DNA from: Archangium violaceum
GTDB lineage: Bacteria > Myxococcota > Myxococcia > Myxococcales > Myxococcaceae
Assembly (NCBI RefSeq): GCF_016887565.1
Contig: NZ_CP069396.1
Coordinates: 2,693,001-2,757,000 of the forward strand
Length of the DNA: 64,000 nucleotides
Direction of reading: 5' to 3'
In this document: positions 1 through 64,000 of the stretch, in pieces
Layout of the letters: every line of letters begins with the position of its first letter
Position numbering within the stretch: the stretch's first letter is position 1
Translations under genes and position numbers: made by a program
Notes under the pieces: model-generated
What the model saw: only the letters and a program-made list of their open reading frames with translations
What the model was told of the DNA's origin: nothing
The model's database searches: none

Positions 1-340
1 CCAGGGCGGAGAAGATCGGCGAGGTGTAGAGGAACACCGCGATGTGCCCGGCGGTGGTGCGTTCCAGCCCCAGGGCGATCAGCAGGAACTCCAGGGCGAA
101 CAGCACCCCGGAGAGCAGGCCCGCGGGCAAGGTCCCCTGACGGAGTCCCTCCCAGCCGCCGCGCCAGAACATCAGCAGGGCCACCAGCAACGCGGCGATG
201 CCGGAGCGCGCCGACGCCTGCACGATGGGCGCGATGTCCGCCGCCGCCAGTTTGATCGCCACCTGCTGCAGACCCCAGGTCATGCAGAGGGCGATCATCA
301 GTTGGAACGAGAAGGCATCGGCACCACGTCGCTCGTTCAT
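1..340 (-). CDS. EamA/DMT-family permease, N-terminal part (runs off the window)
   Basis: Only the first 113 residues are visible; the gene continues past base 1. The product starts MNERRGADAF and then runs through three hydrophobic segments (a TWGLQQVAIKLAA helix, a SARSGIAALLVALLMFW helix and a second pair around VLFALEFLLIALG). The order TWG, then R-x-x-A-A-L, then G-L-x-x-T-x-x-G is typical of the first EamA repeat of drug/metabolite transporters. These are usually ten-helix inner-membrane exporters or permeases for small metabolites; the substrate cannot be predicted here. It is divergent from the methyltransferase that follows. The alternative is another ten-helix DMT subgroup. Confidence 0.75.
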   Translation of the reverse strand, partial: MNERRGADAFSFQLMIALCMTWGLQQVAIKLAAADIAPIVQASARSGIAALLVALLMFWRGGWEGLRQGTLPAGLLSGVLFALEFLLIALGLERTTAGHIAVFLYTSPIFSAL

Positions 341-539
341 GGCGCGGCTCCAGCGGCACGCACGCCGTCAGGCGATTCAAGAAGGACGACCGAGCGGAGT
401 ACGGGCAGTGGCATGGAGGTGTTTCGGCGGGCAGGCAGGCGTGAGGCGTGCGGAGAACCGCGCCCCTCGGTACAACGTCGGCGGGTTCTGGTCGATCCTG
501 TTCTTGCTGGTCGAGACTGAAATGGGAGCGCACACACAT

Positions 540-1496
540 ATGCTGGACACACTCTGGAGCCACTACCGCGCCGGGGGCCTCGAGGCGGCCGCCAGCGTTG
601 CCGGGCCTTCGCCGGAGGGGCTCCTCTATCTGGCGATGCTCGCCTTCGCGGATGAGCGCCACGCCGAGGCCGCCACCTTCGCCGCCCGCGCCGCACAGGC
701 CGCTCCGGCGGACCCGCTCTTCCCCGCGGCCGCGGCCTACCTCGCGCGGGTGGCCCGGGAGGGCAAGCGCAACGTCTACGTCTCGGCGGAAGGCTTTGGC
801 GCCTTCATTCGCGGTGGCGGCAACGTCGCCCTCTACCGGGAGACGAGCCGGGCGTTGGCCCGGCATTACCCGGGCGAGCCGTTCGAGCTCCTCGACATCG
901 GCGTCGGTGATGGACTGGCGCTGCTACCCGCACTGACGCCAGCGGTGCGGAGGGTGACCCTGGTGGAGCCGGCGGCGCCGCTGCTCGAACGCACCTCGGC
1001 GGAGCTCGTCGCGCGCGGTGTGAGCCATGAGCCCTTCTCCGGGCGCTTGCAGGAGCTCATCGCCAGTCCCGGAGGGGAGACGCGGCGCTGGGCCGTGGCG
1101 CAGGCCACCTTCAGCCTTCATTCCATTCCACCGGCCGAGCGGCTCGGGCCGTTGGGCTGGCTGCGTGCCCACTGCGACACACTGCTGGTGGCCGAGTTCG
1201 ACGCGCCCCTCATGGACGAGCCGCTGAAGCCGGACGTCATCCGGCATGTGTTCGGCCGCTACCGCGAGGGATTGTCCGAATACTCCGGCTCCGACTTCGA
1301 GACGGTGACGCAGGGCTTCCTGATGCCGGTGTTCTTCGGGTACGTGGACCGCGGCGCCACACGTACCACCTTCGAGCAACCCGTGAACGGCTGGGAGGCC
1401 CAGCTACGAGAGGCGGGCTTCGCGCGTGTGGACCGGCAGCTGTTGTACCCCTACTGGTGGGCTCCTGCCTGGCTGCTCGTGGCGCACGCGCGGTGA
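540..1496 (+). CDS. SAM-dependent class I methyltransferase
   Basis: The 318-residue soluble protein has a helical first 100 residues rich in alanine. A Rossmann methyltransferase core follows, with motif I LLDIGVGDGLALL, an acidic end of strand 2 (TLVEPA), and a strand 4 region ending in TLLVAEFDAP. The C-terminal part carries aromatic residues (YPYWWAPAW) that may close the substrate pocket. Two ATGs are possible, at 522 and 540. The later one has a GGGAG ribosome site ten bases ahead and is preferred. Substrate and pathway are unknown. The gene stands alone between an outward-facing permease and two minus-strand secreted proteins. The assignment to the fold is firm; no function beyond methyl transfer can be given. 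Confidence 0.75.
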   Translation: MLDTLWSHYRAGGLEAAASVAGPSPEGLLYLAMLAFADERHAEAATFAARAAQAAPADPLFPAAAAYLARVAREGKRNVYVSAEGFGAFIRGGGNVALYRETSRALARHYPGEPFELLDIGVGDGLALLPALTPAVRRVTLVEPAAPLLERTSAELVARGVSHEPFSGRLQELIASPGGETRRWAVAQATFSLHSIPPAERLGPLGWLRAHCDTLLVAEFDAPLMDEPLKPDVIRHVFGRYREGLSEYSGSDFETVTQGFLMPVFFGYVDRGATRTTFEQPVNGWEAQLREAGFARVDRQLLYPYWWAPAWLLVAHAR

Positions 1497-1512
1497 CAGG
1501 AGCCGCCAGTCC

Positions 1513-2319
1513 TCACTGATCGTCGCAGGGCGTGCCCAGCCGGACGCCGGTGTAGGGCCCCAGCTCGTTGTAGATGAGCGGCAGGTTGTCGGAGACGGGA
1601 ACCACGCGCAGCTCGAGCCGCTTCTTGTTCTGGATCCACATCGAGGGCTTCTGCTGGTCCACCACGAGCCGGAGGTCTCCCTTCTTCGTGGAGAAGATCT
1701 GCCCCTCCGAGTCGGAGACGAGGTTGACCATCTCCTGGAGCTTGAGATTGCCCTTGGGCCCGATGGACACCCGGAAGCGCTTCTGGTCCTCGGGATGGAA
1801 GCCCCGCTCGACCAGGTAGTAGATGCCCTTGCTGTCGCGCAGCAGCGCGTAGGGCACGAACTTCTGAGGGTTCGCCTCGAACGCAGCGGCCAGGAGCAGC
1901 TCTCCGGCCTTCTCGGACTCGACGAAGGTGAAGGGGATGGTCCGCTCGCCGCATCGGACCGCGCAGTCCCCCTTCTCCTTTTCCACGATGACCTTCGAGT
2001 ACACGCGCATGTCCGCGCCGCGGAAGTTGGGGTTGCTGTTCGCGTCGACGAAGCGCGGCTCCAGGAAGGTGTTGCTCATGTACTTCTCGACGGGCACCTG
2101 CACGAACGTGCGGCCGTCCCCGTAGAAGAGATGGTCCGGGCCATCCTTGTTGGGTGACAGGGCGAAGTAGTGGCCCTTCCCATCGGTGCAGAGCGTGGTC
2201 TTCTCCAGGAGCCGCTTCTCTCCCAGGTTCTGGGCCTTGCCCCACGGGGGCTCGATGGCCCACGAGGCGTTCGACGAGAGGAGGACCACGGCGGCGGCGA
2301 AGATGTGACGAGCAGGCAT
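1513..2319 (-). CDS. secreted protein of unknown function
   Basis: The 268-residue protein opens with a clear signal peptide (MPARHIFAAAVVLLSS, cleavage near NASWA-IEPP). It has no further membrane segment, so it is probably periplasmic or exported. The body is polar with mixed strands. Cysteine pairs occur in KGDCAVRCGER and near the C-terminus (GTPCDDQ), which could form disulfides. I recognise no family. It follows the lipoprotein gene ending at 2333 with only 13 bases between, so the two are probably co-transcribed. The pair may come from an old duplication, since both are about 270 residues, exported and end with similar late cysteines, but the similarity is weak by eye. Confidence 0.7.
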   Translation of the reverse strand: MPARHIFAAAVVLLSSNASWAIEPPWGKAQNLGEKRLLEKTTLCTDGKGHYFALSPNKDGPDHLFYGDGRTFVQVPVEKYMSNTFLEPRFVDANSNPNFRGADMRVYSKVIVEKEKGDCAVRCGERTIPFTFVESEKAGELLLAAAFEANPQKFVPYALLRDSKGIYYLVERGFHPEDQKRFRVSIGPKGNLKLQEMVNLVSDSEGQIFSTKKGDLRLVVDQQKPSMWIQNKKRLELRVVPVSDNLPLIYNELGPYTGVRLGTPCDDQ

Positions 2320-2332
2320 GACGCGCTCCGTC

Positions 2333-3148
2333 CTAAAGGTTCTTTTCGAAGTACTGGATGGCGAAGTCTTCCTGGTTCCCGGCGTCCTGCTGCGTCGTCC
2401 AGGTCACCTGTCCCGCGTCGACGGACAGCGTCATGGCGTCGCCGAACTGGCAGCGCACCTGCCGCACCTTCTCGCGGATGATCCGCTTGCCCACGTTCGT
2501 GTCGCACAGCTTCTCCAGTGCGGTGAGCGGGTTCTGGCAGAAGGAAGCGACGCTGTAGGTCTTCAGCAGGTCATCCGAGATGGTGTCCCAGACGATCGAC
2601 GCGGTCACCGAGGTGCCGCAGGTCTTGTTCATCGACTTCAGCGTCTCGGCCAGCGACTGGTCGTGCCTGGCCATCGTGCCCGGGCGGTCGAACGCCGCGA
2701 GCCTGGCGAGCGTGCCATCCGCCTTCTGCTTCTCGTACACCGAATAGATGTCGCTGGCCTTCAGCGCCTGGGTGCGCGGCTCGTCATAGGAGACGGTGAT
2801 GCTGTCCCTGTGCCCGGGCACGAAGAGCAGGTGACTCTGTTTTCCGTACCGGGAGCGCACGATCAGCGTCGTGTAGTCCTTGCCCCGAAGCGTCGTGGTG
2901 TAGTCCTCCTTGTTGCCTTGGGCGCTGTGCTCGTGCAGGAGCGCCTTTCCGTCGAACTCACCGCCCGTGCCCTGGACGTAGACGAGCGCCTTGTGTTCCT
3001 GCACGGGCAGGAGTGGGATGACGGAGACTTCCTCGCCCTGCGGGCCCGAGAAGACCTTGCCCGCTCCGATAGGGGCTGGGGCTCGGGTCGTGGCGCAGCC
3101 GACCAGTCCCATCGCGATGACCGCTGCCAGGATGATTCTCACGTTCAC
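2333..3148 (-). CDS. lipoprotein of unknown function
   Basis: The 271-residue protein begins with a GTG at 3148, which is preceded by a G-rich ribosome site (GGGGGGAC). It then has a lipoprotein signal (IILAAVIAMGLVGCATT) with the lipobox LVGC, so it should be anchored in the membrane after lipidation. Longer in-frame starts exist upstream but would overlap the kinase gene and bury the signal peptide. The mature part has several cysteines (CGTS, FCQNP, KLCDTN, VRCQFG) and no known domain that I recognise. It lies 25 bases after the Ser/Thr kinase gene and just before another exported protein, so the three probably form an operon. The function is unknown. Confidence 0.7.
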   Translation of the reverse strand: MNVRIILAAVIAMGLVGCATTRAPAPIGAGKVFSGPQGEEVSVIPLLPVQEHKALVYVQGTGGEFDGKALLHEHSAQGNKEDYTTTLRGKDYTTLIVRSRYGKQSHLLFVPGHRDSITVSYDEPRTQALKASDIYSVYEKQKADGTLARLAAFDRPGTMARHDQSLAETLKSMNKTCGTSVTASIVWDTISDDLLKTYSVASFCQNPLTALEKLCDTNVGKRIIREKVRQVRCQFGDAMTLSVDAGQVTWTTQQDAGNQEDFAIQYFEKNL

Positions 3149-3173
3149 ATGTCCCCCCGTGAAGGACGTGGGT

Positions 3174-4802
3174 TCAAAGATTGATCTCATATTGCTTGCA
3201 GTACTGACGTACCCGGGTGCGCTCCGCCGAGGGGACCTTCGCCCACTGCGCGCGGGCATTGGCGAGGTCGCTCTGGTGGCAGTGGGCCCGGGTGAGCACC
3301 GAGAAGGACGCCCCGGTGATCTTCATCCGTTGGCTGCGGCGGGCGAGCCGGATCGCCTCCGCGGCATTGCCGTCCTTCAGTGCCTGCTCCGCATCCGTCA
3401 GATCCTTCCGCACCTCCTCGGGCATCACCTCGGGAGGGCCCTGGCGCGCGGTGGTTCGCGGGGTGGGACGGGTCTCGGCGGTGGTGGTGGCGGCGACCTG
3501 CTCGGATGGCGCGGACTCGCTCGGCTCGGACCCGGTGGGAGGGGTCTCGGCCGGAGCCGTGACGACGGCCGGGGGAGGGGTGGCCGGCTTCGGGGGCGGC
3601 TCCGCCTTCGCCGTGCTCTCCGGCGTGCTGACGGCCGGGGCGGGCGGAGTCTGGGGGCGCAGCCACCATCCGGCGGCCGCGACCGCCACGAGCAGCACCG
3701 CCACCCCACCCGCGATCAGCGGGACCTTCGACTTCGGCTGCACCGTGGGACCCAGCGGCACCGTGTTCCCTGGAACCTCCGCCTGGGGTTGGGTCGTGGG
3801 ACGGCGTCCCGGCACCGTATTCGCGGGTTCGTCCGCCCGGCGCGTCGGGAACGAGGACGGGGAACCCGGTGCCCTGGGGGTCGCCTCGGGACGCGCCGTC
3901 GGCTGCGGCTGGGACGGGGGAAGGCTCTGGAGCGGGGTTCCCGTCAGCTCGGCGATGAACGACGCCACATCCGGGAAGCGGTCCTTCGGGTCCTTCGAGA
4001 GCGCCCGGTCCACCGCCGCGATCACCGACGGGGGGACGTCCGGACAGAGCAGTCCCAGCGCGTCCGGGGGCTGATACACGATGTTGTAGATGAGGCCCGC
4101 CACGGAGTCGCCGTTGAACGGCGGCCGGCCGGTCAGCATCTCGTAGACGATGCACCCGAGGGCGAACAGGTCCGAGCGGGCATCCACCTCGCGGTTCTTT
4201 CCCATCGCCTGCTCGGGCGACATGTACCGCGGCGTGCCCAGCAGCACGTCCTCCTTCGTGTGGACCGTCTGGGCGCTGGCGAGCTTCGAGATGCCGAAGT
4301 CGAGCAGCTTCACCTGCTGGCCCACCACGCCCCCGGACTCGGTGGGGACGAGGTACACGTTGCCCGGCTTCAGGTCCCGGTGCACCACGCCCGCCTGGTG
4401 GGCGGTGTGCAGGGCCGAGCCGATCTGCCGCGCGATGAGGAGCGCCTCCTGGAGGGGGATGGCGCCCTGGCGCAGCCGCTTCGAGAGGCTCTCGCCGCGC
4501 AGGTGCTCCATCACCAGGTACGGCGTGCCGTCCTCCAGGCTGTGGAAGTCGAACACCGCGACGATGTTCGGGTGGCCGAGCCGGGAGGTGATCTCCGCCT
4601 CACGGCGGAAGCGCGCGTACACCTCCGGGCTCGTCTCCTCCTGTGCGTGGAGGACCTTCACCGCCACCTGCTTGCCGGGCAGCCGGAGGTGTTGGGCCAG
4701 GAAGACCGTGCCCATGCCTCCCCGACCCAGCTCCGAGACGAGCTCGTAGGTGTCTCGAAGGATGGTTCCGATGCGGATGGAGCTTGCGACTGGTTGGGTC
4801 AT
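3174..4802 (-). CDS. membrane-anchored Hanks-type Ser/Thr protein kinase
   Basis: The product has 542 residues. The kinase domain occupies about residues 18-275: glycine loop GRGGMGTVF, ATP lysine in VAVKVL, catalytic loop HRDLKPGN, DFG, and GTPRYMSPEQ at the activation end. All catalytic residues are present, so it should be active. A Pro/Thr-rich linker follows, then one membrane helix (VPLIAGGVAVLLVAVAAAGWW). The C-terminal extracytoplasmic part ends in a helical region like a single TPR-type repeat (DAEQALKDGNAAEAIRLARR). This is the usual plan of myxobacterial Pkn kinases. ATG 4802 was chosen because it directly precedes the domain; an in-frame ATG at 4859 would add 19 residues. It heads a likely operon with the lipoprotein at 2333-3148. 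Confidence 0.9.
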   Translation of the reverse strand: MTQPVASSIRIGTILRDTYELVSELGRGGMGTVFLAQHLRLPGKQVAVKVLHAQEETSPEVYARFRREAEITSRLGHPNIVAVFDFHSLEDGTPYLVMEHLRGESLSKRLRQGAIPLQEALLIARQIGSALHTAHQAGVVHRDLKPGNVYLVPTESGGVVGQQVKLLDFGISKLASAQTVHTKEDVLLGTPRYMSPEQAMGKNREVDARSDLFALGCIVYEMLTGRPPFNGDSVAGLIYNIVYQPPDALGLLCPDVPPSVIAAVDRALSKDPKDRFPDVASFIAELTGTPLQSLPPSQPQPTARPEATPRAPGSPSSFPTRRADEPANTVPGRRPTTQPQAEVPGNTVPLGPTVQPKSKVPLIAGGVAVLLVAVAAAGWWLRPQTPPAPAVSTPESTAKAEPPPKPATPPPAVVTAPAETPPTGSEPSESAPSEQVAATTTAETRPTPRTTARQGPPEVMPEEVRKDLTDAEQALKDGNAAEAIRLARRSQRMKITGASFSVLTRAHCHQSDLANARAQWAKVPSAERTRVRQYCKQYEINL

Positions 4803-4967
4803 GAGACGTAGCGGGGCAGATACAACAACTGACTTCCTCGTTCCGCTTCTTTCCCACATCCCTCTGACCCTGTTCCAGAGACCCTGGGCGCAGGTCCTGC
4901 TCCCAGGTTCCGCGCGAATGAGAAAACGGCGCGGAGGGACCTCACGCCGGACGGCGCGGGCTTCTGG

Positions 4968-5369
4968 CTAGCTCTCCGGAGGCGGGCACACGATGGGGCA
5001 GGTCTGCCCCTGCTCCACGCACGTGCCGCCGCAGCAGCCCGACAGGTACTCGCAGCCCGCGGTCTTGCCGCAGATGCTGGACGACAGCCCGTCGCAGGTG
5101 GCCTCGGGCAGGGCGCTCTGCTCGCCCGGCGGAGGCGGACACGCGATGGGACAGGTCTGGTACTGGTCCACGCACATGCCGCCGCAGCAGCCCTTCAGGT
5201 ACTCACAGCCCGCGGTCCTGGTGCAGGTGCTCGCCGACAGCTCCCCACAGGAGATCAACTCGGAGGTGGCGCTACCGGTCTCGGTGCCCTCCTGCGTATC
5301 GGGCTGGCACCCGACAAGCCCAGACACCACCAACATCATCAGTCCTGCGAACAGATGCCTTGCGAGCAT
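4968..5369 (-). CDS. cysteine-rich repeat lipoprotein
   Basis: The protein has 133 residues. An AAGGA ribosome site sits six bases before the ATG at 5369, so I prefer it to the ATG at 5375 that overlaps the site. The signal sequence ends in the lipobox LVGC. The mature part is two tandem copies of a roughly 40-residue module. Each has the order C-x5-C (or C-x6-C), TAGCEYL, GCCGG-C, QTCPI-CPPP, giving eight cysteines per copy. The even count and spacing suggest a disulfide-knotted surface domain. I do not recognise a named family, although similar Cys-rich modules are common in secreted myxobacterial proteins. It is monocistronic, with 165 bases between it and the kinase start. Confidence 0.75.
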   Translation of the reverse strand: MLARHLFAGLMMLVVSGLVGCQPDTQEGTETGSATSELISCGELSASTCTRTAGCEYLKGCCGGMCVDQYQTCPIACPPPPGEQSALPEATCDGLSSSICGKTAGCEYLSGCCGGTCVEQGQTCPIVCPPPES

Positions 5370-5468
5370 GAACATTCCTTCGACATCGCGGGCGGCATTG
5401 CCCGCGGTCGGCTTGCAATAGCAAAGAGGACCAACCGCGCGAAAGGGTAGGGCGGGGTACGCCCCGCT

Positions 5469-5873
5469 TCAGCGCTCGGCGCGGCGCTGGAGCTTCACCA
5501 CCTCGGCCGTCACCGTCACGCTGCTGGGCAGCGGGATGAAGAAGAAGATGGCGCCGAACACCTTCGTCACCGGCAGGTACTGCGTCTGGCGGAAGCGGAC
5601 GTTGATGGCGCCATCGCCGCCCATCTCCCGCACCTGGGGAATGAGCACGTCCTTGAAGCCGGCGTCGAGGTCCGTGCCCACCACGTCCACGAAGCCGAAG
5701 AGCAGCACGCCCGAGCGCGTGGCCTGGACCATGCCGAGCGACTCATAGGGCTCGGGGATGTCGCCCGCCGTCACGAAGACTTCCCCGCCGCTCCGGTCGG
5801 ACGGGACGGAGGTGGTGTTGACGACGGTGCAGCCGGTGAGCGCCACGAGCGCGAGCGCGAGGAGGGAACGCAT
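5469..5873 (-). CDS. small lipoprotein, paralogue 1 of a three-gene family
   Basis: The 134-residue lipoprotein has signal and lipobox LVALTGC. The mature part contains VFVTAGDIPEPYESLGMVQ, then SGVLLFGFVDV, then MGGDGAINVRFRQTQY and a hydrophobic FFFIPLPSSV near the end. The same blocks occur in the same order in the gene at 6355-6786, so the two are close paralogues. The gene between them is a distant copy. The GGDGxINxxF block resembles YbjQ-like or lipoprotein families that form small alpha/beta subunits, but that is a guess. It is the last gene of a three-gene operon on the minus strand. The function is unknown. Confidence 0.75.
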   Translation of the reverse strand: MRSLLALALVALTGCTVVNTTSVPSDRSGGEVFVTAGDIPEPYESLGMVQATRSGVLLFGFVDVVGTDLDAGFKDVLIPQVREMGGDGAINVRFRQTQYLPVTKVFGAIFFFIPLPSSVTVTAEVVKLQRRAER

Positions 5874-5884
5874 CGAAGGAGGCC

Positions 5885-6328
5885 TCACGGTTGGGTGGGA
5901 AGGAAGTGGATGATTTCGCCGGTGACGGTGATGTTGCGGTTGCGGGTCTTCACTCCACCTCGGCCACGCGCCGCGTTGGTGAAGGACTCGGACAGGTCGG
6001 AGGCGCGCTCCACGTCGGTGGGCGGGTTCTCGTCCTCGAACTCGATGTTGATGACACCGTCGCCGCCCATCCTCAGGGCCGCATCCACCAGCGCCTTCTT
6101 GATGGTGCTGTCGAGGGCGGCATCTCCCAGGTCCGAGATGCCCGCCACGGTGACGCCGTAGCCCATCACCTGGGCGAAGCCGAGGGTGCGGTAGGGCCGG
6201 GGCGAGCCGCCGGTGCTGAGGTACAGGCCGCGACCGCCATCGGGCGGACGGTCCGAGAGCTTCGTGCCGCGCGACACGGCACTGCATCCAACGCACAGCA
6301 GCAAGGGAAGGAGGAGCGGGAGTCTCAC
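5885..6328 (-). CDS. small lipoprotein, divergent paralogue 2
   Basis: The 147-residue protein starts at a GTG with GGAG nine bases ahead; an upstream in-frame TTG at 6358 lies in the end of the previous gene and is less likely. The signal sequence (LPLLLPLLLCVGC) ends in a lipobox. It keeps the family landmarks RPYRTLGFAQV, GISDLGDAALD and MGGDGVINIEFEDE. It lacks the FFIPLPS block and instead has a charged middle (ENPPTDVERASDL) and a different C-terminus. It sits between two closer paralogues, 11 bases ahead of the next gene, which indicates tandem duplication followed by divergence. The function is unknown. Confidence 0.7.
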   Translation of the reverse strand: MRLPLLLPLLLCVGCSAVSRGTKLSDRPPDGGRGLYLSTGGSPRPYRTLGFAQVMGYGVTVAGISDLGDAALDSTIKKALVDAALRMGGDGVINIEFEDENPPTDVERASDLSESFTNAARGRGGVKTRNRNITVTGEIIHFLPTQP

Positions 6329-6354
6329 CGGGTTCTCCAAGGCGCGGAACGGGT

Positions 6355-6786
6355 TCAACGAGACACGGTCGTGGCCGAGGCCGGCACGGCACCCGGGGCG
6401 AGCTTCACCACCTCGCCACTGATGGAGACCTCGCTCGGCAGCGGGATGAAGAAGAGCAGGGCGAAGAGGATGCGGGTGGGCAGCGGGTACTGCGTCTGAT
6501 GGAAGCGCACGTTCATGATGCCGTCGCCTCCCATGCGCCGCACCTCGGGGATGAGTGACTCATACATGCCCCCCTCCAGGTCCGCCGACGCCAGGTCCGC
6601 GAAGCCGAAGAGCAGCACGCCCCGCCGCGTGGTCTGCACCAGCCCGACGCTCTGGTAGGGAACCTTCAGGTCCGACGTGGTGACGAAGACCTCGCGCGTA
6701 TCGCTCATGGGCGGCACCCGGACCACGTTCACCGAGGTGCAGCCAGCCAGCGCCATCAGAATGAGGAGTCCAGACAACCCTCGCAT
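6355..6786 (-). CDS. small lipoprotein, paralogue 3 (first gene of the set)
   Basis: The 143-residue lipoprotein has lipobox LMALAGC. A GAGGGAGGG ribosome site precedes ATG 6786. The mature part mirrors paralogue 1: VFVTTSDLKVPYQSVGLVQTT, GVLLFGFADL, LIPEVRRMGGDGIMNVRFHQTQY and FFIPLPSEV, ending in a short Ala/Thr tail. The conserved blocks suggest the same fold and location. As the first gene of the operon it is probably read from a promoter in 6787-6890, next to the heptamer repeat shared with the divergent citrate-synthase-type gene. No function is known to me for the family. Confidence 0.75.
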   Translation of the reverse strand: MRGLSGLLILMALAGCTSVNVVRVPPMSDTREVFVTTSDLKVPYQSVGLVQTTRRGVLLFGFADLASADLEGGMYESLIPEVRRMGGDGIMNVRFHQTQYPLPTRILFALLFFIPLPSEVSISGEVVKLAPGAVPASATTVSR

Positions 6787-6892
6787 GCGGTCTTGCCCTC
6801 CCTCGTCCGCAGGGGAGCCGAGGATCGGTGGATTCGGGCTTTTGGGGCAATCTTTATTTTCGCGGCCGGTCTGACAGGAATTCCCGAGCGAC

Positions 6893-6920
6893 ATGTCGAA
6901 TGTCGAATGTCGAATGTCGA
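6893..6920. repeat. ATGTCGA heptamer, four perfect tandem copies
   Basis: Four exact head-to-tail copies of the 7-mer ATGTCGA lie in the divergent promoter region between the lipoprotein operon and the citrate-synthase-family gene. They end 56 bases before the ATG at 6977. Perfect copies imply either recent slippage or constraint. The array could vary in copy number and so change promoter spacing. It could equally be a neutral simple repeat. Confidence 0.9.
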
Positions 6921-6976
6921 ATCGAGTTTCGAGCTCGTGGACGCGTCATTACAGCCTGTGTCGGAGGGACACGAGC

Positions 6977-8083
6977 ATGAACGTGAACACGACGCAGGCG
7001 CCGGTACAGGCGGGTCTCGAGGGGGTGGTGGTGGCCGAGACCCGGTTGAGTGAAGTGGATGGAGAGCGGGGACGGTTGGTGATCGCCGGGAGCGACGTGG
7101 AGTCGCTCGCCGGAGTCATCTCCTTCGAGGAGGTGTGCGCGAGGCTCTGGGCGCCTCATGCGAAGGAGCCGCTCCCGGGCTCGCTCCAGGCGGCACTGGG
7201 CGAGGCGCGGGTGCGTGCCTTCGGCCTGCTCGAGGGGCTGGGAGACGCGCTCTCGGCGGAGGACGGCATGGACGCACTGCGGGCCGCGGCGGCACACGTG
7301 TCGGCGCGCTCCGATGGCGAGCTGGGGACGCACCTGCTGCTGACGGGGGCCCTCGCGGTGTTCGCGGGAGCCTGGGCGAGGCGCGGACGCGGGCTGGCTC
7401 CCGTGCGGCCGGACCCGACGCTGTCCCACGCGGCCGATCTGCTGCGCATGGTGACGGGCGAGTCCCAGCCCGACAGGGCCGCCGGGCTCGATGCCTATCT
7501 GGTCACCGTCTCCGACCACGGGCTGAATGCCTCCACGTTCACCGCGCGGGTGATCGCCTCGACCGGTTCCGACTCGGTGTCGGCGGTGGTGGGCGCCATT
7601 GGCGCGTTGAAGGGGCCCCTGCATGGTGGAGCGCCCGGGCCGGTGCTGGACATGCTCGATGCCATCGCCCGGCCGGAGCGGGCCACGTCGTGGCTCGAGG
7701 AGGAGCTGCGGGCCGGCCACCGCATCATGGGCATGGGCCACCGCATCTACCGCGTGCGCGACCCTCGCGCGGCGGTGCTGGAGCGTGCCATCGAGCGGCT
7801 CGAGCGCGGGGGCCTGCGGACCGAGCGGCTCGCCCTGGCTCGTGCCGTGGAGCGCGCGGCCGAGGACCTTCTCCGTCAGCGCTACCCCGACCGCCCGCTG
7901 CGCGCCAACGTGGAGTTCTACACGGCCGTGCTGCTCGACGCGGTGGGGCTGGACCGGACGATGTTCTCGCCCGCCTTCGCCTGTGGCCGCGTCGCCGGGT
8001 GGCTCGGGCACGTCTCCGAGCAGCGGACCACCGGGCGGCTCATCCGCCCCGCGTCGCGCTATGTGGGGCCGATGCCGGACTGA
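6977..8083 (+). CDS. citrate synthase / methylcitrate synthase family protein
   Basis: The 368-residue enzyme has the citrate synthase fold. Visible blocks are DHGLNASTFTARV, the first catalytic histidine in GPLHGGAP, the second in GMGHRIYRVRDPR, and the region of the third catalytic residue, NVEFYTAVLLD. In E. coli and pig enzymes that last block reads NVDFY, with the catalytic aspartate; here it is glutamate. The change may be normal for a subfamily, but it leaves the exact reaction (citrate, methylcitrate or another condensation) open. ATG 6977 follows GGAGGG; the longer reading frame upstream runs through the heptamer repeat and is unlikely. It is cytoplasmic, with no TCA genes beside it. 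Confidence 0.85.
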   Translation: MNVNTTQAPVQAGLEGVVVAETRLSEVDGERGRLVIAGSDVESLAGVISFEEVCARLWAPHAKEPLPGSLQAALGEARVRAFGLLEGLGDALSAEDGMDALRAAAAHVSARSDGELGTHLLLTGALAVFAGAWARRGRGLAPVRPDPTLSHAADLLRMVTGESQPDRAAGLDAYLVTVSDHGLNASTFTARVIASTGSDSVSAVVGAIGALKGPLHGGAPGPVLDMLDAIARPERATSWLEEELRAGHRIMGMGHRIYRVRDPRAAVLERAIERLERGGLRTERLALARAVERAAEDLLRQRYPDRPLRANVEFYTAVLLDAVGLDRTMFSPAFACGRVAGWLGHVSEQRTTGRLIRPASRYVGPMPD

Positions 8084-8166
8084 GAGGGAGGGGCGCGAGA
8101 CGTGCTCGCCTGGAGGGCATGGTGGCGGGCCAGGGGCAGCCAGGGGCGTGTTATGACGCCGCGATC

Positions 8167-9801
8167 ATGGATGTCCCACCCCCCGTCGTGTCGGATGCCG
8201 CCCCGCCGGAGGCGGTGCGTGCCCAACCGTGGCACCTCGCCTTCGGCGTGCTGATGGGGGTGGCCACGGTGGTGGCGCTGGCCACCTTCCTCGACTACGG
8301 GCTCACCTGGGACGAGGACATGCAGCGGCAGTACGCGGAGCGGGTGCTCGCCTGGTACCGCACGCTGGGGCGGGACCGTTCCGCGGTCGATTTCGCCAAC
8401 CTCTACCTCTACGGGGGCTTCTTCGAGGCGCTCGCCCAGTGGGTGGGGGAGCGCTTCCCCGCAGGTGTCTACGAGGGCCGCCACCTGGTCAACGGCGTGT
8501 TCGCGCTCCTCGGGCTCGGGGGCGCGTGGCAGCTGGGGCGCAGGTGCGGTGGCCCGCGCGTCGGCTTCCTCTCCGCGCTCTTCCTCGTGCTGCACCCCCT
8601 CTATTGGGGACACGCCTTCAACAACCCCAAGGATCTGCCCCTCGCCACCCTGTCCGTGTGGACCCTCGCGGCCGTGGTGCGCGGGATGGAGCTCCTGCCG
8701 CGCGTGCCCTGGCGCCAGGTGCTGCTCACGGGCGGGGCCCTGGGGCTGGTGCTCGCGGTGCGCGCGGGCGCCATCTTCCACTTCGGCTACGTGGGGCTCG
8801 CCTGGGTCGGAGGACTGCTCGTCCACCACTGGCGCGCGGACTCCCGCAGCCGCGAGCTCCTGCGCGACGTGGGCCGGCTGGGGTTGGGACTGCTCCTGGT
8901 GCTGGCCGTGGCCTGGGGGGTGATGGTGTTCTTCTGGCCCTACGGTCTGGTGCGCCCGTTCAAGAACCCGCTCAATGCCATCCGCGAGGCGGCGGCGTTC
9001 GAGTGGGACGAGCCCCTGCGCTTCCTCGGCCGGGACGTGCGTGGGCGGCGCCTGCCCTGGACGTACCTGCCGGTGTCCATCGGCATCAGCCTTCCCGAGT
9101 TCTTCTACCTGGGCCTGCTCGCGGGAGTGGGGGCCTGGGTCGCCCGCTGGCGCGCCGGGTGGCGGTGGGCGGGGCAGGGGTGGATGAAGGCGGGACTGCT
9201 GCTCTTCGCCATCCTCTTCCCCATCGGAGCCGTCATCGTGGCGCGCTCCACCGTCTATGACGGCATGCGCCATTTCCTCTTCGTCCTGCCGCCGCTGGCG
9301 GTGCTGGCGGCGTGGGGCGTGTCCTCGCTGTGGGACGTGGTGGGGGCTCGCGCGGTGCGGGTGGGAGTCGCGGTGGCGTGCGCGGCCGGAATGGCCTGGG
9401 TGGTGGGGGAGATGGTGAGCCTGCACCCCTACCAGTCGGTGTACTTCAACCGGCTGCTGGCGGGGGGCCTGCGGGGCGCGGCCGGACGCTTCGAGACGGA
9501 TTACTGGGGCGCCAGCTACCGCGAGGCCGCCGAGTGGCTCCTGCGCGAGTACCACCCGGACACGGACGAGCCCATCGTCGTGGCCAACCGCTCCGCCGAC
9601 TTCCTCTCCTCCTATTTCCTCGAGCGCGCCTCCGGGGGGCGCTTCGTGGGGGCGTACGGACGCGAGCCGCACCTCATCCTCGCCACCGAGCGCTGGGACT
9701 GGCACAAGCGGACGCCGGGGCGGCTCCTCCACGTGGTGCGCCGCCAGGGCGTCCCGCTGGCCTACGTCTTCGAGGTGCGCCCACCCGCTCCGCGGCGGTG
9801 A
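8167..9801 (+). CDS. GT39-like membrane glycosyltransferase (PMT/ArnT superfamily)
   Basis: The 544-residue protein has about ten to eleven membrane helices and a soluble C-terminal part of about 120 residues. The first loop carries LTWDEDMQRQY, matching the acidic DE site of dolichol/undecaprenyl-phosphate-mannose and aminoarabinose transferases. A later loop has HPLYWGHAFNNPKDLP, the usual H-P-x-x-x-x-H-x-F-N-N-P-K-D pattern of bacterial PMT-like enzymes. It probably transfers a sugar from a lipid-linked donor on the outer face of the inner membrane; the acceptor is unknown. It is 83 bases downstream of the citrate-synthase-type gene on the same strand and may be co-transcribed. Confidence 0.8.
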   Translation: MDVPPPVVSDAAPPEAVRAQPWHLAFGVLMGVATVVALATFLDYGLTWDEDMQRQYAERVLAWYRTLGRDRSAVDFANLYLYGGFFEALAQWVGERFPAGVYEGRHLVNGVFALLGLGGAWQLGRRCGGPRVGFLSALFLVLHPLYWGHAFNNPKDLPLATLSVWTLAAVVRGMELLPRVPWRQVLLTGGALGLVLAVRAGAIFHFGYVGLAWVGGLLVHHWRADSRSRELLRDVGRLGLGLLLVLAVAWGVMVFFWPYGLVRPFKNPLNAIREAAAFEWDEPLRFLGRDVRGRRLPWTYLPVSIGISLPEFFYLGLLAGVGAWVARWRAGWRWAGQGWMKAGLLLFAILFPIGAVIVARSTVYDGMRHFLFVLPPLAVLAAWGVSSLWDVVGARAVRVGVAVACAAGMAWVVGEMVSLHPYQSVYFNRLLAGGLRGAAGRFETDYWGASYREAAEWLLREYHPDTDEPIVVANRSADFLSSYFLERASGGRFVGAYGREPHLILATERWDWHKRTPGRLLHVVRRQGVPLAYVFEVRPPAPRR

Positions 9802-9805
9802 ACGC

Positions 9806-9830
9806 CGGGAGGGCCTTCCCGACCCTCCCG
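9806..9830. terminator. stem-loop between convergent genes
   Basis: CGGGAGGG and CCCTCCCG form an 8-bp perfect stem with a nine-base loop, midway between two genes that converge (ends at 9801 and 9848). There is no strong T run, so it is a plausible bidirectional transcription stop rather than a proven one. Confidence 0.45.
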
Positions 9831-9847
9831 TCGCGGCGGGATTGCCG

Positions 9848-10432
9848 CTACTTCGTCACGATGCCGCAGGCGATGCGGTCACCGGCGTTGCCGGCCGGAT
9901 CGCTCTGGTAGTCGTCCACACCCGCGTGGACGACGACGGCCGCGCCGTCCTGGTCCTCCACGTCCTTGAGCTTCAGGCCGTGCGCGAAGAAGTCGAACTG
10001 GATCTTGCCGTCGGCGGGCACGTGCAGGTTGGGCAGATCGCCCTCGTGCTTGCCCTCGGCGGCGAGGATGCCGTGCTTCTTCTTGGCCGGGTTGAGGTGG
10101 CCACCCGCGGTTTTGAAGGGGGCCTCGCACTTGCCCGTCTCGTGGATGTGGATGGCGTGCTCACCGGCCGGAACGTTGGAGAGCGTGCCCTTCACCAGCA
10201 CGCCGTGGGGCGTCTCGGTGAGCGTCACCTCGCCCAGGGACTGGCCCTTCTGGTCCTTCACGTCGGCGCGGGCGGTGGCGCCACCGGCGGCTGGCTTGTT
10301 CTCGGTCTTCTCGGCGGCCTTCTCCTCCTTCTTGGTGGCGGCCTTCTCCTTGGCGGCGGGGGCCTTGCCCTGGGCGAACGCCGGGCCTGCGAGGCAGAGG
10401 ACGGCAGCGGTCAGCAGCGCGCGAGTCTTCAT
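9848..10432 (-). CDS. sodC: periplasmic Cu/Zn superoxide dismutase
   Basis: The 194-residue protein has a signal peptide (LLTAAVLCLAGPAFA) and a Lys/Ala-rich spacer of about 30 residues. The SodC fold follows from about residue 50. Metal ligands are visible: HAIHIHETGKC, GGHLNP, the GDLPNL block with its zinc-binding aspartate, and VVVHAGVDDY. The conserved disulfide cysteines (GKCEAP and RIACGI) and the active-site arginine (GDRIACG) are present. It should convert superoxide to peroxide and oxygen in the periplasm. The charged spacer after the signal is unusual but common in myxobacterial exported proteins. It is monocistronic. Confidence 0.9.
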   Translation of the reverse strand: MKTRALLTAAVLCLAGPAFAQGKAPAAKEKAATKKEEKAAEKTENKPAAGGATARADVKDQKGQSLGEVTLTETPHGVLVKGTLSNVPAGEHAIHIHETGKCEAPFKTAGGHLNPAKKKHGILAAEGKHEGDLPNLHVPADGKIQFDFFAHGLKLKDVEDQDGAAVVVHAGVDDYQSDPAGNAGDRIACGIVTK

Positions 10433-10520
10433 ACGGGGTATCTCCTTCTCCGCGGGAATTCCCGGTTCCGGACTTCCGGGCCGAGAGTGAAGGTGGACAC
10501 TAATGCGCCGTGCGTGTTCC

Positions 10521-12107
10521 TCAAGGCTGGAGAGCAGTCAGGGGGACGGGCACCACCCGAGAGGCGCCGTACACGGGGGCCCACCGCCGCTGCACATCGG
10601 GGCCATTGAGGAAGCGCACGATTGCCCGGAAGGCGGCGAGCGGGCCACCGAGCCCCTCGGCCCAGGCCAGCCCTCGTGGAGAGAGGTTGGGCACGAGCGG
10701 GCCCAGGGACTCCTCGGAGTGGAGGACGCGGGTGATGTCGAGTCCCTCGTCGCGTACGCGCTGGGGCACGAGCAGGGGCGCGAAGCGGGCGTGCCGGTGG
10801 TCGTGCACGCAACCTTCCTCCTCCAGGAGGGCGGCGGACAGGGGCAGCTCGCGCACGTTGAAGAGGAGCTTCACCGCGCCGCGATGTGGATCCCACGGGC
10901 CGCGCAGCCGGTGGTCGCCGCGGGGGATGAGGCGCCGGTCCAGATAACAGAAGGCGCGAGCCTCGGAGGGGAGGGTGCCGCGGTGACGCGCTCCGGCATA
11001 ACGGAAGAAGGGACGAACACAGGCCGAATCCACCGCGAAGGGGGGACCTTCCTTCAAGGCCCGCAGCTTGGGCAGCAGGGCCGCGGGAATCCCCTGCGCG
11101 CGGGCGAACTCCCCGAGTGCCTCCAGGGGGGTGCGCGCGAAGTCCTCGAGGCGAGCGAGAAGCCGTCGGGGATCCTCATCCACGAGCAGCTCATCGAAGC
11201 GGGTCTTCACACCGGTCAGACTCACGGGGACGAGCGAGGTGAGGGGCTCGCCCTCGGAGCGCCAGCGGGCATCGAGCTCGGCGGCCTCTGGGGGAGTGGG
11301 AGCCAGACGCCACTCGGGGGCCTCGGGAGTAAAGGGAACCCCCACCATCCCCTCTCCCTCCGGGAGAGGGTCGGGGTGAGGGTACCTGGAGTAAACGGCC
11401 CGAGCCCGTGCATCCAGCGGCGACGTCCACACGGTGATGCAGGTGCGCACCTGCGTGCCCGCGAAGGCGCCCGGCCCGAGGTCCACCACCTCGCGAAGAG
11501 ACAGCGTGCGAAGCAGCGTGTCTCGCAGGGGCGCATAGAGGAAGGCGTCGAGGAGGCTGGTGGGGGTGATGAAGGCGAGCACGCCCGGGCGCGAGGAGAG
11601 CCGGTGCGCGGCGAGCAGGAGGAAGAAGGCGAAGTCGTCGCGCAGGCTGGTGCCCGGAGGGAGCGCGAGGGGCAGCAGGGCGCGGAGGCGGGCGTAGGCG
11701 TCGCGGTCCTTCAGGAGCGCGGAGGTGCCGTTGTAGGGCGGATTTCCGACCCAGACCTCCCGGTGCGAGGGGGGAAGGCTCGCGAGCAGGGGCTCGAGCC
11801 CGCCGCGCAGCGCATCTCCCACGCGGACGTCCGCGCCAGGGACGCGAGCCTGACAGGCGCGGGCCACCTCGGGGGAGAGCTCCAGACCGGCGAGGTGGGC
11901 CTCGGGGCGTGCGAGTGCGGCGGCGGCGAGGAAGGCCCCGGCACCACAGGCGGGGTCCACCACCGCGAGCGGTCCGTCGCCGGCATGGGCGAGGGCGAGC
12001 GCCAGCGTGCGCTCCACCAGGGGCGCGGGTGTATAGAAGGCTCCGAGCGCGCGCCGGTCGAGTCCGGAGAACTGATGGACGAGCGCCTCCTCGTCGAGTT
12101 GAGGCAT
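10521..12107 (-). CDS. N6-adenine DNA methyltransferase (TaqI/Eco57I-like)
   Basis: The 528-residue protein has a class gamma adenine-methylase core. The SAM motif DPACGAGAF is at residues 51-59, ELSPE closes strand 2, and the catalytic NPPY is at residues 122-125. The C-terminal half (about 255-528) should hold target recognition. YTPAPLVERTL at residues 25-35 is the usual start of the fold. There is no nuclease motif and no restriction or specificity gene beside it, so it looks like a solitary methylase, although type IIG-like ancestry is possible. Residues about 241-252 are encoded by a palindromic repeat also found at 51733 (see repeat entry), which looks like an in-frame insertion. Confidence 0.8.
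   Translation of the reverse strand: MPQLDEEALVHQFSGLDRRALGAFYTPAPLVERTLALALAHAGDGPLAVVDPACGAGAFLAAAALARPEAHLAGLELSPEVARACQARVPGADVRVGDALRGGLEPLLASLPPSHREVWVGNPPYNGTSALLKDRDAYARLRALLPLALPPGTSLRDDFAFFLLLAAHRLSSRPGVLAFITPTSLLDAFLYAPLRDTLLRTLSLREVVDLGPGAFAGTQVRTCITVWTSPLDARARAVYSRYPHPDPLPEGEGMVGVPFTPEAPEWRLAPTPPEAAELDARWRSEGEPLTSLVPVSLTGVKTRFDELLVDEDPRRLLARLEDFARTPLEALGEFARAQGIPAALLPKLRALKEGPPFAVDSACVRPFFRYAGARHRGTLPSEARAFCYLDRRLIPRGDHRLRGPWDPHRGAVKLLFNVRELPLSAALLEEEGCVHDHRHARFAPLLVPQRVRDEGLDITRVLHSEESLGPLVPNLSPRGLAWAEGLGGPLAAFRAIVRFLNGPDVQRRWAPVYGASRVVPVPLTALQP
11350..11383. repeat. 34-bp palindromic repeat, copy A, inside the methylase gene
   Basis: The copy reads CCCTCTCCCTCCGGGAGAGG and continues with GTCGGGGTGAGGGT. 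It is a hairpin (CTCTCCC/GGGAGAG) followed by a G-rich arm. It matches the copy at 51733-51766 in reverse orientation at 31 of 34 positions. Here it lies in frame within the methylase gene and is translated as a PHPDPLPEGEG-type segment. Similar hairpins are dispersed in many proteobacterial genomes. Confidence 0.85.
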
Positions 12108-12161
12108 CCGTCATCCATCCTACTCCGGCGCGCTTTCCTTGCCGGGCCGGACCGTAGCAAC

Positions 12162-13124
12162 ATGGCCCCTCCAGGGTGCCCCATGCCGCCTCCGCCGTCC
12201 AAGCCGAAGGTTCCAACCAGGGATGTGCCGCTGGGGGATGATGACGAGGCCCCCACGCAGATGCAGCCGCGCAAGCTCGCCCTGCCGCGCGCCCCGTCGC
12301 GCGAGAGCGAGAGCACCGTCGTTGGACGTCCCTCCTGGTCGGGCGGAGACGGGTTCGAGGCCTCCGAGGTGAAGACCAGCCCGGGACGGCCGGCCTTCAC
12401 GGGAGGGCGAACCAACCCCGGCGTGCCGGCGCTCTCCGGGGAGGCCACCAGTCCGGGGCGGCCGGCCTTCACGGGCGTGGCCCCCGAGGTCCGCAAGAGC
12501 CTCTTCCATGACCGCTCCGCGCCGCCGCGAGGGCTGCTGCCGTCCGAGGCGCTCCTGGCGGGCCTGGACGAGGCGCTCCAGAAGGCCGCGCAGCTCAAGG
12601 CCCCCGTGGCGGCCGTGCGGGGGCAGCTCAAGAAGGACTGGCTCCCCCTGCTGCGCCTGGCGGTGGAGCAGGCCGGTGGGGACGGGATGGATGCCTACGT
12701 CACGCAGCTGCTGGCCCCGCCGGGGCGCAAGGCGACGTCGCCCCTGTTCGGAGACCTGGCCTCGGGCATGGAGCGGCTGGAGGCCGCCGCGGACGTCAAC
12801 GCCCTGAGCACGGTGGCACAGGAAATCCGCGCCACGGTGGCCAGTGCGCTGGGAGACCCCTCGCCGCGCGCCATCTCGCTCAAGCTGTTGGAGAGCGAGC
12901 TGGATGGCCGGGTCGAGGTGGACGCGATGCTCTCCATCCGCTTCGCCTCGAACGCCGAGCTCATGACGCGGCGGGTCGAGGCGGAGAAGACGCTGGAGGA
13001 GCTTCGCAAGCAGATGCAGGTGCTGACGGGCAAGCCGCCAGGAGGCATCTTCTCCAACTTCGCCCGCGTGAAGGTCGAGAAGCGGGTGATGGACGCCGAG
13101 GCCCGTCGCCGCGGCGTCCGTTGA
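12162..13124 (+). CDS. hypothetical protein with Pro/Gly repeats and a helical domain
   Basis: The 320-residue cytoplasmic protein has no signal or membrane segment. Residues 1-110 are low-complexity and proline-rich, with three degenerate copies of an SPGRPAFTG unit (about residues 72-110) and several TxxGR or TQM segments that could be phosphorylated. Residues 120-310 are predicted helical, ending in a coiled-coil-like stretch (RRVEAEKTLEELRKQMQ). I do not recognise a family. ATG 12183 is an alternative start seven codons later. It faces away from the methylase gene (54 bases between starts) and ends six bases before the convergent htpG. Threonine/proline-rich N-termini of this kind often occur in kinase-regulated myxobacterial proteins, but that is inference. 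Confidence 0.65.
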   Translation: MAPPGCPMPPPPSKPKVPTRDVPLGDDDEAPTQMQPRKLALPRAPSRESESTVVGRPSWSGGDGFEASEVKTSPGRPAFTGGRTNPGVPALSGEATSPGRPAFTGVAPEVRKSLFHDRSAPPRGLLPSEALLAGLDEALQKAAQLKAPVAAVRGQLKKDWLPLLRLAVEQAGGDGMDAYVTQLLAPPGRKATSPLFGDLASGMERLEAAADVNALSTVAQEIRATVASALGDPSPRAISLKLLESELDGRVEVDAMLSIRFASNAELMTRRVEAEKTLEELRKQMQVLTGKPPGGIFSNFARVKVEKRVMDAEARRRGVR

Positions 13125-13130
13125 GTCCCC

Positions 13131-15131
13131 TCAGTTGCGCGTCACCGGAGCCTCGGGGCTGGAGGCCACCGCGTCCGAGGCCGGCGTCTCGGGCCCCGAA
13201 GCCACGGCGCCCGCGGGGGTGCCCCTGCCCGGCGTCTGCGCCACCTGCGTCATCAGCGCCGTCATGCGCCGCGCGAAGCGGTTCGGATCCTCCACGCTGC
13301 TGCCCTCGGTGAGCAGCGCCTGGTCGTAGAGCATCTCCACCCACTCCGTCACCTGGGGCGAGCCCGCCTCCTTCTCGTTGAGCGCGCGCAGGTGCTCGAT
13401 GATGGGGTGCGCCGGGTTCACCTCCAGGATGCGCTTGACCCGAGGCACGCTCCGGCCGCGCTCGCGCAGCAGCCGCTCCACGAACGCGTGCGAGCCGCCC
13501 TCCGGCACCACCAGGCAGCACGGCGAATCCGTGAGGCGATCCGACACCCGCACCTCGCGCACGTGCTCCTTGAGCACCTCCTTCATCCGGTCCGCCAGCG
13601 GCCCCAGCCCCTTGGCGCGCTGCTCCTTCTCGCGCTTCTCCTCTTCCGTCTCCTCGAGCTTGAGATCCGCGTGCATCGCCGACACCAGCGGCTTGCCCTG
13701 GAACTCGCGCAGCCCCTGCGACGCCCACTCGTCCACCGGGTCCGTCATGTACAGCACCTCGTACCCGCGCTTCTTCAGCGCCTCGAGGTGCGGCGAGTCC
13801 ACCACCGCCTTCCGCGACTCGCCGAAGACGTAATAGATGGCCTTCTGGCCCTCCTTCATCCGCGACACGTAGTCCGCCAGGGAGGTGAGGCCCTCCTCAC
13901 GCGAGCTCTCGTAGCGCAGCAGCGCGCCCAGCTTCTCGCGGTGCTCGGTGTCGACCGCCAGGCCCTCCTTGAGCACCGGGCCGAAGCCCTGCCAGAACGT
14001 GCGGTAGTCCTCCGGCTTGTCCTTGGCCAGCTTCTCCAGCATGTCCAACGTCTTCTTCGTCACGTGCTTGCGGATGGCCTGCACCACCGCCGAGTCCTGC
14101 AGCAGCTCGCGCGACACGTTCAGCGGCAGGTCGTCCGAGTCCACCACGCCGCGCACGAAGCGCAGCCACTGCGGCAGCATCTCCTCGCAGCGGTCCATGA
14201 TGAGCACGCGCTTGACGAACAGCCGCACCCCGCGCTGCTGCGGGCTGTTCAGGTCGAACGGCGGCTGCTTCGGCAGGAAGAGCAGTCCGGTGAAGACCTG
14301 GTTGCCCTCGGTCCGGAAGTGCGTCCACGCCAGGGGCGGCTCCCAGTCGTGCGTCAGGTGCTTGTAGAACTCCTGGTACTGCTCGTCGGTGATCTCACTC
14401 TTCGAGCGCTGCCACAGGGCGCTGGCCTTGTTGACCACCTCGAGCTGCGTCTCGGTCTTCTTCGCGTCCCCCTCGCCCGTGGTCTTCTTCACCTGGAGCT
14501 TGATGGGGTGGTTCACGTAGTCCGAGTACTGCGTCACCAACGAGCGCAGGCGCCACTCGTCGAGGAACTCCTTCTGGTCCTCCTTGAGGTGCAGGACGAT
14601 GGAGGTGCCGCGCGTGGCGCGCTCGGCGGGTTCCACGGTGAAGCTGCCCTTGGCATCCGACGTCCACCGCCACGCCTGCGTGTCCTTGCCCGCCGCCCGG
14701 CTCACCACCGACACCTGGTCCGCCACCAGATAGGAGCTGTAGAAGCCCACGCCGAACTGGCCGATCAGGTTGACGTCCTTCTGGCCCCGCTGCGACACCA
14801 TCTCCAGGAACTCGCGGGAGCCGGAGTGGGCGATGGTGCCCAGGTTCTTCACCAGCTCGTCGTGCGTCATGCCGATGCCGGTGTCCTCGATGGTCAGCGT
14901 GCCCTTCTCCGCGTCGGGGATGAGGTGGATCTCCAGTGCGGAGGCTCCTTCGAGCAGCTCGGGCTCGGTGACCGAGCGGAATCGCAGCTTGTCGAGCGCG
15001 TCCGACGCGTTCGACACGAGCTCACGCAGGAAGATCTCCTTGTGGCTGTAGAGGGAGTTGATGACCAGGTTGAGGAGCTGGTTGATCTCCGCCTGGAACT
15101 TGTGGGTCTCCCGTTGAGTATCGACGGACAT
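13131..15131 (-). CDS. htpG: HtpG, Hsp90-family molecular chaperone
   Basis: The 666-residue protein starts at an ATG with a strong GGAGGAAAA ribosome site. The GHKL ATPase domain includes [42 protein letters not shown] and [15 protein letters not shown]. The middle domain has the catalytic arginine region ([10 protein letters not shown]), and the C-terminal dimerisation domain ends near residue 625. A tail of about 30 residues rich in Ala, Pro and Ser is extra compared with E. coli HtpG. It folds or remodels client proteins in the cytoplasm, driven by ATP. It is monocistronic, and 137 bases separate its start from the divergent acetyltransferase. I saw no CIRCE-type repeat upstream. Confidence 0.97.
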
Positions 15132-15268
15132 TTTTCCTCCGGGCGCCTCGGCGGGCGCGGACGCCCTCCCTGTAACCATTGAAAACGGGCTGTCCAGCCA
15201 TCTGGCTCGCCTGGCAGTAGGGCGGGCAGGGCCTTTCTGTCCTAGGCTGTGACGCCTGGGAGGACAGC

Positions 15269-16459
15269 GTGGATACGACCGCACCGCACTTCGGACCGCC
15301 GCGGGGAGAGCAGGAGCTCGCCACCGCGTGTGACATCGTCGCTCAGGCGTTTGGCATGAGTCCGGACGAGATGGGTCCCTGGCTCCAGAGGGTCCAGGAC
15401 GGGCAGGGCCAGTTGAAGGTCATGCGCGAGGGGGGGTCGACGGTCGCCACGCTCGTCTTCATTCCCATGGGGCAATGGTTCGGTGGGCGATCGGTGCCCA
15501 TGGTGGGGATCGGCGGGGTGGGGGTAGCTCCCGCCAGCCGGGGCCAGGGCACGGCCACCCGCCTGATGCAGACGGGTCTGCGGGAATTGCGCGCCCAGGG
15601 CGTGCCCCTCGTCAGCCTCTATCCCGCCACCCAGCCGCTCTACCGGCGCGTGGGCTTCGAGCAGGCCGGCTCGCGCTTCGAGATTCGCGTGCAGGTCTCG
15701 GGGCTCGACTTCCAGGAGCGCACCCTCTCGCTGCGGCCGGTGCGGGCGTCCGACATGCCGGCCCTCCACGAGGTCTACCGCCGCCATGCCCAGCGGCAGC
15801 AGGGGTGGATCGACCGGACCCCGTATACCTGGAACCGCGTCACCCACCCCAAGGGGGAGACCGCCTACGGCTACCTCGTGGAGGGCAAGGCCGGGGTGGA
15901 GGGCTACCTCTACCTCACGCGCCGGGCGGATCCGCGCAACCTGAAGCAGGAGCTCAACCTCACGGACCTGGTGGCGCTCACCCCGGCCGCGTGCCGACGG
16001 CTGCTGAGCTTCATCGGCGACCACCGCTCGCTGGCCATGGAGGCGGTGTGGCGCGGCGGGCCGGTGGATCCCATCCTCTTCCTGCTGCGCGAGCAGACGT
16101 ACCAGGTGAAGCACCTCTTCTACTGGATGCTGCGCGTGCTGGACGTGCCCGCGGCCCTCCTGGCGCGCGGCTACCCGGTGGGGCTCTCGGGCGCGCTGCA
16201 CCTGGAGGTGGACGACGACCTCTTCCCGGAGAACCGGGGCCGCTTCGTGCTGGAGGTGGAGAACGGCGAGGCCGAGGTGCGCCCCGGAGGGGATGGGGAC
16301 ATGAAGCTGCACGTGCGCACGCTCGCGTCCCTCTACAGCGGCTTCCTCTCGCCCGCCGCCCTCCAGCTCGCCGGGGTGCTCGAGGCGGACGAGACCTCCC
16401 TGCGCACCGCCACGGCGCTCTTCTCCGGACCGCCGCCCTGCATGCCCGACATGTACTGA
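15269..16459 (+). CDS. Eis-like GNAT N-acetyltransferase with SCP2-type C-terminus
   Basis: The 396-residue protein begins at a GTG after GGGAGGAC. The first acetyltransferase domain has the acetyl-CoA loop VAPASRGQGTATRLM. A second GNAT-like region follows (about 150-285), and a sterol-carrier-protein-like domain of about 100 residues ends in CMPDMY. This triple plan, length near 400 and a C-terminal carboxylate used in catalysis, is that of Mycobacterium Eis and its relatives, which acetylate aminoglycosides or lysine side chains. The natural substrate here is unknown. It diverges from htpG and converges on the FabF gene. Confidence 0.85.
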   Translation: MDTTAPHFGPPRGEQELATACDIVAQAFGMSPDEMGPWLQRVQDGQGQLKVMREGGSTVATLVFIPMGQWFGGRSVPMVGIGGVGVAPASRGQGTATRLMQTGLRELRAQGVPLVSLYPATQPLYRRVGFEQAGSRFEIRVQVSGLDFQERTLSLRPVRASDMPALHEVYRRHAQRQQGWIDRTPYTWNRVTHPKGETAYGYLVEGKAGVEGYLYLTRRADPRNLKQELNLTDLVALTPAACRRLLSFIGDHRSLAMEAVWRGGPVDPILFLLREQTYQVKHLFYWMLRVLDVPAALLARGYPVGLSGALHLEVDDDLFPENRGRFVLEVENGEAEVRPGGDGDMKLHVRTLASLYSGFLSPAALQLAGVLEADETSLRTATALFSGPPPCMPDMY

Positions 16460-16480
16460 GCCTCGGGGCGACTCCCCGGC

Positions 16481-17722
16481 TCAGACGTGCCGGCGGAACA
16501 GGAGCGACACGTTCGTCCCTCCGAAGCCGAAGGAGTTGCTCATCACCGCGTCCACCCGGCGCTCCCGCGCCTTGTTGGGAACGCAGTCCAGCCGGATGCG
16601 CGGATCCTGACGCTCCAGGTTGATGGTGGGGGGCAGGAAACCCCGGGTCAGCGCCAGGATGCTGATCGCCGCCTCCGCCGCGCCGGCCGCCCCATTCATG
16701 TGGCCGGTCATCGACTTGGTGGAGGACACCGCCAGCGAGGGGAGATGCTCGCCGAACACCGCCTCGATGGCTTCCGCCTCCAGGGCATCCCCGATGTCCG
16801 TGGAAGTTCCGTGGGCATTGAGATACCCCACCTCCGCGGGGCTCATGGCCGCGTCCTTCAGCGCGAGCCGCATGGAGCGCCGCGCGCCCTCGTGACCGGG
16901 CGCCGGAGAGGTGACGTGGTAGGCGTCACTGCTGGCGCCGTAGCCCGCGAGCTCGGCGTGGATGCGCGCTCCCCGTGCCAGGGCGTGCTCCCGCTCCTCG
17001 AGCACCAGCATCGCCGCTCCCTCCGCGATGACGAAGCCATCCCGGTCCACGTCGAAGGGCCGGCTGGCCTTCTCCGGGGCGTCGTTGCGGGTGGAGAGCG
17101 CCTTCATCGCGTTGAAGCCCGACACGGCCAGGATGCAGACGGGCGCCTCGGACCCGCCCGTCACCGCCACGTCGAAGTCGCCCCGCTCGATGCCCCGCAT
17201 CGCCTCGCCAATGGCGTGGGCGCTGGTGGAGCAGGCCGAGTTGGTGGCCCAGCTGGGGCCCTTGATGCCGTGGCGCATCGTGATGTAGCCCGCCGAGAGA
17301 TTCACGATCATCTGGAGGATGAAGAACGGGCTCACCCGATCCGGGCCCTTCTCGAGGACCTTCCGGTACGTCTCCTCCAGCGAGGAGATTCCGCCGATTC
17401 CACTCCCGACGATCGCCGCCACGCGCTCGGCGTTGTCCGCCGTCACGCGGAAGCCCGAGTCGGCCAGGGCCATGTCGGACGCGGCCACCGCCAGGTGCTC
17501 GAAGCGGTCCATCCTCCGCAGCTCCCGCCGGTCGATGAAGTCCTCCGGCTTGAAGTCCGGCACCTCGCCCGCGAAGCGCGTCTCCAGCGCGCTCGCATCG
17601 AACAGCGTGATGGGGCGGACTCCACTCCGGCCCTCGATGAGATTCCTCCAGCTCGCTTCCACCCCGGTGCCACACGGCGTGATGAGCCCGAGCCCCGTCA
17701 CCACCACTCGCCTGCGCTTCAT
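16481..17722 (-). CDS. fabF: 3-oxoacyl-[ACP] synthase II (FabF type), under TetR control
   Basis: The 413-residue condensing enzyme has all three catalytic residues: Cys164 in NSACSTSAHA, His304 in NAHGTSTDIGD and His341 in STKSMTGHMNG. The start at 17722 follows GGAGAG. It elongates acyl-ACP by decarboxylative condensation with malonyl-ACP. No other fatty acid gene is adjacent, so it is probably not the housekeeping copy. It lies 78 bases downstream of a TetR gene in the same direction. A 15-bp sequence just upstream of its ribosome site is repeated, inverted, before the TetR gene, so it is likely repressed by that regulator. It may adjust membrane lipids or feed a specialised pathway. Confidence 0.9.
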   Translation of the reverse strand: MKRRRVVVTGLGLITPCGTGVEASWRNLIEGRSGVRPITLFDASALETRFAGEVPDFKPEDFIDRRELRRMDRFEHLAVAASDMALADSGFRVTADNAERVAAIVGSGIGGISSLEETYRKVLEKGPDRVSPFFILQMIVNLSAGYITMRHGIKGPSWATNSACSTSAHAIGEAMRGIERGDFDVAVTGGSEAPVCILAVSGFNAMKALSTRNDAPEKASRPFDVDRDGFVIAEGAAMLVLEEREHALARGARIHAELAGYGASSDAYHVTSPAPGHEGARRSMRLALKDAAMSPAEVGYLNAHGTSTDIGDALEAEAIEAVFGEHLPSLAVSSTKSMTGHMNGAAGAAEAAISILALTRGFLPPTINLERQDPRIRLDCVPNKARERRVDAVMSNSFGFGGTNVSLLFRRHV

Positions 17723-17735
17723 GGTTCTCTCCTGG

Positions 17736-17750
17736 AATCGAACGGTCGTA
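17736..17750. promoter_or_regulatory. putative TetR operator, fabF copy
   Basis: AATCGAACGGTCGTA lies 13 bases before the fabF start. Its exact reverse complement occurs at 18402-18416 in front of the TetR gene. The core CGA-ACGG-TCG is an inverted repeat. A 15-base identity in two neighbouring leader regions is very unlikely by chance and is best read as the binding site of the TetR protein encoded between them. Confidence 0.65.
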
Positions 17751-17800
17751 TGATTTTCGGGCATGCGTGCTCCTCGTGGGCGCGTCGTGGAGTGAAGAAG

Positions 17801-18391
17801 TCAGTTCATGGCCTGGGCCAGCAGGTCCTCGAACGCGGCGAGGGCGTGCTCCTGGGCCCTGGGGTTCTGAAGCAGCCGGTGCGAGTGGTGGTAGCTGAGC
17901 AGCAGCCCCTGGACGGAGAAGGCCAGCCGGTGCACATCGAGCCCGGCGCGCAGCTGCCGCTGCTCCTGGGCCTGGCGCGCGAGCTTGACGATCAGCAGCA
18001 GCAGGCTGCGCATCTGCGCCACCACGCTGTCGCGCACGGGCCCGGGGCAGTCATCCACCTCGGAGGAGGCGGAGAGCAGGATACAGCCGCCGGGAACCTC
18101 GGGGCGGCTCAGCCACGCCAGCCAGCGCTCGAACAGCGTGCGCAGGCGCGGCAGTCCGGGCTCCATCCGAAGCGCCGGTTGGACGACCCTGTCGTTGAAG
18201 GCTTCCGACGTGAAGTCCAGGACCTCGAGCTGCAGGCTCTCCTTGGAACCGAAGTGGGCGAAGAGGCCCCCCTTGGACATCTGGGTCTCCTCGGCCAGCT
18301 TGCCAATGGTGAGCGCCTCCAACCCCTCCCGGCTGGCCACCCGCACGGCGGCGTCCAGGATGCGCTGGTGCGTCTGTTCTCGCTTGCCCAC
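17801..18391 (-). CDS. TetR/AcrR-family transcriptional repressor
   Basis: The 196-residue protein starts at a GTG. The N-terminal DNA-binding domain is clear: RILDAAVRVASREGLEALTIGKLAEETQMSKGG carries the TetR helix-turn-helix, and LFAHFGSKESLQ follows, where the usual residue order is YxHFxSKE. The C-terminal part (about 60-196) is the ligand domain; it resembles the group that pairs with lipid or drug genes. It probably controls itself and the fabF gene downstream through the shared operator (17736-17750 and 18402-18416). The inducer is unknown; acyl-CoA or acyl-ACP signals are plausible given the target. Confidence 0.88.
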   Translation of the reverse strand: MGKREQTHQRILDAAVRVASREGLEALTIGKLAEETQMSKGGLFAHFGSKESLQLEVLDFTSEAFNDRVVQPALRMEPGLPRLRTLFERWLAWLSRPEVPGGCILLSASSEVDDCPGPVRDSVVAQMRSLLLLIVKLARQAQEQRQLRAGLDVHRLAFSVQGLLLSYHHSHRLLQNPRAQEHALAAFEDLLAQAMN

Positions 18392-18401
18392 GAGGGATTA
18401 T

Positions 18402-18416
18402 TACGACCGTTCGATT
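18402..18416. promoter_or_regulatory. putative TetR operator, autoregulatory copy
   Basis: TACGACCGTTCGATT lies 10 bases upstream of the TetR GTG start. It is the exact reverse complement of the 15-mer at 17736-17750. The position is suitable for autorepression. Confidence 0.65.
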
Positions 18417-18444
18417 TCTGGCGCAAGCGGCCGGAGTCCGAATC

Positions 18445-19122
18445 TCAGGGCACCCAGGGGCCGAGCCCGGCGGGCGCTCCGCCGCAGGCCGCGCGGAGCC
18501 GCGCGAGCGCCTCGTCGTAGGAGAGGGTCTCCGCGGCTTCCTTCACGGTGGGGGAGACCCAGTCCCGCCAGGAGCGGAGCACGGTGACGTGACGGCCACT
18601 CTCCGCCTGGGCCTCGGAGAGGTGCACGAGCAGCCGCTCCTCCAGGGCCTCGCGGGCCTTCGTCCACTCGCTGTCCTTGTCCAGGCGGACCACCCGGTCC
18701 CGCTCCACCGCCGACAGCAGGGTGCGCGCCTGGGGGGCGAGCCCCTCCAGCGAGCGGCGGCGCCGCGACGGCTCCATGGCCACGCGGTACACCACGGGCC
18801 ACAGCGAGGCGTCCACGAAGGCCACCTTTCCTTCCACGAGCCGCACGGCGAGCACCTCGTCCGAGGCCCTCAGCATGCGGCCGAGCCGGTACATCAGCCG
18901 GCCCTTGGCGTGGTTCCTCCAACTCCCGTGCACCGGGCCTCCGGCCACGGCCTCGACGAGCGACGTCACCCCGAGGGCGGGAACCTCGGTGACGACCAGC
19001 CTCTGCCGGATGAGCTCCAGGGCGTCGTGTTCGGTGTGGACCACGCTCGCGCTCCCTTCGGGGGCCGCCGCCAGGTACCCCGGACGGAGACCCACCGCAC
19101 CGACATGGGCCGCGTCGCCCAT
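18445..19122 (-). CDS. hypothetical protein, 225 residues
   Basis: A soluble protein without signal or membrane segment. It has a basic middle (GSWRNHAKGRLMYRLGRMLRAS) and helical C-terminal half. I recognise no family with confidence. The block GSWRNHAKGRLMY followed by VRLVEGKVAFVDASLWP suggests a small DNA-binding or nucleic-acid-related fold, but that is only a guess. The start at 19122 is the first ATG in frame and lacks a strong ribosome site, so the true start may be a little downstream. It is on the same strand as the TetR gene, 53 bases ahead of it, and 26 bases downstream of a lipoprotein gene. Confidence 0.6.
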   Translation of the reverse strand: MGDAAHVGAVGLRPGYLAAAPEGSASVVHTEHDALELIRQRLVVTEVPALGVTSLVEAVAGGPVHGSWRNHAKGRLMYRLGRMLRASDEVLAVRLVEGKVAFVDASLWPVVYRVAMEPSRRRRSLEGLAPQARTLLSAVERDRVVRLDKDSEWTKAREALEERLLVHLSEAQAESGRHVTVLRSWRDWVSPTVKEAAETLSYDEALARLRAACGGAPAGLGPWVP

Positions 19123-19148
19123 GCCGATGCGTGTGAGATGCCTTCGCG

Positions 19149-19463
19149 TCAGCCCTGGTCGCCGGTGCCCTTGTCATGGTGCGAGCAGCCACACGCGGCT
19201 GCCTCGCCCGAGCCGCCCTGGGCTGCTGCCTGGGCGCAATGCGGACAGCCACAGCCCTTGGCCTCCGCCTGAGCGGAGCCCTCCTGGGCCTTGGCGTGGT
19301 GCGCGCAGCCACACCCCTTCTGGCTCTCGCCCTGTGTGCCCTGTTCCATGGAGGTGCTGGACGCGGTGGCGTCCTCGCGGGGCGCCGTCTGGGTGGTGGC
19401 GCAGCCGGCGAGCAGGGACATCGTGGTGGTGGAGAGGACCAGCAACAACGTACGTACGCTCAT
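19149..19463 (-). CDS. small Cys/His-cluster lipoprotein (possible metal binder)
   Basis: The 104-residue lipoprotein has lipobox LLAGC and follows GAAGGAG. The mature part is low-complexity but carries three spaced clusters: KGCGCAHHAK, KGCGCPHCAQ and ACGCSHHDK. Each pairs two or three cysteines with histidines, a pattern suited to binding copper, zinc or nickel. The linkers are rich in Gln, Gly, Ala and Glu. No family is known to me. A periplasmic metal store or sponge is the simplest idea. It precedes the 225-residue gene on the same strand and has a long G-rich tract just upstream. Confidence 0.7.
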   Translation of the reverse strand: MSVRTLLLVLSTTTMSLLAGCATTQTAPREDATASSTSMEQGTQGESQKGCGCAHHAKAQEGSAQAEAKGCGCPHCAQAAAQGGSGEAAACGCSHHDKGTGDQG

Positions 19464-19481
19464 GTCATGACTCCTTCGACC

Positions 19482-19497
19482 GGGGGGGAAGGGGGGG
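19482..19497 (+). other. G-rich tract matching a G-quadruplex pattern
   Basis: Two runs of seven guanines are separated by AA. They can be parsed as four GGG runs with loops of one or two bases. The tract lies in the leader of the Cys/His lipoprotein gene, where it is C-rich on the coding strand. Whether it folds is untested. Confidence 0.35.
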
Positions 19498-19637
19498 CAG
19501 GTCCGAGGATGCCAGTCCCTCGGTCGGGAACGCTTCAGGCCACGAGCGAACCCCCAGGGGAGTGGAAGGAGTCGTCATGTACTGAACGCGGCCGGTATGC
19601 TCCGGGCCGGGTCACGGTGTCGCGGGAGGACGTCCCG

Positions 19638-20492
19638 ATGCTCGAGCAGCTCCTCGGTCTCTGGCATGGGCTCTCCTCGTCGGACAGCGGCATGAAGGGT
19701 CCGCTCGTCTGGGCGATCCCCGTCCTGCTCGCGATGATGGTGCTCGAGGCCCTCGTGAGCGCGCTCACGCGTGACGGCCACTACGACGCACGAGACCTGC
19801 TGGCCAACCTGGGCATCGGCATGGGCAACGCCGTGGCGAACCTCGCCTGGAGCCCGCTGGCCCTGGCCGCCAATGCCCTCGTCTACGCGCACACGCCGCT
19901 GCGCATGCCTCCGGACGCCGTCTGGGCCTGGGTGCTGCTCTTCTTCCTCGAGGACCTCTGCTACTACGCCTCCCACCGGGCCGAGCACGGGCTCCGCATC
20001 CTGTGGGCCTCGCACCAGGTGCACCACTCCTCGGAGCGCTTCAATCTCAGCATCGGCGTGCGCACGCCCTGGCTGCATGGCGCCTTCCTCTGGGTGTTCT
20101 GGGTGCCGCTGGCGCTGCTGGGGTTCTCTCCGCTGATGATCGTCACCCAGCAGGGGCTCAGCATGGTCTGGCAGTTCTTCTCCCATACCGGGCATGTGGG
20201 ACGGCTCGGTCCCCTCGAGCACCTGTTGAGCACGCCGTCGAACCACCGCGTCCATCACGCGCGCAATCCGCGGTACCTGGACAGGAACTTCGGCGGGGTG
20301 CTCATCCTCTGGGACCGGCTCTTCGGCACCTATGTCCCCGAGCGGGAGCCTCCCGACTATGGCGTGCCGGGGGCTCCGCGCTCGTACAACCCGTTCATCC
20401 TGGTGCTCCACGAGTGGGGGGCGCTCCTCCGGGATGCCGCTCGCGCGCCCTCGTGGTGGAAACGCCTGCGCTGCCTCGTGGGCCCGCCCTGA
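19638..20492 (+). CDS. sterol desaturase / fatty acid hydroxylase family membrane enzyme
   Basis: The 284-residue protein has four to five membrane helices. The eight-histidine di-iron signature is visible: HRAEH, HQVHHS and later NHRVHHARNP, with a further HVGRLGPLEH segment. The family uses oxygen and a di-iron centre to hydroxylate or desaturate lipids. The bacterial members closest in size (sterol desaturase-like, FA_hydroxylase domain) act on fatty acids, sterols or carotenoids; the substrate here is unknown. ATG 19638 follows GGGAGGAC. It is monocistronic, transcribed away from the lipoprotein gene at 19149-19463. Confidence 0.88.
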   Translation: MLEQLLGLWHGLSSSDSGMKGPLVWAIPVLLAMMVLEALVSALTRDGHYDARDLLANLGIGMGNAVANLAWSPLALAANALVYAHTPLRMPPDAVWAWVLLFFLEDLCYYASHRAEHGLRILWASHQVHHSSERFNLSIGVRTPWLHGAFLWVFWVPLALLGFSPLMIVTQQGLSMVWQFFSHTGHVGRLGPLEHLLSTPSNHRVHHARNPRYLDRNFGGVLILWDRLFGTYVPEREPPDYGVPGAPRSYNPFILVLHEWGALLRDAARAPSWWKRLRCLVGPP

Positions 20493-20575
20493 GTCTCATA
20501 GGATTGCCTGGTGAGGGGCCCTGCGGGTACTCCCAGGGTCGGGAAAGGAATGCCCGTCCGAGGGGTTCCGCTCAA

Positions 20576-20640
20576 GTATTCCGGACTTCGTGCGGATTCT
20601 GATATTTCCGGAATACAGGTAATGTCCGGCCAGGGCCGGA
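20576..20640. promoter_or_regulatory. two inverted repeats before the PAS histidine kinase
   Basis: GTATTCCGGA (20576-20585) and TCCGGAATAC (20607-20616) form a perfect 10-bp inverted repeat with a 21-base gap. Nine bases further on, TCCGGCC-AG-GGCCGGA (20625-20640) forms a second, tight hairpin. The region lies between the hydroxylase stop and the kinase start, and is less GC-rich than its surroundings. It could be an operator, with TCCGGA half-sites, or a stop for the upstream gene. Confidence 0.45.
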
Positions 20641-20665
20641 GCTCAAATCACCCGGGGGGGTGCTC

Positions 20666-23497
20666 ATGGAGATGAGGAGCAAGGGAATCAGTATCGCTCC
20701 GCGAGAACCAACCTCGCGGTTGGACGAGGCGACGGCCCAGCTGGAGGTGCTGTGGAACGCGCCCCTGGGCATCGCCTTCGTGGACCAGGAGCTCCGGATC
20801 CTTCGCCTCAATCGGGCCCTGGCCGAGATGAAGGGCCTTCCCCTTCCCGAAGCGCATTCGGGCAAGCTCCTCGCCGACGTGCTTCCGCCGGGCGAGGCCT
20901 CGCGGGACCTGATCGAGCGTGCCCGGCGGGTGCTCGTGACGGGTCAGCCCCTCACGAATGTCGAGCTGGAGTGGGGGACGCGGGAGCAGCCCGGCCAGCA
21001 CCGCTTCTCCCGGGTGAGCTGCCATCCCGTCCACGATGGCGTGGAGGTGGTGGGCCTGTGTGTGTACGTCGAGGACATCACCGAGCGGATTCTCGTGGAA
21101 GAGGCACGCCTGGTGAGCGAGGCCGGGCTGAGGCGGCTGTTCGACTCGAACCTCATCGGCATCCTCGTCTGGGAGCGGACGGGGCGCATCCTGGATGCCA
21201 ATGGCCGGCTGCTCGAGATGTTGGGGTATCGCCGTGAGGACTTGAAGAGCGGGGGCCTCGACTGGCTGGCGATCACTCCTCCGGATGACGTGGGAGCCCA
21301 CGAGCGTGGCCCGGAGGAGCTGTTCTCCTCCCAGGTGCCTTCCGAGCGGGAGCTCGTGTGCAAGGACGGCAGGCGGGTGCTGGTGCTCCTGGTGGGCGCC
21401 TTCTTCGAGGGCTCCCGGTCCGAGGGCATCACCTTCGTGCTCGACATCACCGAGCAGAAGCACGCGCGTGAGGCCCTGCGCGAGAGCGAGCTGCGCCTGC
21501 GGGGCGTCGTGGCCGCCCTGTCCGAGGGCATCGTCTTCCACGATGCCTCGGGCGCTATCGGCTTCTCCAACGCGGCGGCCTGCCGGCTGCTCGGTCTCAC
21601 GCAGGATCAACTGCACGGCCGCACCTCCTTCGACCCGCGCTGGCAGGCCGTGAAGGAGGACGGCAGTCCGTATCCGGGAGAAGAGCACCCGGTCATGCTC
21701 GCCCAGCGCACGGGGACTCCCCAGCTCGACAAGGTGATGGGGATCTACCGTCCGGATGGCTCCCGGGTCTGGTTGTCCATCAACGCGCTTCCGCTCTCCG
21801 GTCCCGATGGAAGGACTCCCCGGGGGATGGTGGCGTCCTTCTTCGACATCACCGGGCGCAAGGAGACGGAGGCGGCGCTCCGGGTGAGCGAGGAGCGCCT
21901 GCGGATGGCGATGGACTCGGCCGCCATCGGCACCTGGGATTTCAACCCGGTCTCCCTCGGGCTGCTGTGGGACTCCCGCACCCGGGCCCTCTTCGGGCTG
22001 CCGCCGGACGCGTCGGCGGACTATGGCGTGTTCCTCTCGGGCCTCCACCCCGAGGACAGGGAGCGCACGGAGCAGGCCATCCAGGCGGCCCTGCGGCCGG
22101 AGAGTGGCGGGCACTATGACATCGAGTACCGCACCGTCGGACTCCAGGACGGTGTCGAGCGGTGGCTCGCGGCCAAGGGGCGTGCCTGGTTCGACGACAA
22201 GGGCCAGGCCGTCCGCTTCGTCGGCACGGTGCTGGAGATCACCCAGCGCAAGCGGACCGAGGCCAGCGCGCGCTTCCTCTCGGAGGCCAGCCGCCTGCTG
22301 GCGGAGCGCCTGGACAGGCCCGAGGAGATGCTCCAGCGGGTGGCCCGGCTCACCGTCTCCACCCTCTCCACCTACTGCATCATGATCGTGGTGCAGGAGG
22401 ACGGCGGCCTGTCGCGTGTGGCCGGTGCGCACAGGGACGCCTCCAAGGAGGTCTTCATCCGGGCCTCCTCGAAGTTGGGGACCGGGGCCCGGGAGCCGAC
22501 CCCCCTGTTGGAGGTGGTGCGTACCGGCAGGTCGAGCCTCGTGCGCGACTTCACCCCGGAGGTCCGGCAGCGCTATGCCGTCAGCCCCGAGCACCTGGAC
22601 GTGATGAACACGTTGGATGCCTGCTCGATGATGTGCGTGCCGATGAAGGCCCGGGGGCAGGTGGTGGGCTTGATGCTCCTGGCGGCCGCCGCGCCCCAGC
22701 GGAGGTATGACGAGCAGGATCTCGTGCTCGCGGATGAGCTGGCCCAACGGGTGGGCATGGCCCTCGAGAACATCCGCCTCTTCCGCGAGGCCCAGCATGC
22801 CGTGGGTCTGCGGGACGAGTTCCTCTCCATCGCGAGTCACGAGCTGAAGACGCCGCTCACCTCGCTCAAGCTGCAGCACGCGCTCATCGACCGGTTCCTG
22901 GGGCCGGAGACCCGGGCGGCGGTGGGCCCGAGGCTCTCGGCGGCCATCCGGCAGGTGGAGCGGCTCTCCTCGCTCGTGGGCAGTCTGCTGGACGTGAGCC
23001 GCATCGGGGCCGGCCGGTTGACGCTCGAGCCCATCGACATGGAGCTCACCCAGCTCATCCGTGAGGTGATGGATCGCTTCTCGGAGGTGTTCGCCGTGGC
23101 GGAGTGCACCGTGGACTTCCCCGCCACGCCGCCGGTGCGCGGGTACTGGGACCCCCTCCGGTTGGATCAGGTGATCGTCAACCTGCTCTCCAACGCGGCC
23201 AAGTACGGGGCGGGCAAGCCCATCCACGTGCGCGTGGAGGTGGAGGGGGCGTTCGCCCTGGTGATGATCCAGGACCAGGGCATCGGCATCGCCCCCGACG
23301 ACCTGCCCCGCCTGTTCTCCCGTTTCGGGCGAGCGGTGTCGGAGCGGCACTACGGCGGGTTGGGGCTGGGGCTCTTCATCTCCAGGCAGATCATCGAGGC
23401 CATGGGGGGTAGCATCCGCGTGGAGAGCTGGCCCTCCCGGGGCTCCACCTTCACGGTGGAGCTGCCACTGAGGGCGGGCCCGCCGAAAACCCCGTGA
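20666..23497 (+). CDS. multi-PAS/GAF hybrid-free sensor histidine kinase
   Basis: The 943-residue cytoplasmic kinase has no membrane helix. Four PAS domains run in series to about residue 530 (starts marked by LEVLWNAPLGIAFVD, LRRLFDSNLIGILVW, LRGVVAALSEGIVFHD and LRMAMDSAAIGTWDF). A GAF domain covers about 545-705. The HisKA domain follows with the phospho-accepting His725 in SHELKTPLTSL, and the ATPase domain has NLLSNAAKYG, DQGIGIAPDD and GGLGLGLF. No receiver domain is fused and no response regulator adjoins, so its partner is elsewhere. ATG 20666 is preceded by a run of seven G. It likely senses redox or small ligands inside the cell. Confidence 0.92.
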   Translation: MEMRSKGISIAPREPTSRLDEATAQLEVLWNAPLGIAFVDQELRILRLNRALAEMKGLPLPEAHSGKLLADVLPPGEASRDLIERARRVLVTGQPLTNVELEWGTREQPGQHRFSRVSCHPVHDGVEVVGLCVYVEDITERILVEEARLVSEAGLRRLFDSNLIGILVWERTGRILDANGRLLEMLGYRREDLKSGGLDWLAITPPDDVGAHERGPEELFSSQVPSERELVCKDGRRVLVLLVGAFFEGSRSEGITFVLDITEQKHAREALRESELRLRGVVAALSEGIVFHDASGAIGFSNAAACRLLGLTQDQLHGRTSFDPRWQAVKEDGSPYPGEEHPVMLAQRTGTPQLDKVMGIYRPDGSRVWLSINALPLSGPDGRTPRGMVASFFDITGRKETEAALRVSEERLRMAMDSAAIGTWDFNPVSLGLLWDSRTRALFGLPPDASADYGVFLSGLHPEDRERTEQAIQAALRPESGGHYDIEYRTVGLQDGVERWLAAKGRAWFDDKGQAVRFVGTVLEITQRKRTEASARFLSEASRLLAERLDRPEEMLQRVARLTVSTLSTYCIMIVVQEDGGLSRVAGAHRDASKEVFIRASSKLGTGAREPTPLLEVVRTGRSSLVRDFTPEVRQRYAVSPEHLDVMNTLDACSMMCVPMKARGQVVGLMLLAAAAPQRRYDEQDLVLADELAQRVGMALENIRLFREAQHAVGLRDEFLSIASHELKTPLTSLKLQHALIDRFLGPETRAAVGPRLSAAIRQVERLSSLVGSLLDVSRIGAGRLTLEPIDMELTQLIREVMDRFSEVFAVAECTVDFPATPPVRGYWDPLRLDQVIVNLLSNAAKYGAGKPIHVRVEVEGAFALVMIQDQGIGIAPDDLPRLFSRFGRAVSERHYGGLGLGLFISRQIIEAMGGSIRVESWPSRGSTFTVELPLRAGPPKTP

Positions 23498-23511
23498 ACT
23501 GGAGGTTCACC

Positions 23512-23904
23512 GTGGAGCGCACGACGCTGCACTCAGACAGAGCACCGAAGGCCGTTGGTCCCTACTCGCAGGCCGTCGTGGTGGATACCACCCGGACCGT
23601 CTACCTCTCCGGCCAGACGCCCATCGAGCCCTCCACGGGCGAGCTGATCCAGGGAGACGTGAAGGCGCAGACCGAGCGGGTGCTGGAGAACCTCCGCGCG
23701 GTGCTCGCCTCCGGTGGGCTGGACTTCTCCCACGTCGTCCGGTGTGGCGTCTTCCTCGTCGACATGGCCGACTTCGCCGCGATGAACGAGGTCTACGGGC
23801 GCTACTTCCCCGGCAAGCCACCGGCGCGGACCACCGTGCAGGTGGCGGGGCTCCCGCTGGGAGCGCGGGTGGAGATCGACTGCATCGCGGTGGTCGTCCG
23901 CTGA
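23512..23904 (+). CDS. ridA: RidA-family reactive imine/enamine deaminase
   Basis: The 130-residue protein matches the YjgF/YER057c/UK114 family. KAVGPYSQAV is at the start, VYLSGQTPI carries the conserved glycine, and the last third holds the ligand arginine (PPARTTVQVAGLPLGARVEID). RidA hydrolyses reactive 2-aminoacrylate and related enamines to ketoacids and so protects PLP enzymes. GTG 23512 sits six bases after GGAGG, which decides the start; a GTG at 23494 would overlap the kinase stop. It lies 14 bases after the kinase and may be co-transcribed, though a functional link is not obvious. Confidence 0.93.
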   Translation: MERTTLHSDRAPKAVGPYSQAVVVDTTRTVYLSGQTPIEPSTGELIQGDVKAQTERVLENLRAVLASGGLDFSHVVRCGVFLVDMADFAAMNEVYGRYFPGKPPARTTVQVAGLPLGARVEIDCIAVVVR

Positions 23905-23959
23905 AGCGCGTCACCCGGGCGGGGGCACGAGGCGCCCCAGCCCCCGCCGGGGACGGTGC

Positions 23960-25576
23960 TCAGGTGGTCTGGGGACTCGAGGTCGGCACGGACACGGGGA
24001 CGGGCGTGACCGCTGGGGCGGGCGCGTCGGCTTCCGCACCCACGTGCATGCGATGCCGCACCTCGTCGAAGCGGCCGGCCGCCGTGGGCTCGGGGGAGAG
24101 CAGCGACACCACCCAGCCCACCAGGAAGGCCAGCGGCATGGTGACGAGGCCCGGGTTCTTCAGCGGGAAGAGCGCCTCCGTGTGGCCCAGCAGATCCACC
24201 TGCACCGTGGGCGACAGGAAGATGAACAGCACCGCGCTGACCGAGCCCGTAATCATGCTGGCCACCGCGCCGCGCGTGGTGAAGCCCTTCCAGGCCATGG
24301 ACAGCAGCAGGGCGGGGAAGTTGGCGCTCGCGGCGATGGCGAAGGCCAGGCCCACCATGAAGGCCACGTTCTGCCCCTTGAAGACGATGCCCAGGAAGAT
24401 GGCGAGGATGCCCAGGCCCAGGCTGGCCAGGCGGGCCACGCGCAGCTGCTCGTGCTCCGGCGCCTTGCCCTTGCGCACCACGCTCGTCCACAGGTCGTGC
24501 GAGAGCGCCGCCGCGCCCGACAGCGTCAGTCCGGCCACCACCGCGAGGATGGTGGCGAAGGCCACCGCGGAGATGAAGCCGAGGAAGGGCTTGCCACCCA
24601 CCGCCTCGGCCAGCATGGGCGCCGCCATGTTGCCGCCCTTGTCCACGAGCTTGATGGCATCGCGGCCCAGGAGCACCGAGGCGCCGAAGCCGAGGATGAA
24701 CGTCACCAGGTAGAAGTAGCCGATGAGGCCGGTGGCGTAGAACACCGAGCCGCGCGCCGCCTTCGCGTTGGGCACCGTGTAGAAGCGCATGAGGATGTGG
24801 GGCAGGCCCGCGGTGCCGAACATCAGCGCCAGGCCCAGCGACACCGCCTCCAGCGGGCTGGACACCAGCTTGCCGGGGGCGAGCACCTCGGGGCCGTACT
24901 GGTCCGCCGCCGCCTGGAAGAGCGCCAGCGGGTTGAAGCTGAACTTCACCAGCACCATCAGCGCCAGCACCGTCGCGCCCGCCAGCAGCAGCACCGCCTT
25001 GACGATCTGCACCCACGTGGTGGCGATCATCCCGCCGAAGAGCACGTAGAGGATCATCACCACGCCCACGATGACGACGGCGGCCTCGTAGGACAGGCCG
25101 AACATCATGTGGATGAGGTTGCCGGCGCCCACCATCTGGGCGATGAGGTAGAAGCTCACCACGGCGAGCGTGCCCACCGCGGCGGAGATGCGCACCGGCG
25201 TCTGCTTGAGCCGGTAGGCCACCACGTCCGCGAAGGTGTACTTGCCCAGGTTGCGCAGGGGCTCGGCGATGAGGAACGTCACCACCGGCCAGCCCACCAG
25301 CCAGCCCACCGAATAGATGAGGCCATCGAAGCCGGAGAGCGCCACCAGGCCGGCGATGCCCAGGAAGCTCGCGGCGCTCATGAAGTCACCGGCGAGCGCG
25401 AAGCCGTTCTGCACGGCGCTCACCCCGCCACCCGCCGTGAAGAACTCCGAGGTCGTCTTCGTCTTGCGCGCCGCCCAGTACGTGATGGCGAGCGTGAAGC
25501 CCACGAACACCAGGAAGAAGACGATGGCGATGGTGTTGGGCTCGCCAATCGAGGTCGCTGCCTGCTGTGGATTCAT
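23960..25576 (-). CDS. actP: cation/acetate symporter (sodium:solute symporter family)
   Basis: The 538-residue protein has about 13 membrane helices. Signature blocks are [29 protein letters not shown] near the first helices, and [20 protein letters not shown] with the long [17 protein letters not shown] loop characteristic of ActP. It takes up acetate, and probably glycolate and related short acids, with a cation. It lies 16 bases downstream of a DUF485 gene, exactly the yjcH-actP arrangement of E. coli. The C-terminal tail is cytoplasmic and Pro/Thr-rich. The divergent region 25872-26135 should carry the promoter. Confidence 0.93.
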
Positions 25577-25592
25577 TGGTGTGTTTCCCCTG

Positions 25593-25871
25593 TCAGCGAC
25601 GGAACTGGTGGAGGGCCTTGTCGTACGTGTTGTTGGCCCACAGGACGTAGATGCCGGTGAGCACCCAGGCGGCGGCGATGACCAGCGCGCCCAGCAGGAT
25701 GCCGAGAGAGAGCCCCGGGGCGAGCTGCTTGCCCATGAGCGGCTTGTCGAAGGCCACGAGCAGGATGAAGCCGAAGTAGGACACCAGCGTGCCGGCGGTG
25801 AGGACGGCGGCCACGCGCCATCGCGCCGCCGCCAGGGCTTCGAGCTCTTCGGCCTTTGTCTTCTGGGACAT
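25593..25871 (-). CDS. DUF485 membrane protein, actP partner (YjcH-like)
   Basis: The 92-residue protein has two membrane helices ([22 protein letters not shown] and [24 protein letters not shown]). Its DUF485 features are [10 protein letters not shown] near the start and the pair of helices closed by a short basic tail. ATG 25871 follows AAGGAGAA; an in-frame ATG at 25904 is less likely. It is the first gene of the acetate uptake operon. Its role in the family is unproven, but it is thought to help assemble or steady ActP. Confidence 0.88.
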
Positions 25872-26135
25872 GGTGCGGGGTTCTCCTTGGGTGGGCACGC
25901 GCACCTCCCAGGAGCAACGCTCGTTCCAGCCCGCGGCATGAAGGGTCTCGCGGACTTGGCGCCTGCCACGCCGCGTCAGATGTTTCGAAAGGTAACGTCC
26001 CCGTCACCCCGGTAACGCCGGCCCCCCGCCCCTCGGGAGCCCCACCAGGCATTCGTTCACGGAGGTCTCCGCGGGGCACATTGCTCCGTCTGCCGGAGGT
26101 GTCCATCCCTTCACACATCCAGGGGGTGGAGGCCG

Positions 26136-27584
26136 ATGACGCGCGAGCGGTACCAGAGGGAGGGGCAGCCGAGCGGAGCGCACGGTCAGGGAGCGCCGCC
26201 ATCCGGGGCGCTGCCCTTGCCGACGCTGCGTGTCATGGACGCCATCGCGCTCATCGTGGGCATCGTGGTGGGAGCGGGCATCTTCCGGACGCCCTCACTG
26301 GTGGCGCAGAACTCGGGGGGTGGGGGCACCGTGCTCCTGCTGTGGAGCCTGGGCGGGCTGGTCTCCCTCATCGGGGCCATGTGCTACGCGGAGCTGGCCA
26401 GCACCTGGCCGAACGCCGGCGGGGACTACCACTACCTGCGCCGGGCGCTCGGAGAGTCGTTGGCCTTCCTGTTCGCCTGGGCGCGGCTGACGGTCATCCC
26501 CACCGGCTCCATCGCGCTGCTGGGGTTCATCTTCGGGGACTACGCCTCCCAACTGCTGCCGCTGGGCGACCACTCGTCCGCCGTCTACGCCGCGCTCTCG
26601 GTGGTGGTGCTCACCGGGTTGAACGTGGCCGGCATCCACCTGGGTAAGTGGACGCAGAACCTGCTCACGGTGGCGGTGGTGGTGGGGTTGGGGTTGGTCA
26701 TCGTCGCCGGGCTCCTCTCCCCGCCGCCCAATCCTCCACCGGTCACCGGGGGGACTCCTGGCGGGGCGGGCCATGCCGGCTGGGGGCTGGCGATGGTGTT
26801 CGTGCTGCTGACGTACGGCGGTTGGAACGAGGCGGCCTACATCTCCAGCGAGCTGCGCGGAGCGCGTCGTGGCATCGCCTCCGCGCTGCTGTGGAGCCTG
26901 GTGGCCGTCACCTGTCTCTATGTGCTGGTGAATGTGGCCTACCTGAAGGCGCTGGGGCTGGCGGGGGTGGCGCAATCGGATGCCGTGGCGGCGGAGCTCC
27001 TGCGGCGCGTGGTCGGGCCCGGGAGCGCCCAGCTCATCAGCCTGATCATCTGCGCGGCGGTGCTCACCTCGTCCAACGCCACCGTCCTCATGGGCTCGCG
27101 CACGAACTACGCGTTGGGACGCGACTTCCCGATGTTCTCTCCCCTGGGACGGTGGAGCGCTCGGGCGGGCTCGCCGGTGAACGCGTTGCTGGTGCAGGGG
27201 ACGCTCTCCCTGGCGCTGGTGGGCGTGGGCGCCATCACCCGGCGGGGCTTCGAGACGATGGTGGAGTACACCGCGCCCGTCTTCTGGTTCTTCTTCCTGC
27301 TGACGGGCATATCGCTGCTGGTGCTGCGCCGGCGCGAGCCGGACGTGGTGCGCCCCTTCCGCGTGCCGCTCTACCCGCTCACCCCGCTGCTGTTCTGCGC
27401 GACGTGCGCGTACCTCCTCTACTCGAGTCTCGCCTACACGGGGACCGGGGCGCTCGTTGGCGTGGCGGTGCTGGCCACGGGGCTGGTGCCGCTGGTGCTC
27501 ATGCGGCGGAAGGCTCGCCAGCCAAGGAATCCGTTGCACGGAGGTCGTACACCATGGGGACTCGGAAGGCAGCGATCGGCGTAG
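26136..27584 (+). CDS. APC-family amino acid permease
   Basis: The 482-residue protein has about 12 helices. The conserved first helix (IALIVGIVVGAGIFRTPS) has the GxG-I-F-R/T signature of LAT-type transporters, and YAELASTWPNAGGDYHYLRRALG is the APC family hallmark for helix 3. A 30-residue hydrophilic N-terminal tail precedes it. It probably takes up or exchanges a neutral or cationic amino acid. It diverges from the acetate operon across a 264-base gap in which I saw no clear operator. Its last 31 bases overlap the next gene. Confidence 0.85.
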   Translation: MTRERYQREGQPSGAHGQGAPPSGALPLPTLRVMDAIALIVGIVVGAGIFRTPSLVAQNSGGGGTVLLLWSLGGLVSLIGAMCYAELASTWPNAGGDYHYLRRALGESLAFLFAWARLTVIPTGSIALLGFIFGDYASQLLPLGDHSSAVYAALSVVVLTGLNVAGIHLGKWTQNLLTVAVVVGLGLVIVAGLLSPPPNPPPVTGGTPGGAGHAGWGLAMVFVLLTYGGWNEAAYISSELRGARRGIASALLWSLVAVTCLYVLVNVAYLKALGLAGVAQSDAVAAELLRRVVGPGSAQLISLIICAAVLTSSNATVLMGSRTNYALGRDFPMFSPLGRWSARAGSPVNALLVQGTLSLALVGVGAITRRGFETMVEYTAPVFWFFFLLTGISLLVLRRREPDVVRPFRVPLYPLTPLLFCATCAYLLYSSLAYTGTGALVGVAVLATGLVPLVLMRRKARQPRNPLHGGRTPWGLGRQRSA

Positions 27585-28180
27585 CACTGTTGGCGGGCCT
27601 CGGGCTCGGGGGCGGCTCGCTCGCCACGCAGGCACCCGAGGAGCAAGACTCCTCGGACTTCGTCTACGTTCCCCCCAACATGGGGCGTGCGGATCTCCCC
27701 GAGCGGGCGCCGGACGTGCCGTACGTGCCCACCTCGCAGAATCTGGTGGACGCGATGCTGGAGCTGGCCGGCGTGCGGCAGGGGGACGTGGTCTACGATC
27801 TGGGCTCGGGAGACGGCCGCATCGTCGTCACCGCGGCGAAGAAGTACGGTGTGCATGGGGTGGGCATCGACATCAACCCCGAGCGCGTCCAGGAGGCGGA
27901 GGCCAACGCGCGGTCCGCGGGCGTGCAGCGGCTCACCGAGTTCCGGCAGGAGGACATCTTCAAGGCGGACATCGGTGATGCCTCGGTGGTGACGATGTAC
28001 CTGCTGCCGAGCGTCAACACCCGGCTGAAGCCCAAGCTGCTGCGGGACCTGGAGCCGGGGACGCGCATCGTCTCGCACGCCTTCGACATCGAGGGATGGG
28101 AGCCGCTCAAGACCATCGAGGTGGATGGGACCACCCTCTACCTCTGGGTCGTCCCCGAGAACCCATCCCAGGTGCGGTAG
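27554..28180 (+). CDS. exported class I SAM-dependent methyltransferase
   Basis: The 208-residue protein starts with a signal-like peptide (MGTRKAAIGVALLAGLGLGG, then SLATQA). A methyltransferase core follows: VYDLGSGDGRIVVTAA (motif I), GIDINPERV (motif II) and MYLLPSVNTRLKPKL. Methyltransferases normally need cytoplasmic SAM, so an exported one is unusual; the N-terminus could instead be a membrane anchor facing in. The start is well supported: GGAGG precedes ATG 27554 by nine bases even though it lies inside the permease gene (31-base overlap). The overlap implies translation coupling with the permease. The substrate is unknown. Confidence 0.8.
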   Translation: MGTRKAAIGVALLAGLGLGGGSLATQAPEEQDSSDFVYVPPNMGRADLPERAPDVPYVPTSQNLVDAMLELAGVRQGDVVYDLGSGDGRIVVTAAKKYGVHGVGIDINPERVQEAEANARSAGVQRLTEFRQEDIFKADIGDASVVTMYLLPSVNTRLKPKLLRDLEPGTRIVSHAFDIEGWEPLKTIEVDGTTLYLWVVPENPSQVR

Positions 28181-28195
28181 CGCGCCGCGACCGGG

Positions 28196-29110
28196 TCAAT
28201 CGAGGAAACGACGTTCCCAGCGGCGCAGATCCTCCGGGGTGAAGTCGGTGCCGCCCTGGGATTGCTCATGGTAGAGCCAGGGCTCCAGCACACGCGCCAA
28301 CTCCCGGTAGGCTGGCAGTGTCTGGCCCTGCTCGGTGTCACCTGCCTCTGGCCAGGGGCCGAGGGTGACGACGGCCCGGTCACCTTGCATGTCCTGCACG
28401 GTGGTTCCCGGCGAGTGCAACCGGGAGCGCAGCCCGGACGTGCCCCCCAGCTCGCCGAGCACCGGTTGGCCCAGGAAGGTCATCCACGCGGAGCCTCGCA
28501 CCTGCGTGCCAAGGTGAAGCGAGTAATCACCTGGTTTGGGAATGTCCATGCCTGGGTAGCGGAAGCACTGCTGTCGAATCTCTCGTTCCACGCCCAGAAG
28601 CTCTGTGTCGCAGTTGAAGGAAAGACCCACGTAACCGGAGCAGAAAGGCAGGTGGCCCGCGACCTCGAATGCCAGCTCACGGAGCTTCTCCGGCCCATGT
28701 TCCTCGAGATACTCGGTGGGGAGCCAGAAAGACGCCGCGCACGTCATCCCCAGCCGATCAGCCCTGGATGGGTTGTCCAGCGGCCTCCCGTAGTATCGGA
28801 ATCGATACCGATCCTCCGCGTTCGATGCATCTCGCAAGTGGATGATGGGCCAGCGGCGCTTGTTCATCTTTTCCCGGATGTGCTCCCAGCCAGCATGATC
28901 CAGCTTCTGCCAGTCCCCCTCCTCATCCGCATAGAGGCCGAGCGCATCTGGTCCTACCGTACGCAGGTACGCCGTTAGCGCGTTCATTACTGCGCGAGAA
29001 AGCTCCGCATGAGGGCGGTGCATATAGAAATCGAGGCTCAGCCCCTCGCGTATCAGCAGGTACCCGCTGCGTGAGCAGGTGCGAATCCGCGGGTAATGGT
29101 GGCTTGCCAT
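28196..29110 (-). CDS. DUF3396 (type VI immunity-type) protein
   Basis: The 304-residue soluble protein has the features of the DUF3396 family: a FYMHRPHAELSRAVMNALTAYL block near the start, YADEEGDWQKLDHAGWE in the middle of the first third, and an aromatic C-terminal region ending LYHEQSQGGTDF. Proteins of this family are known or suspected immunity partners of polymorphic toxins in proteobacteria. No intact toxin gene lies beside it, so here it would be an orphan or a remnant of a toxin pair. GC content is visibly lower than in the neighbours. ATG 29110 overlaps the stop of a short open frame upstream (TGATG), which may be the tail of a lost toxin gene. Confidence 0.75.
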   Translation of the reverse strand: MASHHYPRIRTCSRSGYLLIREGLSLDFYMHRPHAELSRAVMNALTAYLRTVGPDALGLYADEEGDWQKLDHAGWEHIREKMNKRRWPIIHLRDASNAEDRYRFRYYGRPLDNPSRADRLGMTCAASFWLPTEYLEEHGPEKLRELAFEVAGHLPFCSGYVGLSFNCDTELLGVEREIRQQCFRYPGMDIPKPGDYSLHLGTQVRGSAWMTFLGQPVLGELGGTSGLRSRLHSPGTTVQDMQGDRAVVTLGPWPEAGDTEQGQTLPAYRELARVLEPWLYHEQSQGGTDFTPEDLRRWERRFLD

Positions 29111-29319
29111 CAAAAGACTCCCAAGCGGGGGACGATCATCCGTGGCTTTGGTCCCAGTGCTTCCTTGACGAAGGTCATCTTCCAGCAGCAGGGCGGACCT
29201 GTCCTCGAAAGGTGGACACTACGCCGAGCCGCTGGTGCCTTTCATACAGAGTCTCGGGCTCGCCGTGGCTCTCGCGCCGGGCCGGCCCCTATTGTCGGGC
29301 CATCGCCCGAGGCTCGCGC

Positions 29320-30516
29320 ATGAGTGTCCGACCCAACATCTACGCCCCCAACATCTGGAACAATCCGCACTCCTTCTACTCCTCACTGCGGCGTGAAGCG
29401 CCGGTCAGCCAGGTGGAACCGGGTGGCATGTGGGCGGTGACCCGCTACGAGGACGCGCTCCATGTCCTCAAGAATCCGCAGATCTTCTCGTCGGAGGGCC
29501 TGCGCGCGGCCACACAGCCCGCCTGGCTCGGGCAGCGCAACCCGGTGAGCGACTCCATCCTGGTGTTGGATCCACCGGACCACACCCGCCTGCGCTCTCT
29601 CATCACCCGCACCTTCTCGGCCCCGGGCGTGGCCCGCCTGGAGTCCTTCGTCCGCTCCAATGCCGAGTCGATCGTCGCCGACATGCTGGCGCGCCGCCGG
29701 GTGGATTTCGTCGAGTCGATGGGTCTGACGCTCCCCTCGCGCACCATGAGCGCGCTGCTGGGGCTGGACACCTCGCTGGCGCCGCGCTTCAAAGGCTGGG
29801 CGGATGCCATCGTGAGCTTCGGCATCACTCCTCCGGATGCCACGGAGCGGCAGGCCGAGCTGCGCGCCACCCTGACCGAGCTCAAGCATCACCTGGGACA
29901 GGTCCTGGAGCTGCGCCGGCGCGAGCCCGGCAACGACGTGGTCAGCGATCTCCTCCAGGCCCGGGCTCAAGGAGGGGTCCTCTCGGATGACGAGCTGCTG
30001 GGCTTCCTCGTCCTGCTGCTGGTGGCGGGGCTGGAGACGACGTACGACCTGCTGGGCCTCTGCGGACTGATGTTGGCGGACCAGCCGGACATCTGGGCAC
30101 GCTTGAAGGCGGACCGCACGCTTGTGCCGAAGTTCGTCGAGGAGGTGCTGCGCTTCGAGTCGCCCTCTCAGTCCACCATGCGCATCACCACCCAGGAGAC
30201 GGAGCTGGGTGGGGTCCGGCTGCCCAAGGGGGCGGTGCTGATGGTGCAGTTCGTCTCGGCCAACCGGGACGAGTCGGTCTTCCCCAACCCCCACCGCTTC
30301 GACCTGGACCGCACGGGTACTCCGCACCTGGGCTTCGGCCATGGCATCCACTTCTGCGTGGGCGCCCCCCTGGCTCGGCTGGAGGCGCGGCTGGCCGTGG
30401 AGGTGCTGCTCGAGCGCTGCTCCAAGCTGGTGCGCGAGCCCGGGCCGGTGCAGTGGAACGTGGCGGTGACGACCCGCGGGCCCGCGGTGCTCCCCCTGGA
30501 GCTGCACCCGGCCTGA
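29320..30516 (+). CDS. cytochrome P450
   Basis: The 398-residue soluble bacterial P450 has the I-helix oxygen-binding segment VAGLETTYD, the ExxR motif in EEVLRFES and the heme-binding loop FGHGIHFCVGAPLARLE with the cysteine ligand. The first 60 residues (NIYAPNIWNNPHSFYSSLRRE) are usual. It oxidises a small substrate using a ferredoxin pair not seen nearby. It lies next to the polyketide operon but on the opposite strand, convergent with the sigma-54 activator gene, so it could be a tailoring enzyme for that pathway. The 209-base upstream region also holds the remnant linked to the DUF3396 gene. Confidence 0.93.
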   Translation: MSVRPNIYAPNIWNNPHSFYSSLRREAPVSQVEPGGMWAVTRYEDALHVLKNPQIFSSEGLRAATQPAWLGQRNPVSDSILVLDPPDHTRLRSLITRTFSAPGVARLESFVRSNAESIVADMLARRRVDFVESMGLTLPSRTMSALLGLDTSLAPRFKGWADAIVSFGITPPDATERQAELRATLTELKHHLGQVLELRRREPGNDVVSDLLQARAQGGVLSDDELLGFLVLLLVAGLETTYDLLGLCGLMLADQPDIWARLKADRTLVPKFVEEVLRFESPSQSTMRITTQETELGGVRLPKGAVLMVQFVSANRDESVFPNPHRFDLDRTGTPHLGFGHGIHFCVGAPLARLEARLAVEVLLERCSKLVREPGPVQWNVAVTTRGPAVLPLELHPA

Positions 30517-30543
30517 GCTGCGAGCGCCTGGCGTGGCTCAGGC
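30511..30543. terminator. bidirectional stem-loop over two convergent stops
   Basis: GCCTGAGC and GCTCAGGC form a perfect 8-bp inverted repeat with a 17-base loop. The repeat covers the stop codons of the P450 gene and of the convergent NtrC-type gene. Confidence 0.45.
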
Positions 30544-31899
30544 GCGGATGCGGGGAATGCCCAGCCGCTGGCGCTTCTCCCAGAGCGCCTTGCGGCTGAT
30601 GCCCAGCCGGCGCGCCAGCTCCGTCTCCCCCAGCTTGTCCTGGTGCTCCAACACGAAGCGGCGGAAGTACTCCTCCAGCGAGTCCGGTGAGGCGCTGCCC
30701 TCGATGCCGGGCTCTGGCAGCTCGTGCGTCTCGAAGGTGATGTTGCCACCGGGCTCCAGCGCGAGCAGCCCGGGCGTGACGAGCGGGCCATCGGCGAGGA
30801 TGACGGCGCGCTCGATGGCGTTCTCCAGCTCGCGCACGTTTCCGGGCCAGGGGTGCGTGGTGATCGTTGTGAGCGCCTCGGGCGAGAAGGTGGCGGGCGG
30901 CCGGTTGAGCCGCTGGCACGCCCTCTCCAACAGATGCTTCGCGAGCGCCGGGATGTCCTCGCCGCGCTCGCGCAGGGGCGGCAGCTTGATCTCCACCACG
31001 CGCAGCCGGAAGTAGAGATCCTGCCGGAATGCGCCCTCCTGGACGCGCTTGGGCAGGTCCCGGTGAGTGGCGGCGACGATGCGCACGTCCACCTTGCGCG
31101 AACGGGTGGCTCCCACGCGTCGCACCTCGCCGTCCTGCATCATCCGCAGCAGGCGGGCCTGGGCGGGGGCGGGCAGCTCGCCAATCTCGTCGAGGAAGAG
31201 CGTTCCTCCGTCCGCGCTCTCCACCAGGCCCGCGTGCGCGGTCTGCGCTCCGGTGAAGGCCCCCTTCTCGTGGCCGAACAGCTCGGACTCCAGCAGGCCC
31301 TCGGGGATGGCGGCGCAGTTGACGGCCACCAGCGGGCCATCGCGCCGGGGGCTCTGCGCGTGGAGCGCCCGCGCCACCAGCTCCTTGCCGGTACCGGACT
31401 CGCCCAGCACCAGCACCGTGGCAGGCGAGGCGGCCACCTTGCGGATTCGCTCGAAGGCGTCGCGCATGGCCAGGCAGTTGCCCACCATCCCGCTCACCGC
31501 GTACGTGCGCTCCACCTCGCGCTTCAGCGCCGCGTTCTGCCGGTTCAGCCGGCCCTCGCGCAGCACGCGCTCCACCTGCAGCAACAGCTCGTCGTGGTCG
31601 AAGGGCTTGGCGATGTAGTCCACCGCTCCCAGCTTCATGGCCTCCACCGCCGAGCGCACCGTGGCGTAGCTGGTCATGATGAGCACCGGCACTCCCGGCG
31701 CCTTGGCGATGACGTCCGTGCCCGCCGCGCCCGGCAGGCGCAGATCGCTCAGGATGAGGTCGAACGTGTCCAGCTCGTGGTTGGCCTCGGCTTCGTGCAC
31801 GGCGCCGGCCTCGGCCACGTCGTGCCCCGCCCGCGTCAACAGGCGGCGCAGCTCGGTGCGGATGACGGGCTCGTCCTCGATGACCAGGATGCGGCTCAT
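30538..31899 (-). CDS. NtrC-family sigma-54-dependent response regulator
   Basis: The 453-residue protein has all the parts of an NtrC/CbrB-type activator. The receiver domain (about 1-120) has the acidic pocket IEDEP and phospho-acceptor Asp52 in LSDLRLPG. The AAA+ domain has Walker A GESGTGKE, the sigma-54 contact loop GAFTGA and Walker B GTLFLDEIGE. A C-terminal helix-turn-helix (ETELARRLGISRKALWEKRQRLG) completes it. It should bind upstream enhancers, contact sigma-54 RNA polymerase and melt promoters using ATP after phosphorylation. It lies just past the end of the polyketide operon, whose promoter is of the sigma-54 type, making it the leading candidate activator. Confidence 0.95.
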   Translation of the reverse strand: MSRILVIEDEPVIRTELRRLLTRAGHDVAEAGAVHEAEANHELDTFDLILSDLRLPGAAGTDVIAKAPGVPVLIMTSYATVRSAVEAMKLGAVDYIAKPFDHDELLLQVERVLREGRLNRQNAALKREVERTYAVSGMVGNCLAMRDAFERIRKVAASPATVLVLGESGTGKELVARALHAQSPRRDGPLVAVNCAAIPEGLLESELFGHEKGAFTGAQTAHAGLVESADGGTLFLDEIGELPAPAQARLLRMMQDGEVRRVGATRSRKVDVRIVAATHRDLPKRVQEGAFRQDLYFRLRVVEIKLPPLRERGEDIPALAKHLLERACQRLNRPPATFSPEALTTITTHPWPGNVRELENAIERAVILADGPLVTPGLLALEPGGNITFETHELPEPGIEGSASPDSLEEYFRRFVLEHQDKLGETELARRLGISRKALWEKRQRLGIPRIRA

Positions 31900-32115
31900 A
31901 GGTGCTTGCCCCCCTGTCCGAGGTCGCTCGCGGAGGCCCGGCGCGTTCTTCGGAAGGCTTGACCGTAAGGGTAGTCCCTCGGACCCGTCCTGTCTCCACC
32001 TCCAAACGGTTTGACGAGGCGCGTCATGCCCGGTGCGCGGCTCGGACCCGCCAGGCCGGAGCGCGTGCGGGAGGCGGTGCGGGATGTGCTGAAGTCCTGA
32101 GCCGCCGGGCCTTTC

Positions 32116-32919
32116 TCAGGGCACGGCCACGGCGCTTCCTCCATCCACGCGCAGCAGCGCGCCGTGGATGTAGTTCGCCAGCGGGCTCGCCAGGAAGGCC
32201 ACGGCATGCGCCACGTCCCTCGGCACGCCGATCCGTGCCTGTGGCGTCGGATAGTACTCCTCGACGATGTGTGCCTTGACCTCTTCCCAGGTCTTGCCCC
32301 AGCCACGATGCACTCCCATCATGAACATGTGGGATTGCATCGACTCGGTCTGGATCAGTCCCGGGCTGACCGTGTTCACGGTGATGCCCGAGTCTGCCAG
32401 CTCGAGCGCGAGGCTCGCGGTCAGGTGGTTCATGGCGGCCTTGGAGGCGCCATAGGCGGCCATGTCCGCGAGCGGGCGGGTCGATACGTTGCTCGAGATC
32501 TGGATGATTCTCCCGAAGCGTGCCTCCTTCATCGCGGGGACGAGCGCGTGGATGAGCTCGATCGAGGCCACGACGTTGATGCGGTAGGTCCGCTGCCACT
32601 CCTCGGGGGGCGGAGTGAACCAGCCGGGCATGGCGAAGCCAGGGGCGTTGTTGACGAGAATGTCCACCCCGCCGAGCCGTTCCCGGGCCTCCGCCGCGAG
32701 GCGCCATCCCGCTCCTGACGGCTCGAGGTCGACGACGAGGGGGACTGCTCGCCCGCCAGCGTCGCGGATGGATTGGGTGATGGCCTGCACGCGCTCGGCG
32801 TTGCGGCCGTGGATGGCCACGGTGGCGCCTTCGGCCGCCAGGGTCCGGGCGATCTCCTCGCCAATGCCCATGCTGCTGCCAGTGACGAGGGCGCGCTTGC
32901 CCTCGAGTTCCAGATTCAT
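32116..32919 (-). CDS. short-chain dehydrogenase/reductase, last gene of the PKS operon
   Basis: The 267-residue SDR has the cofactor loop TGSSMGIGEE, the NNA structural motif (VNNAPGF), catalytic Ser in ISSNVS, and the YGASK Tyr-Lys pair. The C-terminal half carries a substrate loop (HMFMMGVHRGWGKTWEE) typical of 3-ketoacyl or polyketide reductases. It follows the flavoenzyme gene by 34 bases, and GGAGG precedes ATG 32919. As the last gene in the operon it is likely a tailoring reductase or dehydrogenase acting after cyclisation. It is less related to actIII-type ketoreductases than the gene at 39921-40712. Its substrate is inferred. Confidence 0.88.
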   Translation of the reverse strand: MNLELEGKRALVTGSSMGIGEEIARTLAAEGATVAIHGRNAERVQAITQSIRDAGGRAVPLVVDLEPSGAGWRLAAEARERLGGVDILVNNAPGFAMPGWFTPPPEEWQRTYRINVVASIELIHALVPAMKEARFGRIIQISSNVSTRPLADMAAYGASKAAMNHLTASLALELADSGITVNTVSPGLIQTESMQSHMFMMGVHRGWGKTWEEVKAHIVEEYYPTPQARIGVPRDVAHAVAFLASPLANYIHGALLRVDGGSAVAVP

Positions 32920-32953
32920 GGAGCCTCCATGTCTTCGCTTCGGGAGGAGTCGC

Positions 32954-34540
32954 TCAGGCCACCAGGCGCTCGAAGTCGATGCCCAGGTCCTGACAGAGGA
33001 TTTGTGCCGAGGCGCGGCCACTGCCCGCGCTGATGCTGCCGCCTGGGTGGGTGCTCGAGCCCGTCATGTAGAGCCCGTCGATGGGGGTGCGGTACTGGCC
33101 CCAACCCGGCAGCGGCCGCAGGGCCATCGACTGGAAGAGGTAGTTACCGAGGTGTGTCGATTCCCCCTCGATGAAGGCGGCGTTGCGGCGCTCGATCTCC
33201 CGCGGGTTGATGATCTTCCGGTGGATGAGGTTCGACGCGCTCATGTTGGTCGTGTGCCGCTCCAGGTGCGAGAGCACCTCGTTGGCCACTCCCATCTCGA
33301 TTTCATCCCACTTCTCCGCTCCCTGCTCGAGGTGGTAGGGCGCGTAGCAGTGCAGGTAGCCGGTGTGCTTGCCGGGCGGTGCGCGCGTGGGATCGAACAG
33401 CGTCTGCGTGACCATGGCTGGCACGTCCGGCCGGAGCTGGCCGCGCTGGAGATCATCGAAGTAGCGGCGGAACTCCCTCCGTGTCGCGGGAGAGAATTCG
33501 ACCATGGCGGAGCGATTGACCTCCTCACCGGCCTTGTAGCGGGGCGCCTCCTCGAGGGCCATGAGCTGGCAGAAGGACTGGAAGGGATTGATCTTCAGGC
33601 GGCGCACCCGGTGGGGCATCTCGGAGGGCAGCTCCTTGGGGTCGAGCATCCCGAGGAAGAGCTGCTTGACGTTGACGCCGGACACCACGGCCCGCCGCGC
33701 CGTGAGCGTCTCGCCCGTCTCGAGCTCCACCCCGGTCGCCTTCCCGCCCTGTACGAGGATCCGCCGCACGCCACTCCGGGTGCGCACCGTGGCTCCGTGG
33801 TCACGCAGACATTCCGCCAGCTTGTCGACGAGCACCCCGCTTCCTCCCTCGGGCACGCCGATGCCGAAGCGGTGGATGAACGGGGTGAGCATGTAGAGAT
33901 GGCTCCCCGTGCCCACCTCGTGCGGATCGAAGATGACCTCGCTGGCCTGGCGGGCCATGGCGATCTTGAGCCGGTCATCCTCGAACCACTCGTCGAGCAG
34001 CTGCATGCCGCTCAGCATCAAGGCATGCATCGTCTCCCGTCCCGCGTCGCTCTGGTCGAGCATCGAGAAGAGCTGTCCGGTGGGCGGACAGGCGGAGAAC
34101 ATCGTGGGCAACATCATCTCCAGCCCGTCCCCCGCCCATGCGCAGAAGCGCTTGTAGGCATCCGCGTCACGGGCCGAGAACTTCTCGGCGATCGATGCGC
34201 AGGTGCGATCGATGTCGCGGTAGCAGATGAAGGAGCTGTCGTCGGGAAAGACGACCGAGTAGAGGATGTCCGGGTAGTGATACTTGAGCCCGTACTTCGA
34301 CATCAGCCCCAGCTCGTCGTCGAGGAGGAGCGGGTTGGCCTGGATGGTGATGTGGCAGGTCGACGCGGGGTCGGACTTGAATCCCGGGCCGCACAGCTCG
34401 CGAGTCACGCAGCCGCCACCGAGCCCGCCACTCTTCTCGAGGACACAGACGTCGAGCCCCGCCTTGGCCAGATAGGCCGCGGCGGTCATGCCGTTGTGGC
34501 CGGAGCCAATGACAATCACATCGTAGGAGGGGTTCTTCAT
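32954..34540 (-). CDS. phytoene-desaturase-like FAD oxidoreductase
   Basis: The 528-residue flavoenzyme opens with the dinucleotide motif GSGHNGMTAAAYL. Its C-terminal FAD block GLYMTGSSTHPGGSISAGSGRA is the CrtI/CrtN hallmark, and a Tyr/His-rich middle follows. The family includes carotenoid desaturases and isomerases, as well as FAD oxidoreductases in polyketide pathways. As no carotenoid genes are present, I infer a role in oxidising the polyketide. It begins four bases after the stop of the asparagine-synthetase-type gene, so translation is probably coupled. Three consecutive tailoring genes (amidotransferase, this enzyme, SDR) form the distal part of the operon. Confidence 0.87.
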   Translation of the reverse strand: MKNPSYDVIVIGSGHNGMTAAAYLAKAGLDVCVLEKSGGLGGGCVTRELCGPGFKSDPASTCHITIQANPLLLDDELGLMSKYGLKYHYPDILYSVVFPDDSSFICYRDIDRTCASIAEKFSARDADAYKRFCAWAGDGLEMMLPTMFSACPPTGQLFSMLDQSDAGRETMHALMLSGMQLLDEWFEDDRLKIAMARQASEVIFDPHEVGTGSHLYMLTPFIHRFGIGVPEGGSGVLVDKLAECLRDHGATVRTRSGVRRILVQGGKATGVELETGETLTARRAVVSGVNVKQLFLGMLDPKELPSEMPHRVRRLKINPFQSFCQLMALEEAPRYKAGEEVNRSAMVEFSPATRREFRRYFDDLQRGQLRPDVPAMVTQTLFDPTRAPPGKHTGYLHCYAPYHLEQGAEKWDEIEMGVANEVLSHLERHTTNMSASNLIHRKIINPREIERRNAAFIEGESTHLGNYLFQSMALRPLPGWGQYRTPIDGLYMTGSSTHPGGSISAGSGRASAQILCQDLGIDFERLVA

Positions 34541-34544
34541 GGAT

Positions 34545-36485
34545 TCATGAAATTTGGGATTGGAGGCCGAACCGCTGCTGGAGGACACACGCGCTGAGGG
34601 CGGCCAGGAGGATGGGGTCCAGCGCGTTACGGGTGGGAAGGTCCATGCCAGGCAGCCGGTCGAGCAGGGCGAGGACCTTCTGGGGCTCATAGAAGGGCAG
34701 GGCTCGGAAGGCCGGTCCCCGCAGTGAGTCCTGCACCAGCTCGTAGAACCGGCTCCCCTGCGACAGGGTCGACGGAGGCGCCATGAACGGGTGTTTCTGT
34801 CGCCGGTAGACGGCGTCCGTCAGCACGGGCCGTGCCGCCTCGCGCAGCACGTACTTCTCCGTCGTGCCGCGGATCTTCTGCGAGATGGGGAACGTCCGCG
34901 CGAGCTCCACCAGGGGGTGGTCGAGGAACGGCAGCCGACCCTCGATGGAGTTGGCCATCTCCATCCGGTCTCCCAGCAGGCTCAAGACGTAGTTGGGAAG
35001 CCCGCATTTGGACCAGAGATACAGCGACTGGTTGACGGGCGCTCGCCCGGTGAGCTGGCCGCGCACATCCAATCCGCCGAGGAACAGGCGGTAGGCGTCC
35101 CGCCCGGCGAAGTGTGTCGCGAACCGCTGGGAGAAGAGGCCTCGGCTGTGGGTCGCGATGTTGGAGAAGCTCGCGAGGAACGAGGGGACGAACCCGAGCA
35201 CCCGCGAGATGCTGGCGTTCTCGGGGTTGTTCGCATCGGGCAGCAGGGTGCCACGCGAGACCTGGTTCGCGGCCCGGAGCTCCTCCAGGGCCCGCTCGAT
35301 GGCCGCTGGATCCTGACCCCGCTTGTCGTGGAGCAGCATGTCCCGGCGGAAGTGCGGGTAGCCGGCGAGCACCTCATCGGAGCCCTCTCCCGTGAGGACG
35401 ACCTTGTAGCCCGCCTTCCGCACGGCGCGGCTGAGCATGAACTTGGCGACGCTGTTGGCATTGATGAGGAAGGACTCCCCGTGCCAGACGGCATCCGCGA
35501 AGTGGTCGGCGAGATCCTCCTGGCGCACGGGAATGGGCGTGAAGCGCGCGCCCGCCTTCTTCGCCATCTCTTCGGCGATGGAGGACTCGTCATACTCGGG
35601 ACGGTCGAATCCGAGCGTGAAGGCGTGGATGGGCTTGCCGCATTGCCGCTGCGCCAGGCCCAGCACGGCACACGAGTCCAACCCGCCGCTCAGGTACATG
35701 CCCACGGGGACGTCCGCGTGGAGGCGCAGGCGGATGGCCTCGTCCAGGGCCGTACGGAACCGCTCGACGTACGTCTCCGTCTCCTGGGGAGCCGCCTGTG
35801 TTTCCTCGGTCGGATAGTCGAAGTCCCAGTACTTCAGGAGCTGGAACTGTCCCTCCGTCGCCAGCCCATAGTGCCCGGGAGGAACCTGGTGGATGCCCTC
35901 GAAGAGGGTCCTGTCCTGGAGCGGGTTGAGCAGGTGGTGGAACTGGAAGACGGACTCATGATCCCACCGGGCGGGCACGCCGGCGGCGAACAGGGCCTTG
36001 GCCTCCGAGGCGAAATACAGCGTGTCGCCGTGCCGGGCGTAGAAGAGGGGCTTGATGCCGAAGCGGTCCCTCGCCACGAAGAGCAACCGGTTGCGCTCGT
36101 CCCACAGCACCAGGGCGAACTCGCCCCTCAGGTGGTGGAGGCATTGCGGACCATACTCCTCATACAGGTGGAGGACGATCTCGCTGTCGGAGCGGGTGCG
36201 GAAGCGGTGCCCGCGCTCCTCCAGCTCACGCCGGATGCGCTGGAAGTCGTAGAGCTCGCCATTGACGACCACTCGCAGGGATTCGTCTTCGTTGGTGAGC
36301 GGCTGATCTCCGGTGCTGAGATCGATGATGCTGAGCCGGGCATGCCCCAGCCCGACGCGCCCGTCTCCCCGGAGCCAGTACCGCTGCGCGTCGGGACCGC
36401 GATGGTGAAGGGCACGCGTGGCGCCAGCCAGTACGTCTGGGGAAATGGGCCCTTCCTTGGACAACAGGGCGACGAATCCACACAT
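34545..36485 (-). CDS. asparagine-synthetase-type glutamine amidotransferase in the PKS operon
   Basis: The 646-residue protein has a class II glutaminase domain starting at the catalytic Cys2 (MCGFVALL) with HRGPDAQ. The synthetase domain has the ATP loop LSGGLDSC, then TGEGSDEVLAGY. Length and order match AsnB. Its place between the ACP synthase and the flavoenzyme, deep inside a type II PKS operon, suggests a role like that of OxyD in oxytetracycline synthesis, which makes an amidated (malonamoyl) starter. It could instead amidate a carboxyl group of the product, or be asparagine synthetase carried along. Distinguishing these needs biochemistry. It starts at an ATG after GTGAGGATGT. Confidence 0.88.
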   Translation of the reverse strand: MCGFVALLSKEGPISPDVLAGATRALHHRGPDAQRYWLRGDGRVGLGHARLSIIDLSTGDQPLTNEDESLRVVVNGELYDFQRIRRELEERGHRFRTRSDSEIVLHLYEEYGPQCLHHLRGEFALVLWDERNRLLFVARDRFGIKPLFYARHGDTLYFASEAKALFAAGVPARWDHESVFQFHHLLNPLQDRTLFEGIHQVPPGHYGLATEGQFQLLKYWDFDYPTEETQAAPQETETYVERFRTALDEAIRLRLHADVPVGMYLSGGLDSCAVLGLAQRQCGKPIHAFTLGFDRPEYDESSIAEEMAKKAGARFTPIPVRQEDLADHFADAVWHGESFLINANSVAKFMLSRAVRKAGYKVVLTGEGSDEVLAGYPHFRRDMLLHDKRGQDPAAIERALEELRAANQVSRGTLLPDANNPENASISRVLGFVPSFLASFSNIATHSRGLFSQRFATHFAGRDAYRLFLGGLDVRGQLTGRAPVNQSLYLWSKCGLPNYVLSLLGDRMEMANSIEGRLPFLDHPLVELARTFPISQKIRGTTEKYVLREAARPVLTDAVYRRQKHPFMAPPSTLSQGSRFYELVQDSLRGPAFRALPFYEPQKVLALLDRLPGMDLPTRNALDPILLAALSACVLQQRFGLQSQIS

Positions 36486-36532
36486 ACATCCTCACCAGGT
36501 TCGCGTAGGAGAAGGGAACGGCTTCGGGACCA

Positions 36533-36997
36533 TCAGAAGGAGAGCGACTCCACCGACTCGCTCTCCTCGGACAGCAACTCATCGGCGGCCGAGCGTCTGT
36601 CGAAGAGCGGGTACTCCATGGGGCTGGGACCCTCGGCGACGACCATGGCCACGGCGAACCCGGCGCTGTGGCTCAAGCTCAGCTTGAACCGGTGGATGCC
36701 GAGCTGCTGGGCGATCTGGTGCGCGGCCCCGGACAGCCGGAGCTCGGGCTTTCCGTCGGCGGCACTGAGCACCTCCAGCTCGTGCCAGTGCAGTCCCTCG
36801 GGGGCCCCGAGCGCCTTGATGACGGCCTCCTTCGCCGCGAAGCGCGCCGCGAAGTGCTGCCCTGGCTGCTTGCGGCCACGGCAATACGTCCGCTCCGCCT
36901 CGGTGAAGACTCGCTCCTCGAACCGCCCGTCATGCCTTTCCAACGCCCTGGACAGGCGCCCGATCTCGCACAGATCGATTCCGATGCCGATGACCAT
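36533..36997 (-). CDS. holo-[ACP] synthase, dedicated phosphopantetheinyl transferase
   Basis: The 154-residue AcpS-type enzyme has the metal-binding start IGIGIDLCEI and FAAKEAVIKALG, where the catalytic glutamate and lysine sit. GGGAG precedes the start. It transfers phosphopantetheine from CoA to a serine of the acyl carrier protein. The family is usually about 125 residues; here an acidic C-terminal tail of about 28 residues is added (SESVESLSF). It lies 84 bases downstream of the ACP gene and so is almost certainly its partner. An AcpS-type rather than Sfp-type enzyme in a PKS operon is a minor oddity. It may be specific to this ACP. Confidence 0.92.
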   Translation of the reverse strand: MVIGIGIDLCEIGRLSRALERHDGRFEERVFTEAERTYCRGRKQPGQHFAARFAAKEAVIKALGAPEGLHWHELEVLSAADGKPELRLSGAAHQIAQQLGIHRFKLSLSHSAGFAVAMVVAEGPSPMEYPLFDRRSAADELLSEESESVESLSF

Positions 36998-37081
36998 GGA
37001 TGACTCCCACTTCCGTGCTTCGTACCGTGCTGCGTGGTGCGTGCCCGAGGGAGTCGCTCCCTCGGGACCGCGTGGACCGCG

Positions 37082-37318
37082 TCAGGGCTTCGCCGACATG
37101 AGCGAGTAGAGGTCGCCGACGGTCTTCAGCTTCTTCTCGACCCCGTCGTCGATCTCGACATTGAAAGCCTTCTCCAGGGCGCTGCAGATCTCGACCATCT
37201 CGGTCGAGTCCACATCCAGATCGTCCTTGAGGGAGATCCTGGCGTTGATCTCCTCGATCTTCCGCTCGAGCAGGTTGGACAGGATGCTGTTGATCTTCGA
37301 TTCGACCTCTTGCGGCAT
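37082..37318 (-). CDS. acyl carrier protein of the type II PKS
   Basis: The 78-residue acidic protein has the four-helix ACP pattern. The phosphopantetheine-accepting serine is Ser38 in DLDVDSTEMVE, a variant of the DSL signature with Thr after Ser. It starts after a GAGGA ribosome site and lies 36 bases downstream of the chain-length factor. The ACP, KS-alpha and KS-beta form the minimal polyketide synthase, with the growing chain attached to this serine. The length fits both PKS and FAS carriers; its place in the operon makes it a PKS carrier. Confidence 0.92.
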   Translation of the reverse strand: MPQEVESKINSILSNLLERKIEEINARISLKDDLDVDSTEMVEICSALEKAFNVEIDDGVEKKLKTVGDLYSLMSAKP

Positions 37319-37354
37319 GGGAATGTCCTCGATGTGTTGTGGGGTTTGTTTTCT

Positions 37355-38602
37355 CTACCTGCCCGAGTCGCGGCGGATGACCAGGGACGCGTTCATGCCG
37401 CCGGAGCCGCGCGAGTTGATCAGGACGGCATCCAGCTGGTTGACGGCGGTGGCCTGGGTGACCACGGACAATCCCAGACTCGGATCCTGCTGCTTCAGGC
37501 CGACCGTGGGCGGGAGCTGGCGGTGCTCGAGGGCCAACGCGCCCCAGGCCGTGTCCAGCGCCCCGGCCGCCCCATACAGGTGGCCGGTCATGGACTTGGG
37601 TGCAGTCACGGGCAGGCGGTGGCGGAGGTCTCCGAACACCTTCTGGATGGCGGTGGCCTCCTGCTGGTCTCCTTCCCGGGTGGCGAGCCCGTCCGCCAGC
37701 AACAGGTGGATGTCCCTGGGCTCGAGCCCGGCATCCTTCAAGGCGCCGGACATGGCGCGCGACAGGCCTCCCTCCTCGGGAGGGAGCGTGGCCGGGTGGC
37801 ACGCGTCGCTCGACAGGCCGAAGCCGTCGATCTCCGCGTAGACATGGGCACCGCGCCGCAGGGCGTGCTCCCGCTCCTCGAGCAGCAGGAAGGTGGCGCC
37901 CTCACCCGGCAGCAGGCCCTGCCGCGACACGTCGAACGGGCGGTAGGCCCGGGGCGCGGTGGCGTCCTGACCCCCGGCGATCACTCCTTCCGTCACGCAG
38001 GCCAGGTAGGCGAAGGGCGTGAGGGGGGCTTCCGCTCCACCCGCGAGGATGATGTCCGCGGAGCCCTGGGCGATCGTGCGCGCCGCATAGCCGATGCTCA
38101 CCAGGCCGCTGGCGCGGTCACACACCAGCGTCTTGCTGTGGCCCCGGAGCTCGAACAGGATGGAGATCTGCCCCTGCGGAGCGGCGGGGAACCATGCTGT
38201 CGCCTGGAAGGGGCTGAGCTCCTTGTAGCCCAGGGTGTGAAGCTTGCGCAGCTCCCGGTCGGTGAAATCCCAGCCACCGAGGCAGTTGCCCACGAAGACA
38301 CCGAAGCGCTCGCGGTCGACCTTCTGCAGGTCGACCGAGCCATCCTCCAGCGCGAGCTTCGACGCGGCCACCGAATACTGGGTGTACGGGTCGAGCTTGC
38401 GTGCCAACCGCATGGGCATGAAGTCGGAGGGGCTGAAGGCCTCCAGCGCGCCTCCTTCCCAGCCGGAGCGCTCCGCCAGCGGGTCGCCGGTGAGGGGGCG
38501 GATGGACTGCTTCCCAGAGAGGGTACTCGCCCAGGCGTTGCGTTTGCCGATACCGCCAGGGGTGATCATTCCAAGGCCAGTGATGACGACGCGGCGGCTC
38601 AT
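37355..38602 (-). CDS. KS-beta / chain-length factor of the type II PKS
   Basis: The 415-residue ketosynthase-like protein has lost two of three catalytic residues. Aligned with the KS-alpha, the active-site Cys position is Arg163 (in CDRASGLVSIG), and the first catalytic His is replaced by Asp304 (in LADGLATREGD). The second His remains (KSMTGHLYG). This is the expected state of a chain-length factor, the inactive partner that pairs with KS-alpha and sets the number of extensions; classical members have Gln at the Cys position, so Arg is unusual. Its start overlaps the KS-alpha stop by four bases (ATGA), which secures equal dosage. Confidence 0.93.
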   Translation of the reverse strand: MSRRVVITGLGMITPGGIGKRNAWASTLSGKQSIRPLTGDPLAERSGWEGGALEAFSPSDFMPMRLARKLDPYTQYSVAASKLALEDGSVDLQKVDRERFGVFVGNCLGGWDFTDRELRKLHTLGYKELSPFQATAWFPAAPQGQISILFELRGHSKTLVCDRASGLVSIGYAARTIAQGSADIILAGGAEAPLTPFAYLACVTEGVIAGGQDATAPRAYRPFDVSRQGLLPGEGATFLLLEEREHALRRGAHVYAEIDGFGLSSDACHPATLPPEEGGLSRAMSGALKDAGLEPRDIHLLLADGLATREGDQQEATAIQKVFGDLRHRLPVTAPKSMTGHLYGAAGALDTAWGALALEHRQLPPTVGLKQQDPSLGLSVVTQATAVNQLDAVLINSRGSGGMNASLVIRRDSGR

Positions 38603-39894
38603 CGCAGACCTCCAACGAAATCAGGGTTCGAGAAGACGACGGCGCTGTGGATGCCAGAGAAACCGCTCGCCTCCTTGAGGACGACATCGAGCTTCTGCTG
38701 GATGCTCTTGTTGGGCACGTAGTGCAGGTCGCAGGCCGGGTCGGGCGTCTCGTAGTTGATCGTCGGAGGGAGCTTCCCGGTGTGCAGGGCGAGCAGGGCC
38801 GAGATGCTCTCGAGGACGTTGGCGGCGGCCAGGGGGTGGCCCACCATGGACTTCAGCGAGCTGACGTGGATTTCATAGGCGTGCTTGCCGAGCACCTCCT
38901 TGAGCGCCGTCGTCTCGTTGACGTCGTTCTGCCGGGTGGAGCTGCCGTGCGCGGAGACGTAGCTGATCTCCTGGGGGCGGACGCGGGCGTCCTCGAGGGC
39001 CGCGCGCAGGGCCCGCGCCAGGTCGTGACCGTCCGGCGGCAGGTCCGTCATGTGGAAGGCGTTGTTGCAGGAGCCGAACCCTCGCACCTCGGCGTAGATG
39101 GGGGCGTTGCGCCGCAGGGCGTGCTGGCGCTCCTCGAGGATGAGGATGCCGGCACCCTCGCCGAGCACGAAGCCGTCGCGGTCGGCATCGAAGGGACGCG
39201 ACGCCTGGTGCGGAGCGGCGTTGCGCTTGCTGGAGAGCGCGCCGACGACGTCGAAAGCTCCCATGGCGATGGGGGTGATGGGCGCCTCGGAGGCACCGCA
39301 GATCATCACGTCCGCCTCGTTCGAGCGGATGCGGTCCAGGGAGAACCCGATGGCATCCAACCCCGCGGTGCAGCCGGTGCTCAGGGTGAAGCAGGGCCCG
39401 AATGCCTTGTACTCGGTGGCGAGCTCCGCCGAGGCCACGTTGAAGGTGGCGCCCTGGTAGAGCCAGCGCTGTGCCCACGCTCCGTTCAGGGGCGCGGTGC
39501 CCCCCTCGGTGAGCACCAGGAACTCCTCCTCCATGAAGCGGGTGCCGCAGATGGCGTTGGCCACGCACACGCCCAGCCGCTCGTGGTCCAGCTTCTGGAA
39601 GTCGATCTTCGAGTCCCCCGTGGCCATGCGCGCCGCCGCCAGGGCGAACTGGGCATAGCGGTCCAGCCGGCGGATCTGCTCCTCCTTCAGCCCGAGATCC
39701 CGCGGCCGGAAGTCCTTCACCAGTCCGGCGATCCTGGACCTCAGTCCATCGAGCGGGAACCGGTCCACCTCGAAGATGCCGGACCTTCCCTCCAGGGTGT
39801 TGCTCCAGAAATCGTTCAGGCCGATCCCGTTCGGGGCGATGATGCCCATCCCGGTAACGACGACACGTCGCTCTTTGTTGTTATGTGTTTTCAC
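38599..39894 (-). CDS. KS-alpha, catalytic ketosynthase of the type II PKS
   Basis: The 431-residue enzyme has the catalytic triad Cys175 (LSTGCTAGLDAIG), His316 (SAHGSSTRQND) and His353 (SMVGHPLAAAN). It condenses malonyl-ACP units into the poly-beta-ketone chain as a heterodimer with the adjacent KS-beta. The GTG start at 39894 was picked because it precedes the first conserved block RRVVVTGMGI and matches the end of the ketoreductase gene 26 bases upstream. It is the best marker for the cluster: the CTAGLDAIG and GEGAG blocks place it with type II PKS and related KS enzymes rather than FabF. Confidence 0.94.
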   Translation of the reverse strand: MKTHNNKERRVVVTGMGIIAPNGIGLNDFWSNTLEGRSGIFEVDRFPLDGLRSRIAGLVKDFRPRDLGLKEEQIRRLDRYAQFALAAARMATGDSKIDFQKLDHERLGVCVANAICGTRFMEEEFLVLTEGGTAPLNGAWAQRWLYQGATFNVASAELATEYKAFGPCFTLSTGCTAGLDAIGFSLDRIRSNEADVMICGASEAPITPIAMGAFDVVGALSSKRNAAPHQASRPFDADRDGFVLGEGAGILILEERQHALRRNAPIYAEVRGFGSCNNAFHMTDLPPDGHDLARALRAALEDARVRPQEISYVSAHGSSTRQNDVNETTALKEVLGKHAYEIHVSSLKSMVGHPLAAANVLESISALLALHTGKLPPTINYETPDPACDLHYVPNKSIQQKLDVVLKEASGFSGIHSAVVFSNPDFVGGLR

Positions 39895-39920
39895 CTGTTG
39901 CCGCTCCGGATGGCGAGTTG

Positions 39921-40712
39921 CTAGTAGTTGCCCAGACCGCCGCAGATGTTGATGGCCTGCGCGGTGATGCCCCTGGCGTGGTCGGAAGCGAGGTAGGCCA
40001 CCATGTCCGCCACCTCCTCGGGGGTGATGTAGCGGCCGATGGGAACGCGCTGCTCGATGCGCTTCTTGGCCTCTTCCACCTGTACGCCCCAGATGCGCGC
40101 GTAGTTGCCGCGGACCTTCTCGGCCATCCCGGTCTCCACGAAGCCCGGACACACCGCGTTGACCGTGATGCCCTTGCTCGCCAGCTCCAGGCCCAGCGAC
40201 TTGGTGAAGCCCACCACGCCATGTTTGGACGCGCTGTAGGGGGCGCCATGGAGGACGCCCTGCTTGCCGCCCGTCGAGGCGATGTTGATGATGCTCTGGA
40301 GAGAGGGGCTGGCCTTGAGCACCGCCTTGGTGGCGTAGAAGACGCTGTTCAGGTTGGTCTCGATGACCTCCCGCCACAGCTCATCCTCCACCTCGCTGGT
40401 GGTGCCACCGCCGGGGCGGCCCGCGTTGTTGACGAGCACCTCGATGCCTCCCAGCGAGGAGACCACGTCATTCACCATCGAGTAGATGGACTGCGGCGAG
40501 CGCACGTCGCACTGGGCGATGACCGCCCGGACGCCAAACGCTCGAATCTCGGAGGCCACCTCCTCGAGCTGCTCACGCGTACGCGCCGCGAGCGCCACGT
40601 CGAATCCATCCTTCGCCAGCCGCAGGGCCGCCGCCTTGCCAATGCCGCGACCCGCCCCCGTCACCAGCGCCCGCTTCCGGTTGTTGCTCTCGTTCCTGGC
40701 CGTCTGCTGCAT
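39921..40712 (-). CDS. actIII-like C-9 ketoreductase of the type II PKS
   Basis: The 263-residue SDR has TGAGRGIG, NNAGRPGGG (the PGG motif at residues 100-102), catalytic Ser146, Tyr159 and Lys163 (PYSASKHG), and the C-terminus ICGGLGNY. These blocks, including the PGG and the GLGNY end, match the actinorhodin ketoreductase ActIII closely. ActIII reduces the C-9 carbonyl of the nascent chain in an NADPH-dependent step coupled to first-ring closure. I therefore predict a C-7/C-12 cyclised, C-9 reduced aromatic intermediate. This match to an actinomycete family is the clearest sign that the whole operon makes an aromatic polyketide. Confidence 0.93.
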   Translation of the reverse strand: MQQTARNESNNRKRALVTGAGRGIGKAAALRLAKDGFDVALAARTREQLEEVASEIRAFGVRAVIAQCDVRSPQSIYSMVNDVVSSLGGIEVLVNNAGRPGGGTTSEVEDELWREVIETNLNSVFYATKAVLKASPSLQSIINIASTGGKQGVLHGAPYSASKHGVVGFTKSLGLELASKGITVNAVCPGFVETGMAEKVRGNYARIWGVQVEEAKKRIEQRVPIGRYITPEEVADMVAYLASDHARGITAQAINICGGLGNY

Positions 40713-40754
40713 GGGTTCTTCTCTTTCTGGGATGTGATGTGCTTGCCGCTGGCT

Positions 40755-41714
40755 TCAGGCTGACAGCCGCTTCTGGATGGCCTGCATGGTTCCGCGGCTG
40801 TTGGCGTTGATGGCCTTCTCGACGCGGTCGAGTGCCTCCCCCGCGCTCAGCTCCCCCCAGAACTGCTTCACCTTGTCGGGCTTGAGCTCGACCAGGTGCC
40901 GGGAGGTGACGCGCACTCCGCCGGAGACCGGCTCCAGCAGCCACTCGCCGGTGTGGATGCGAATCAACGGAGGGGGCTCGGACTGGAAATAGGAGACGCA
41001 GGAGGAGGGATTGCAGTGGCGCACGGTGCGGATGCGCTCCTGGCCAGCCTGGGTGGACACGGTCATGATGAACTCCTGGTGGTGGCCGTCGTCGTAGACC
41101 ATCTCCACGGAGTGGCAGTGGGGCAGGAGCCTGGGCCACTCGTCCGCCCGCTTCAGCAGCTCGAAGATGGCCTCGGGCCGGGCGGCGATGACCAGCTGCT
41201 CCTCGAACTGCCTGCGCCACGCATGGGTGGCGCTCTTGGAAGGATCTCGCTCGAGGTATTCCTTGATGGCGGACAGCTCACGCTGGCTGTTGGTGTCCAC
41301 CGAGCGCGTCATGAACTCCAGCGCCTCCCTCGGGTTGGTGACGCCCTGGATGCCGTGGTTGGGGTCGAGCTGCTCCTTGATGTCGAAGCGATGCTCCAGC
41401 ACCACCAGGGTGCCCTTGCGCAGGGGGAAGAAATGCCAGACACCTTCCATCCAGCTCAGCAGGGGAGAGGGCTTGACCTGCCGGAAGGTGATGACACGCG
41501 AGTCGCGGAAGAGCTCCCGCCGCGAGCGCCAGGTCATCGGCTGGCCGTTGGCCAGCGCGGTGAGCTCGATGAGCTGAGAGCGCTCGTCTTGCTCGATGAC
41601 CTTGGCGGCCTTGCACGGCGGGAAGATCTGGGGCCAGCGCTCGACCTCCAGACAGAGCTTGTAGGCGGCCTCGACGTCGGCATCGATCTCGATATGGTGT
41701 TCCATCAGGTGCAT
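40755..41714 (-). CDS. two-domain aromatase/cyclase (SRPBCC x2)
   Basis: The 319-residue protein contains two START/SRPBCC domains, roughly residues 1-150 and 165-310. Each starts with a short acidic helix and has W-P-x-x-x-P-x-C (EVERWPQIFPPCKAAKV and ADEWPRLLPHCHSVEM), the typical entrance of aromatase/cyclases such as ActVII and TcmN. These enzymes close and aromatise the first ring of polyketide chains without cofactors. ATG 41714 follows GGAGAGGAG; M24 is an alternative start. It is 42 bases ahead of the ketoreductase. Didomain enzymes are normally found with reducing (C-9 ketoreductase) systems, which fits. Confidence 0.92.
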   Translation of the reverse strand: MHLMEHHIEIDADVEAAYKLCLEVERWPQIFPPCKAAKVIEQDERSQLIELTALANGQPMTWRSRRELFRDSRVITFRQVKPSPLLSWMEGVWHFFPLRKGTLVVLEHRFDIKEQLDPNHGIQGVTNPREALEFMTRSVDTNSQRELSAIKEYLERDPSKSATHAWRRQFEEQLVIAARPEAIFELLKRADEWPRLLPHCHSVEMVYDDGHHQEFIMTVSTQAGQERIRTVRHCNPSSCVSYFQSEPPPLIRIHTGEWLLEPVSGGVRVTSRHLVELKPDKVKQFWGELSAGEALDRVEKAINANSRGTMQAIQKRLSA

Positions 41715-41733
41715 CGGTGTCTCCTCTCCTGCG

Positions 41734-42597
41734 TCAGACAATCGCCACGACGCGGCACCAGGCCGCGTCGGCACGCGCCAACTTCACTGGGAAGCACGCC
41801 ACCTTGAATCCATGGGGCTGGCTGATCCCTCCCAGATTGGCCAGCCGCTCGAGCTGGCAGTACTCGCGCTCCCGGCCGAAGAGATGGGCGGGCCACAACT
41901 CTCCCGGGTCCCGGGTGCGCAGGTAGGCGTTGATCATCCGGGGGAAGGGCGCGTCGAAGCCGAAGCTGTCGATGCCAATCACCCGGATTCCCTGCTCGAT
42001 GAGCCAGGCCGTGGCGGCGCGAGTGACACCCCGGAAGTGGGTGAAGTACTCGCGCTTGCCCAGATGGGCATCCCCGCCGGTGTACAGCAGCACCACGTCG
42101 AGCGGCTTGAGGCGGTAGTCGATCCGCTCGAGCGCGGCGGCCACCTCCTGCTGGGTGACGGGTCCCTGCTCCGCCGGCCCGCGGACATCCAGCACCACCC
42201 CATCGCGGAAGCACCACTCCAGGGGGACCTCACAGATGGTGCGCGCCTTCTCCCCCTGGGCATTCTTGTCGCCGTAGTGGAACGGCGCGTCCATGTGGGT
42301 TCCCGTGTGGGTCGTCAGGTAGTAGTGCATCAACGACAGACCCTTGCCGTCCGGGAAGTTGCGATGGTCGAGCCCCTTGCCGAGGTGGTGTTTGAGCCAC
42401 TCGCGGACCGTGGCGAACCAGGAGCCACGCACCGCGTGGATGAGGCCCTTGCCGAGCAGGTCGGCCCCCTTCCGGTGGTCGATGTATTTGACCGTGACGG
42501 GCTCTGGCTCCCAGTACCGTGGATCCACGGGAACGCTCAGATCGATGAACCGTTGCGCGGGGCTGGACGCGGAAGTCCGCGAGGCTGGAGAAGACAT
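41734..42597 (-). CDS. PF04199-type cyclase (metal-dependent, kynurenine-formamidase fold)
   Basis: The 287-residue protein has the metal-site motif HTGTHMDAPFHYG, with the usual HxGTHxDxPxH order, and a DSFGFD segment near the end. The PF04199 family was named after cyclases of polyketide antibiotic clusters, although it includes isatin hydrolases and kynurenine formamidase. Here its position between an aromatase/cyclase and a hydrolase makes a later ring-closure or lactone/ester step likely. It lies 16 bases after the hydrolase gene. The exact step cannot be told from sequence. Confidence 0.88.
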   Translation of the reverse strand: MSSPASRTSASSPAQRFIDLSVPVDPRYWEPEPVTVKYIDHRKGADLLGKGLIHAVRGSWFATVREWLKHHLGKGLDHRNFPDGKGLSLMHYYLTTHTGTHMDAPFHYGDKNAQGEKARTICEVPLEWCFRDGVVLDVRGPAEQGPVTQQEVAAALERIDYRLKPLDVVLLYTGGDAHLGKREYFTHFRGVTRAATAWLIEQGIRVIGIDSFGFDAPFPRMINAYLRTRDPGELWPAHLFGREREYCQLERLANLGGISQPHGFKVACFPVKLARADAAWCRVVAIV

Positions 42598-42613
42598 GGT
42601 GGGAGGGGTGCTC

Positions 42614-43789
42614 TCAGCGCCGGGCGCCGGCAGGGAGGGGAGCGGTGGCTCCGAGCTTCTGGGCCATCCAGTCGCCGAAGCGCGGGATGAAGTCCGCGAA
42701 GTAGTTGGTGCTCACATGCCGCTCACGGGGATAGGAGATGAGCTCGAATCCACCCCGGGCCCAGTCCTTGAAACGCTTGCAGGCGACGAAGGGGAAGACG
42801 TTGTCCTGCTCGCCATGGATGCACAGCAGCGGGGCGGTGAGGGCGGGGGCGTCGTTCAAGTGCAGACGCTCACGGGCCAGGAGGTTCATCGCCTCGTCGT
42901 CCTTCTGCTTGAAGACGAAGCGGAAGTCCGTGCGAACCCGGGGGTTGATGCTCAGGTAGTTCTCGAGGTCGAAGGTGCCGGCCAGATTGATGCAGGCCTT
43001 GATGTCCTGGGGGTGGAAGGCCGCCGCCCGGCTGGCCAGATATCCGCCGTAGCTCACCCCGAAGATGCCGATCCGGTTCAGGTCGATGCCACTGTTGCCG
43101 CGCATCTTCCGCAGCACGGCTCCCACCACGTGCTCGAAGTCGGGCGTCAGCGGCTCCACGCCGATGAGCTCACCCTGGCCAGGGCCGTCGAAGAGCATCA
43201 CCGCCATGCCCCGCGCCAGGAACGTCTGGGCGAACACGAAGAGCTCGACCTCCTTGGCCGAGTCCAGACCATTGACGAGGATGACGCAGGGGTGGGGGCC
43301 CGGGGTGGCCGGGCGCATGAAGTAGGCCGGCAGGGCGTGGCCCTTGTACGCCACGGTGAGCGGCTCCGTGGGGTACTCCAGATAGGGGATGGCCCGGTGG
43401 AAGACGCGGGTGACCCACATGCGCGTCTCGTGCTTGAGTGGCGGGTTGTCGAAGTACATGAACTCCGCGAAGTGGCCGGCGGCCGCGGCCTTGAGCAGCC
43501 ATTGCCGGGCCGTGAGGTGGTGGCCCGCGGCCAGGGCCTTCTCCGCGGACTGCTCGTAGTCCTTCCCGAGCTTCAGCCAACGGTCATGCCAGTCCCGCCA
43601 GTCGACCTTGCCCGGGGCGCCGGGCTTGAAGCCCTCCAGCGCGATGGTGGCGTCTCCCCAGTCCAGCCCGGCGAAGACCAGGCGCGTGAAGAACGCCTCC
43701 CAGGCGTGGAAGGCTTCCACTGGAAGGCTCCGGGTCTGCGGGAGCTCGTTCGATACGGACTGGCCAGGGTCTTTCGCCACGTTCTGCAT
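42614..43789 (-). CDS. FrsA/AntI-like alpha/beta hydrolase in the PKS operon
   Basis: The 391-residue hydrolase has a 150-residue helical cap and then the catalytic fold. The nucleophile is Ser246 (FGVSYGGYLAS), the acid is probably Asp329 (HGEQDNVFP), and the base is His358 (RERHVSTN). Oxyanion-side residues are in LVNGLDS. The cap-plus-fold plan is that of FrsA/DUF1100 esterases and of AntI, the hydrolase of the Photorhabdus anthraquinone cluster that trims and releases the chain. I infer a similar chain-shortening or release function. AAGGAG precedes the start. It is the fourth gene of the operon. Confidence 0.88.
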   Translation of the reverse strand: MQNVAKDPGQSVSNELPQTRSLPVEAFHAWEAFFTRLVFAGLDWGDATIALEGFKPGAPGKVDWRDWHDRWLKLGKDYEQSAEKALAAGHHLTARQWLLKAAAAGHFAEFMYFDNPPLKHETRMWVTRVFHRAIPYLEYPTEPLTVAYKGHALPAYFMRPATPGPHPCVILVNGLDSAKEVELFVFAQTFLARGMAVMLFDGPGQGELIGVEPLTPDFEHVVGAVLRKMRGNSGIDLNRIGIFGVSYGGYLASRAAAFHPQDIKACINLAGTFDLENYLSINPRVRTDFRFVFKQKDDEAMNLLARERLHLNDAPALTAPLLCIHGEQDNVFPFVACKRFKDWARGGFELISYPRERHVSTNYFADFIPRFGDWMAQKLGATAPLPAGARR

Positions 43790-43827
43790 GTGATGGTGCT
43801 CCTTGAAGGTGAGGCGGGTGGAGGTTG

Positions 43828-44274
43828 TTACTGGCGCTCGGCCCAGTCCTTGAGGTGCGTGAGCACCTGCGCGGTGTTGGAGTAGACGTTCCGCCCCAGC
43901 TCCTCCCGGGCCTGCACGGTGGGCTGCGCCGGCTCGAAAGTGTGGATGACCACCAGCTTGGAGCCACCCTCACAGGGCTCGACGCTCCAGGTGCCGTGCA
44001 TTCCAGCGAACTGGGGCGGCACGGTGATCATCTTGAACTGGATGTGCTGACGCTCGTGCGCATAGTGGCGGTGCGAGCGGATGGTGTTGGTGCCGAAGGC
44101 GTTGCGGACCGTCATCTCCATGATGACCTCTCGCGTGTCCGCGCCCACCGCGCTCTGCTTCACCGACAGACAGGTGGGGAAGACCTGGGGCCAGGACTCC
44201 ACCTGCGTACAGCAGCGATAGACGATGTCGGGGGTCTGCTTGATGATGATCTCGTTCTTGACGGAGGTTTCCAT
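43828..44274 (-). CDS. single-domain SRPBCC cyclase/aromatase
   Basis: The 148-residue protein has one START/SRPBCC domain (VYRCCTQVESWPQVFPTCLSV, then YAHERQHIQFKM). It shares its opening pattern with the halves of the two-domain aromatase/cyclase, suggesting duplication from the same ancestor. Its likely role is folding or aromatising a later ring. ATG 44274 was chosen; an in-frame ATG at 44319 would add 15 residues. It is 38 bases ahead of the hydrolase and 91 bases behind the membrane protein gene. Confidence 0.87.
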   Translation of the reverse strand: METSVKNEIIIKQTPDIVYRCCTQVESWPQVFPTCLSVKQSAVGADTREVIMEMTVRNAFGTNTIRSHRHYAHERQHIQFKMITVPPQFAGMHGTWSVEPCEGGSKLVVIHTFEPAQPTVQAREELGRNVYSNTAQVLTHLKDWAERQ

Positions 44275-44365
44275 GGCGGATTCCGGGAGTGGCTCTCCCC
44301 ATCCGCCGGCTGGCGGCAACGAGGAGAGGAGGTGGGTTCGAGGCGAAAGACGGTCGCGGCTGGGA

Positions 44366-44824
44366 CTACTCGATTCTGGAAGTCTGGCGGGGGATGAGCC
44401 TGCCGCTCAGATTGAAGCCATCCCGCATCATCAGGGTGAGCAGGTAGATGTTGGTTGCCCCCGCGAGGATTTCCACGAGCTGGAGCACCGTGAACAGCGT
44501 GCCGAAGGAGCCACGTAGCGCCAGCATGTAGAGCGTGATGGCCAGGGGGGTCAGCACCAGAAATCCATTGGAGGCGATGAACCGCATCCGGGCCTGCTTC
44601 TTCTGGATGAGGGCGCTCTTGCGGTTGGCGGCCAGCGAGCGCCCCACCGCCGCCGTCGCGATCATGCAGGGAACCGCGAAGACGAGCGCATAGGCGATGT
44701 AGCGTTTGGCGGCGAGGATCCAATCCGTCCTGCCCGAGAGCTCGACGATGCTGGACGTGATGAAGAAGCTCAGGATGAGGAGGAGCGCGGTCGTGCCGAG
44801 GATGGCGTGGATGCGGTTCTTCAT
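44366..44824 (-). CDS. four-helix membrane protein of unknown function, second gene of the PKS operon
   Basis: The 152-residue protein has four membrane helices (about residues 8-25, 42-62, 85-105 and 112-133) with a basic loop between helices 2 and 3 (RSLAANRKSALIQKKQARMR). I recognise no family. It could help export the product, tether the enzyme complex to the membrane, or act as a sensor. The last is suggested by its position right after the promoter, but nothing in the sequence proves it. Ten bases separate it from the small gene upstream. Confidence 0.7.
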   Translation of the reverse strand: MKNRIHAILGTTALLLILSFFITSSIVELSGRTDWILAAKRYIAYALVFAVPCMIATAAVGRSLAANRKSALIQKKQARMRFIASNGFLVLTPLAITLYMLALRGSFGTLFTVLQLVEILAGATNIYLLTLMMRDGFNLSGRLIPRQTSRIE

Positions 44825-44834
44825 GTCGTGGCGC

Positions 44835-45032
44835 TCACTGTCCCTTGTGCGTGCCGTCGCTCTCGAGGCCGGCGGCCGGCGGGACCTGCTGTTTCAGATC
44901 ATTGATGACGAAATCGAGGATCTCGTTGGCGACAGCGATGATCTGTTGCGCTGTGTAGCCATTGTCCCTCAATTGCAGGATGAATCCTCGGACGGTGCTC
45001 TCGGAGTTGTGAGACTTTGCCATGGCCAGCAT
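44835..45032 (-). CDS. 65-residue protein of unknown function, first gene of the PKS operon
   Basis: A short acidic/polar protein (MLAMAKSHNSESTVRGFI...) with a helical middle (YTAQQIIAVANEILDFVINDL). It has no signal or membrane segment. There are two ATGs: 45032 and 45023. It is the first coding region after the sigma-54 promoter and the MarR-type operator, so its expression is under direct control. The role is unknown; a helper for folding or assembly of the PKS, or a leader-type regulator, is possible. It ends ten bases before the membrane protein gene. Confidence 0.6.
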   Translation of the reverse strand: MLAMAKSHNSESTVRGFILQLRDNGYTAQQIIAVANEILDFVINDLKQQVPPAAGLESDGTHKGQ

Positions 45033-45163
45033 GTGAACTTTCTGTGAACCGGTAACGCCGGATGGAGAGGGCGTGCGCGGAGGTGCTCACACGTCAGGCT
45101 TTTGACGTGTTGATGGCTTTTGAGAACGTGAGAGAGTGGAGAAGTCCGCTCTCACTGATTTTT

Positions 45164-45177
45164 ATTGTGCAGACAAT
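45164..45177. promoter_or_regulatory. MarR-type operator before the PKS operon
   Basis: ATTGTGCAGACAAT is an inverted repeat (ATTGT-GCAG-ACAAT). It lies about 21-34 bases after the transcription start predicted from the sigma-54 site, where a bound repressor could block elongation. The same motif, TTGTGCGGACAA, recurs at 46253-46264 next to the MarR gene, and a looser copy is at 46206-46217. Confidence 0.65.
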
Positions 45178-45207
45178 CATACCGCTTGGCAATGCTGTTT
45201 TCTTTTG

Positions 45208-45223
45208 TGCAACGCGGGTGCCA
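45208..45223 (-). promoter_or_regulatory. sigma-54 (-24/-12) promoter of the PKS operon
   Basis: On the minus strand the sequence reads TGGCACCCGCGTTGCA. This matches the sigma-54 consensus TGGCAC-N5-TTGCA at every conserved position, with GG and GC separated by ten bases. Transcription should start near 45197, giving a leader of about 165 bases before the first gene at 45032. Promoters of this class need an NtrC-type activator, and one is encoded at 30538-31899. Confidence 0.8.
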
Positions 45224-45280
45224 GCTTCGGGAGATCCTCAAGTCGCCTGGAATGCTAGGAGTGGGAGGAGTTGGGGTGTG

Positions 45281-45341
45281 GCGTCTCCGCGCAGATGTTT
45301 CGTTTCGCGGTTGGAGACCAGCAAAATTTGCGTCTCTCCGC
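45281..45341. promoter_or_regulatory. repeats placed like upstream activator sites
   Basis: GCGTCTCCGC (45281-45290) recurs as GCGTCTCTCCGC (45330-45341), and GCGGTTGGAGAC (45307-45318) is a partial inverted copy. They lie roughly 85-145 bases upstream of the predicted sigma-54 start, where enhancer-binding proteins usually bind. Confidence 0.4.
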
Positions 45342-45478
45342 TTTGGGAGTCTTTGATTTGAGAGTCAATCCCGGGTGATGGTGCACGGCTGTCAGGATTC
45401 AGCCGGCGGCGGCTATCAGTCAGGATTTGAGGGGGAGCTCACGCCCGGGCAGCGGGCGGAGGGGTGTTCCGTCTTCCA

Positions 45479-45805
45479 TCAACCGGCGCGGTGTCGGAGG
45501 ATTGCCTCGGCGATGCGCGTGCGCTCTTCGGGCGTCAGGGCGCGGGTCTTCTCCACCATGGGCTTCATCGCCTCGAAACCTTCCGGGGAGACCCGCGGAG
45601 CGCTCTTCCCCTCGAGGAACTGGACGAGCTCTTCCCGCGAGGAGTAGTGCGTCGAGATGAGGCGGAGGGAGGGGCCCAGTCCCTCGGTGGACGGCGTGTG
45701 GCACGAGGAACATCCATGTTTCGCGAGCACGGTGTCCGGTGCCTCGCATCCCACGAGGAGCCAGGCGGCGAGGAGTGCCGTCGGCAGCGTGGCGGTGTCC
45801 TTCAT
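45479..45805 (-). CDS. small lipoprotein cytochrome c
   Basis: The 108-residue protein has a lipoprotein signal (LLAAWLLVGCEAP). A single heme-binding motif CSSCH follows directly after (KHGCSSCHTP), and MKPMVEKTRALT could supply the methionine ligand. It is a small mono-heme electron carrier anchored in the periplasm. Its start overlaps the stop of the DoxX-type gene by four bases (ATGA), so they are co-translated. The pair is transcribed from the region with two MarR-type operators. Confidence 0.83.
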   Translation of the reverse strand: MKDTATLPTALLAAWLLVGCEAPDTVLAKHGCSSCHTPSTEGLGPSLRLISTHYSSREELVQFLEGKSAPRVSPEGFEAMKPMVEKTRALTPEERTRIAEAILRHRAG

Positions 45806-46182
45806 GCGGCCACCATCAGCGCCCAGCGCTGCCGGTAACGCCAGAGCAGGAACAGCTCGCAGGAGACGAGGAAGAGGGCCATGACCATTCCCGGCCCCGT
45901 CTTCGCGAGCAGCAGCAGGTAGAGCGCGATGTTGGTGATCACCGGGGCCAGGATGGCCACGCTGATGGGAATGTACCGTCCGGACAACAGCAGGGCTCCC
46001 CCCATGACCTCGATGACTCCCAGGAGCGGCCACATGTATCCGCTGGTCATCAGGGCCGCGATGAACGTGGCGGCCTCTGGCGGCACGGGGGGGGTTGGCA
46101 TGAACGGGTAGAACTTGCTCGCTCCGAAGAGCACGAATACCGCCCCCATCAGCCACCGGACCACGACTTCCAATCGCTGCAT
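45802..46182 (-). CDS. DoxX-like membrane protein
   Basis: The 126-residue protein has four membrane helices. VVRWLMGAVFVLFGASKFYPF, then GYMWPLLGVIEVMGGALLL and NIALYLLLLAKTGPG match the DoxX/DoxD-like group. These proteins are linked to quinone-dependent oxidation and redox defence. ATG 46182 follows AAGGGGG; a longer reading frame is unlikely. It is the first gene after the divergent MarR promoter. Regulation by MarR, together with the polyketide operon, would make sense if the product is a quinone. Confidence 0.75.
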   Translation of the reverse strand: MQRLEVVVRWLMGAVFVLFGASKFYPFMPTPPVPPEAATFIAALMTSGYMWPLLGVIEVMGGALLLSGRYIPISVAILAPVITNIALYLLLLAKTGPGMVMALFLVSCELFLLWRYRQRWALMVAA

Positions 46183-46205
46183 GTCGACCCCCTTACATTG
46201 TATTG

Positions 46206-46217
46206 TTGCTCGGACAA
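46206..46217. promoter_or_regulatory. MarR-type operator, looser copy
   Basis: TTGCTCGGACAA matches 9 of 12 positions of the TTGTGCGGACAA copy downstream. Extended, it forms GTTG-N6-CAAC. It lies 24 bases before the DoxX start on the minus strand, so it could repress that operon. Confidence 0.45.
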
Positions 46218-46252
46218 CTATACGGAGAGGGGAGGGGAGGGGCAAGATTCAA

Positions 46253-46264
46253 TTGTGCGGACAA
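46253..46264. promoter_or_regulatory. MarR-type operator before the MarR gene
   Basis: TTGTGCGGACAA differs by one base from the core TTGTGCAGACAA found before the PKS operon. It lies 26 bases upstream of the preferred MarR start, suitable for autorepression. Confidence 0.6.
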
Positions 46265-46290
46265 GTGTTTCTGGATAGATGGAGCCGGTC

Positions 46291-46803
46291 ATGTGGCACG
46301 ACAAGGAGAATCGGCGACCCCCTCGATTGGCGCCACCGGCGCGACCGGGCATCATCGATGCGGAGGACGCCGTGGAACTGAACGACCAGCTTGGATACAA
46401 CCTCTATCGCGCAGCGCTCTTGTTCCGTCGAGAGCTCATCCGAGCTTTGAGGGAGCACGACCTCACGCCCGAGCAGTGGCAGACCCTTGCATCCCTCTGG
46501 GCGCACGGCCCGCTGTCTCCCTCGGAGATCGCTCGCGTGACCCTGCAGGATCTCCCCTCCATCTCCCGGATGCTCTCCCGCATGGAGAAGCGAGGGTGGG
46601 TTGGCAGGGTGGAGGATCCGAAGGACGGGCGTTCGTTCCGTGTGGAGCTCACACGGGAGGGGAGCCATCTGCAGACCATCCTGCCTCCCCTCATCTTCGA
46701 GCACTTCGAGGAGGTGCTCGACGGATTCCCCGAGACGCGTCGCCGGAAGCTCCTGGAGCTCCTCCGCGAGCTCCGGCAGGTGCTGGGAGATCCAACCCCC
46801 TGA
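46291..46803 (+). CDS. MarR-family transcriptional regulator
   Basis: The 170-residue protein has the MarR winged-helix domain: LTPEQWQTLASLWAHGPLSPSEIARVTLQDLPSISRMLSR holds the recognition helix, and VEDPKDGRSFRVELT is the wing with the conserved DxRS-x-x-x-x-L-T pattern. ATG 46291 follows GGAG; ATG 46279 adds four residues. MarR proteins usually lose DNA binding when they bind phenolic or quinone ligands or are oxidised. Two matching operators flank its start and a third lies before the polyketide operon, so I infer that it represses both, possibly with the pathway product as inducer. Confidence 0.85.
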   Translation: MWHDKENRRPPRLAPPARPGIIDAEDAVELNDQLGYNLYRAALLFRRELIRALREHDLTPEQWQTLASLWAHGPLSPSEIARVTLQDLPSISRMLSRMEKRGWVGRVEDPKDGRSFRVELTREGSHLQTILPPLIFEHFEEVLDGFPETRRRKLLELLRELRQVLGDPTP

Positions 46804-46807
46804 GCCT

Positions 46808-49772
<2,965 letters not shown>

Positions 49773-49783
<11 letters not shown>

Positions 49784-49937
49784 GGCCGCTCCGGCGCGCG
49801 GCCCACGCTCCGAGTGCGATGACACCGAGCCACACGGCGAAGGGCTGGTACCAGGGCGCGCCCTCGCGCAGCCACAACTGGCGCAGCGGCGAGCCGAAGA
49901 GGAGCGCAGCCACGGTGAACACGAACAGCGAGAGCAT
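49773..49937 (-). CDS. small membrane protein overlapping the CbrA-like gene
   Basis: A 54-residue protein with two hydrophobic segments (MLSLFVFTVAALLFG and YQPFAVWLGVIALGAWA) and a short basic tail. Its stop lies 11 bases inside the kinase gene, so its translation is probably coupled to the kinase. A short overlapping gene, cbrX, occupies the same place in Pseudomonas. GGGGGGAC lies ten bases before ATG 49937; a start at 49973 is also in frame. The function is unknown, but a regulator of kinase amount is likely. Confidence 0.55.
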
Positions 49938-50038
49938 GGCCGGTTGTCCCCCCGGCTCCGAAGCGCGCTTCATCGGCTCCGAGCATAGCAGCGCACGGGC
50001 GGGAGCCGCGTTCCCGGAGCTGTTAGGCTGCGTCCGCC

Positions 50039-51085
50039 ATGTCCGCCTTCGTCCTGGGGGGGTCGGCGATCGTGCCGTCCCTCCTCCTGCTCTGGTACAT
50101 CCTCGCGCGCGACAAGAACCCCGAGCCCCGCTCGCTGCTGGTGAAGACGTTCCTGCTCGGGGTGTTCATCTGCCTCCCGGTGGCCCTGCTGGAGGAGGTC
50201 ATCCAGGGGCTGTTGCGGCCATGGCTCTCGGGCATGTGGCGGGCGGCCTGGCTGGAGGCCCTCTTCGTGGCCGCCATCCCCGAGGAGGTCTTCAAGTTCC
50301 TGGTGCTGTTCGGCTACGTGTGGCGCAAGCCCGCCTTCAACGAGCCGCTGGATGGCGTCGTCTATGGCGCCACCGCCTCGCTCGGCTTCGCCACGCTGGA
50401 GAACATCTTCTACGTGAGCGAGGGCGGCATGGGGGTCGCGCTGGCGCGTGCCCTGTCCTCGGTCCCGGCCCATGCCTTCTTCGGCGTGGTGATGGGCGCC
50501 CATACCGGCCGGGCGCGGTTCTGCGAGACGGAATCCGAGCGCTTCAGGCTCCTGTCCACGGGCCTGATTGGCGCCATCGCGCTGCATGCCGCCTACGATG
50601 CCGTCCTGCTCACCCGCAGCGAGTTCGTCCTGCTGATGCCCGTGGTGCTGTTCGTCACCGTGTTCTGGGGGCGGAGGCTCTACAAGCGGCTCCAGGCCGA
50701 GCAGGTTCGTGTCCTCCCCGAGGTCACCGAGCAGATCCTCGTGCCGGAGTGGATGCGCGCGGCGGGCGGCATGGGTAGAGCGCTCCCGGCGGATCCATCG
50801 GTCCCCTCCACCGGGCTGGTTCAGATTCCTCTCGAGCCTCCAGTTGTCGAGCGCACCTGGTGGTCGTGGTGCAAGCTCATCCTCGGCGGGCTGGGGCTCT
50901 CCTTCAGCTCGTTCGTGCTGCTCGGTGCGTCCATGGGGGTCTCCGGGTGGAAGACACCGTGGGGCCTCGCGGAGATCGTCTCCTTGGGAGTGGTCCTCCT
51001 GATGGTCGGGCTGCCGTCGGTGGGCTCCTTCCTCATCTTCCGCTCGGGGCTTCGTGGCCCCTTCGCTCCGGCTCGCGGGCCCTGA
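50039..51085 (+). CDS. PrsW-family membrane protease
   Basis: The 348-residue protein has about nine membrane helices. The PrsW signature is visible: FVAAIPEEVFKFLVL with the two catalytic glutamates, then NEPLDGVVYGATASLGFATLEN and the histidine block VPAHAFFGVVMGAHTG. PrsW-type proteases cut anti-sigma factors or other membrane proteins within the membrane. A cytoplasmic linker follows, and further helices end at residue 340. Its 3' end overlaps the convergent DUF488 gene by 53 bases. No anti-sigma gene lies nearby. Confidence 0.85.
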   Translation: MSAFVLGGSAIVPSLLLLWYILARDKNPEPRSLLVKTFLLGVFICLPVALLEEVIQGLLRPWLSGMWRAAWLEALFVAAIPEEVFKFLVLFGYVWRKPAFNEPLDGVVYGATASLGFATLENIFYVSEGGMGVALARALSSVPAHAFFGVVMGAHTGRARFCETESERFRLLSTGLIGAIALHAAYDAVLLTRSEFVLLMPVVLFVTVFWGRRLYKRLQAEQVRVLPEVTEQILVPEWMRAAGGMGRALPADPSVPSTGLVQIPLEPPVVERTWWSWCKLILGGLGLSFSSFVLLGASMGVSGWKTPWGLAEIVSLGVVLLMVGLPSVGSFLIFRSGLRGPFAPARGP

Positions 51086-51677
51086 GCGTCTCGGATGGCT
51101 CCGGCTCGCCCCCGGGGTAGAGCACCTCCCGGCCATGCAGCACCGCGAAGGGTGTGAGCTCGTGAGGGGCCGCGCGGGTACGGCTGGTGATGTGCCGCGC
51201 CACCACGCCCCGGGCGTACAGTGCATCCGCCACGAGCGAACGGTGGCAGCGCCAGCGCACCGCCTCGGCGCACATCAGGGCCAACGGACCGTCTGGCGTG
51301 AGCTCCCGTAGTTCTTCGAGCCCTCGTGCGAACTCGTCGGTCTGCATGTAGTCCGCGTAGCCCCGGAAGCTGGCATTGCGCCACGCGGAGTTGGGGGAGT
51401 CCTTGTGCGCGCGCCGCAGGCCTCCGAGCCTTGGTAGGTGCACGTAATGGATGTCCTCTTTAGCGAGTGTTTTCGGCAGCGTGTCCTGGTTGAACTGGGG
51501 GTTCGTTCGCGAGCGCGGCACCGTGCGGATGTCCACGAGCGTCCGGATTCCGTGGGCCCGTAGCAGCTCCACCAGTTCCTCCGCCGAGCGCGTGGAGTGG
51601 CCCACCGTGTAGATGTCCGCCTTTCCCCAACCCGGTGCTTTCCGTTTCCGCTGCTCCGTGCCCCGCTTCGTGCCCAT
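51033..51677 (-). CDS. DUF488 family protein
   Basis: The 214-residue protein has the DUF488 blocks: YTVGHSTRSAEELVELL near the N-terminus, VDIRTVPRSRTNPQFN, and a cysteine-containing LMCAEAVRWRCHRSLVA segment typical of the family. The function of this family is not known; it may bind nucleic acids or metals. ATG 51677 follows a Pro/Ser-rich short stretch; a longer frame upstream runs through the palindromic repeat at 51733-51766 and is rejected. The 3' end overlaps the PrsW gene by 53 bases. Confidence 0.82.
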   Translation of the reverse strand: MGTKRGTEQRKRKAPGWGKADIYTVGHSTRSAEELVELLRAHGIRTLVDIRTVPRSRTNPQFNQDTLPKTLAKEDIHYVHLPRLGGLRRAHKDSPNSAWRNASFRGYADYMQTDEFARGLEELRELTPDGPLALMCAEAVRWRCHRSLVADALYARGVVARHITSRTRAAPHELTPFAVLHGREVLYPGGEPEPSETLRAREPERRGHEAPSGR

Positions 51678-51732
51678 TGGTGGGTTCCCCTGGCCAGAAG
51701 GTGGGCACGGGGACGCACGAGGGGAAGCAAAT

Positions 51733-51766
51733 ACCCTCACCCCAGCCCTCTCCCAGAGGGAGAGGG
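51733..51766. repeat. 34-bp palindromic repeat, copy B, between genes
   Basis: The plus strand reads ACCCTCACCCCAGCCCTCTC and continues with CCAGAGGGAGAGGG. Read from the other strand it matches the copy at 11350-11383 at 31 of 34 positions. It lies between the SAM hydrolase stop and the DUF488 start, both minus strand, and can form a hairpin (CTCTCCC/GGGAGAG). Such elements are often dispersed in proteobacterial genomes and may be transposase-linked (REP-like). Confidence 0.85.
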
Positions 51767-51782
51767 AGCTTGCGACAGTGGG

Positions 51783-52568
51783 TCAGCGGGGCTCGATGCG
51801 CACTCTCGCTCCCCTGCCTGCCCTCAGTACGTCGGCCGCGCTGCCGTCCCGTATGGAGACCTCCAGCAACCCCGTGCTTCCCACCAGTGATAGGGGTTCT
51901 CCGGAGGCGACGACCTGGTAGTGCGCGTGGGGCGCTTCCGGGATGGTCGTCGTCCCGATGTGCACCCGGAAGCGCGCCGGCAGCATCGCTCCAGGGAGGT
52001 TGGTGATGAGGTTGCCGTAGGTGTCCACGTGGAGCACCTCGCCCACCGGACATCCGTCCTCCTCCTTCGGAGCCGGGAATGAGAACGGTCTCTCCAGGTG
52101 GTGCAGCGCCCGGCCCAGCCTCTCCAGGGGCACTCCCGCCGCCAGGTGCCCCACCGCCGGGGCGAACACGTCCCTCCCGTGGAAGGTCCTCGATTGTCTC
52201 GGCCCCCAGTATTCCGGCTCGGTCAGCTCGACCGCCGATGCCAGTCCTCCCAGTTGTTCGAGGGCCGGCACCAGCAACCCGTTGTCCGGGCCCACCAACA
52301 CATCGCCTCGCCGTGTCCTCGCCGCCACGGCGCGTCGCGTCGACCCCACCCCCGGGTCCACCACCGCCAGGTGCAGCGAGCCTTCTGGAAAGGCCTCCAC
52401 CGCGCTCCACAGCAGGAAGGCTCCCGCCTTCACGTCCTGCGCGGGAACCTCATGGGTGAGGTCCACGAGGTCCACTCCCGGGGCGACCCGGAGGATCGCC
52501 GCCTTCATCTGGCCCACGTAGGTGTCCTTCAGGCCGAAATCCGTCAGCAGGCTGATGGGGGGTGGCAT
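51783..52568 (-). CDS. SAM hydrolase / SAM hydroxide adenosyltransferase (DUF62)
   Basis: The 261-residue enzyme has the DUF62 blocks: LLTDFGLKDTYVGQMKA at the start, VDPGVGSTRRAVA, VGPDNGLLVPAL and the C-terminal GYLLEV-like segment (GSTGLLEVSI). Family members hydrolyse SAM to adenosine and methionine, or halogenate it in fluorinase and chlorinase relatives. The loop typical of halogenases is not evident. ATG 52568 was chosen; earlier Met codons add up to 17 residues. It diverges from the D-amino-acid-oxidase-type gene. Its physiological role is unknown. Confidence 0.87.
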   Translation of the reverse strand: MPPPISLLTDFGLKDTYVGQMKAAILRVAPGVDLVDLTHEVPAQDVKAGAFLLWSAVEAFPEGSLHLAVVDPGVGSTRRAVAARTRRGDVLVGPDNGLLVPALEQLGGLASAVELTEPEYWGPRQSRTFHGRDVFAPAVGHLAAGVPLERLGRALHHLERPFSFPAPKEEDGCPVGEVLHVDTYGNLITNLPGAMLPARFRVHIGTTTIPEAPHAHYQVVASGEPLSLVGSTGLLEVSIRDGSAADVLRAGRGARVRIEPR

Positions 52569-52673
52569 CGCCCTGAAGATATCCACGGGCCTCCCGTTCA
52601 TGGAATGAAGAGGGGGCATTCACGCCTCGGGCTCCATCCGCGATAGAACGGAGACCAGTCCCCCCGGCTCCGT

Positions 52674-53681
52674 ATGCACCTCGTCATTCTCGGATGTGGA
52701 GTCTCTGGCCTGTCCTGCGGTGTCCGGCTGCTCGAGGCCGGTCACTCGGTGGAGCTTTGGGCGCGCGAGCTGCCCCCGCACACCACGTCCGATATCGCGG
52801 CCGCCGTCTGGTACCCGTACCGCGCTTTTCCCCAGGACCGGGTCACCGCCTGGTCCCGGCGTACCTTCGAGGAGCTGTGTGTGCTCGCCGGGCAGCCCGA
52901 GACCGGTGTCCTGCGAGTGCTCGGGCTCGAGCTGCTGCGCGAGCACGCTCCCGACCCGTGGTGGCGGCCGTGCGTGCCCGACTTCCGCCGCGCCTCCCCG
53001 GCCGAGCTGCTCCCGGGCTACGTGGACGGCTACGTCTTCGAGGCTCCCGTCATCGACATGCCTCGCTACCTCCCGTACCTGCTGGCCCGCTTCCGCCGGC
53101 TCGGCGGCACCGTGCTCCAGCGCGAGGTGCATTCGCTGGACGAGGCGTGGACGGCGGCTCCACTGGTGATCAACTGCACCGGCCTGGGGTCTCGTTCCCT
53201 GCTGGGGGACGAGACGCTCGTTCCCATCCGGGGTGAGGTGCTCCGCGTGGCGCCGCTCCCGCTGGAGCGCTTCCTCCTGGACGAAGACGAGGCGCGAGGC
53301 ATGGCCTACCTCATTCCCCGTACCACCGACTGCATCCTCGGCGGCACGGCGGAGGAGGGCAACGCGTCGCTGGCGCCCGACCCGGCCCAGGCCGAGGCCA
53401 TCCTCGCTCGCGCGGCGCGGCTGCTGCCCGCGGGCACCCGCATCCAGGTGCTCCAGCACCTCGTGGGGCTGCGGCCCGGGCGGCCCTCGGTCCGCCTCGA
53501 GCTGGAGCGGGTGGCGGGGCGCCCCGTCGTCCACAACTACGGCCATGGTGGGGCGGGCGTAACACTCTCGTGGGGTTGTGCCGAGGAGGTGACGGCGCTC
53601 GTCGCTCAGGTCGCCAGTGGCGCGGACCCCCTTGGATCGGTCAAGAATCCTTCGAGCACTGGGAGGACGGATGGAAACTGA
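52674..53681 (+). CDS. D-amino-acid-oxidase-type FAD enzyme
   Basis: The 335-residue protein starts with the FAD-binding motif VILGCGVSGLSCGVRLLEAG. The DAAO blocks VWYPYRAFP, VINCTGLGSRSLLGDETLVPIRGEV, and HNYGHGGAGVTLSWGCAEEV near the end are all present. Such enzymes oxidise D-amino acids to keto acids with ammonia and peroxide. The active-site arginine and tyrosine region (LVGLRPGRPSVR) is present. It overlaps the next gene by 11 bases, so they are probably one operon. It is most likely cytoplasmic. Confidence 0.9.
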   Translation: MHLVILGCGVSGLSCGVRLLEAGHSVELWARELPPHTTSDIAAAVWYPYRAFPQDRVTAWSRRTFEELCVLAGQPETGVLRVLGLELLREHAPDPWWRPCVPDFRRASPAELLPGYVDGYVFEAPVIDMPRYLPYLLARFRRLGGTVLQREVHSLDEAWTAAPLVINCTGLGSRSLLGDETLVPIRGEVLRVAPLPLERFLLDEDEARGMAYLIPRTTDCILGGTAEEGNASLAPDPAQAEAILARAARLLPAGTRIQVLQHLVGLRPGRPSVRLELERVAGRPVVHNYGHGGAGVTLSWGCAEEVTALVAQVASGADPLGSVKNPSSTGRTDGN

Positions 53682-54063
53682 GCAGAGCCACGAGCGCCTT
53701 CAGGCCGTGCTGCGGTTGCCCGCGGCCAGGCGCTACTCGTACTTCCTCCAGCGCGCGGTGGAGTCCGGCGAGGTCTGGGGACTCGATGGCGAGGGGTGGG
53801 CGCTCGCGCTCGACGACGCGGGGCGGGACGTGCTGCCGCTCTGGCCCGCGCCCGAGTTCGCCGCGCTCTGCGCCAGGCGGCTGTGGTCCGGCTTCCAGCC
53901 TCGCGCCATCAAGCTGGAAGAGCTGCTGGACAACGTGCTGCCGCAGCTCGAGGAGGAGGGGATGCCGGTGGGCATCTTCTTCACGCCGGAAGGTCAGGGC
54001 CACCCGGTCTCCGCGCGCGAGCTCATCGACGCTCTGCGCGCGGCCAGCGGGCCCGTGGCCTGA
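53671..54063 (+). CDS. DUF2750 domain protein
   Basis: The 130-residue protein has the DUF2750 pattern: RYSYFLQRAVESGEVWGLDGEGWALA, followed by LPLWPAPEFAALCA and GMPVGIFFTPEGQG. It has no signal or membrane segment. The family is of unknown function. ATG 53671 follows GGGAGGACGG, within the end of the DAAO-type gene (11-base overlap), so it is translated together with it. Confidence 0.85.
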   Translation: METEQSHERLQAVLRLPAARRYSYFLQRAVESGEVWGLDGEGWALALDDAGRDVLPLWPAPEFAALCARRLWSGFQPRAIKLEELLDNVLPQLEEEGMPVGIFFTPEGQGHPVSARELIDALRAASGPVA

Positions 54064-54201
54064 AGTCCCGTGCCCGGGGGGTCTCACGTGGCGTGGAGCG
54101 GGAGCCCGCTCCGCCGCGAGTGGAACCTTGCACCTCCAGATACCTGCGCGTACCTGTACCGCCTTGAGGCACACCCGGGCGGGGCTTCTAGCTTGCGTGC
54201 C

Positions 54202-55086
54202 ATGCCTGGAGATTCCGACAACAAGACGGTGTACGCGAAGGGGATTGGCCCCCGTCAGGGAAGCGGTGGCTCGAAGCCCTGGGTTCCGTGGCTGGTGACG
54301 GCGCTGGTGGTGCTCATCTCCGGTGCCGCGGGCTATTTCGGATTCAACGCCTGGTCGGCGCAGAAGACGCGCGCGGAGGGCGCGGAGAAGTCGGCCGCGG
54401 AGGCCCGCGCGCAGGTGGTGGCCACGGAGCAGGCGCGCAAGGAATTGGAGGTGAAGCTCTCGGAGCAGCTCGCGGTGAAGGAGCAGAAGCTCTCGGCGCT
54501 CGAGGACGAGCGCACGCGGCTGTCCACCGAGCGCGACCAGCTCTCGCAGGCGGTGCAGGAGAAGGAGGCCGAGCTCGCGCGCCTCAAGGCCACCTACGAG
54601 GACATCGAGCAGAAGCTGAAGGCGGAGATCACCGATGGGGAGATCCGCCTGTCCCAGGCCGAGGGCCGCATCCAGGTGGACCTCGTGGACAAGATCCTCT
54701 TCGACTCCGGCGAGGCCAACCTCTCCGAGCGGGGCGCCGAGGTGCTGGCCCGACTGGGCACCGTGCTCTCCAAGGTGGAGGGCCGCTCCATCCTCGTGTC
54801 GGGCCACACGGACGATGCCCCGCCCTCGCAGCGGCTGGCGGCCACCTTCCCGACGAACTGGGAGCTGTCCGTGGCCCGCGCGGTGAACGTGGTGCGCTTC
54901 CTCGGGGAGAAGGCCAGTGTTCCCCCGGGCCGGCTCGTGGCCGCCGGTCACTCGGATACGAAGCCCGTGGCCAGCAACGCCACGCCCAAGGGGCGCGCCC
55001 GCAACCGCCGCATCGAGATCCTCCTCATTCCGGATCTCCCGGCGGGCAAGCGCAACGAGGCCAAGGCCGACGCGAGCGCGCACTGA
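54202..55086 (+). CDS. OmpA/MotB-type protein with coiled coil
   Basis: The 294-residue protein has a short basic N-terminus, one membrane helix (residues 26-48), a coiled coil (about 50-150, rich in Glu, Gln and Lys with heptads such as LSALEDERTRLSTERDQLSQAVQ), and an OmpA domain (about 165-275) with ILFDSGEANLSERG, SGHTDDAPP and NRRIEILL. The OmpA domain binds peptidoglycan. The plan resembles MotB or PomB anchors and periplasmic spacers. No motor or secretion gene is beside it. ATG 54202 was chosen; a longer frame starts at 54070. Confidence 0.85.
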   Translation: MPGDSDNKTVYAKGIGPRQGSGGSKPWVPWLVTALVVLISGAAGYFGFNAWSAQKTRAEGAEKSAAEARAQVVATEQARKELEVKLSEQLAVKEQKLSALEDERTRLSTERDQLSQAVQEKEAELARLKATYEDIEQKLKAEITDGEIRLSQAEGRIQVDLVDKILFDSGEANLSERGAEVLARLGTVLSKVEGRSILVSGHTDDAPPSQRLAATFPTNWELSVARAVNVVRFLGEKASVPPGRLVAAGHSDTKPVASNATPKGRARNRRIEILLIPDLPAGKRNEAKADASAH

Positions 55087-55095
55087 GCCCGTACG

Positions 55096-55308
55096 TCAGG
55101 GAGTGCCCGGGCGGTGGGGCGGCTGCCTGCGCTTCGACAGGCGGACGGAGATGAAGGCGAAGGCCGCCGCCGCCACGACGAGCACCGCCAGCCAGTACCA
55201 GAGCAGCGGGCCGCTGGTGACCGCCTGATTCTCTCGCGTCTGCGCGAGCGCCAGCACGGGGGTGAGCAGGTACAGCATCCAGACCGGGATCGTTTGTGAG
55301 CTCTTCAT
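55096..55308 (-). CDS. small membrane protein
   Basis: A 70-residue protein with a signal-like start (IPVWMLYLLTPVLALAQ), a short polar loop and one strong helix (LLWYWLAVLVVAAAAFAFI), followed by a basic tail. I recognise no family. ATG 55308 is the best start; a longer frame from 55344 would lack a reason. It is convergent with the OmpA-type gene (9 bases apart). Confidence 0.55.
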   Translation of the reverse strand: MKSSQTIPVWMLYLLTPVLALAQTRENQAVTSGPLLWYWLAVLVVAAAAFAFISVRLSKRRQPPHRPGTP

Positions 55309-55390
55309 CACCCCGGAAAGCTGGCCATGTGTTCCGGGGCTCACAAGCCGAGGGCGTCGTGCCGCCCGCTCGGACTCCGGGCGGGCTTCT

Positions 55391-58300
55391 TCACGGAGGA
55401 GGCGTCAGCGCCATCGAGCCGGGTGAGGCCGCCTTCGGGGCATGCCGTTTCAGCAGGGCCTCCAGCTCGGAGAGCTCATTCGCGTGGAGGATGGGGGTCT
55501 TGAGGTAGGTGGCGCGCGCCGCCAGGGCGAGCTTCAGGGCCCGCTCCTGCTGCTGCCCGGCGTCCCAGAGCGCCCGGGCCAGGGCGAACCGGACGGAGGC
55601 CGCGTACTCGGGCCGTCCCGGGTGCCTCTCGATGACCTGGAGCGCGTGCTCGAGCAGGGGAATGGCCTCGGTGGCCCTGCCCAGCTTCTGCAGCGCCTCG
55701 CCCTTTCCCGCCACCGGCAGGACGCCGGCCGGCGAATCGACGCCCATCACCTTCTCGAAAAGGGGCAGCTCCTTCTCGAAGAGGGGGAGCGCGCGAGCGG
55801 CCTGGCCCATCTCCAGGTAGGTGGTGCCGATGTCCACGCGGATGAGGGCCGTGTTGAAGTGGTCGGGTCCCAGGTACTGCTCGCGCAGTTGCAGCGCCTG
55901 CTGGCGCAGCCGCAGGGCCTTGTCGTTCTGGCCCCGTATCTCGTGCAGCTGCGCGAGCCCGAGCAGGGCCATCGTGTAGATGTGCTCGTGCTGCCGCGGG
56001 TCCTTCTTCGCCACCTCCAGCACCTCCTGGAAGGTCTGCTGGGACTGGGACAGCCGCTCCAGCGAGGTCTGGGCCTCGGCCACCTTCTCGAGCGCCTGCA
56101 GCAGGTGGGTGCTCTCCGGACCCGTGAGCTCCCGGAACAGGCGCACGGCCTCCTCGTAGTGCGAGAGGGCGTTGAGATCCCTCCCTTCCGAGGCATCGAG
56201 ATCGCCATAGGCGAGGTGCAGGTGCGCCCACTCCTCGGAGCGGTTGCCATAGGACTTCTGGTTGATCTCCCGCACCCGGTCGAGCAGGAGGCGCGCGTCG
56301 GAGATCCGCCCCTGCGAGGCATAGGCGTACGAGAGGTTCGTCAGGGGCTGGGTGAGGAACGGGTGCAGGGGGCCGAGGTAGGTCTCGCCCATGCGCACGA
56401 GGGACTCGAGCGCCCGCTGCGACTCGTCCATGCGATCCAGGTTGCCCAGAGCGGCCAGGGAGTTGGTGGCGTAGCGCAGCGTGGTCGCGCTGGCCGGACC
56501 GAGCTGCCGCTGCGCGAGGGCGAAGGCCTTGTCGAAGGACTCGTAGGCCTCGGCGAACTTGCCCTGTTGATAGAACGCCATGCCCTGGTTGTTGAAGAAG
56601 ATGGCCCGCAGCTCGCCATTCTCCCCCAGCCTGTCCAGCGAGGCCTGCGCGAAGTGCCTCCAGCGCTCGGCTTCCTCCTGGGGGCCGTTCAGGCAGTAGT
56701 AGCCCATCAGCCGCACGCTGGCCGCCGTCGCCACGGTGTCGTGCCGGGACTCGAACGCGAGCCACAGAGCGTCCGTGAGCAGCGGGGGCACGCCCTGGTT
56801 CTGCCCGGAGATGATCTGCGTCCACGCCCGCGTGAAGAGGGCCTCGGCGTGGACGGGCTTGTAGCCGAGCGTCGCCGTCTTCTCGATGACCTCCGAGGCC
56901 AGGGTCAGGGCCTCCCCGTACTTGCCGGCCTCGGTGAGCGCCTTGACGCGGGCCAACCGGGCACGCTCGGCCTCCACGGCCTGGCGCGTGGTGGCGTCCT
57001 CGGGGGGCTTCACCTCGGACAGCAGCGCCTCCACGTCCGCGCAGCGCCGCAGGGGCCGCAGGGCGCTGGTGGCGGAGATGGCCTTCTCCACCACCGTGGC
57101 GTCGGCCTCGGTGAACACGTCGGTGAGCGCGGCCAGCTCCTTCCGGCTGCCCTCCAGACACGCCATGCGCAGGGACATGACGGCCTCGGACTGCTCACCG
57201 CGGATGCGCGTGGCCTCGCAGGTGTCCTGGTGCATGTCCGTCCACGCCGTGGTGTACGCGTTCAGCGCCTCGCGCACGCGCCCCCAGGTGTCCTGGGCAT
57301 GGGGCTGGCCGGTGGCGAGGAAGGCCTTCTCGATGGCCGTCTGGCGCGGCGCGCCCCACACGTTCTCCAACTGCGCGGGAACGCCCGTGCACACGTGGAC
57401 ATGGTGGTGGTGCCACTCGGTCCAGGCCATCACGCTCGCGCCCGTGACGAGGAGCAGCAGGGCCGCGACGGACAGCCAGCGGCGGCGCACCTGGGCCGGA
57501 TCCCTCTCCAGGATGGCCAGCAGCGCGTCCAGCGAGGGGTAGCGCGCCTCCGGCGGCGTGTTGAGGGCGCGCAGCAGGGCACGGTGCACGAAGGGCGGCA
57601 CCTTGGAGTGGGGCGGCGGCGGCTTGATGCGGCCGGCCAGCACGTTCTGCTTGCGCTCCTCGGGAGTGCTCCCCTCGAAGGGGCGCTCACCGTAGAGGGC
57701 CTCCCACAGCGACACGGCGAAGGAGAACTGATCGCTCCGCGCGTCCGCCGTGGCGCCGCGGAACTGCTCGGGCGCCATGTACGCCGGAGTGCCCAGCACC
57801 GCGCCCCGCTGCGTCAGCTGCAGCTCCAACAGGCTGTGCTGCTTGACCGGGCCCGTGCTCGTGCCCGTGGCGGGCGCGCCGTCGCCGGACGAGGGCTCCT
57901 CGGCGGGCGCGTTGTGCGGGCGCGCCAGGCCGAAGTCCGTCACCCGGATGCGGCCGTCCCTGCCCACCAGGACGTTGGTGGGCTTGAAGTCGCGGTGCAC
58001 GAGCCCGGCGGCGTGCGCGGCGGCCAGGCCCCGGCCCGCGTCCAGGAAGGCGGAGAGCGTCTCCTTCCAGCTCCGCGGCTTCTCCTGGTGCCACTGCAGC
58101 AGGGTCTGTCCGTCCACCAGCTCCATGGCCATGAAGACCTGGGCGCCGTGCTGGTGCACGTCGTAGATGGCCACCACGTTGGGGTGGGAGAGCCGGGCCA
58201 TGGCCTGCGCCTCGCGCAGCAACCGGGCCCGCCCGGGTGACCCCTCGGTGCCCCCGAGCGGGTCCTCGGGCGGCAGCAGCTTGAGGGCCACCTTCCGGTC

Positions 58301-58543
58301 CAGCACCGAGTCGTAGGCGGCGTACACCATCCCCATGCCGCCCTGGCCCAGGGGATCCAACACCACGTACCGGTCCAGGGGTGTTCCCCGGCCGAGCGCC
58401 GGCGCTTCCGGCGGACGGGGGCTGGCGCTCGGACCTGGCGTCGCCCCCGTGCCGAGCGCGAGCGTGCGACGCTCGTCGGTCACGAGCGTACGGCGCTCGT
58501 CGGTCACGAGCGTGCGGCGCTCTTTGTCATCGAAGGACCCCAT
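55391..58543 (-). CDS. Ser/Thr protein kinase with large TPR domain
   Basis: The 1050-residue protein has an N-terminal low-complexity region (1-50), then a kinase domain (about 55-330): GQGGMGMVY, VALKLL, HRDFKPTN (Phe replaces the usual Leu), VTDFGLA and GTPAYMAPEQ. One membrane helix (WLSVAALLLLVTGASVMAW) follows at about 360. The extracytoplasmic part has about ten TPR-like repeats (residues 500-1030). It is a classic myxobacterial kinase-TPR protein, probably a membrane receptor that reads protein partners by its TPRs and signals by phosphorylation. The first three 8-residue repeats come from a 24-bp tandem DNA repeat. The stop lies at 55391. Confidence 0.93.
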   Translation of the reverse strand: MGSFDDKERRTLVTDERRTLVTDERRTLALGTGATPGPSASPRPPEAPALGRGTPLDRYVVLDPLGQGGMGMVYAAYDSVLDRKVALKLLPPEDPLGGTEGSPGRARLLREAQAMARLSHPNVVAIYDVHQHGAQVFMAMELVDGQTLLQWHQEKPRSWKETLSAFLDAGRGLAAAHAAGLVHRDFKPTNVLVGRDGRIRVTDFGLARPHNAPAEEPSSGDGAPATGTSTGPVKQHSLLELQLTQRGAVLGTPAYMAPEQFRGATADARSDQFSFAVSLWEALYGERPFEGSTPEERKQNVLAGRIKPPPPHSKVPPFVHRALLRALNTPPEARYPSLDALLAILERDPAQVRRRWLSVAALLLLVTGASVMAWTEWHHHHVHVCTGVPAQLENVWGAPRQTAIEKAFLATGQPHAQDTWGRVREALNAYTTAWTDMHQDTCEATRIRGEQSEAVMSLRMACLEGSRKELAALTDVFTEADATVVEKAISATSALRPLRRCADVEALLSEVKPPEDATTRQAVEAERARLARVKALTEAGKYGEALTLASEVIEKTATLGYKPVHAEALFTRAWTQIISGQNQGVPPLLTDALWLAFESRHDTVATAASVRLMGYYCLNGPQEEAERWRHFAQASLDRLGENGELRAIFFNNQGMAFYQQGKFAEAYESFDKAFALAQRQLGPASATTLRYATNSLAALGNLDRMDESQRALESLVRMGETYLGPLHPFLTQPLTNLSYAYASQGRISDARLLLDRVREINQKSYGNRSEEWAHLHLAYGDLDASEGRDLNALSHYEEAVRLFRELTGPESTHLLQALEKVAEAQTSLERLSQSQQTFQEVLEVAKKDPRQHEHIYTMALLGLAQLHEIRGQNDKALRLRQQALQLREQYLGPDHFNTALIRVDIGTTYLEMGQAARALPLFEKELPLFEKVMGVDSPAGVLPVAGKGEALQKLGRATEAIPLLEHALQVIERHPGRPEYAASVRFALARALWDAGQQQERALKLALAARATYLKTPILHANELSELEALLKRHAPKAASPGSMALTPPP
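58459..58530. repeat. 24-bp tandem repeat, three copies, in the kinase N-terminus
   Basis: Three head-to-tail 24-bp units occupy 58459-58482, 58483-58506 and 58507-58530, the last with changes at its outer end. On the coding strand they give three copies of an ERRTLVTD unit near the N-terminus of the kinase. Slippage could change the copy number without breaking the frame. Confidence 0.85.
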
Positions 58544-58662
58544 GCCACCTCGCTCCCGCAGGATGTCACGCTCACGGGGCAGCGAGAATGCGTCGCTGCG
58601 TCGATTCTCCAGTCAACCCGCGGAGGGCGCCGTGAGGCAGGCCGCCTGGCGGGGGAACGGCC

Positions 58663-59136
58663 TCAAACGGCCCGCGCGAACCGCTGCAGCGCCTCGCCGG
58701 TGAGGCGGAAGAGCTTCCACTCCCGCTGCATCTCCGCGCCGAAGGACTCGTAGAACTCGATGGCCGGCGTGTTCCAGTCGAGCACGGACCACTCGAAGCG
58801 CCCGCAGCCCCGCTCGACGGCGAGCTTCGCCAGGTGGGACAGCAGCGCCTTGCCGTGCCCCCGGCCCCGGTGCTCCGGCAGGACGAAGAGGTCCTCCAGG
58901 TAGAGGCCCGGCTTGGACAGGAACGTGGAGTAGTTGTGGAAGAAGAGGGCGAAGCCCACCACCTGTCCGGCCTCCTCGGCGAGGACGACCTCGGCGTAGG
59001 GCCGGTCTCCGAAGAGGTGCTCGCGCAGCTCCTCCTCTCGGAGGGTGACGACATGGGTGAGCTTCTCGTACTCGGCCAGGGCGCGGATGAGCCGGCTGAT
59101 GACGGGGACGTCCGAGGGGGTCGCGGAGCGAATCAT
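58663..59136 (-). CDS. GNAT acetyltransferase (SSAT/thialysine-type)
   Basis: The 157-residue protein matches the SSAT2-type branch: IRSATPSDVPVISRLIRALAEYEK, LFGDRPYAEVVLAE, YLEDLFVLPEHRGRGHGKALL (acetyl-CoA loop) and WNTPAIEFYESFGA. Relatives acetylate spermidine, thialysine or similar amines using acetyl-CoA. ATG 59136 precedes the conserved start; the frame upstream is not credible. The neighbouring WGR-domain gene is divergent, with 86 bases between the starts. Confidence 0.88.
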   Translation of the reverse strand: MIRSATPSDVPVISRLIRALAEYEKLTHVVTLREEELREHLFGDRPYAEVVLAEEAGQVVGFALFFHNYSTFLSKPGLYLEDLFVLPEHRGRGHGKALLSHLAKLAVERGCGRFEWSVLDWNTPAIEFYESFGAEMQREWKLFRLTGEALQRFARAV

Positions 59137-59222
59137 GCGCGTGATGCTAGCGCGTGGGAGCACGGCCGCCCATGGTAGCGTCCGCCAGCATCCGCACACC
59201 CGATACCCGGAGGAGCAGCACC

Positions 59223-60077
59223 ATGCGCAGGTTCGAGTTCGTCGAGGGCACCAGCGCGAAGTTCTGGATGGCCGAGGTCCAGGGCAACACCTTCATCGTG
59301 GTGTACGGGCGGTTGGGCACGGAGGGGCAGCGCAAGGAGAAGGATTTCCCCGACGAGGAGGGCGCCCGGCGCGAGTACGACCGCAAGGTGGCCGAGAAGC
59401 TGCGCGAGGGCTACCACGAGGTGTCCGCGCAGGCGCCCCAGGAGGCACCCACCAAGGGGGCGAAGGGGGCCGCTGCGGCCTCGCCGAAGCTGACGCTCCC
59501 TCCCCGGGTGCGCGCGGGCAGGCCCACCGCCGAGCAGGTGGCCGCGGCCGTCGAGGCGCTCACCCGGCTCGACACCCTGGTGGGTGGACGGAGCTGGCGG
59601 GTGGCGCTCCAGGCCCGCCGGGCGCGGCGCGCGCTCCGGGCCCTGGGCGGACTCGAGCCGTCCAGCCACTCCGCCATGGGCCCGGTGTTCTCCTCGTTGA
59701 TGGAGAAGGTGGTGGCTCCCAAGGAGCAGCCGCGGCTGCCGCTGTGGGCGGCCATGGCGCTGCTGGCCGAGGTGGATGTGGCGGCCTTCGTCCGGACGCT
59801 GGAGCAGTGGAAGCGCGCGCCCGCCGGAGCTCCGGCCCTGGCCGCCACCGGTGTGCTGGCCCGTCAGGCCGAGGCCCTCGGCGAGCCCGAGCTGGCGCTG
59901 CGCATGGGGGCGCTGCTGACCTCGGACGAGGCCTGGGACAAGCGCTGGAGCGCGCTGCGCCCGCATGTCGAGGGGCACCTGGTGGCGGGGGGCAGCTCGC
60001 TGCCGGCCTGGCTGCGCTCGCTGGACGCCGGAGGGGATTCGCGCCTCGCCGAGCGCCTCTCCCGCCTGGGCGCGTGA
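59223..60077 (+). CDS. WGR domain protein
   Basis: The 284-residue protein begins with a WGR domain (residues 1-80): RRFEFVEGTSAKFWMAEVQGNTFIVVYGRLGTEGQ, with YGRLG in place of WGR(I/L)G. The WGR domain occurs in PARPs and in bacterial proteins that bind DNA or nucleic acid ends. The rest (about 100-284) is a helical Ala-rich domain with conserved Arg, of unknown role. AGGAG precedes ATG 59223. It heads a plus-strand set including the lipoprotein genes that follow. Confidence 0.87.
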   Translation: MRRFEFVEGTSAKFWMAEVQGNTFIVVYGRLGTEGQRKEKDFPDEEGARREYDRKVAEKLREGYHEVSAQAPQEAPTKGAKGAAAASPKLTLPPRVRAGRPTAEQVAAAVEALTRLDTLVGGRSWRVALQARRARRALRALGGLEPSSHSAMGPVFSSLMEKVVAPKEQPRLPLWAAMALLAEVDVAAFVRTLEQWKRAPAGAPALAATGVLARQAEALGEPELALRMGALLTSDEAWDKRWSALRPHVEGHLVAGGSSLPAWLRSLDAGGDSRLAERLSRLGA

Positions 60078-60087
60078 GGGGTGTACC

Positions 60088-60510
60088 GTGCGGGACATGA
60101 CCGTCTCCCGCTGGTTCTGGGTGCCCGTGCTCGTGCTGTGCGCGACCGGATGTGCTTCGGGCAGGAGGGCCTCGCGTGCCCCCTCGGGCTCCGCCACCGA
60201 GCAGCGCGCGCGGGACCTGGAGGCGCGCAACGAGGCGATGCGCCAGGAGCTGAACCGCAAGAAGGCCGAGCTGCAGCAGTCCTTCCAGACGATGGCGCAG
60301 GCGGAAGGCGCCGCGGGCCTCGGCTCGCTCGGCTGCACCGGAGTGGCTCCGGCCAACGGGCCGATGCAGGGGCTGCCCCGCTCGGGCGCCGTCCACGCCT
60401 CGTTCAACCTGCGGGGCCAGCCCTACCGCATGACGGCCACCTTCTCCGCGCCTCGCCCGTCGGGCGGGTGGCGCGTGTCCCAGGGCACCTGCAGGGTGGT
60501 GGGGCCGTGA
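60088..60510 (+). CDS. small lipoprotein
   Basis: The 140-residue protein starts at a GTG that has GAGGGG six bases ahead; an ATG three codons later has no site at a good distance. The signal sequence (VPVLVLCATGC) ends in a lipobox. A charged coiled-coil-like stretch (RARDLEARNEAMRQELNRKKAELQQ) follows. The C-terminal part carries two cysteines (SLGCTGV and GTCRVV). I recognise no family. It ends in a TGA that overlaps the next gene's GTG. It lies 11 bases behind the WGR gene. Confidence 0.68.
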   Translation: MRDMTVSRWFWVPVLVLCATGCASGRRASRAPSGSATEQRARDLEARNEAMRQELNRKKAELQQSFQTMAQAEGAAGLGSLGCTGVAPANGPMQGLPRSGAVHASFNLRGQPYRMTATFSAPRPSGGWRVSQGTCRVVGP

Positions 60511-61211
60511 GGGCCCTCCGACTCGGACTGCTGGCGCTGGGGGCGCTCGTTGGCGCGGGCTGCGCAACTGATCCGGCCACGCGCCTGCGTCTGGCCGAGC
60601 AGGAGAACCAGCGCCTCACCCGGGAGACGGCGGAGACGGACCTGGCCCTCCAGTCCGTGCACGCCTACACCGAGGAGCTGCGCTCGCCCGGCGCGTCGGG
60701 GCGCTCCTTCAACATGTACTTCTCGCCCGCGTCCCTGCAGCAGCTGGCCTCGCAGCTGCTCCCCATGCGGATGGCCGCGCGCAACTTCCACAAGCAGCTC
60801 GAGGGCGAGGTCATCGTCGAGAGCCTCTCCGACATCCGCTTCGGCCCGCTCAACACGCTCACCTGCAGGGCCGTGATGCGCGGGGAGAACGTCCGCTACA
60901 CCGGCAGCGTGCCCAAGGGCTACCAGAACGAGATCCGCAAGTTCCAGGCGGGCGTGGCCGCCGGCGTGGTGGCGGACCTGGTGGTGGAGCTCTCCCTGAG
61001 CGAGAGCTCCCTGGTGGCCCGGGCGCGCGCCACGCAGACGCGGCTCAAGGCCAACTCCAACGGCACGGCGGAGGGCATGCTGAGGGATCAGATGAATGAA
61101 CGGACCCTGCGCTCGCCCTTCGCCTTCGACCTCACCATCCAGGGCAGCGGCGCGGTGCCGCGCCGCATGGTGCTCACCTCCAACCACCTGGTGGTGACGT
61201 ACGCCCCGTAG
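60507..61211 (+). CDS. lipoprotein of unknown function
   Basis: The 234-residue protein starts at GTG 60507, overlapping the previous stop by four bases (GTGA). The signal sequence (LLALGALVGAGC) carries a lipobox. A coiled-coil-like region follows (RLAEQENQRLTRETAETDLALQ). The body holds a conserved-looking region, SGRSFNMYFSPASLQQLASQLLP, and a strand-rich C-terminus. The domain is not one I know. It is probably co-translated with the lipoprotein before it, and could be part of an envelope complex with it. Confidence 0.7.
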   Translation: MRALRLGLLALGALVGAGCATDPATRLRLAEQENQRLTRETAETDLALQSVHAYTEELRSPGASGRSFNMYFSPASLQQLASQLLPMRMAARNFHKQLEGEVIVESLSDIRFGPLNTLTCRAVMRGENVRYTGSVPKGYQNEIRKFQAGVAAGVVADLVVELSLSESSLVARARATQTRLKANSNGTAEGMLRDQMNERTLRSPFAFDLTIQGSGAVPRRMVLTSNHLVVTYAP

Positions 61212-61220
61212 TGCTCGCGC

Positions 61221-62036
61221 TCAGTTCCCGCCCGACGACGAGCTCTGGGCGGGAGCCGACGTGCCCGACAGGTCCGGCTGCGTGTCGATCTCCTCCGCCG
61301 GCCAGCCGCGCGCCGCCTCGTAGTAGCGCGGCGCCTTCACCTTGCGCTTGTCCTTGGCGCTCAGGCCCTCGGGGGACACCAGGCTCTGCTCGCCCCCCTT
61401 CACGGACTGGACGATGTGGCCGTCGCAGAAGAGCCACTCGGTGCGGCCGTCGGCGAACTTGCGCGCGTAGTACACGTCGGTGCTGCCGATCTCCGGGTTC
61501 TTCGCGCACCACGTCTGGCGCGCCGTCTGCTCGCGCTGCGGTGCTTCCTCGTTCCACTTGGCCTGTGCCGCCTCCACCGCGGCCACCGCCGTGGCCTCCA
61601 CCAGCCGCGTCCGGGACATCTCCACCAGCTCCGTGCCGCGCTTCGTCAGCTCCGGGAAGGCTCCGGACTTCGCGAAGGCGCACGACTGCACCGCCTTGAG
61701 GTTGGCCTGGTGCACGTCCAGCACCTTGCCCAGCGAGCCCGAGGCCTCCTTGAGCAGCGCCACCTGCTGCGCGTACTCCGCCGCCTTCGGATCCTTCGCC
61801 TGCTCCGTCGAGGACAGGAAGCGCGCCAGCAGTCCGTTCACTCCGCTCAGCTCGTCCGACAGCCAGCGCGGCTCCGCCTCACAGATGTTGGCCTTGGCCC
61901 CCGTGTAGTCGCGGTACTCCGCGCGGGCGGATCCCAGGCTGTACTGCTGTGACGGTGCCACCCGCTTCGCCCCGCACGCACCCAGCGCCAGACTCAAACC
62001 TCCGACAATCCACAGCTTCCGGCTCAAGAAATTCAT
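61221..62036 (-). CDS. lipoprotein of unknown function
   Basis: The 271-residue protein has a lipobox (LSLALGACGAK). The first half is helical (KANICEAEPRWLSDELSGVNGLLARF), and the second half carries three cysteines (QTWCAKNPE, WLFCDGH and others), with a disordered Ser/Gly tail. I recognise no family. It is convergent with the preceding lipoprotein gene (9 bases apart) and divergent from the solute-binding/VWA gene. ATG 62036 was chosen because a longer frame would disrupt the signal sequence. Confidence 0.7.
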   Translation of the reverse strand: MNFLSRKLWIVGGLSLALGACGAKRVAPSQQYSLGSARAEYRDYTGAKANICEAEPRWLSDELSGVNGLLARFLSSTEQAKDPKAAEYAQQVALLKEASGSLGKVLDVHQANLKAVQSCAFAKSGAFPELTKRGTELVEMSRTRLVEATAVAAVEAAQAKWNEEAPQREQTARQTWCAKNPEIGSTDVYYARKFADGRTEWLFCDGHIVQSVKGGEQSLVSPEGLSAKDKRKVKAPRYYEAARGWPAEEIDTQPDLSGTSAPAQSSSSGGN

Positions 62037-62137
62037 GGCTCCCGACTCTATCGGACAAGGACGCGTCCGGTCGAATTGCTTGGAGTTCAAAATACATGAC
62101 CAGCGGGTTGATCAAACCCCGACAACCCAGGGCCTTT

Positions 62138-62155
62138 CGTGACAGGGCTGTCACG
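62138..62155. promoter_or_regulatory. palindrome in the divergent promoter region
   Basis: CGTGACAG-GG-CTGTCACG is a perfect 8-bp inverted repeat with a two-base centre. It lies in the 217-base gap between two divergent lipoprotein genes, about 100 bases before each start, and may be an operator for both. Confidence 0.5.
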
Positions 62156-62253
62156 GTCTTGCAAGAACCCGGTGAGTTGAGCGGTGGACGGTTGAGGCGC
62201 TTGGCGCGTCGTCACACAGTCGTGGCGCACGTGTCGAGGGGAGGACCGTCGGG

Positions 62254-63951
62254 ATGCGGAAGCTGCTTCCAGGAGTGCTCGCGGTGGTGGTGGCGCTGGT
62301 TGCCTGCAAGGAATCCAACCAGGGCTCCTCCGGAGCCTCGGCGTCCGCGCGGAAGCAGGAGGTGGTGGGCGGGCCGGCCCTGGTGCTGACGGTGGCCTAC
62401 GGCAGTGAGAAGAAGAGCTGGTTCGAGGAGCAGGCGCGAGCCTTCGAGCGGAGCGGGGCGAAGACGAAGTCGGGCCGCTCCATCCAGGTGCGGGGCCAGG
62501 CGATGGGCTCCGGGGAGGCGGTGCAGGACATCGTCTCCGGCAAGCTCAGGGCGCACGTCTACAGCCCGGCCTCCAGCGCCTACCTGCCGCTGCTCAACAG
62601 CGCGTGGCTGATGTCCTCGAGCAGGACGAAGCCGGTGGTGGGGGAGGGGGAGCCGCTGCTGCTCTCGCCCATCGTCATCGCCATGTGGAAGCCCATGGCG
62701 GAGGCGCTGGGCTGGCCGGGCAAGCCCATCGGCTGGGCGGATCTGATGAAGGTGGCGGCGGACAAGCGCGGGTGGGGCGCGTACGGGCACCCCGAGTGGG
62801 GCCGCTTCAAGCTGGGTCACACGCACCCCGAGTTCTCCAACTCGGGGCTGCTGTCGGTGCTGGCCGAGGCCTACGCGGGGGCGGGCAAGACGCGCGGGCT
62901 GGCGGTGGCCGACGTGGAGGGCGAGAAGGCGAAGGAGCTGCTGACGGACATCGAGGGCACGGTGGTGCACTACGGCAAGTCCACCGGCTTCTTCGCGGAC
63001 AAGATGCAGCAGCGCGGTCCGGGCTACGTGTCGGCGGCGGTGTTGTACGAGAACCTGGTCATCGAGTCCTACGGCAAGCCGTCGGACGCACCCTTCCCGC
63101 TGGTCTCCATCTACCCGGTGGAGGGCACCTTCTGGTCGGATCATCCGTACGCGGTGCTGGACGCGGACTGGGTGGGGGCCGAGGAGCGTGAGGCGGCGCA
63201 GGCCTTCCTGACCTTCCTCAAGGCGCGACCGGCGCAGGAGCGAGCGCTGGCGCTGGGCTTCCGTCCGGCGGACCCGGCGGTGGCCATCGCGGCGCCAGTG
63301 GACGCGGCGCATGGCGCGGACCCCAAGCAGCCGCAGACGCTGCTGGAGGTGCCCGGCGCGGACGTGCTGGAGAAGCTGCTGGCCGTGTGGCGCGAGACGA
63401 AGAAGTCCACGGACGTCACCTTCGTCTTCGACAAGTCCGGCAGCATGTTGGGCCGCCCATTGTCGGAGGCCAAGGTGGGCGCCCGCCGCTTCCTGGAGTC
63501 GCTGTCGGACCGGGACTCGGTGACGCTCATGCTGTTCGACAACAACGTGTACCCGCCGATGGGCCCGCTGGAGCTCGGCAAGGGCCGCGGCGAGCTGCTC
63601 GGACGCGTCGACAACATCATCGCGGACGGAGGCACGGCCCTCTACTCCGCCACCCTGGCCGCCTATCAGTCCGCCGTGGCCCGGGCGCGGAAGAGCCCGG
63701 GGAAGATCCACGCGGTGGTGGTGATGACGGACGGCAAGGACGAGAGCAGCACCATCACGCTGGCGCAGCTGCAGAGCGGCCTGTCCTCCTCGAGCGAGGA
63801 GAACCCGGTGCGCATCTTCACCATCGCCTACGGGCAGGGCGCCGAGGGCCAGGTGCTGGAGCGCATCGCCGAGGCGGGCAAGGGCTCGAGCGCGAAGGGC
63901 GGCGTGGAGGACATCGTCCAGGTGTACCGGGACATGGCCTCCTTCTTCTGA
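62254..63951 (+). CDS. lipoprotein with solute-binding-like and VWA domains
   Basis: The 565-residue lipoprotein (signal VVVALVACKES) carries a solute-binding-protein-like domain in the first 350 residues (VLTVAYGSEKKSWFEEQ, WKPMAEALGWPG, KSTGFFADKM). A von Willebrand factor A domain follows in about 380-560, with the metal site DKSGSM, a middle Thr, and VVVMTDGKDES. NCBI-style names for this plan are substrate-binding and VWA domain-containing protein. It probably binds a ligand outside the inner membrane and reports through the VWA face. GGGGAGG precedes ATG 62254. Confidence 0.85.
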   Translation: MRKLLPGVLAVVVALVACKESNQGSSGASASARKQEVVGGPALVLTVAYGSEKKSWFEEQARAFERSGAKTKSGRSIQVRGQAMGSGEAVQDIVSGKLRAHVYSPASSAYLPLLNSAWLMSSSRTKPVVGEGEPLLLSPIVIAMWKPMAEALGWPGKPIGWADLMKVAADKRGWGAYGHPEWGRFKLGHTHPEFSNSGLLSVLAEAYAGAGKTRGLAVADVEGEKAKELLTDIEGTVVHYGKSTGFFADKMQQRGPGYVSAAVLYENLVIESYGKPSDAPFPLVSIYPVEGTFWSDHPYAVLDADWVGAEEREAAQAFLTFLKARPAQERALALGFRPADPAVAIAAPVDAAHGADPKQPQTLLEVPGADVLEKLLAVWRETKKSTDVTFVFDKSGSMLGRPLSEAKVGARRFLESLSDRDSVTLMLFDNNVYPPMGPLELGKGRGELLGRVDNIIADGGTALYSATLAAYQSAVARARKSPGKIHAVVVMTDGKDESSTITLAQLQSGLSSSSEENPVRIFTIAYGQGAEGQVLERIAEAGKGSSAKGGVEDIVQVYRDMASFF

Positions 63952-63960
63952 GAGCGGGAC

Positions 63961-64000
63961 ATGGAACGCATGCGGGGGACGAGGGACGGGATGACGGGAC
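63961..64000 (+). CDS. start of a further gene (cut by the window)
   Basis: An ATG with GAGAGCGGG ahead lies ten bases after the VWA gene stop, and the frame stays open for the 13 codons visible. It is probably the next gene of the same operon. Nothing can be said about its product. Confidence 0.35.
   Translation, partial: MERMRGTRDGMTG

Follow-up and report, generated by a model that had tools for sequence, protein, structure and literature searches.

A MarR-type regulator probably shared by three promoter regions of a type II polyketide locus in Archangium violaceum

MhqR is a quinone-responsive repressor of the MarR type, known from Staphylococcus aureus and Bacillus subtilis, that performs its sensing without cysteine (PMC6798810, PMC12893000). 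In S. aureus its operator spans positions -6 to +12 of mhqRED (PMC6798810), and in B. subtilis an inverted-repeat operator in the start region is common to several promoters. Type II polyketide synthase (PKS) clusters are rare in Myxococcota (PMC13213394). In its native host the aggregicyclin (acy) cluster was cryptic, and activation was achieved by exchanging promoters; in a heterologous host, production was independent of added vanillate, and the authors suggested that pathway products autoinduce the vanillate repressor system (PMC13213394). This case is a precedent, in another system, for relief of repression by an aromatic polyketide. A literature search, in which the coverage of subscription papers was poor, found neither a MarR-controlled type II PKS in myxobacteria nor the operator sequence described below.

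The DNA analyzed here (the window) is a 64,000-nucleotide stretch of the Archangium violaceum genome (NZ_CP069396.1, positions 2,693,001 to 2,757,000), in which a marR gene, a divergent doxX-cytochrome c pair and a type II PKS operon each carry a copy of one inverted repeat. The likeness to MhqR lies in a MarR-family protein and a putative inverted-repeat operator near the start region of several promoters. However, the MhqR operator, TATCTCGAA-aTCGAaATA (PMC6798810), differs from the window motif, and MhqR controls detoxification enzymes, whereas the MarR of the window lies beside a biosynthetic cluster. Like acy, this cluster has a KS-alpha, a chain-length factor, a carrier protein and cyclases; unlike the window locus, the acy system is described in the main text of its paper with no MarR or DoxX named (PMC13213394).

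All of the components that define a type II PKS were found on the minus strand: a KS-alpha (about 38599-39876; Pfam ketosynthase) with its cysteine in the sequence GCTAG, a KS-beta or chain-length factor (37355-38602; Pfam ketosynthase) that lacks the active-site cysteine, and a discrete acyl carrier protein of 78 residues (37082..37318) with the phosphopantetheine motif DVDSTEM in the frame translation. The operon also encodes cyclases, ketoreductase-like proteins, an amidotransferase and an FAD oxidoreductase. Its first member is a small ORF of 65 residues (44835..45032, minus strand). In a sister species, G045, about 139 extra bases (C2, about 716259-716397) lie inside the N-terminal coding part of this ORF, so that either its start is elsewhere or the gene is not strongly constrained. 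An NtrC-type response regulator is encoded within the cluster (30538..31899, minus strand), with receiver and sigma-54 AAA+ domains (Pfam) and a Fis-like helix-turn-helix in its translation. At the distal end, genes for a TsiV-type (type VI immunity) protein (28196-29113, minus strand) and a cytochrome P450 (29071-30516, plus strand) adjoin. On the other side of the PKS operon, doxX (45802..46182, minus strand) encodes a DoxX-family membrane protein (Pfam DoxX, 2.2e-6, above the curated cut-off) and overlaps by four bases the gene of a c-type cytochrome (45479..45805, minus strand; Pfam Cytochrom_C, 7.7e-6), a probable lipoprotein whose translation contains the lipobox LVGC and the haem motif CSSCH.

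The repeat has the 12-bp consensus TTGTSC-GSACAA and is present as TTGTGCAGACAA (45165..45176), TTGCTCGGACAA (46206..46217) and TTGTGCGGACAA (46253..46264), all three being located where a first-pass annotation of this DNA had reported copies of one inverted repeat. The site of Escherichia coli MarR, TTGCC-N2-GGCAA, has the same 12-bp layout. The first copy is in the PKS operon leader. Upstream of it on the minus strand is an exact sigma-54 -24/-12 element, TGGCACCCGCGTTGCA (45208..45223; TGGCAC-N5-TTGCA), which is the only match in the 64 kb even when one mismatch is allowed. The usual spacing predicts a start at about 45197, and the putative operator therefore falls at about +22 to +33, in agreement with the earlier estimate of 20-35 bases past a sigma-54 start. 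A weak sigma-70-like promoter (TTGCCA-17-CACAAT, minus strand) is also present, and its -10 is overlapped by the same operator. The second copy, with two off-consensus positions, lies directly 3' of the -10 hexamer of doxX (promoter TTGCCC-17-TATAGT, minus strand) and begins at the last base of this hexamer, a position resembling that of the S. aureus MhqR operator (-6 to +12; PMC6798810). The third copy is 26 bp 5' of the likely marR start codon, in a promoter without clear hexamers. MarR dimers bind palindromic operators, usually close to their own promoter; here a conserved palindrome stands at the marR promoter and at two others.

Counts of the motif give a mixed picture. The form TTGNNCRGACAA (TTGNNC[AG]GACAA) matches three times across the window, where 0.09 matches are expected, and a count of three was not reached in any of 100 shuffles; this pattern was derived from the sites themselves and fitted after the fact. 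When two mismatches are allowed the motif is not enriched (five observed versus 4.5 expected), and since such window-only statistics are at chance level, comparison between genomes was needed. In a genome scan of the kind proposed in the first-pass annotation, exact TTGTGCRGACAA occurs twice in the 13.2-Mb single-contig genome, both copies being in this locus (window positions 45165 and 46253), but base composition alone predicts about 0.9 copies per genome, so that the count is no excess. What stands out is not the number but that both copies lie within 1.1 kb, at promoter regions. Sites with one mismatch are about as frequent as those of a reversed control pattern (26 versus 19 in the window genome and 24 versus 26 in G045); those elsewhere are mostly inside likely genes, the four common to G045 are all in ORFs, and no intergenic one-mismatch site common to both genomes was found beyond the three. 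A wider regulon was rejected on these grounds. When the motif was extended to TTGTSCGGACAANYATR, matches were confined to G045, where two of the three sites fitted. Intergenic DNA of L005, near position 1501 (genome position 619514), has the half-sites arranged inside out, as GCGGACAATTTGTCCGC; the G045 matches include no counterpart.

The comparison with G045 carries most of the argument. Among 145 genomes of the order searched for close MarR relatives, only this one, from the same genus, contained such a protein (94% identity), and the conservation described here consequently rests on one species pair. G045 has the whole locus, and across its 12.6 Mb TTGTSCGGACAA is present at three positions only: the orthologous PKS leader, doxX and marR promoters. 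Window TTGTGCAGACAA at 45165 is replaced by TTGTGCGGACAA, which is closer to the consensus; the imperfect TTGCTCGGACAA at 46206 becomes a perfect TTGTGCGGACAA; and TTGTGCGGACAA at 46253 becomes the perfect palindrome TTGTCCGGACAA. Most of the locus is 93-95% identical between the two species, and intergenic identity outside the sites is approximately 78-79% on the PKS side and 76% between doxX and marR. The sigma-54 element is also kept, within a well conserved block. Under a simple neutral model, the probability that all three sites would become exact matches at 15-30% divergence is, as a rough figure, 1e-6 to 1e-8. Because these three sites, and no others, are kept in the sister species, one repressor probably controls all three units.

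The regulator itself (46291..46803, plus strand) is firmly placed in the MarR winged-helix family by its sequence, passing the Pfam cut-offs for MarR_2 (57.2 bits against 27; 1.8e-15) and MarR (55.8 bits against 24.6; 4.3e-15). Its ORF spans 46279-46803; the ATG at 46291 is a more likely start than 46279, because in G045 a stop codon replaces the upstream extension. The nearest curated NCBIfam model is HpaR, a name that refers to an aromatic-acid pathway, with 62.9 bits (2.6e-17) against a cut-off of 121.2; as this score is half of the cut-off, identity with HpaR was rejected. The E. coli-type models are far below their cut-offs (MarR, 43 of 240 bits; MprA, 27.8 of 157 bits), and no MhqR model is among the NCBIfam matches. 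The nearest solved sequence is the MarR of PDB entries 7KFO/7KKI (1.5e-15), and a single-sequence fold (pLDDT 47) was too poor to use.

More distant relatives of the protein provide a second line of comparison. For three Syntrophaceae proteins with 34-35% identity to the window MarR, the marR start is preceded at a distance of about 45 bp by TTGTCGTGACAA, which has the same half-sites, directly follows a -10-like sequence and is the sole TTGTN4ACAA in each 13-16 kb locus. As the three are closely akin, TTGTCGTGACAA counts as one observation. No TTGTN4ACAA was found upstream of the MarR relatives in G019 and G160, so that the half-site match is limited to the Syntrophaceae group. In an alignment, R93 and D87 of the recognition-helix region are kept across the proteins of the window, G045, Syntrophaceae and G160. 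The presence of the same half-sites at the promoters of Syntrophaceae homologues further supports the reading of one repressor. On comparative grounds, namely the three sites kept in G045 and the half-sites of distant homologues, the earlier proposal of one repressor for the marR, doxX and PKS units is strongly supported, and a single MarR is considered, from sequence comparison, very likely to act at all three sites.

The nature of the ligand is a separate question. Neither the window protein nor its G045 ortholog contains a cysteine. A thiol-based sensor of the OhrR, QsrR or YodB type, with covalent sensing of quinones, is ruled out by this absence, whereas an aromatic compound might be bound non-covalently, as in MhqR. 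It may be speculated, along the lines of the first-pass annotation, that an aromatic polyketide or an intermediate of its synthesis is bound in this manner, a suggestion to be taken as tentative. The same MarR could occupy the three sites but have a ligand unrelated to the polyketide, such as a phenol from the environment or a quinone of the respiratory chain, to which the PKS operon would be part of the response; this is a serious possibility, at somewhat below even likelihood, and is compatible with control by one repressor. In the Syntrophaceae, marR is followed by an emrA-like gene and in L024 also by an emrB-like gene (named from translations), and these efflux genes suggest an external toxic ligand, as DoxX and cytochrome c suggest membrane redox chemistry; the confinement of the motif to this locus, however, fits a pathway-specific signal. 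These operons, marR-emrA(-emrB)-like in layout and each with one TTGTCGTGACAA site, lie at 9974-11552 in L022 and 5700-8836 in L024. In this the relatives resemble EmrR/MprA, which belongs to the same family. The targets of E. coli MarR and EmrR/MprA, unlike those proposed here, are efflux and stress genes.

Control of a neighbor in a divergent arrangement is the commonest MarR layout, and the repeat could accordingly be an operator of the marR-doxX region only, with the copy at 45165 coincidental or defunct. Sigma-54 and its activator would then be the only control on the PKS operon, and the sigma-54 promoter plus the NtrC-type gene of the cluster could be enough for this. Such a reading is improbable: the site is not only kept in G045 amid DNA of 78% identity but is nearer to the consensus there, and neither genome has an exact copy of the motif outside this locus. 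Related type II PKS clusters in two more distant genomes, G114 and G097 (63-67% identity for KS and 72-74% for the PF04199 cyclase), were also compared; the stretches read match neither MarR nor doxX and contain neither the motif, at up to one mismatch, nor a sigma-54 element of the tested pattern. Inverted repeats of 12-16 bp are used by other regulator families too, and the binding protein cannot be named from sequence alone, but a different regulator encoded elsewhere (for example of the TetR or GntR type), with marR merely one of its targets, is highly improbable, as the motif is missing both from the remainder of the genome and from related PKS clusters that lack this MarR, and as the promoters of distant MarR homologues contain these half-sites too.

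If a single MarR acts at all three sites, TTGTSC-GSACAA would be the operator of the adjacent regulator. A MarR dimer at 46253 would limit expression of its own gene, and at 46206 it would repress the doxX-cytochrome c pair by covering its -10 and start region. At 45165, it would block either the leader downstream of the sigma-54 PKS promoter or the overlapping weak sigma-70-like promoter. Binding of a small ligand would free the DNA of MarR and so switch on the membrane redox pair together with the biosynthetic genes. A sigma-54 site combined with an operator at about +22 to +33 implies that PKS expression would need both the presence of an activator and the release of the repressor. The NtrC-type regulator is, from its domains, a candidate activator of this promoter. 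A gene for a histidine kinase of 1005 residues, with a PAS domain and a hydrophobic N-terminal half, ends beside marR (46808-49825, minus strand), and this kinase could be the partner of the NtrC-type regulator of the cluster. The most complete version of the scheme, in which a product-sensing MarR gates the sigma-54 promoter just past its start, an aromatic polyketide cluster of a Gram-negative bacterium depends both on the NtrC-type activator and on its own product or intermediate releasing MarR, and the same signal turns on a DoxX-cytochrome c pair that protects against or oxidizes the product, is put forward as unlikely in its entirety.

If one local repressor does shut the cluster, deletion of marR or mutation of the site at 45165 would be a direct way of switching it on and identifying its product. 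The locus would then represent a compact case in which sigma-54 activation is combined with MarR repression, and the pairing of the sigma-54 element with a MarR operator is the part most worth attention.

Follow-up and report, generated by a model that had tools for sequence, protein, structure and literature searches.

A -24/-12 element and a candidate MarR operator share the intergenic region upstream of an aromatic polyketide operon in Archangium violaceum

Genes of the locus

The window, the 64-kb stretch of Archangium violaceum DNA analysed here, carries on its minus strand a run of genes (Table 1) that a preliminary description had called a polyketide operon. This description holds for the genes themselves, which form a genuine aromatic type II PKS operon: the KS-alpha has its active-site cysteine, the chain-length factor is without one and the acyl carrier protein is separate, and it is these three, together with the ketoreductase, the di-domain aromatase/cyclase and the PF04199 cyclase, that lead to the aromatic type II assignment. 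OxyD, an amidotransferase similar to the one encoded here, helps make the amidated starter unit of oxytetracycline, and because an OxyD-like protein is present an amidated product is possible by analogy. The amidotransferase, the PF04199 cyclase and the di-domain aromatase recall the tetracycline gene set, and an amidated tetracycline-like product is conceivable.

Among 96 genomes of the family, an orthologous cluster occupies the same place in one sister species (G004), with a KS-alpha 97% identical to that of the window; the next-best KS-alpha proteins, from G073 and G056 (Pyxidicoccus fallax), are 67% identical. The two orthologous clusters differ in two genes. The 65-aa first gene of G004 carries an insertion of about 140 bp close to its 5' end (L037 near 365), which alters the N-terminus encoded here at 45000-45032, and the true start of this gene is uncertain in both genomes. 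An extra 444-aa open frame with no Pfam match lies in G004 (L036:5439-6770) between the amidotransferase and FAD oxidoreductase genes, which nearly abut in the window (gap 34541-34544), so that a gene has either been lost from the window's genome or gained in G004. More distant relatives of the KS-alpha, at 53-56% identity, are found in Candidatus Omnitrophota and other metagenome-assembled genomes (L003, L005-L009, L011), those on Streptomyces plasmids being more distant still at 47%. A gene of the TsiV type VI secretion immunity protein family (PF11876; 28196-29113, minus strand) adjoins the P450 gene of the cluster. Rfam gave no RNA element within 26-60 kb.

Table 1. Features of the polyketide locus, in window coordinates.
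Feature	Position	Strand	Remarks
NtrC-type response regulator, sigma-54 activator (GAFTGA)	30538-31899	-	operon tail; core gene of the family
Second SDR	32116-32924	-	
FAD oxidoreductase, CrtO/CrtI-like	32954-34540	-	below cut-offs
Asparagine-synthase-like amidotransferase	34545-36485	-	
Phosphopantetheinyl transferase	36533-36997	-	
Acyl carrier protein	37082-37318	-	
Chain-length factor (KS-beta)	37355-38602	-	without active-site Cys
KS-alpha	38599-39888	-	active-site Cys in STGCTAG
Ketoreductase (SDR)	39921-40712	-	
Di-domain aromatase/cyclase	40755-41774	-	closest in PDB: BexL, StfQ
PF04199 cyclase	41734-42597	-	
FrsA-like alpha/beta hydrolase	42614-43789	-	
SRPBCC polyketide cyclase	43828-44319	-	
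152-aa protein	44366-44824	-	no family match; hydrophobic, membrane-like by eye
First operon gene, 65 aa	44835-45032	-	no family match
Sigma-70-like pair TTGCCA-17-CACAAT	45164-45192	-	overlaps operator; both hexamers kept in G004
Candidate MarR operator, core TTGTCTGCACAA, PKS promoter	45165-45176	-	+22 to +33 of predicted start; kept in G004
Best-conserved 30-bp window of 446-bp gap	45194-45223	-	29/30 vs G004; exactly -26 to +4 of predicted promoter
Predicted sigma-54 transcription start (+1)	45197	-	from usual -12 to +1 distance
Sigma-54-type -24/-12 element TGGCACCCGCGTTGCA	45208-45223	-	consensus match, shuffle statistics; consensus bases kept in G004
Degenerate third operator copy TTGTCCGAGCAA	46206-46217	-	abuts doxX -10; exact in G004
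Sigma-70-like doxX promoter TTGCCC-17-TATAGT	46217-46245	-	kept in G004
Second exact operator copy TTGTCCGCACAA	46253-46264	-	marR/doxX divergent gap
MarR-family regulator	46279-46803	+	likely start 46290; best NCBIfam match HpaR, below cut-off
Membrane histidine kinase	46808-49825	-	partner of the regulator in relatives

A -24/-12 element upstream of the operon

The 16-mer that the preliminary description proposed as a sigma-54 promoter is present on the minus strand with its GG (45222-45221) and GC (45210-45209) 10 bases apart, and it does lie 176-191 bases 5' of the first gene, which starts at 45032. Its fit to the consensus is close to, and one base short of, the match at all conserved bases that had been claimed: scored against TGGCACG-N4-TTGC(T/A), as printed in PMC7910581 and PMC9765219, it agrees at 11 of 12 positions, with C in place of G at position 7. 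Within the window, TGGCACCCGCGTTGCA is the sole zero-mismatch match to TGGCAY-N5-TTGCW. TGGCAC-N5-TTGCA occurs once in the 13.2-Mb genome and the backwards-read control also occurs once, so this count proves little by itself. When the 446-bp intergenic region was shuffled 20,000 times with its dinucleotide content kept, a sense-strand match of at least 11/12 arose with P = 0.0013, a value that by our estimate needs a roughly 20-30-fold correction since the site was picked among the many intergenic regions of the window. The match is more than chance would readily give, and because of this correction it is conservation that provides the main evidence.

Conservation was assessed on one genome pair, that of the window and its sister species G004. 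The intergenic region is 74% identical overall and 72% identical outside 45160-45230, and TGGCAC and TTGCA retain every one of their 11 bases, the lone change in the element falling within the spacer. The exact coincidence of the conservation peak with -26 to +4, together with the retention of the consensus bases, makes a functional -24/-12 element likely on the strength of this one pair. A -24/-12 match of comparable quality was not found in the related clusters of G073 and G056.

The base at the end of the -12 box was compared across four genomes of the genus (G000, G002, G003 and G006). TGGCAY-N5-TTGCT occurs 56 times in these genomes, where the four neighbouring spacer lengths average about 13, and TGGCAY-N5-TTGCA twice, where the average is about 17; TTGCA at the correct spacing is therefore not enriched, unlike TTGCT, and TGGCAY-N3-7-TTGCW taken overall does not exceed its backwards control, the signal being confined to spacer N5 with TTGCT. 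These counts (56 T, 2 A) suggest that TTGCT is preferred at -12 at the genus level, and the TTGCA of the window site disagrees with that preference, which is no defining rule because the general consensus permits T or A. When a wider range of spacers was counted in the window's genome, N5 gave 13 T and 1 A and the spacers of the same phase gave on average 5.0 T and 1.25 A, which suggests that codon phase accounts for some of the shortfall in TTGCA. With a simple GC-frame gene caller, 8 of this genome's 13 TTGCT sites are intergenic, mostly close 5' of a gene, and the genome has one match to rpoN; sigma-54 promoters of the canonical form appear to be in use here. The rare -12 variant lowers but does not remove the case for sigma-54, and on balance we lean towards the element working as a sigma-54 promoter.

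A candidate MarR operator and a sigma-70-like pair

Two further elements, both overlooked in the preliminary description, lie just downstream of the predicted start. The first is a palindrome, ATTGT-CTGC-ACAAT, at 45177-45164. The 13.2-Mb genome has just two occurrences of the pattern TTGTCNGNACAA, one at the PKS promoter and one in the gap between marR and the divergent DoxX-like gene, and G004 has one copy at its PKS promoter and two in its marR/doxX gap. Among 145 genomes of the order, the marR gene is present only in the two that bear the cluster. MarR-family repressors can have operators in their own divergent gap and at their target operon, and here likewise the palindromes lie in the divergent gap and at the neighbouring operon: a MarR-regulated promoter should share its palindrome with the regulator's own divergent gap, and the PKS promoter does. 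This regulator differs from the known ones in scoring below the curated cut-off for every named MarR subfamily, and its presumed target is a polyketide operon with a -24/-12 element. We consider the operator at the PKS promoter to be the best-supported regulatory element found, with its binding by MarR predicted from the sequence.

The second element is the sigma-70-like pair that overlaps the operator, whose spacer is conserved at 12 of 17 positions between the window and G004. At doxX the final T of a good sigma-70 -10 hexamer (TATAGT) is also the first base of an operator copy, and at the PKS promoter the operator starts in the same register, at the last T of TATGAT, a hexamer that has a poor -35 and reads CATGAT in G004.

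The flanking two-component pair and the search for activator sites

The locus is flanked by a histidine kinase and an NtrC-type regulator. Forty-eight genomes of the family have the kinase, and by a count from coordinates the regulator gene is adjacent to it, within about 170 bp and on one strand, in 42 of them. What separates the two genes in the window's genome and in G004 is the cluster, accompanied by marR, doxX and a cytochrome c gene; unrelated DNA fills the gap in G002, G003 and G006, and G005 has the two genes on different contigs. The pair is thus split by differing inserts in different species of the genus, which makes this two-component system an insertion hot spot. We rejected the NtrC-type neighbour as a cluster-specific activator by descent since it is a core gene; by its distribution it is an old core gene stranded beside the cluster and no pathway regulator by descent. 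A sodium-symporter-like domain suspected in the kinase gave no match in Pfam.

Conserved blocks upstream of the -24/-12 element (45391-45427 and 45321-45331) contain a direct repeat, AATCCTGAC, with its copies 28 bp apart, and a palindrome, GCAAATTTTGC; neither could be assigned to an activator. The palindrome was dropped as a candidate activator site since it occurs three times in the genome and its backwards control once, an uninformative difference. A search for the tandem half-sites of Nla28 on both strands gave just one half-site-like place, with one mismatch, and no shared binding site for the NtrC-type regulator was found. A leader hairpin, ACACGTCA/TGACGTGT, was discarded since its left arm is not kept in G004.

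Control of the operon

The preliminary description had the sigma-54 promoter driving the operon, which would tie the product to development or nutrient signals. A functional element is upheld by its location, by its fit to the consensus and most of all by its conservation; sole control by sigma-54 is not, since a short way downstream there is a candidate MarR operator specific to the cluster and, overlapping it, a conserved sigma-70-like pair. Control of the operon is probably shared between the sigma-54 element and MarR, and we see about equal grounds for belief and doubt that the 446-bp region 45033-45478 is as a whole a regulated promoter made up of a sigma-54 element, with a start near 45197, and a MarR operator. 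Sigma-54 RNA polymerase would wait at -24/-12 until an activator acting from a distance opened the promoter; MarR bound at the operator would block escape or elongation, as well as any overlapping sigma-70 promoter, and would be freed from the DNA by a ligand, which may be the aromatic product or an intermediate. This model builds on the elements, their conservation and the operator common to the PKS promoter and the marR/doxX gap, which can be read from the DNA, and supposes the use of sigma-54, binding and repression by MarR, a ligand and an activator. In its favour we count the 11/12 sense-strand intergenic match at correct spacing, its uniqueness in the genome, the conservation peak, the N5 enrichment in the genus, the presence of rpoN, the operator pattern with its copies in G004 and the distribution of marR; against it stand the TTGCA at -12, the single genome pair, the sufficiency that the sigma-70-like pair could have by itself and the lack of an assignable activator site.

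The strongest alternative, somewhat unlikely in our judgement, is that the operon is transcribed from an ordinary MarR-repressed sigma-70 promoter, TTGCCA-17-CACAAT, with a start near 45157, and that TGGCAC...TTGCA is kept as an activator or UP-type site. Both hexamers are kept in G004, and their overlap with the operator is the classical geometry of a repressor; a copy of the operator abuts the -10 of the neighbouring doxX promoter, and the genus shows no enrichment of the TTGCA form. However, CACAAT is a weak -10 whose conservation the operator accounts for, the spacer is poorly kept, and the conservation peak lies exactly on the -24/-12 element.

A narrower form of the shared-control model has the flanking kinase and NtrC-type regulator specifically activating the -24/-12 element. 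The regulator has a sigma-54 interaction domain and stands at the operon tail on the same strand, and the flanking layout is identical in G004; but the core gene lies next to the kinase in most family genomes, PKS or no PKS, and the unrelated DNA that fills the gap in three other species means that the location can be accidental, which, with no common binding site found, leaves this activation improbable. Still more speculative, and to be regarded as a long shot, is an evolutionary extension of it, in which a core kinase and its sigma-54 activator were parted by the acquisition of the PKS operon, which has come under that two-component system through the -24/-12 element, with the co-acquired MarR as a product-sensing gate, giving two inputs on one promoter. 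Least probable is that the 16-mer arose by chance and has no role as a promoter, which the equal genome and control counts and the missing TTGCA excess in the genus would allow but which fits poorly with an intergenic, sense-strand site at a plausible distance on the regional conservation peak.

Relation to known systems

Sigma-54 control of natural-product genes is already published (PMC7910581, PMC3665592). Four natural-product loci of Myxococcus xanthus (MXAN1286, 1579, 1603 and 3778) were tested for sigma-54/Nla28 promoters (PMC7910581), and like the present locus they are myxobacterial natural-product genes with a -24/-12 element close by. They belong to NRPS or NRPS/type I PKS systems, and their promoters are mostly intragenic, verified by mutation and accompanied by Nla28 sites (PMC7910581), whereas the locus described here is a type II PKS with an intergenic element, one Nla28-like half-site and a candidate MarR operator downstream. 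Sigma-54 promoters have been predicted in 69% of PKS/NRPS clusters, in an analysis where a randomised E. coli genome still gave 18.4% of genes as positive, and sigma-54 acts on the oxytetracycline cluster, a type II PKS, in E. coli (PMC3665592). The oxytetracycline case thus places sigma-54 on a type II PKS as we propose here, but it is heterologous and depends on over-expression of sigma-54 (PMC3665592), whereas the element described here is native and conserved between two species.

Pyxidicyclins, aurachins and aggregicyclins are products of myxobacterial type II PKSs (PMC13213394). The clusters of this group, including the uncharacterised one of Pyxidicoccus fallax DSM 14698, whose KS-alpha is 67% identical to ours, combine KS-alpha, chain-length factor and acyl carrier protein with cyclases as here; the amidotransferase, FAD oxidoreductase and MarR of our cluster have no match in the stretches of P. 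fallax and G073 that were compared. Sigma factors and regulators go unmentioned in the main text of the aggregicyclin paper (2026), and the aggregicyclin cluster needed another host and foreign promoters for its expression (PMC13213394).

Few type II PKS clusters of myxobacteria have been characterised, and such clusters can be silent. The MarR operator and the sigma-54 element suggest routes by which the cluster of A. violaceum may be activated, namely deletion of marR, addition of aromatic ligands or supply of an activator. If confirmed, the locus would be a native type II PKS case of sigma-54 control, to set beside the evidence that we found for such control, which comes from NRPS/type I loci and one heterologous case.
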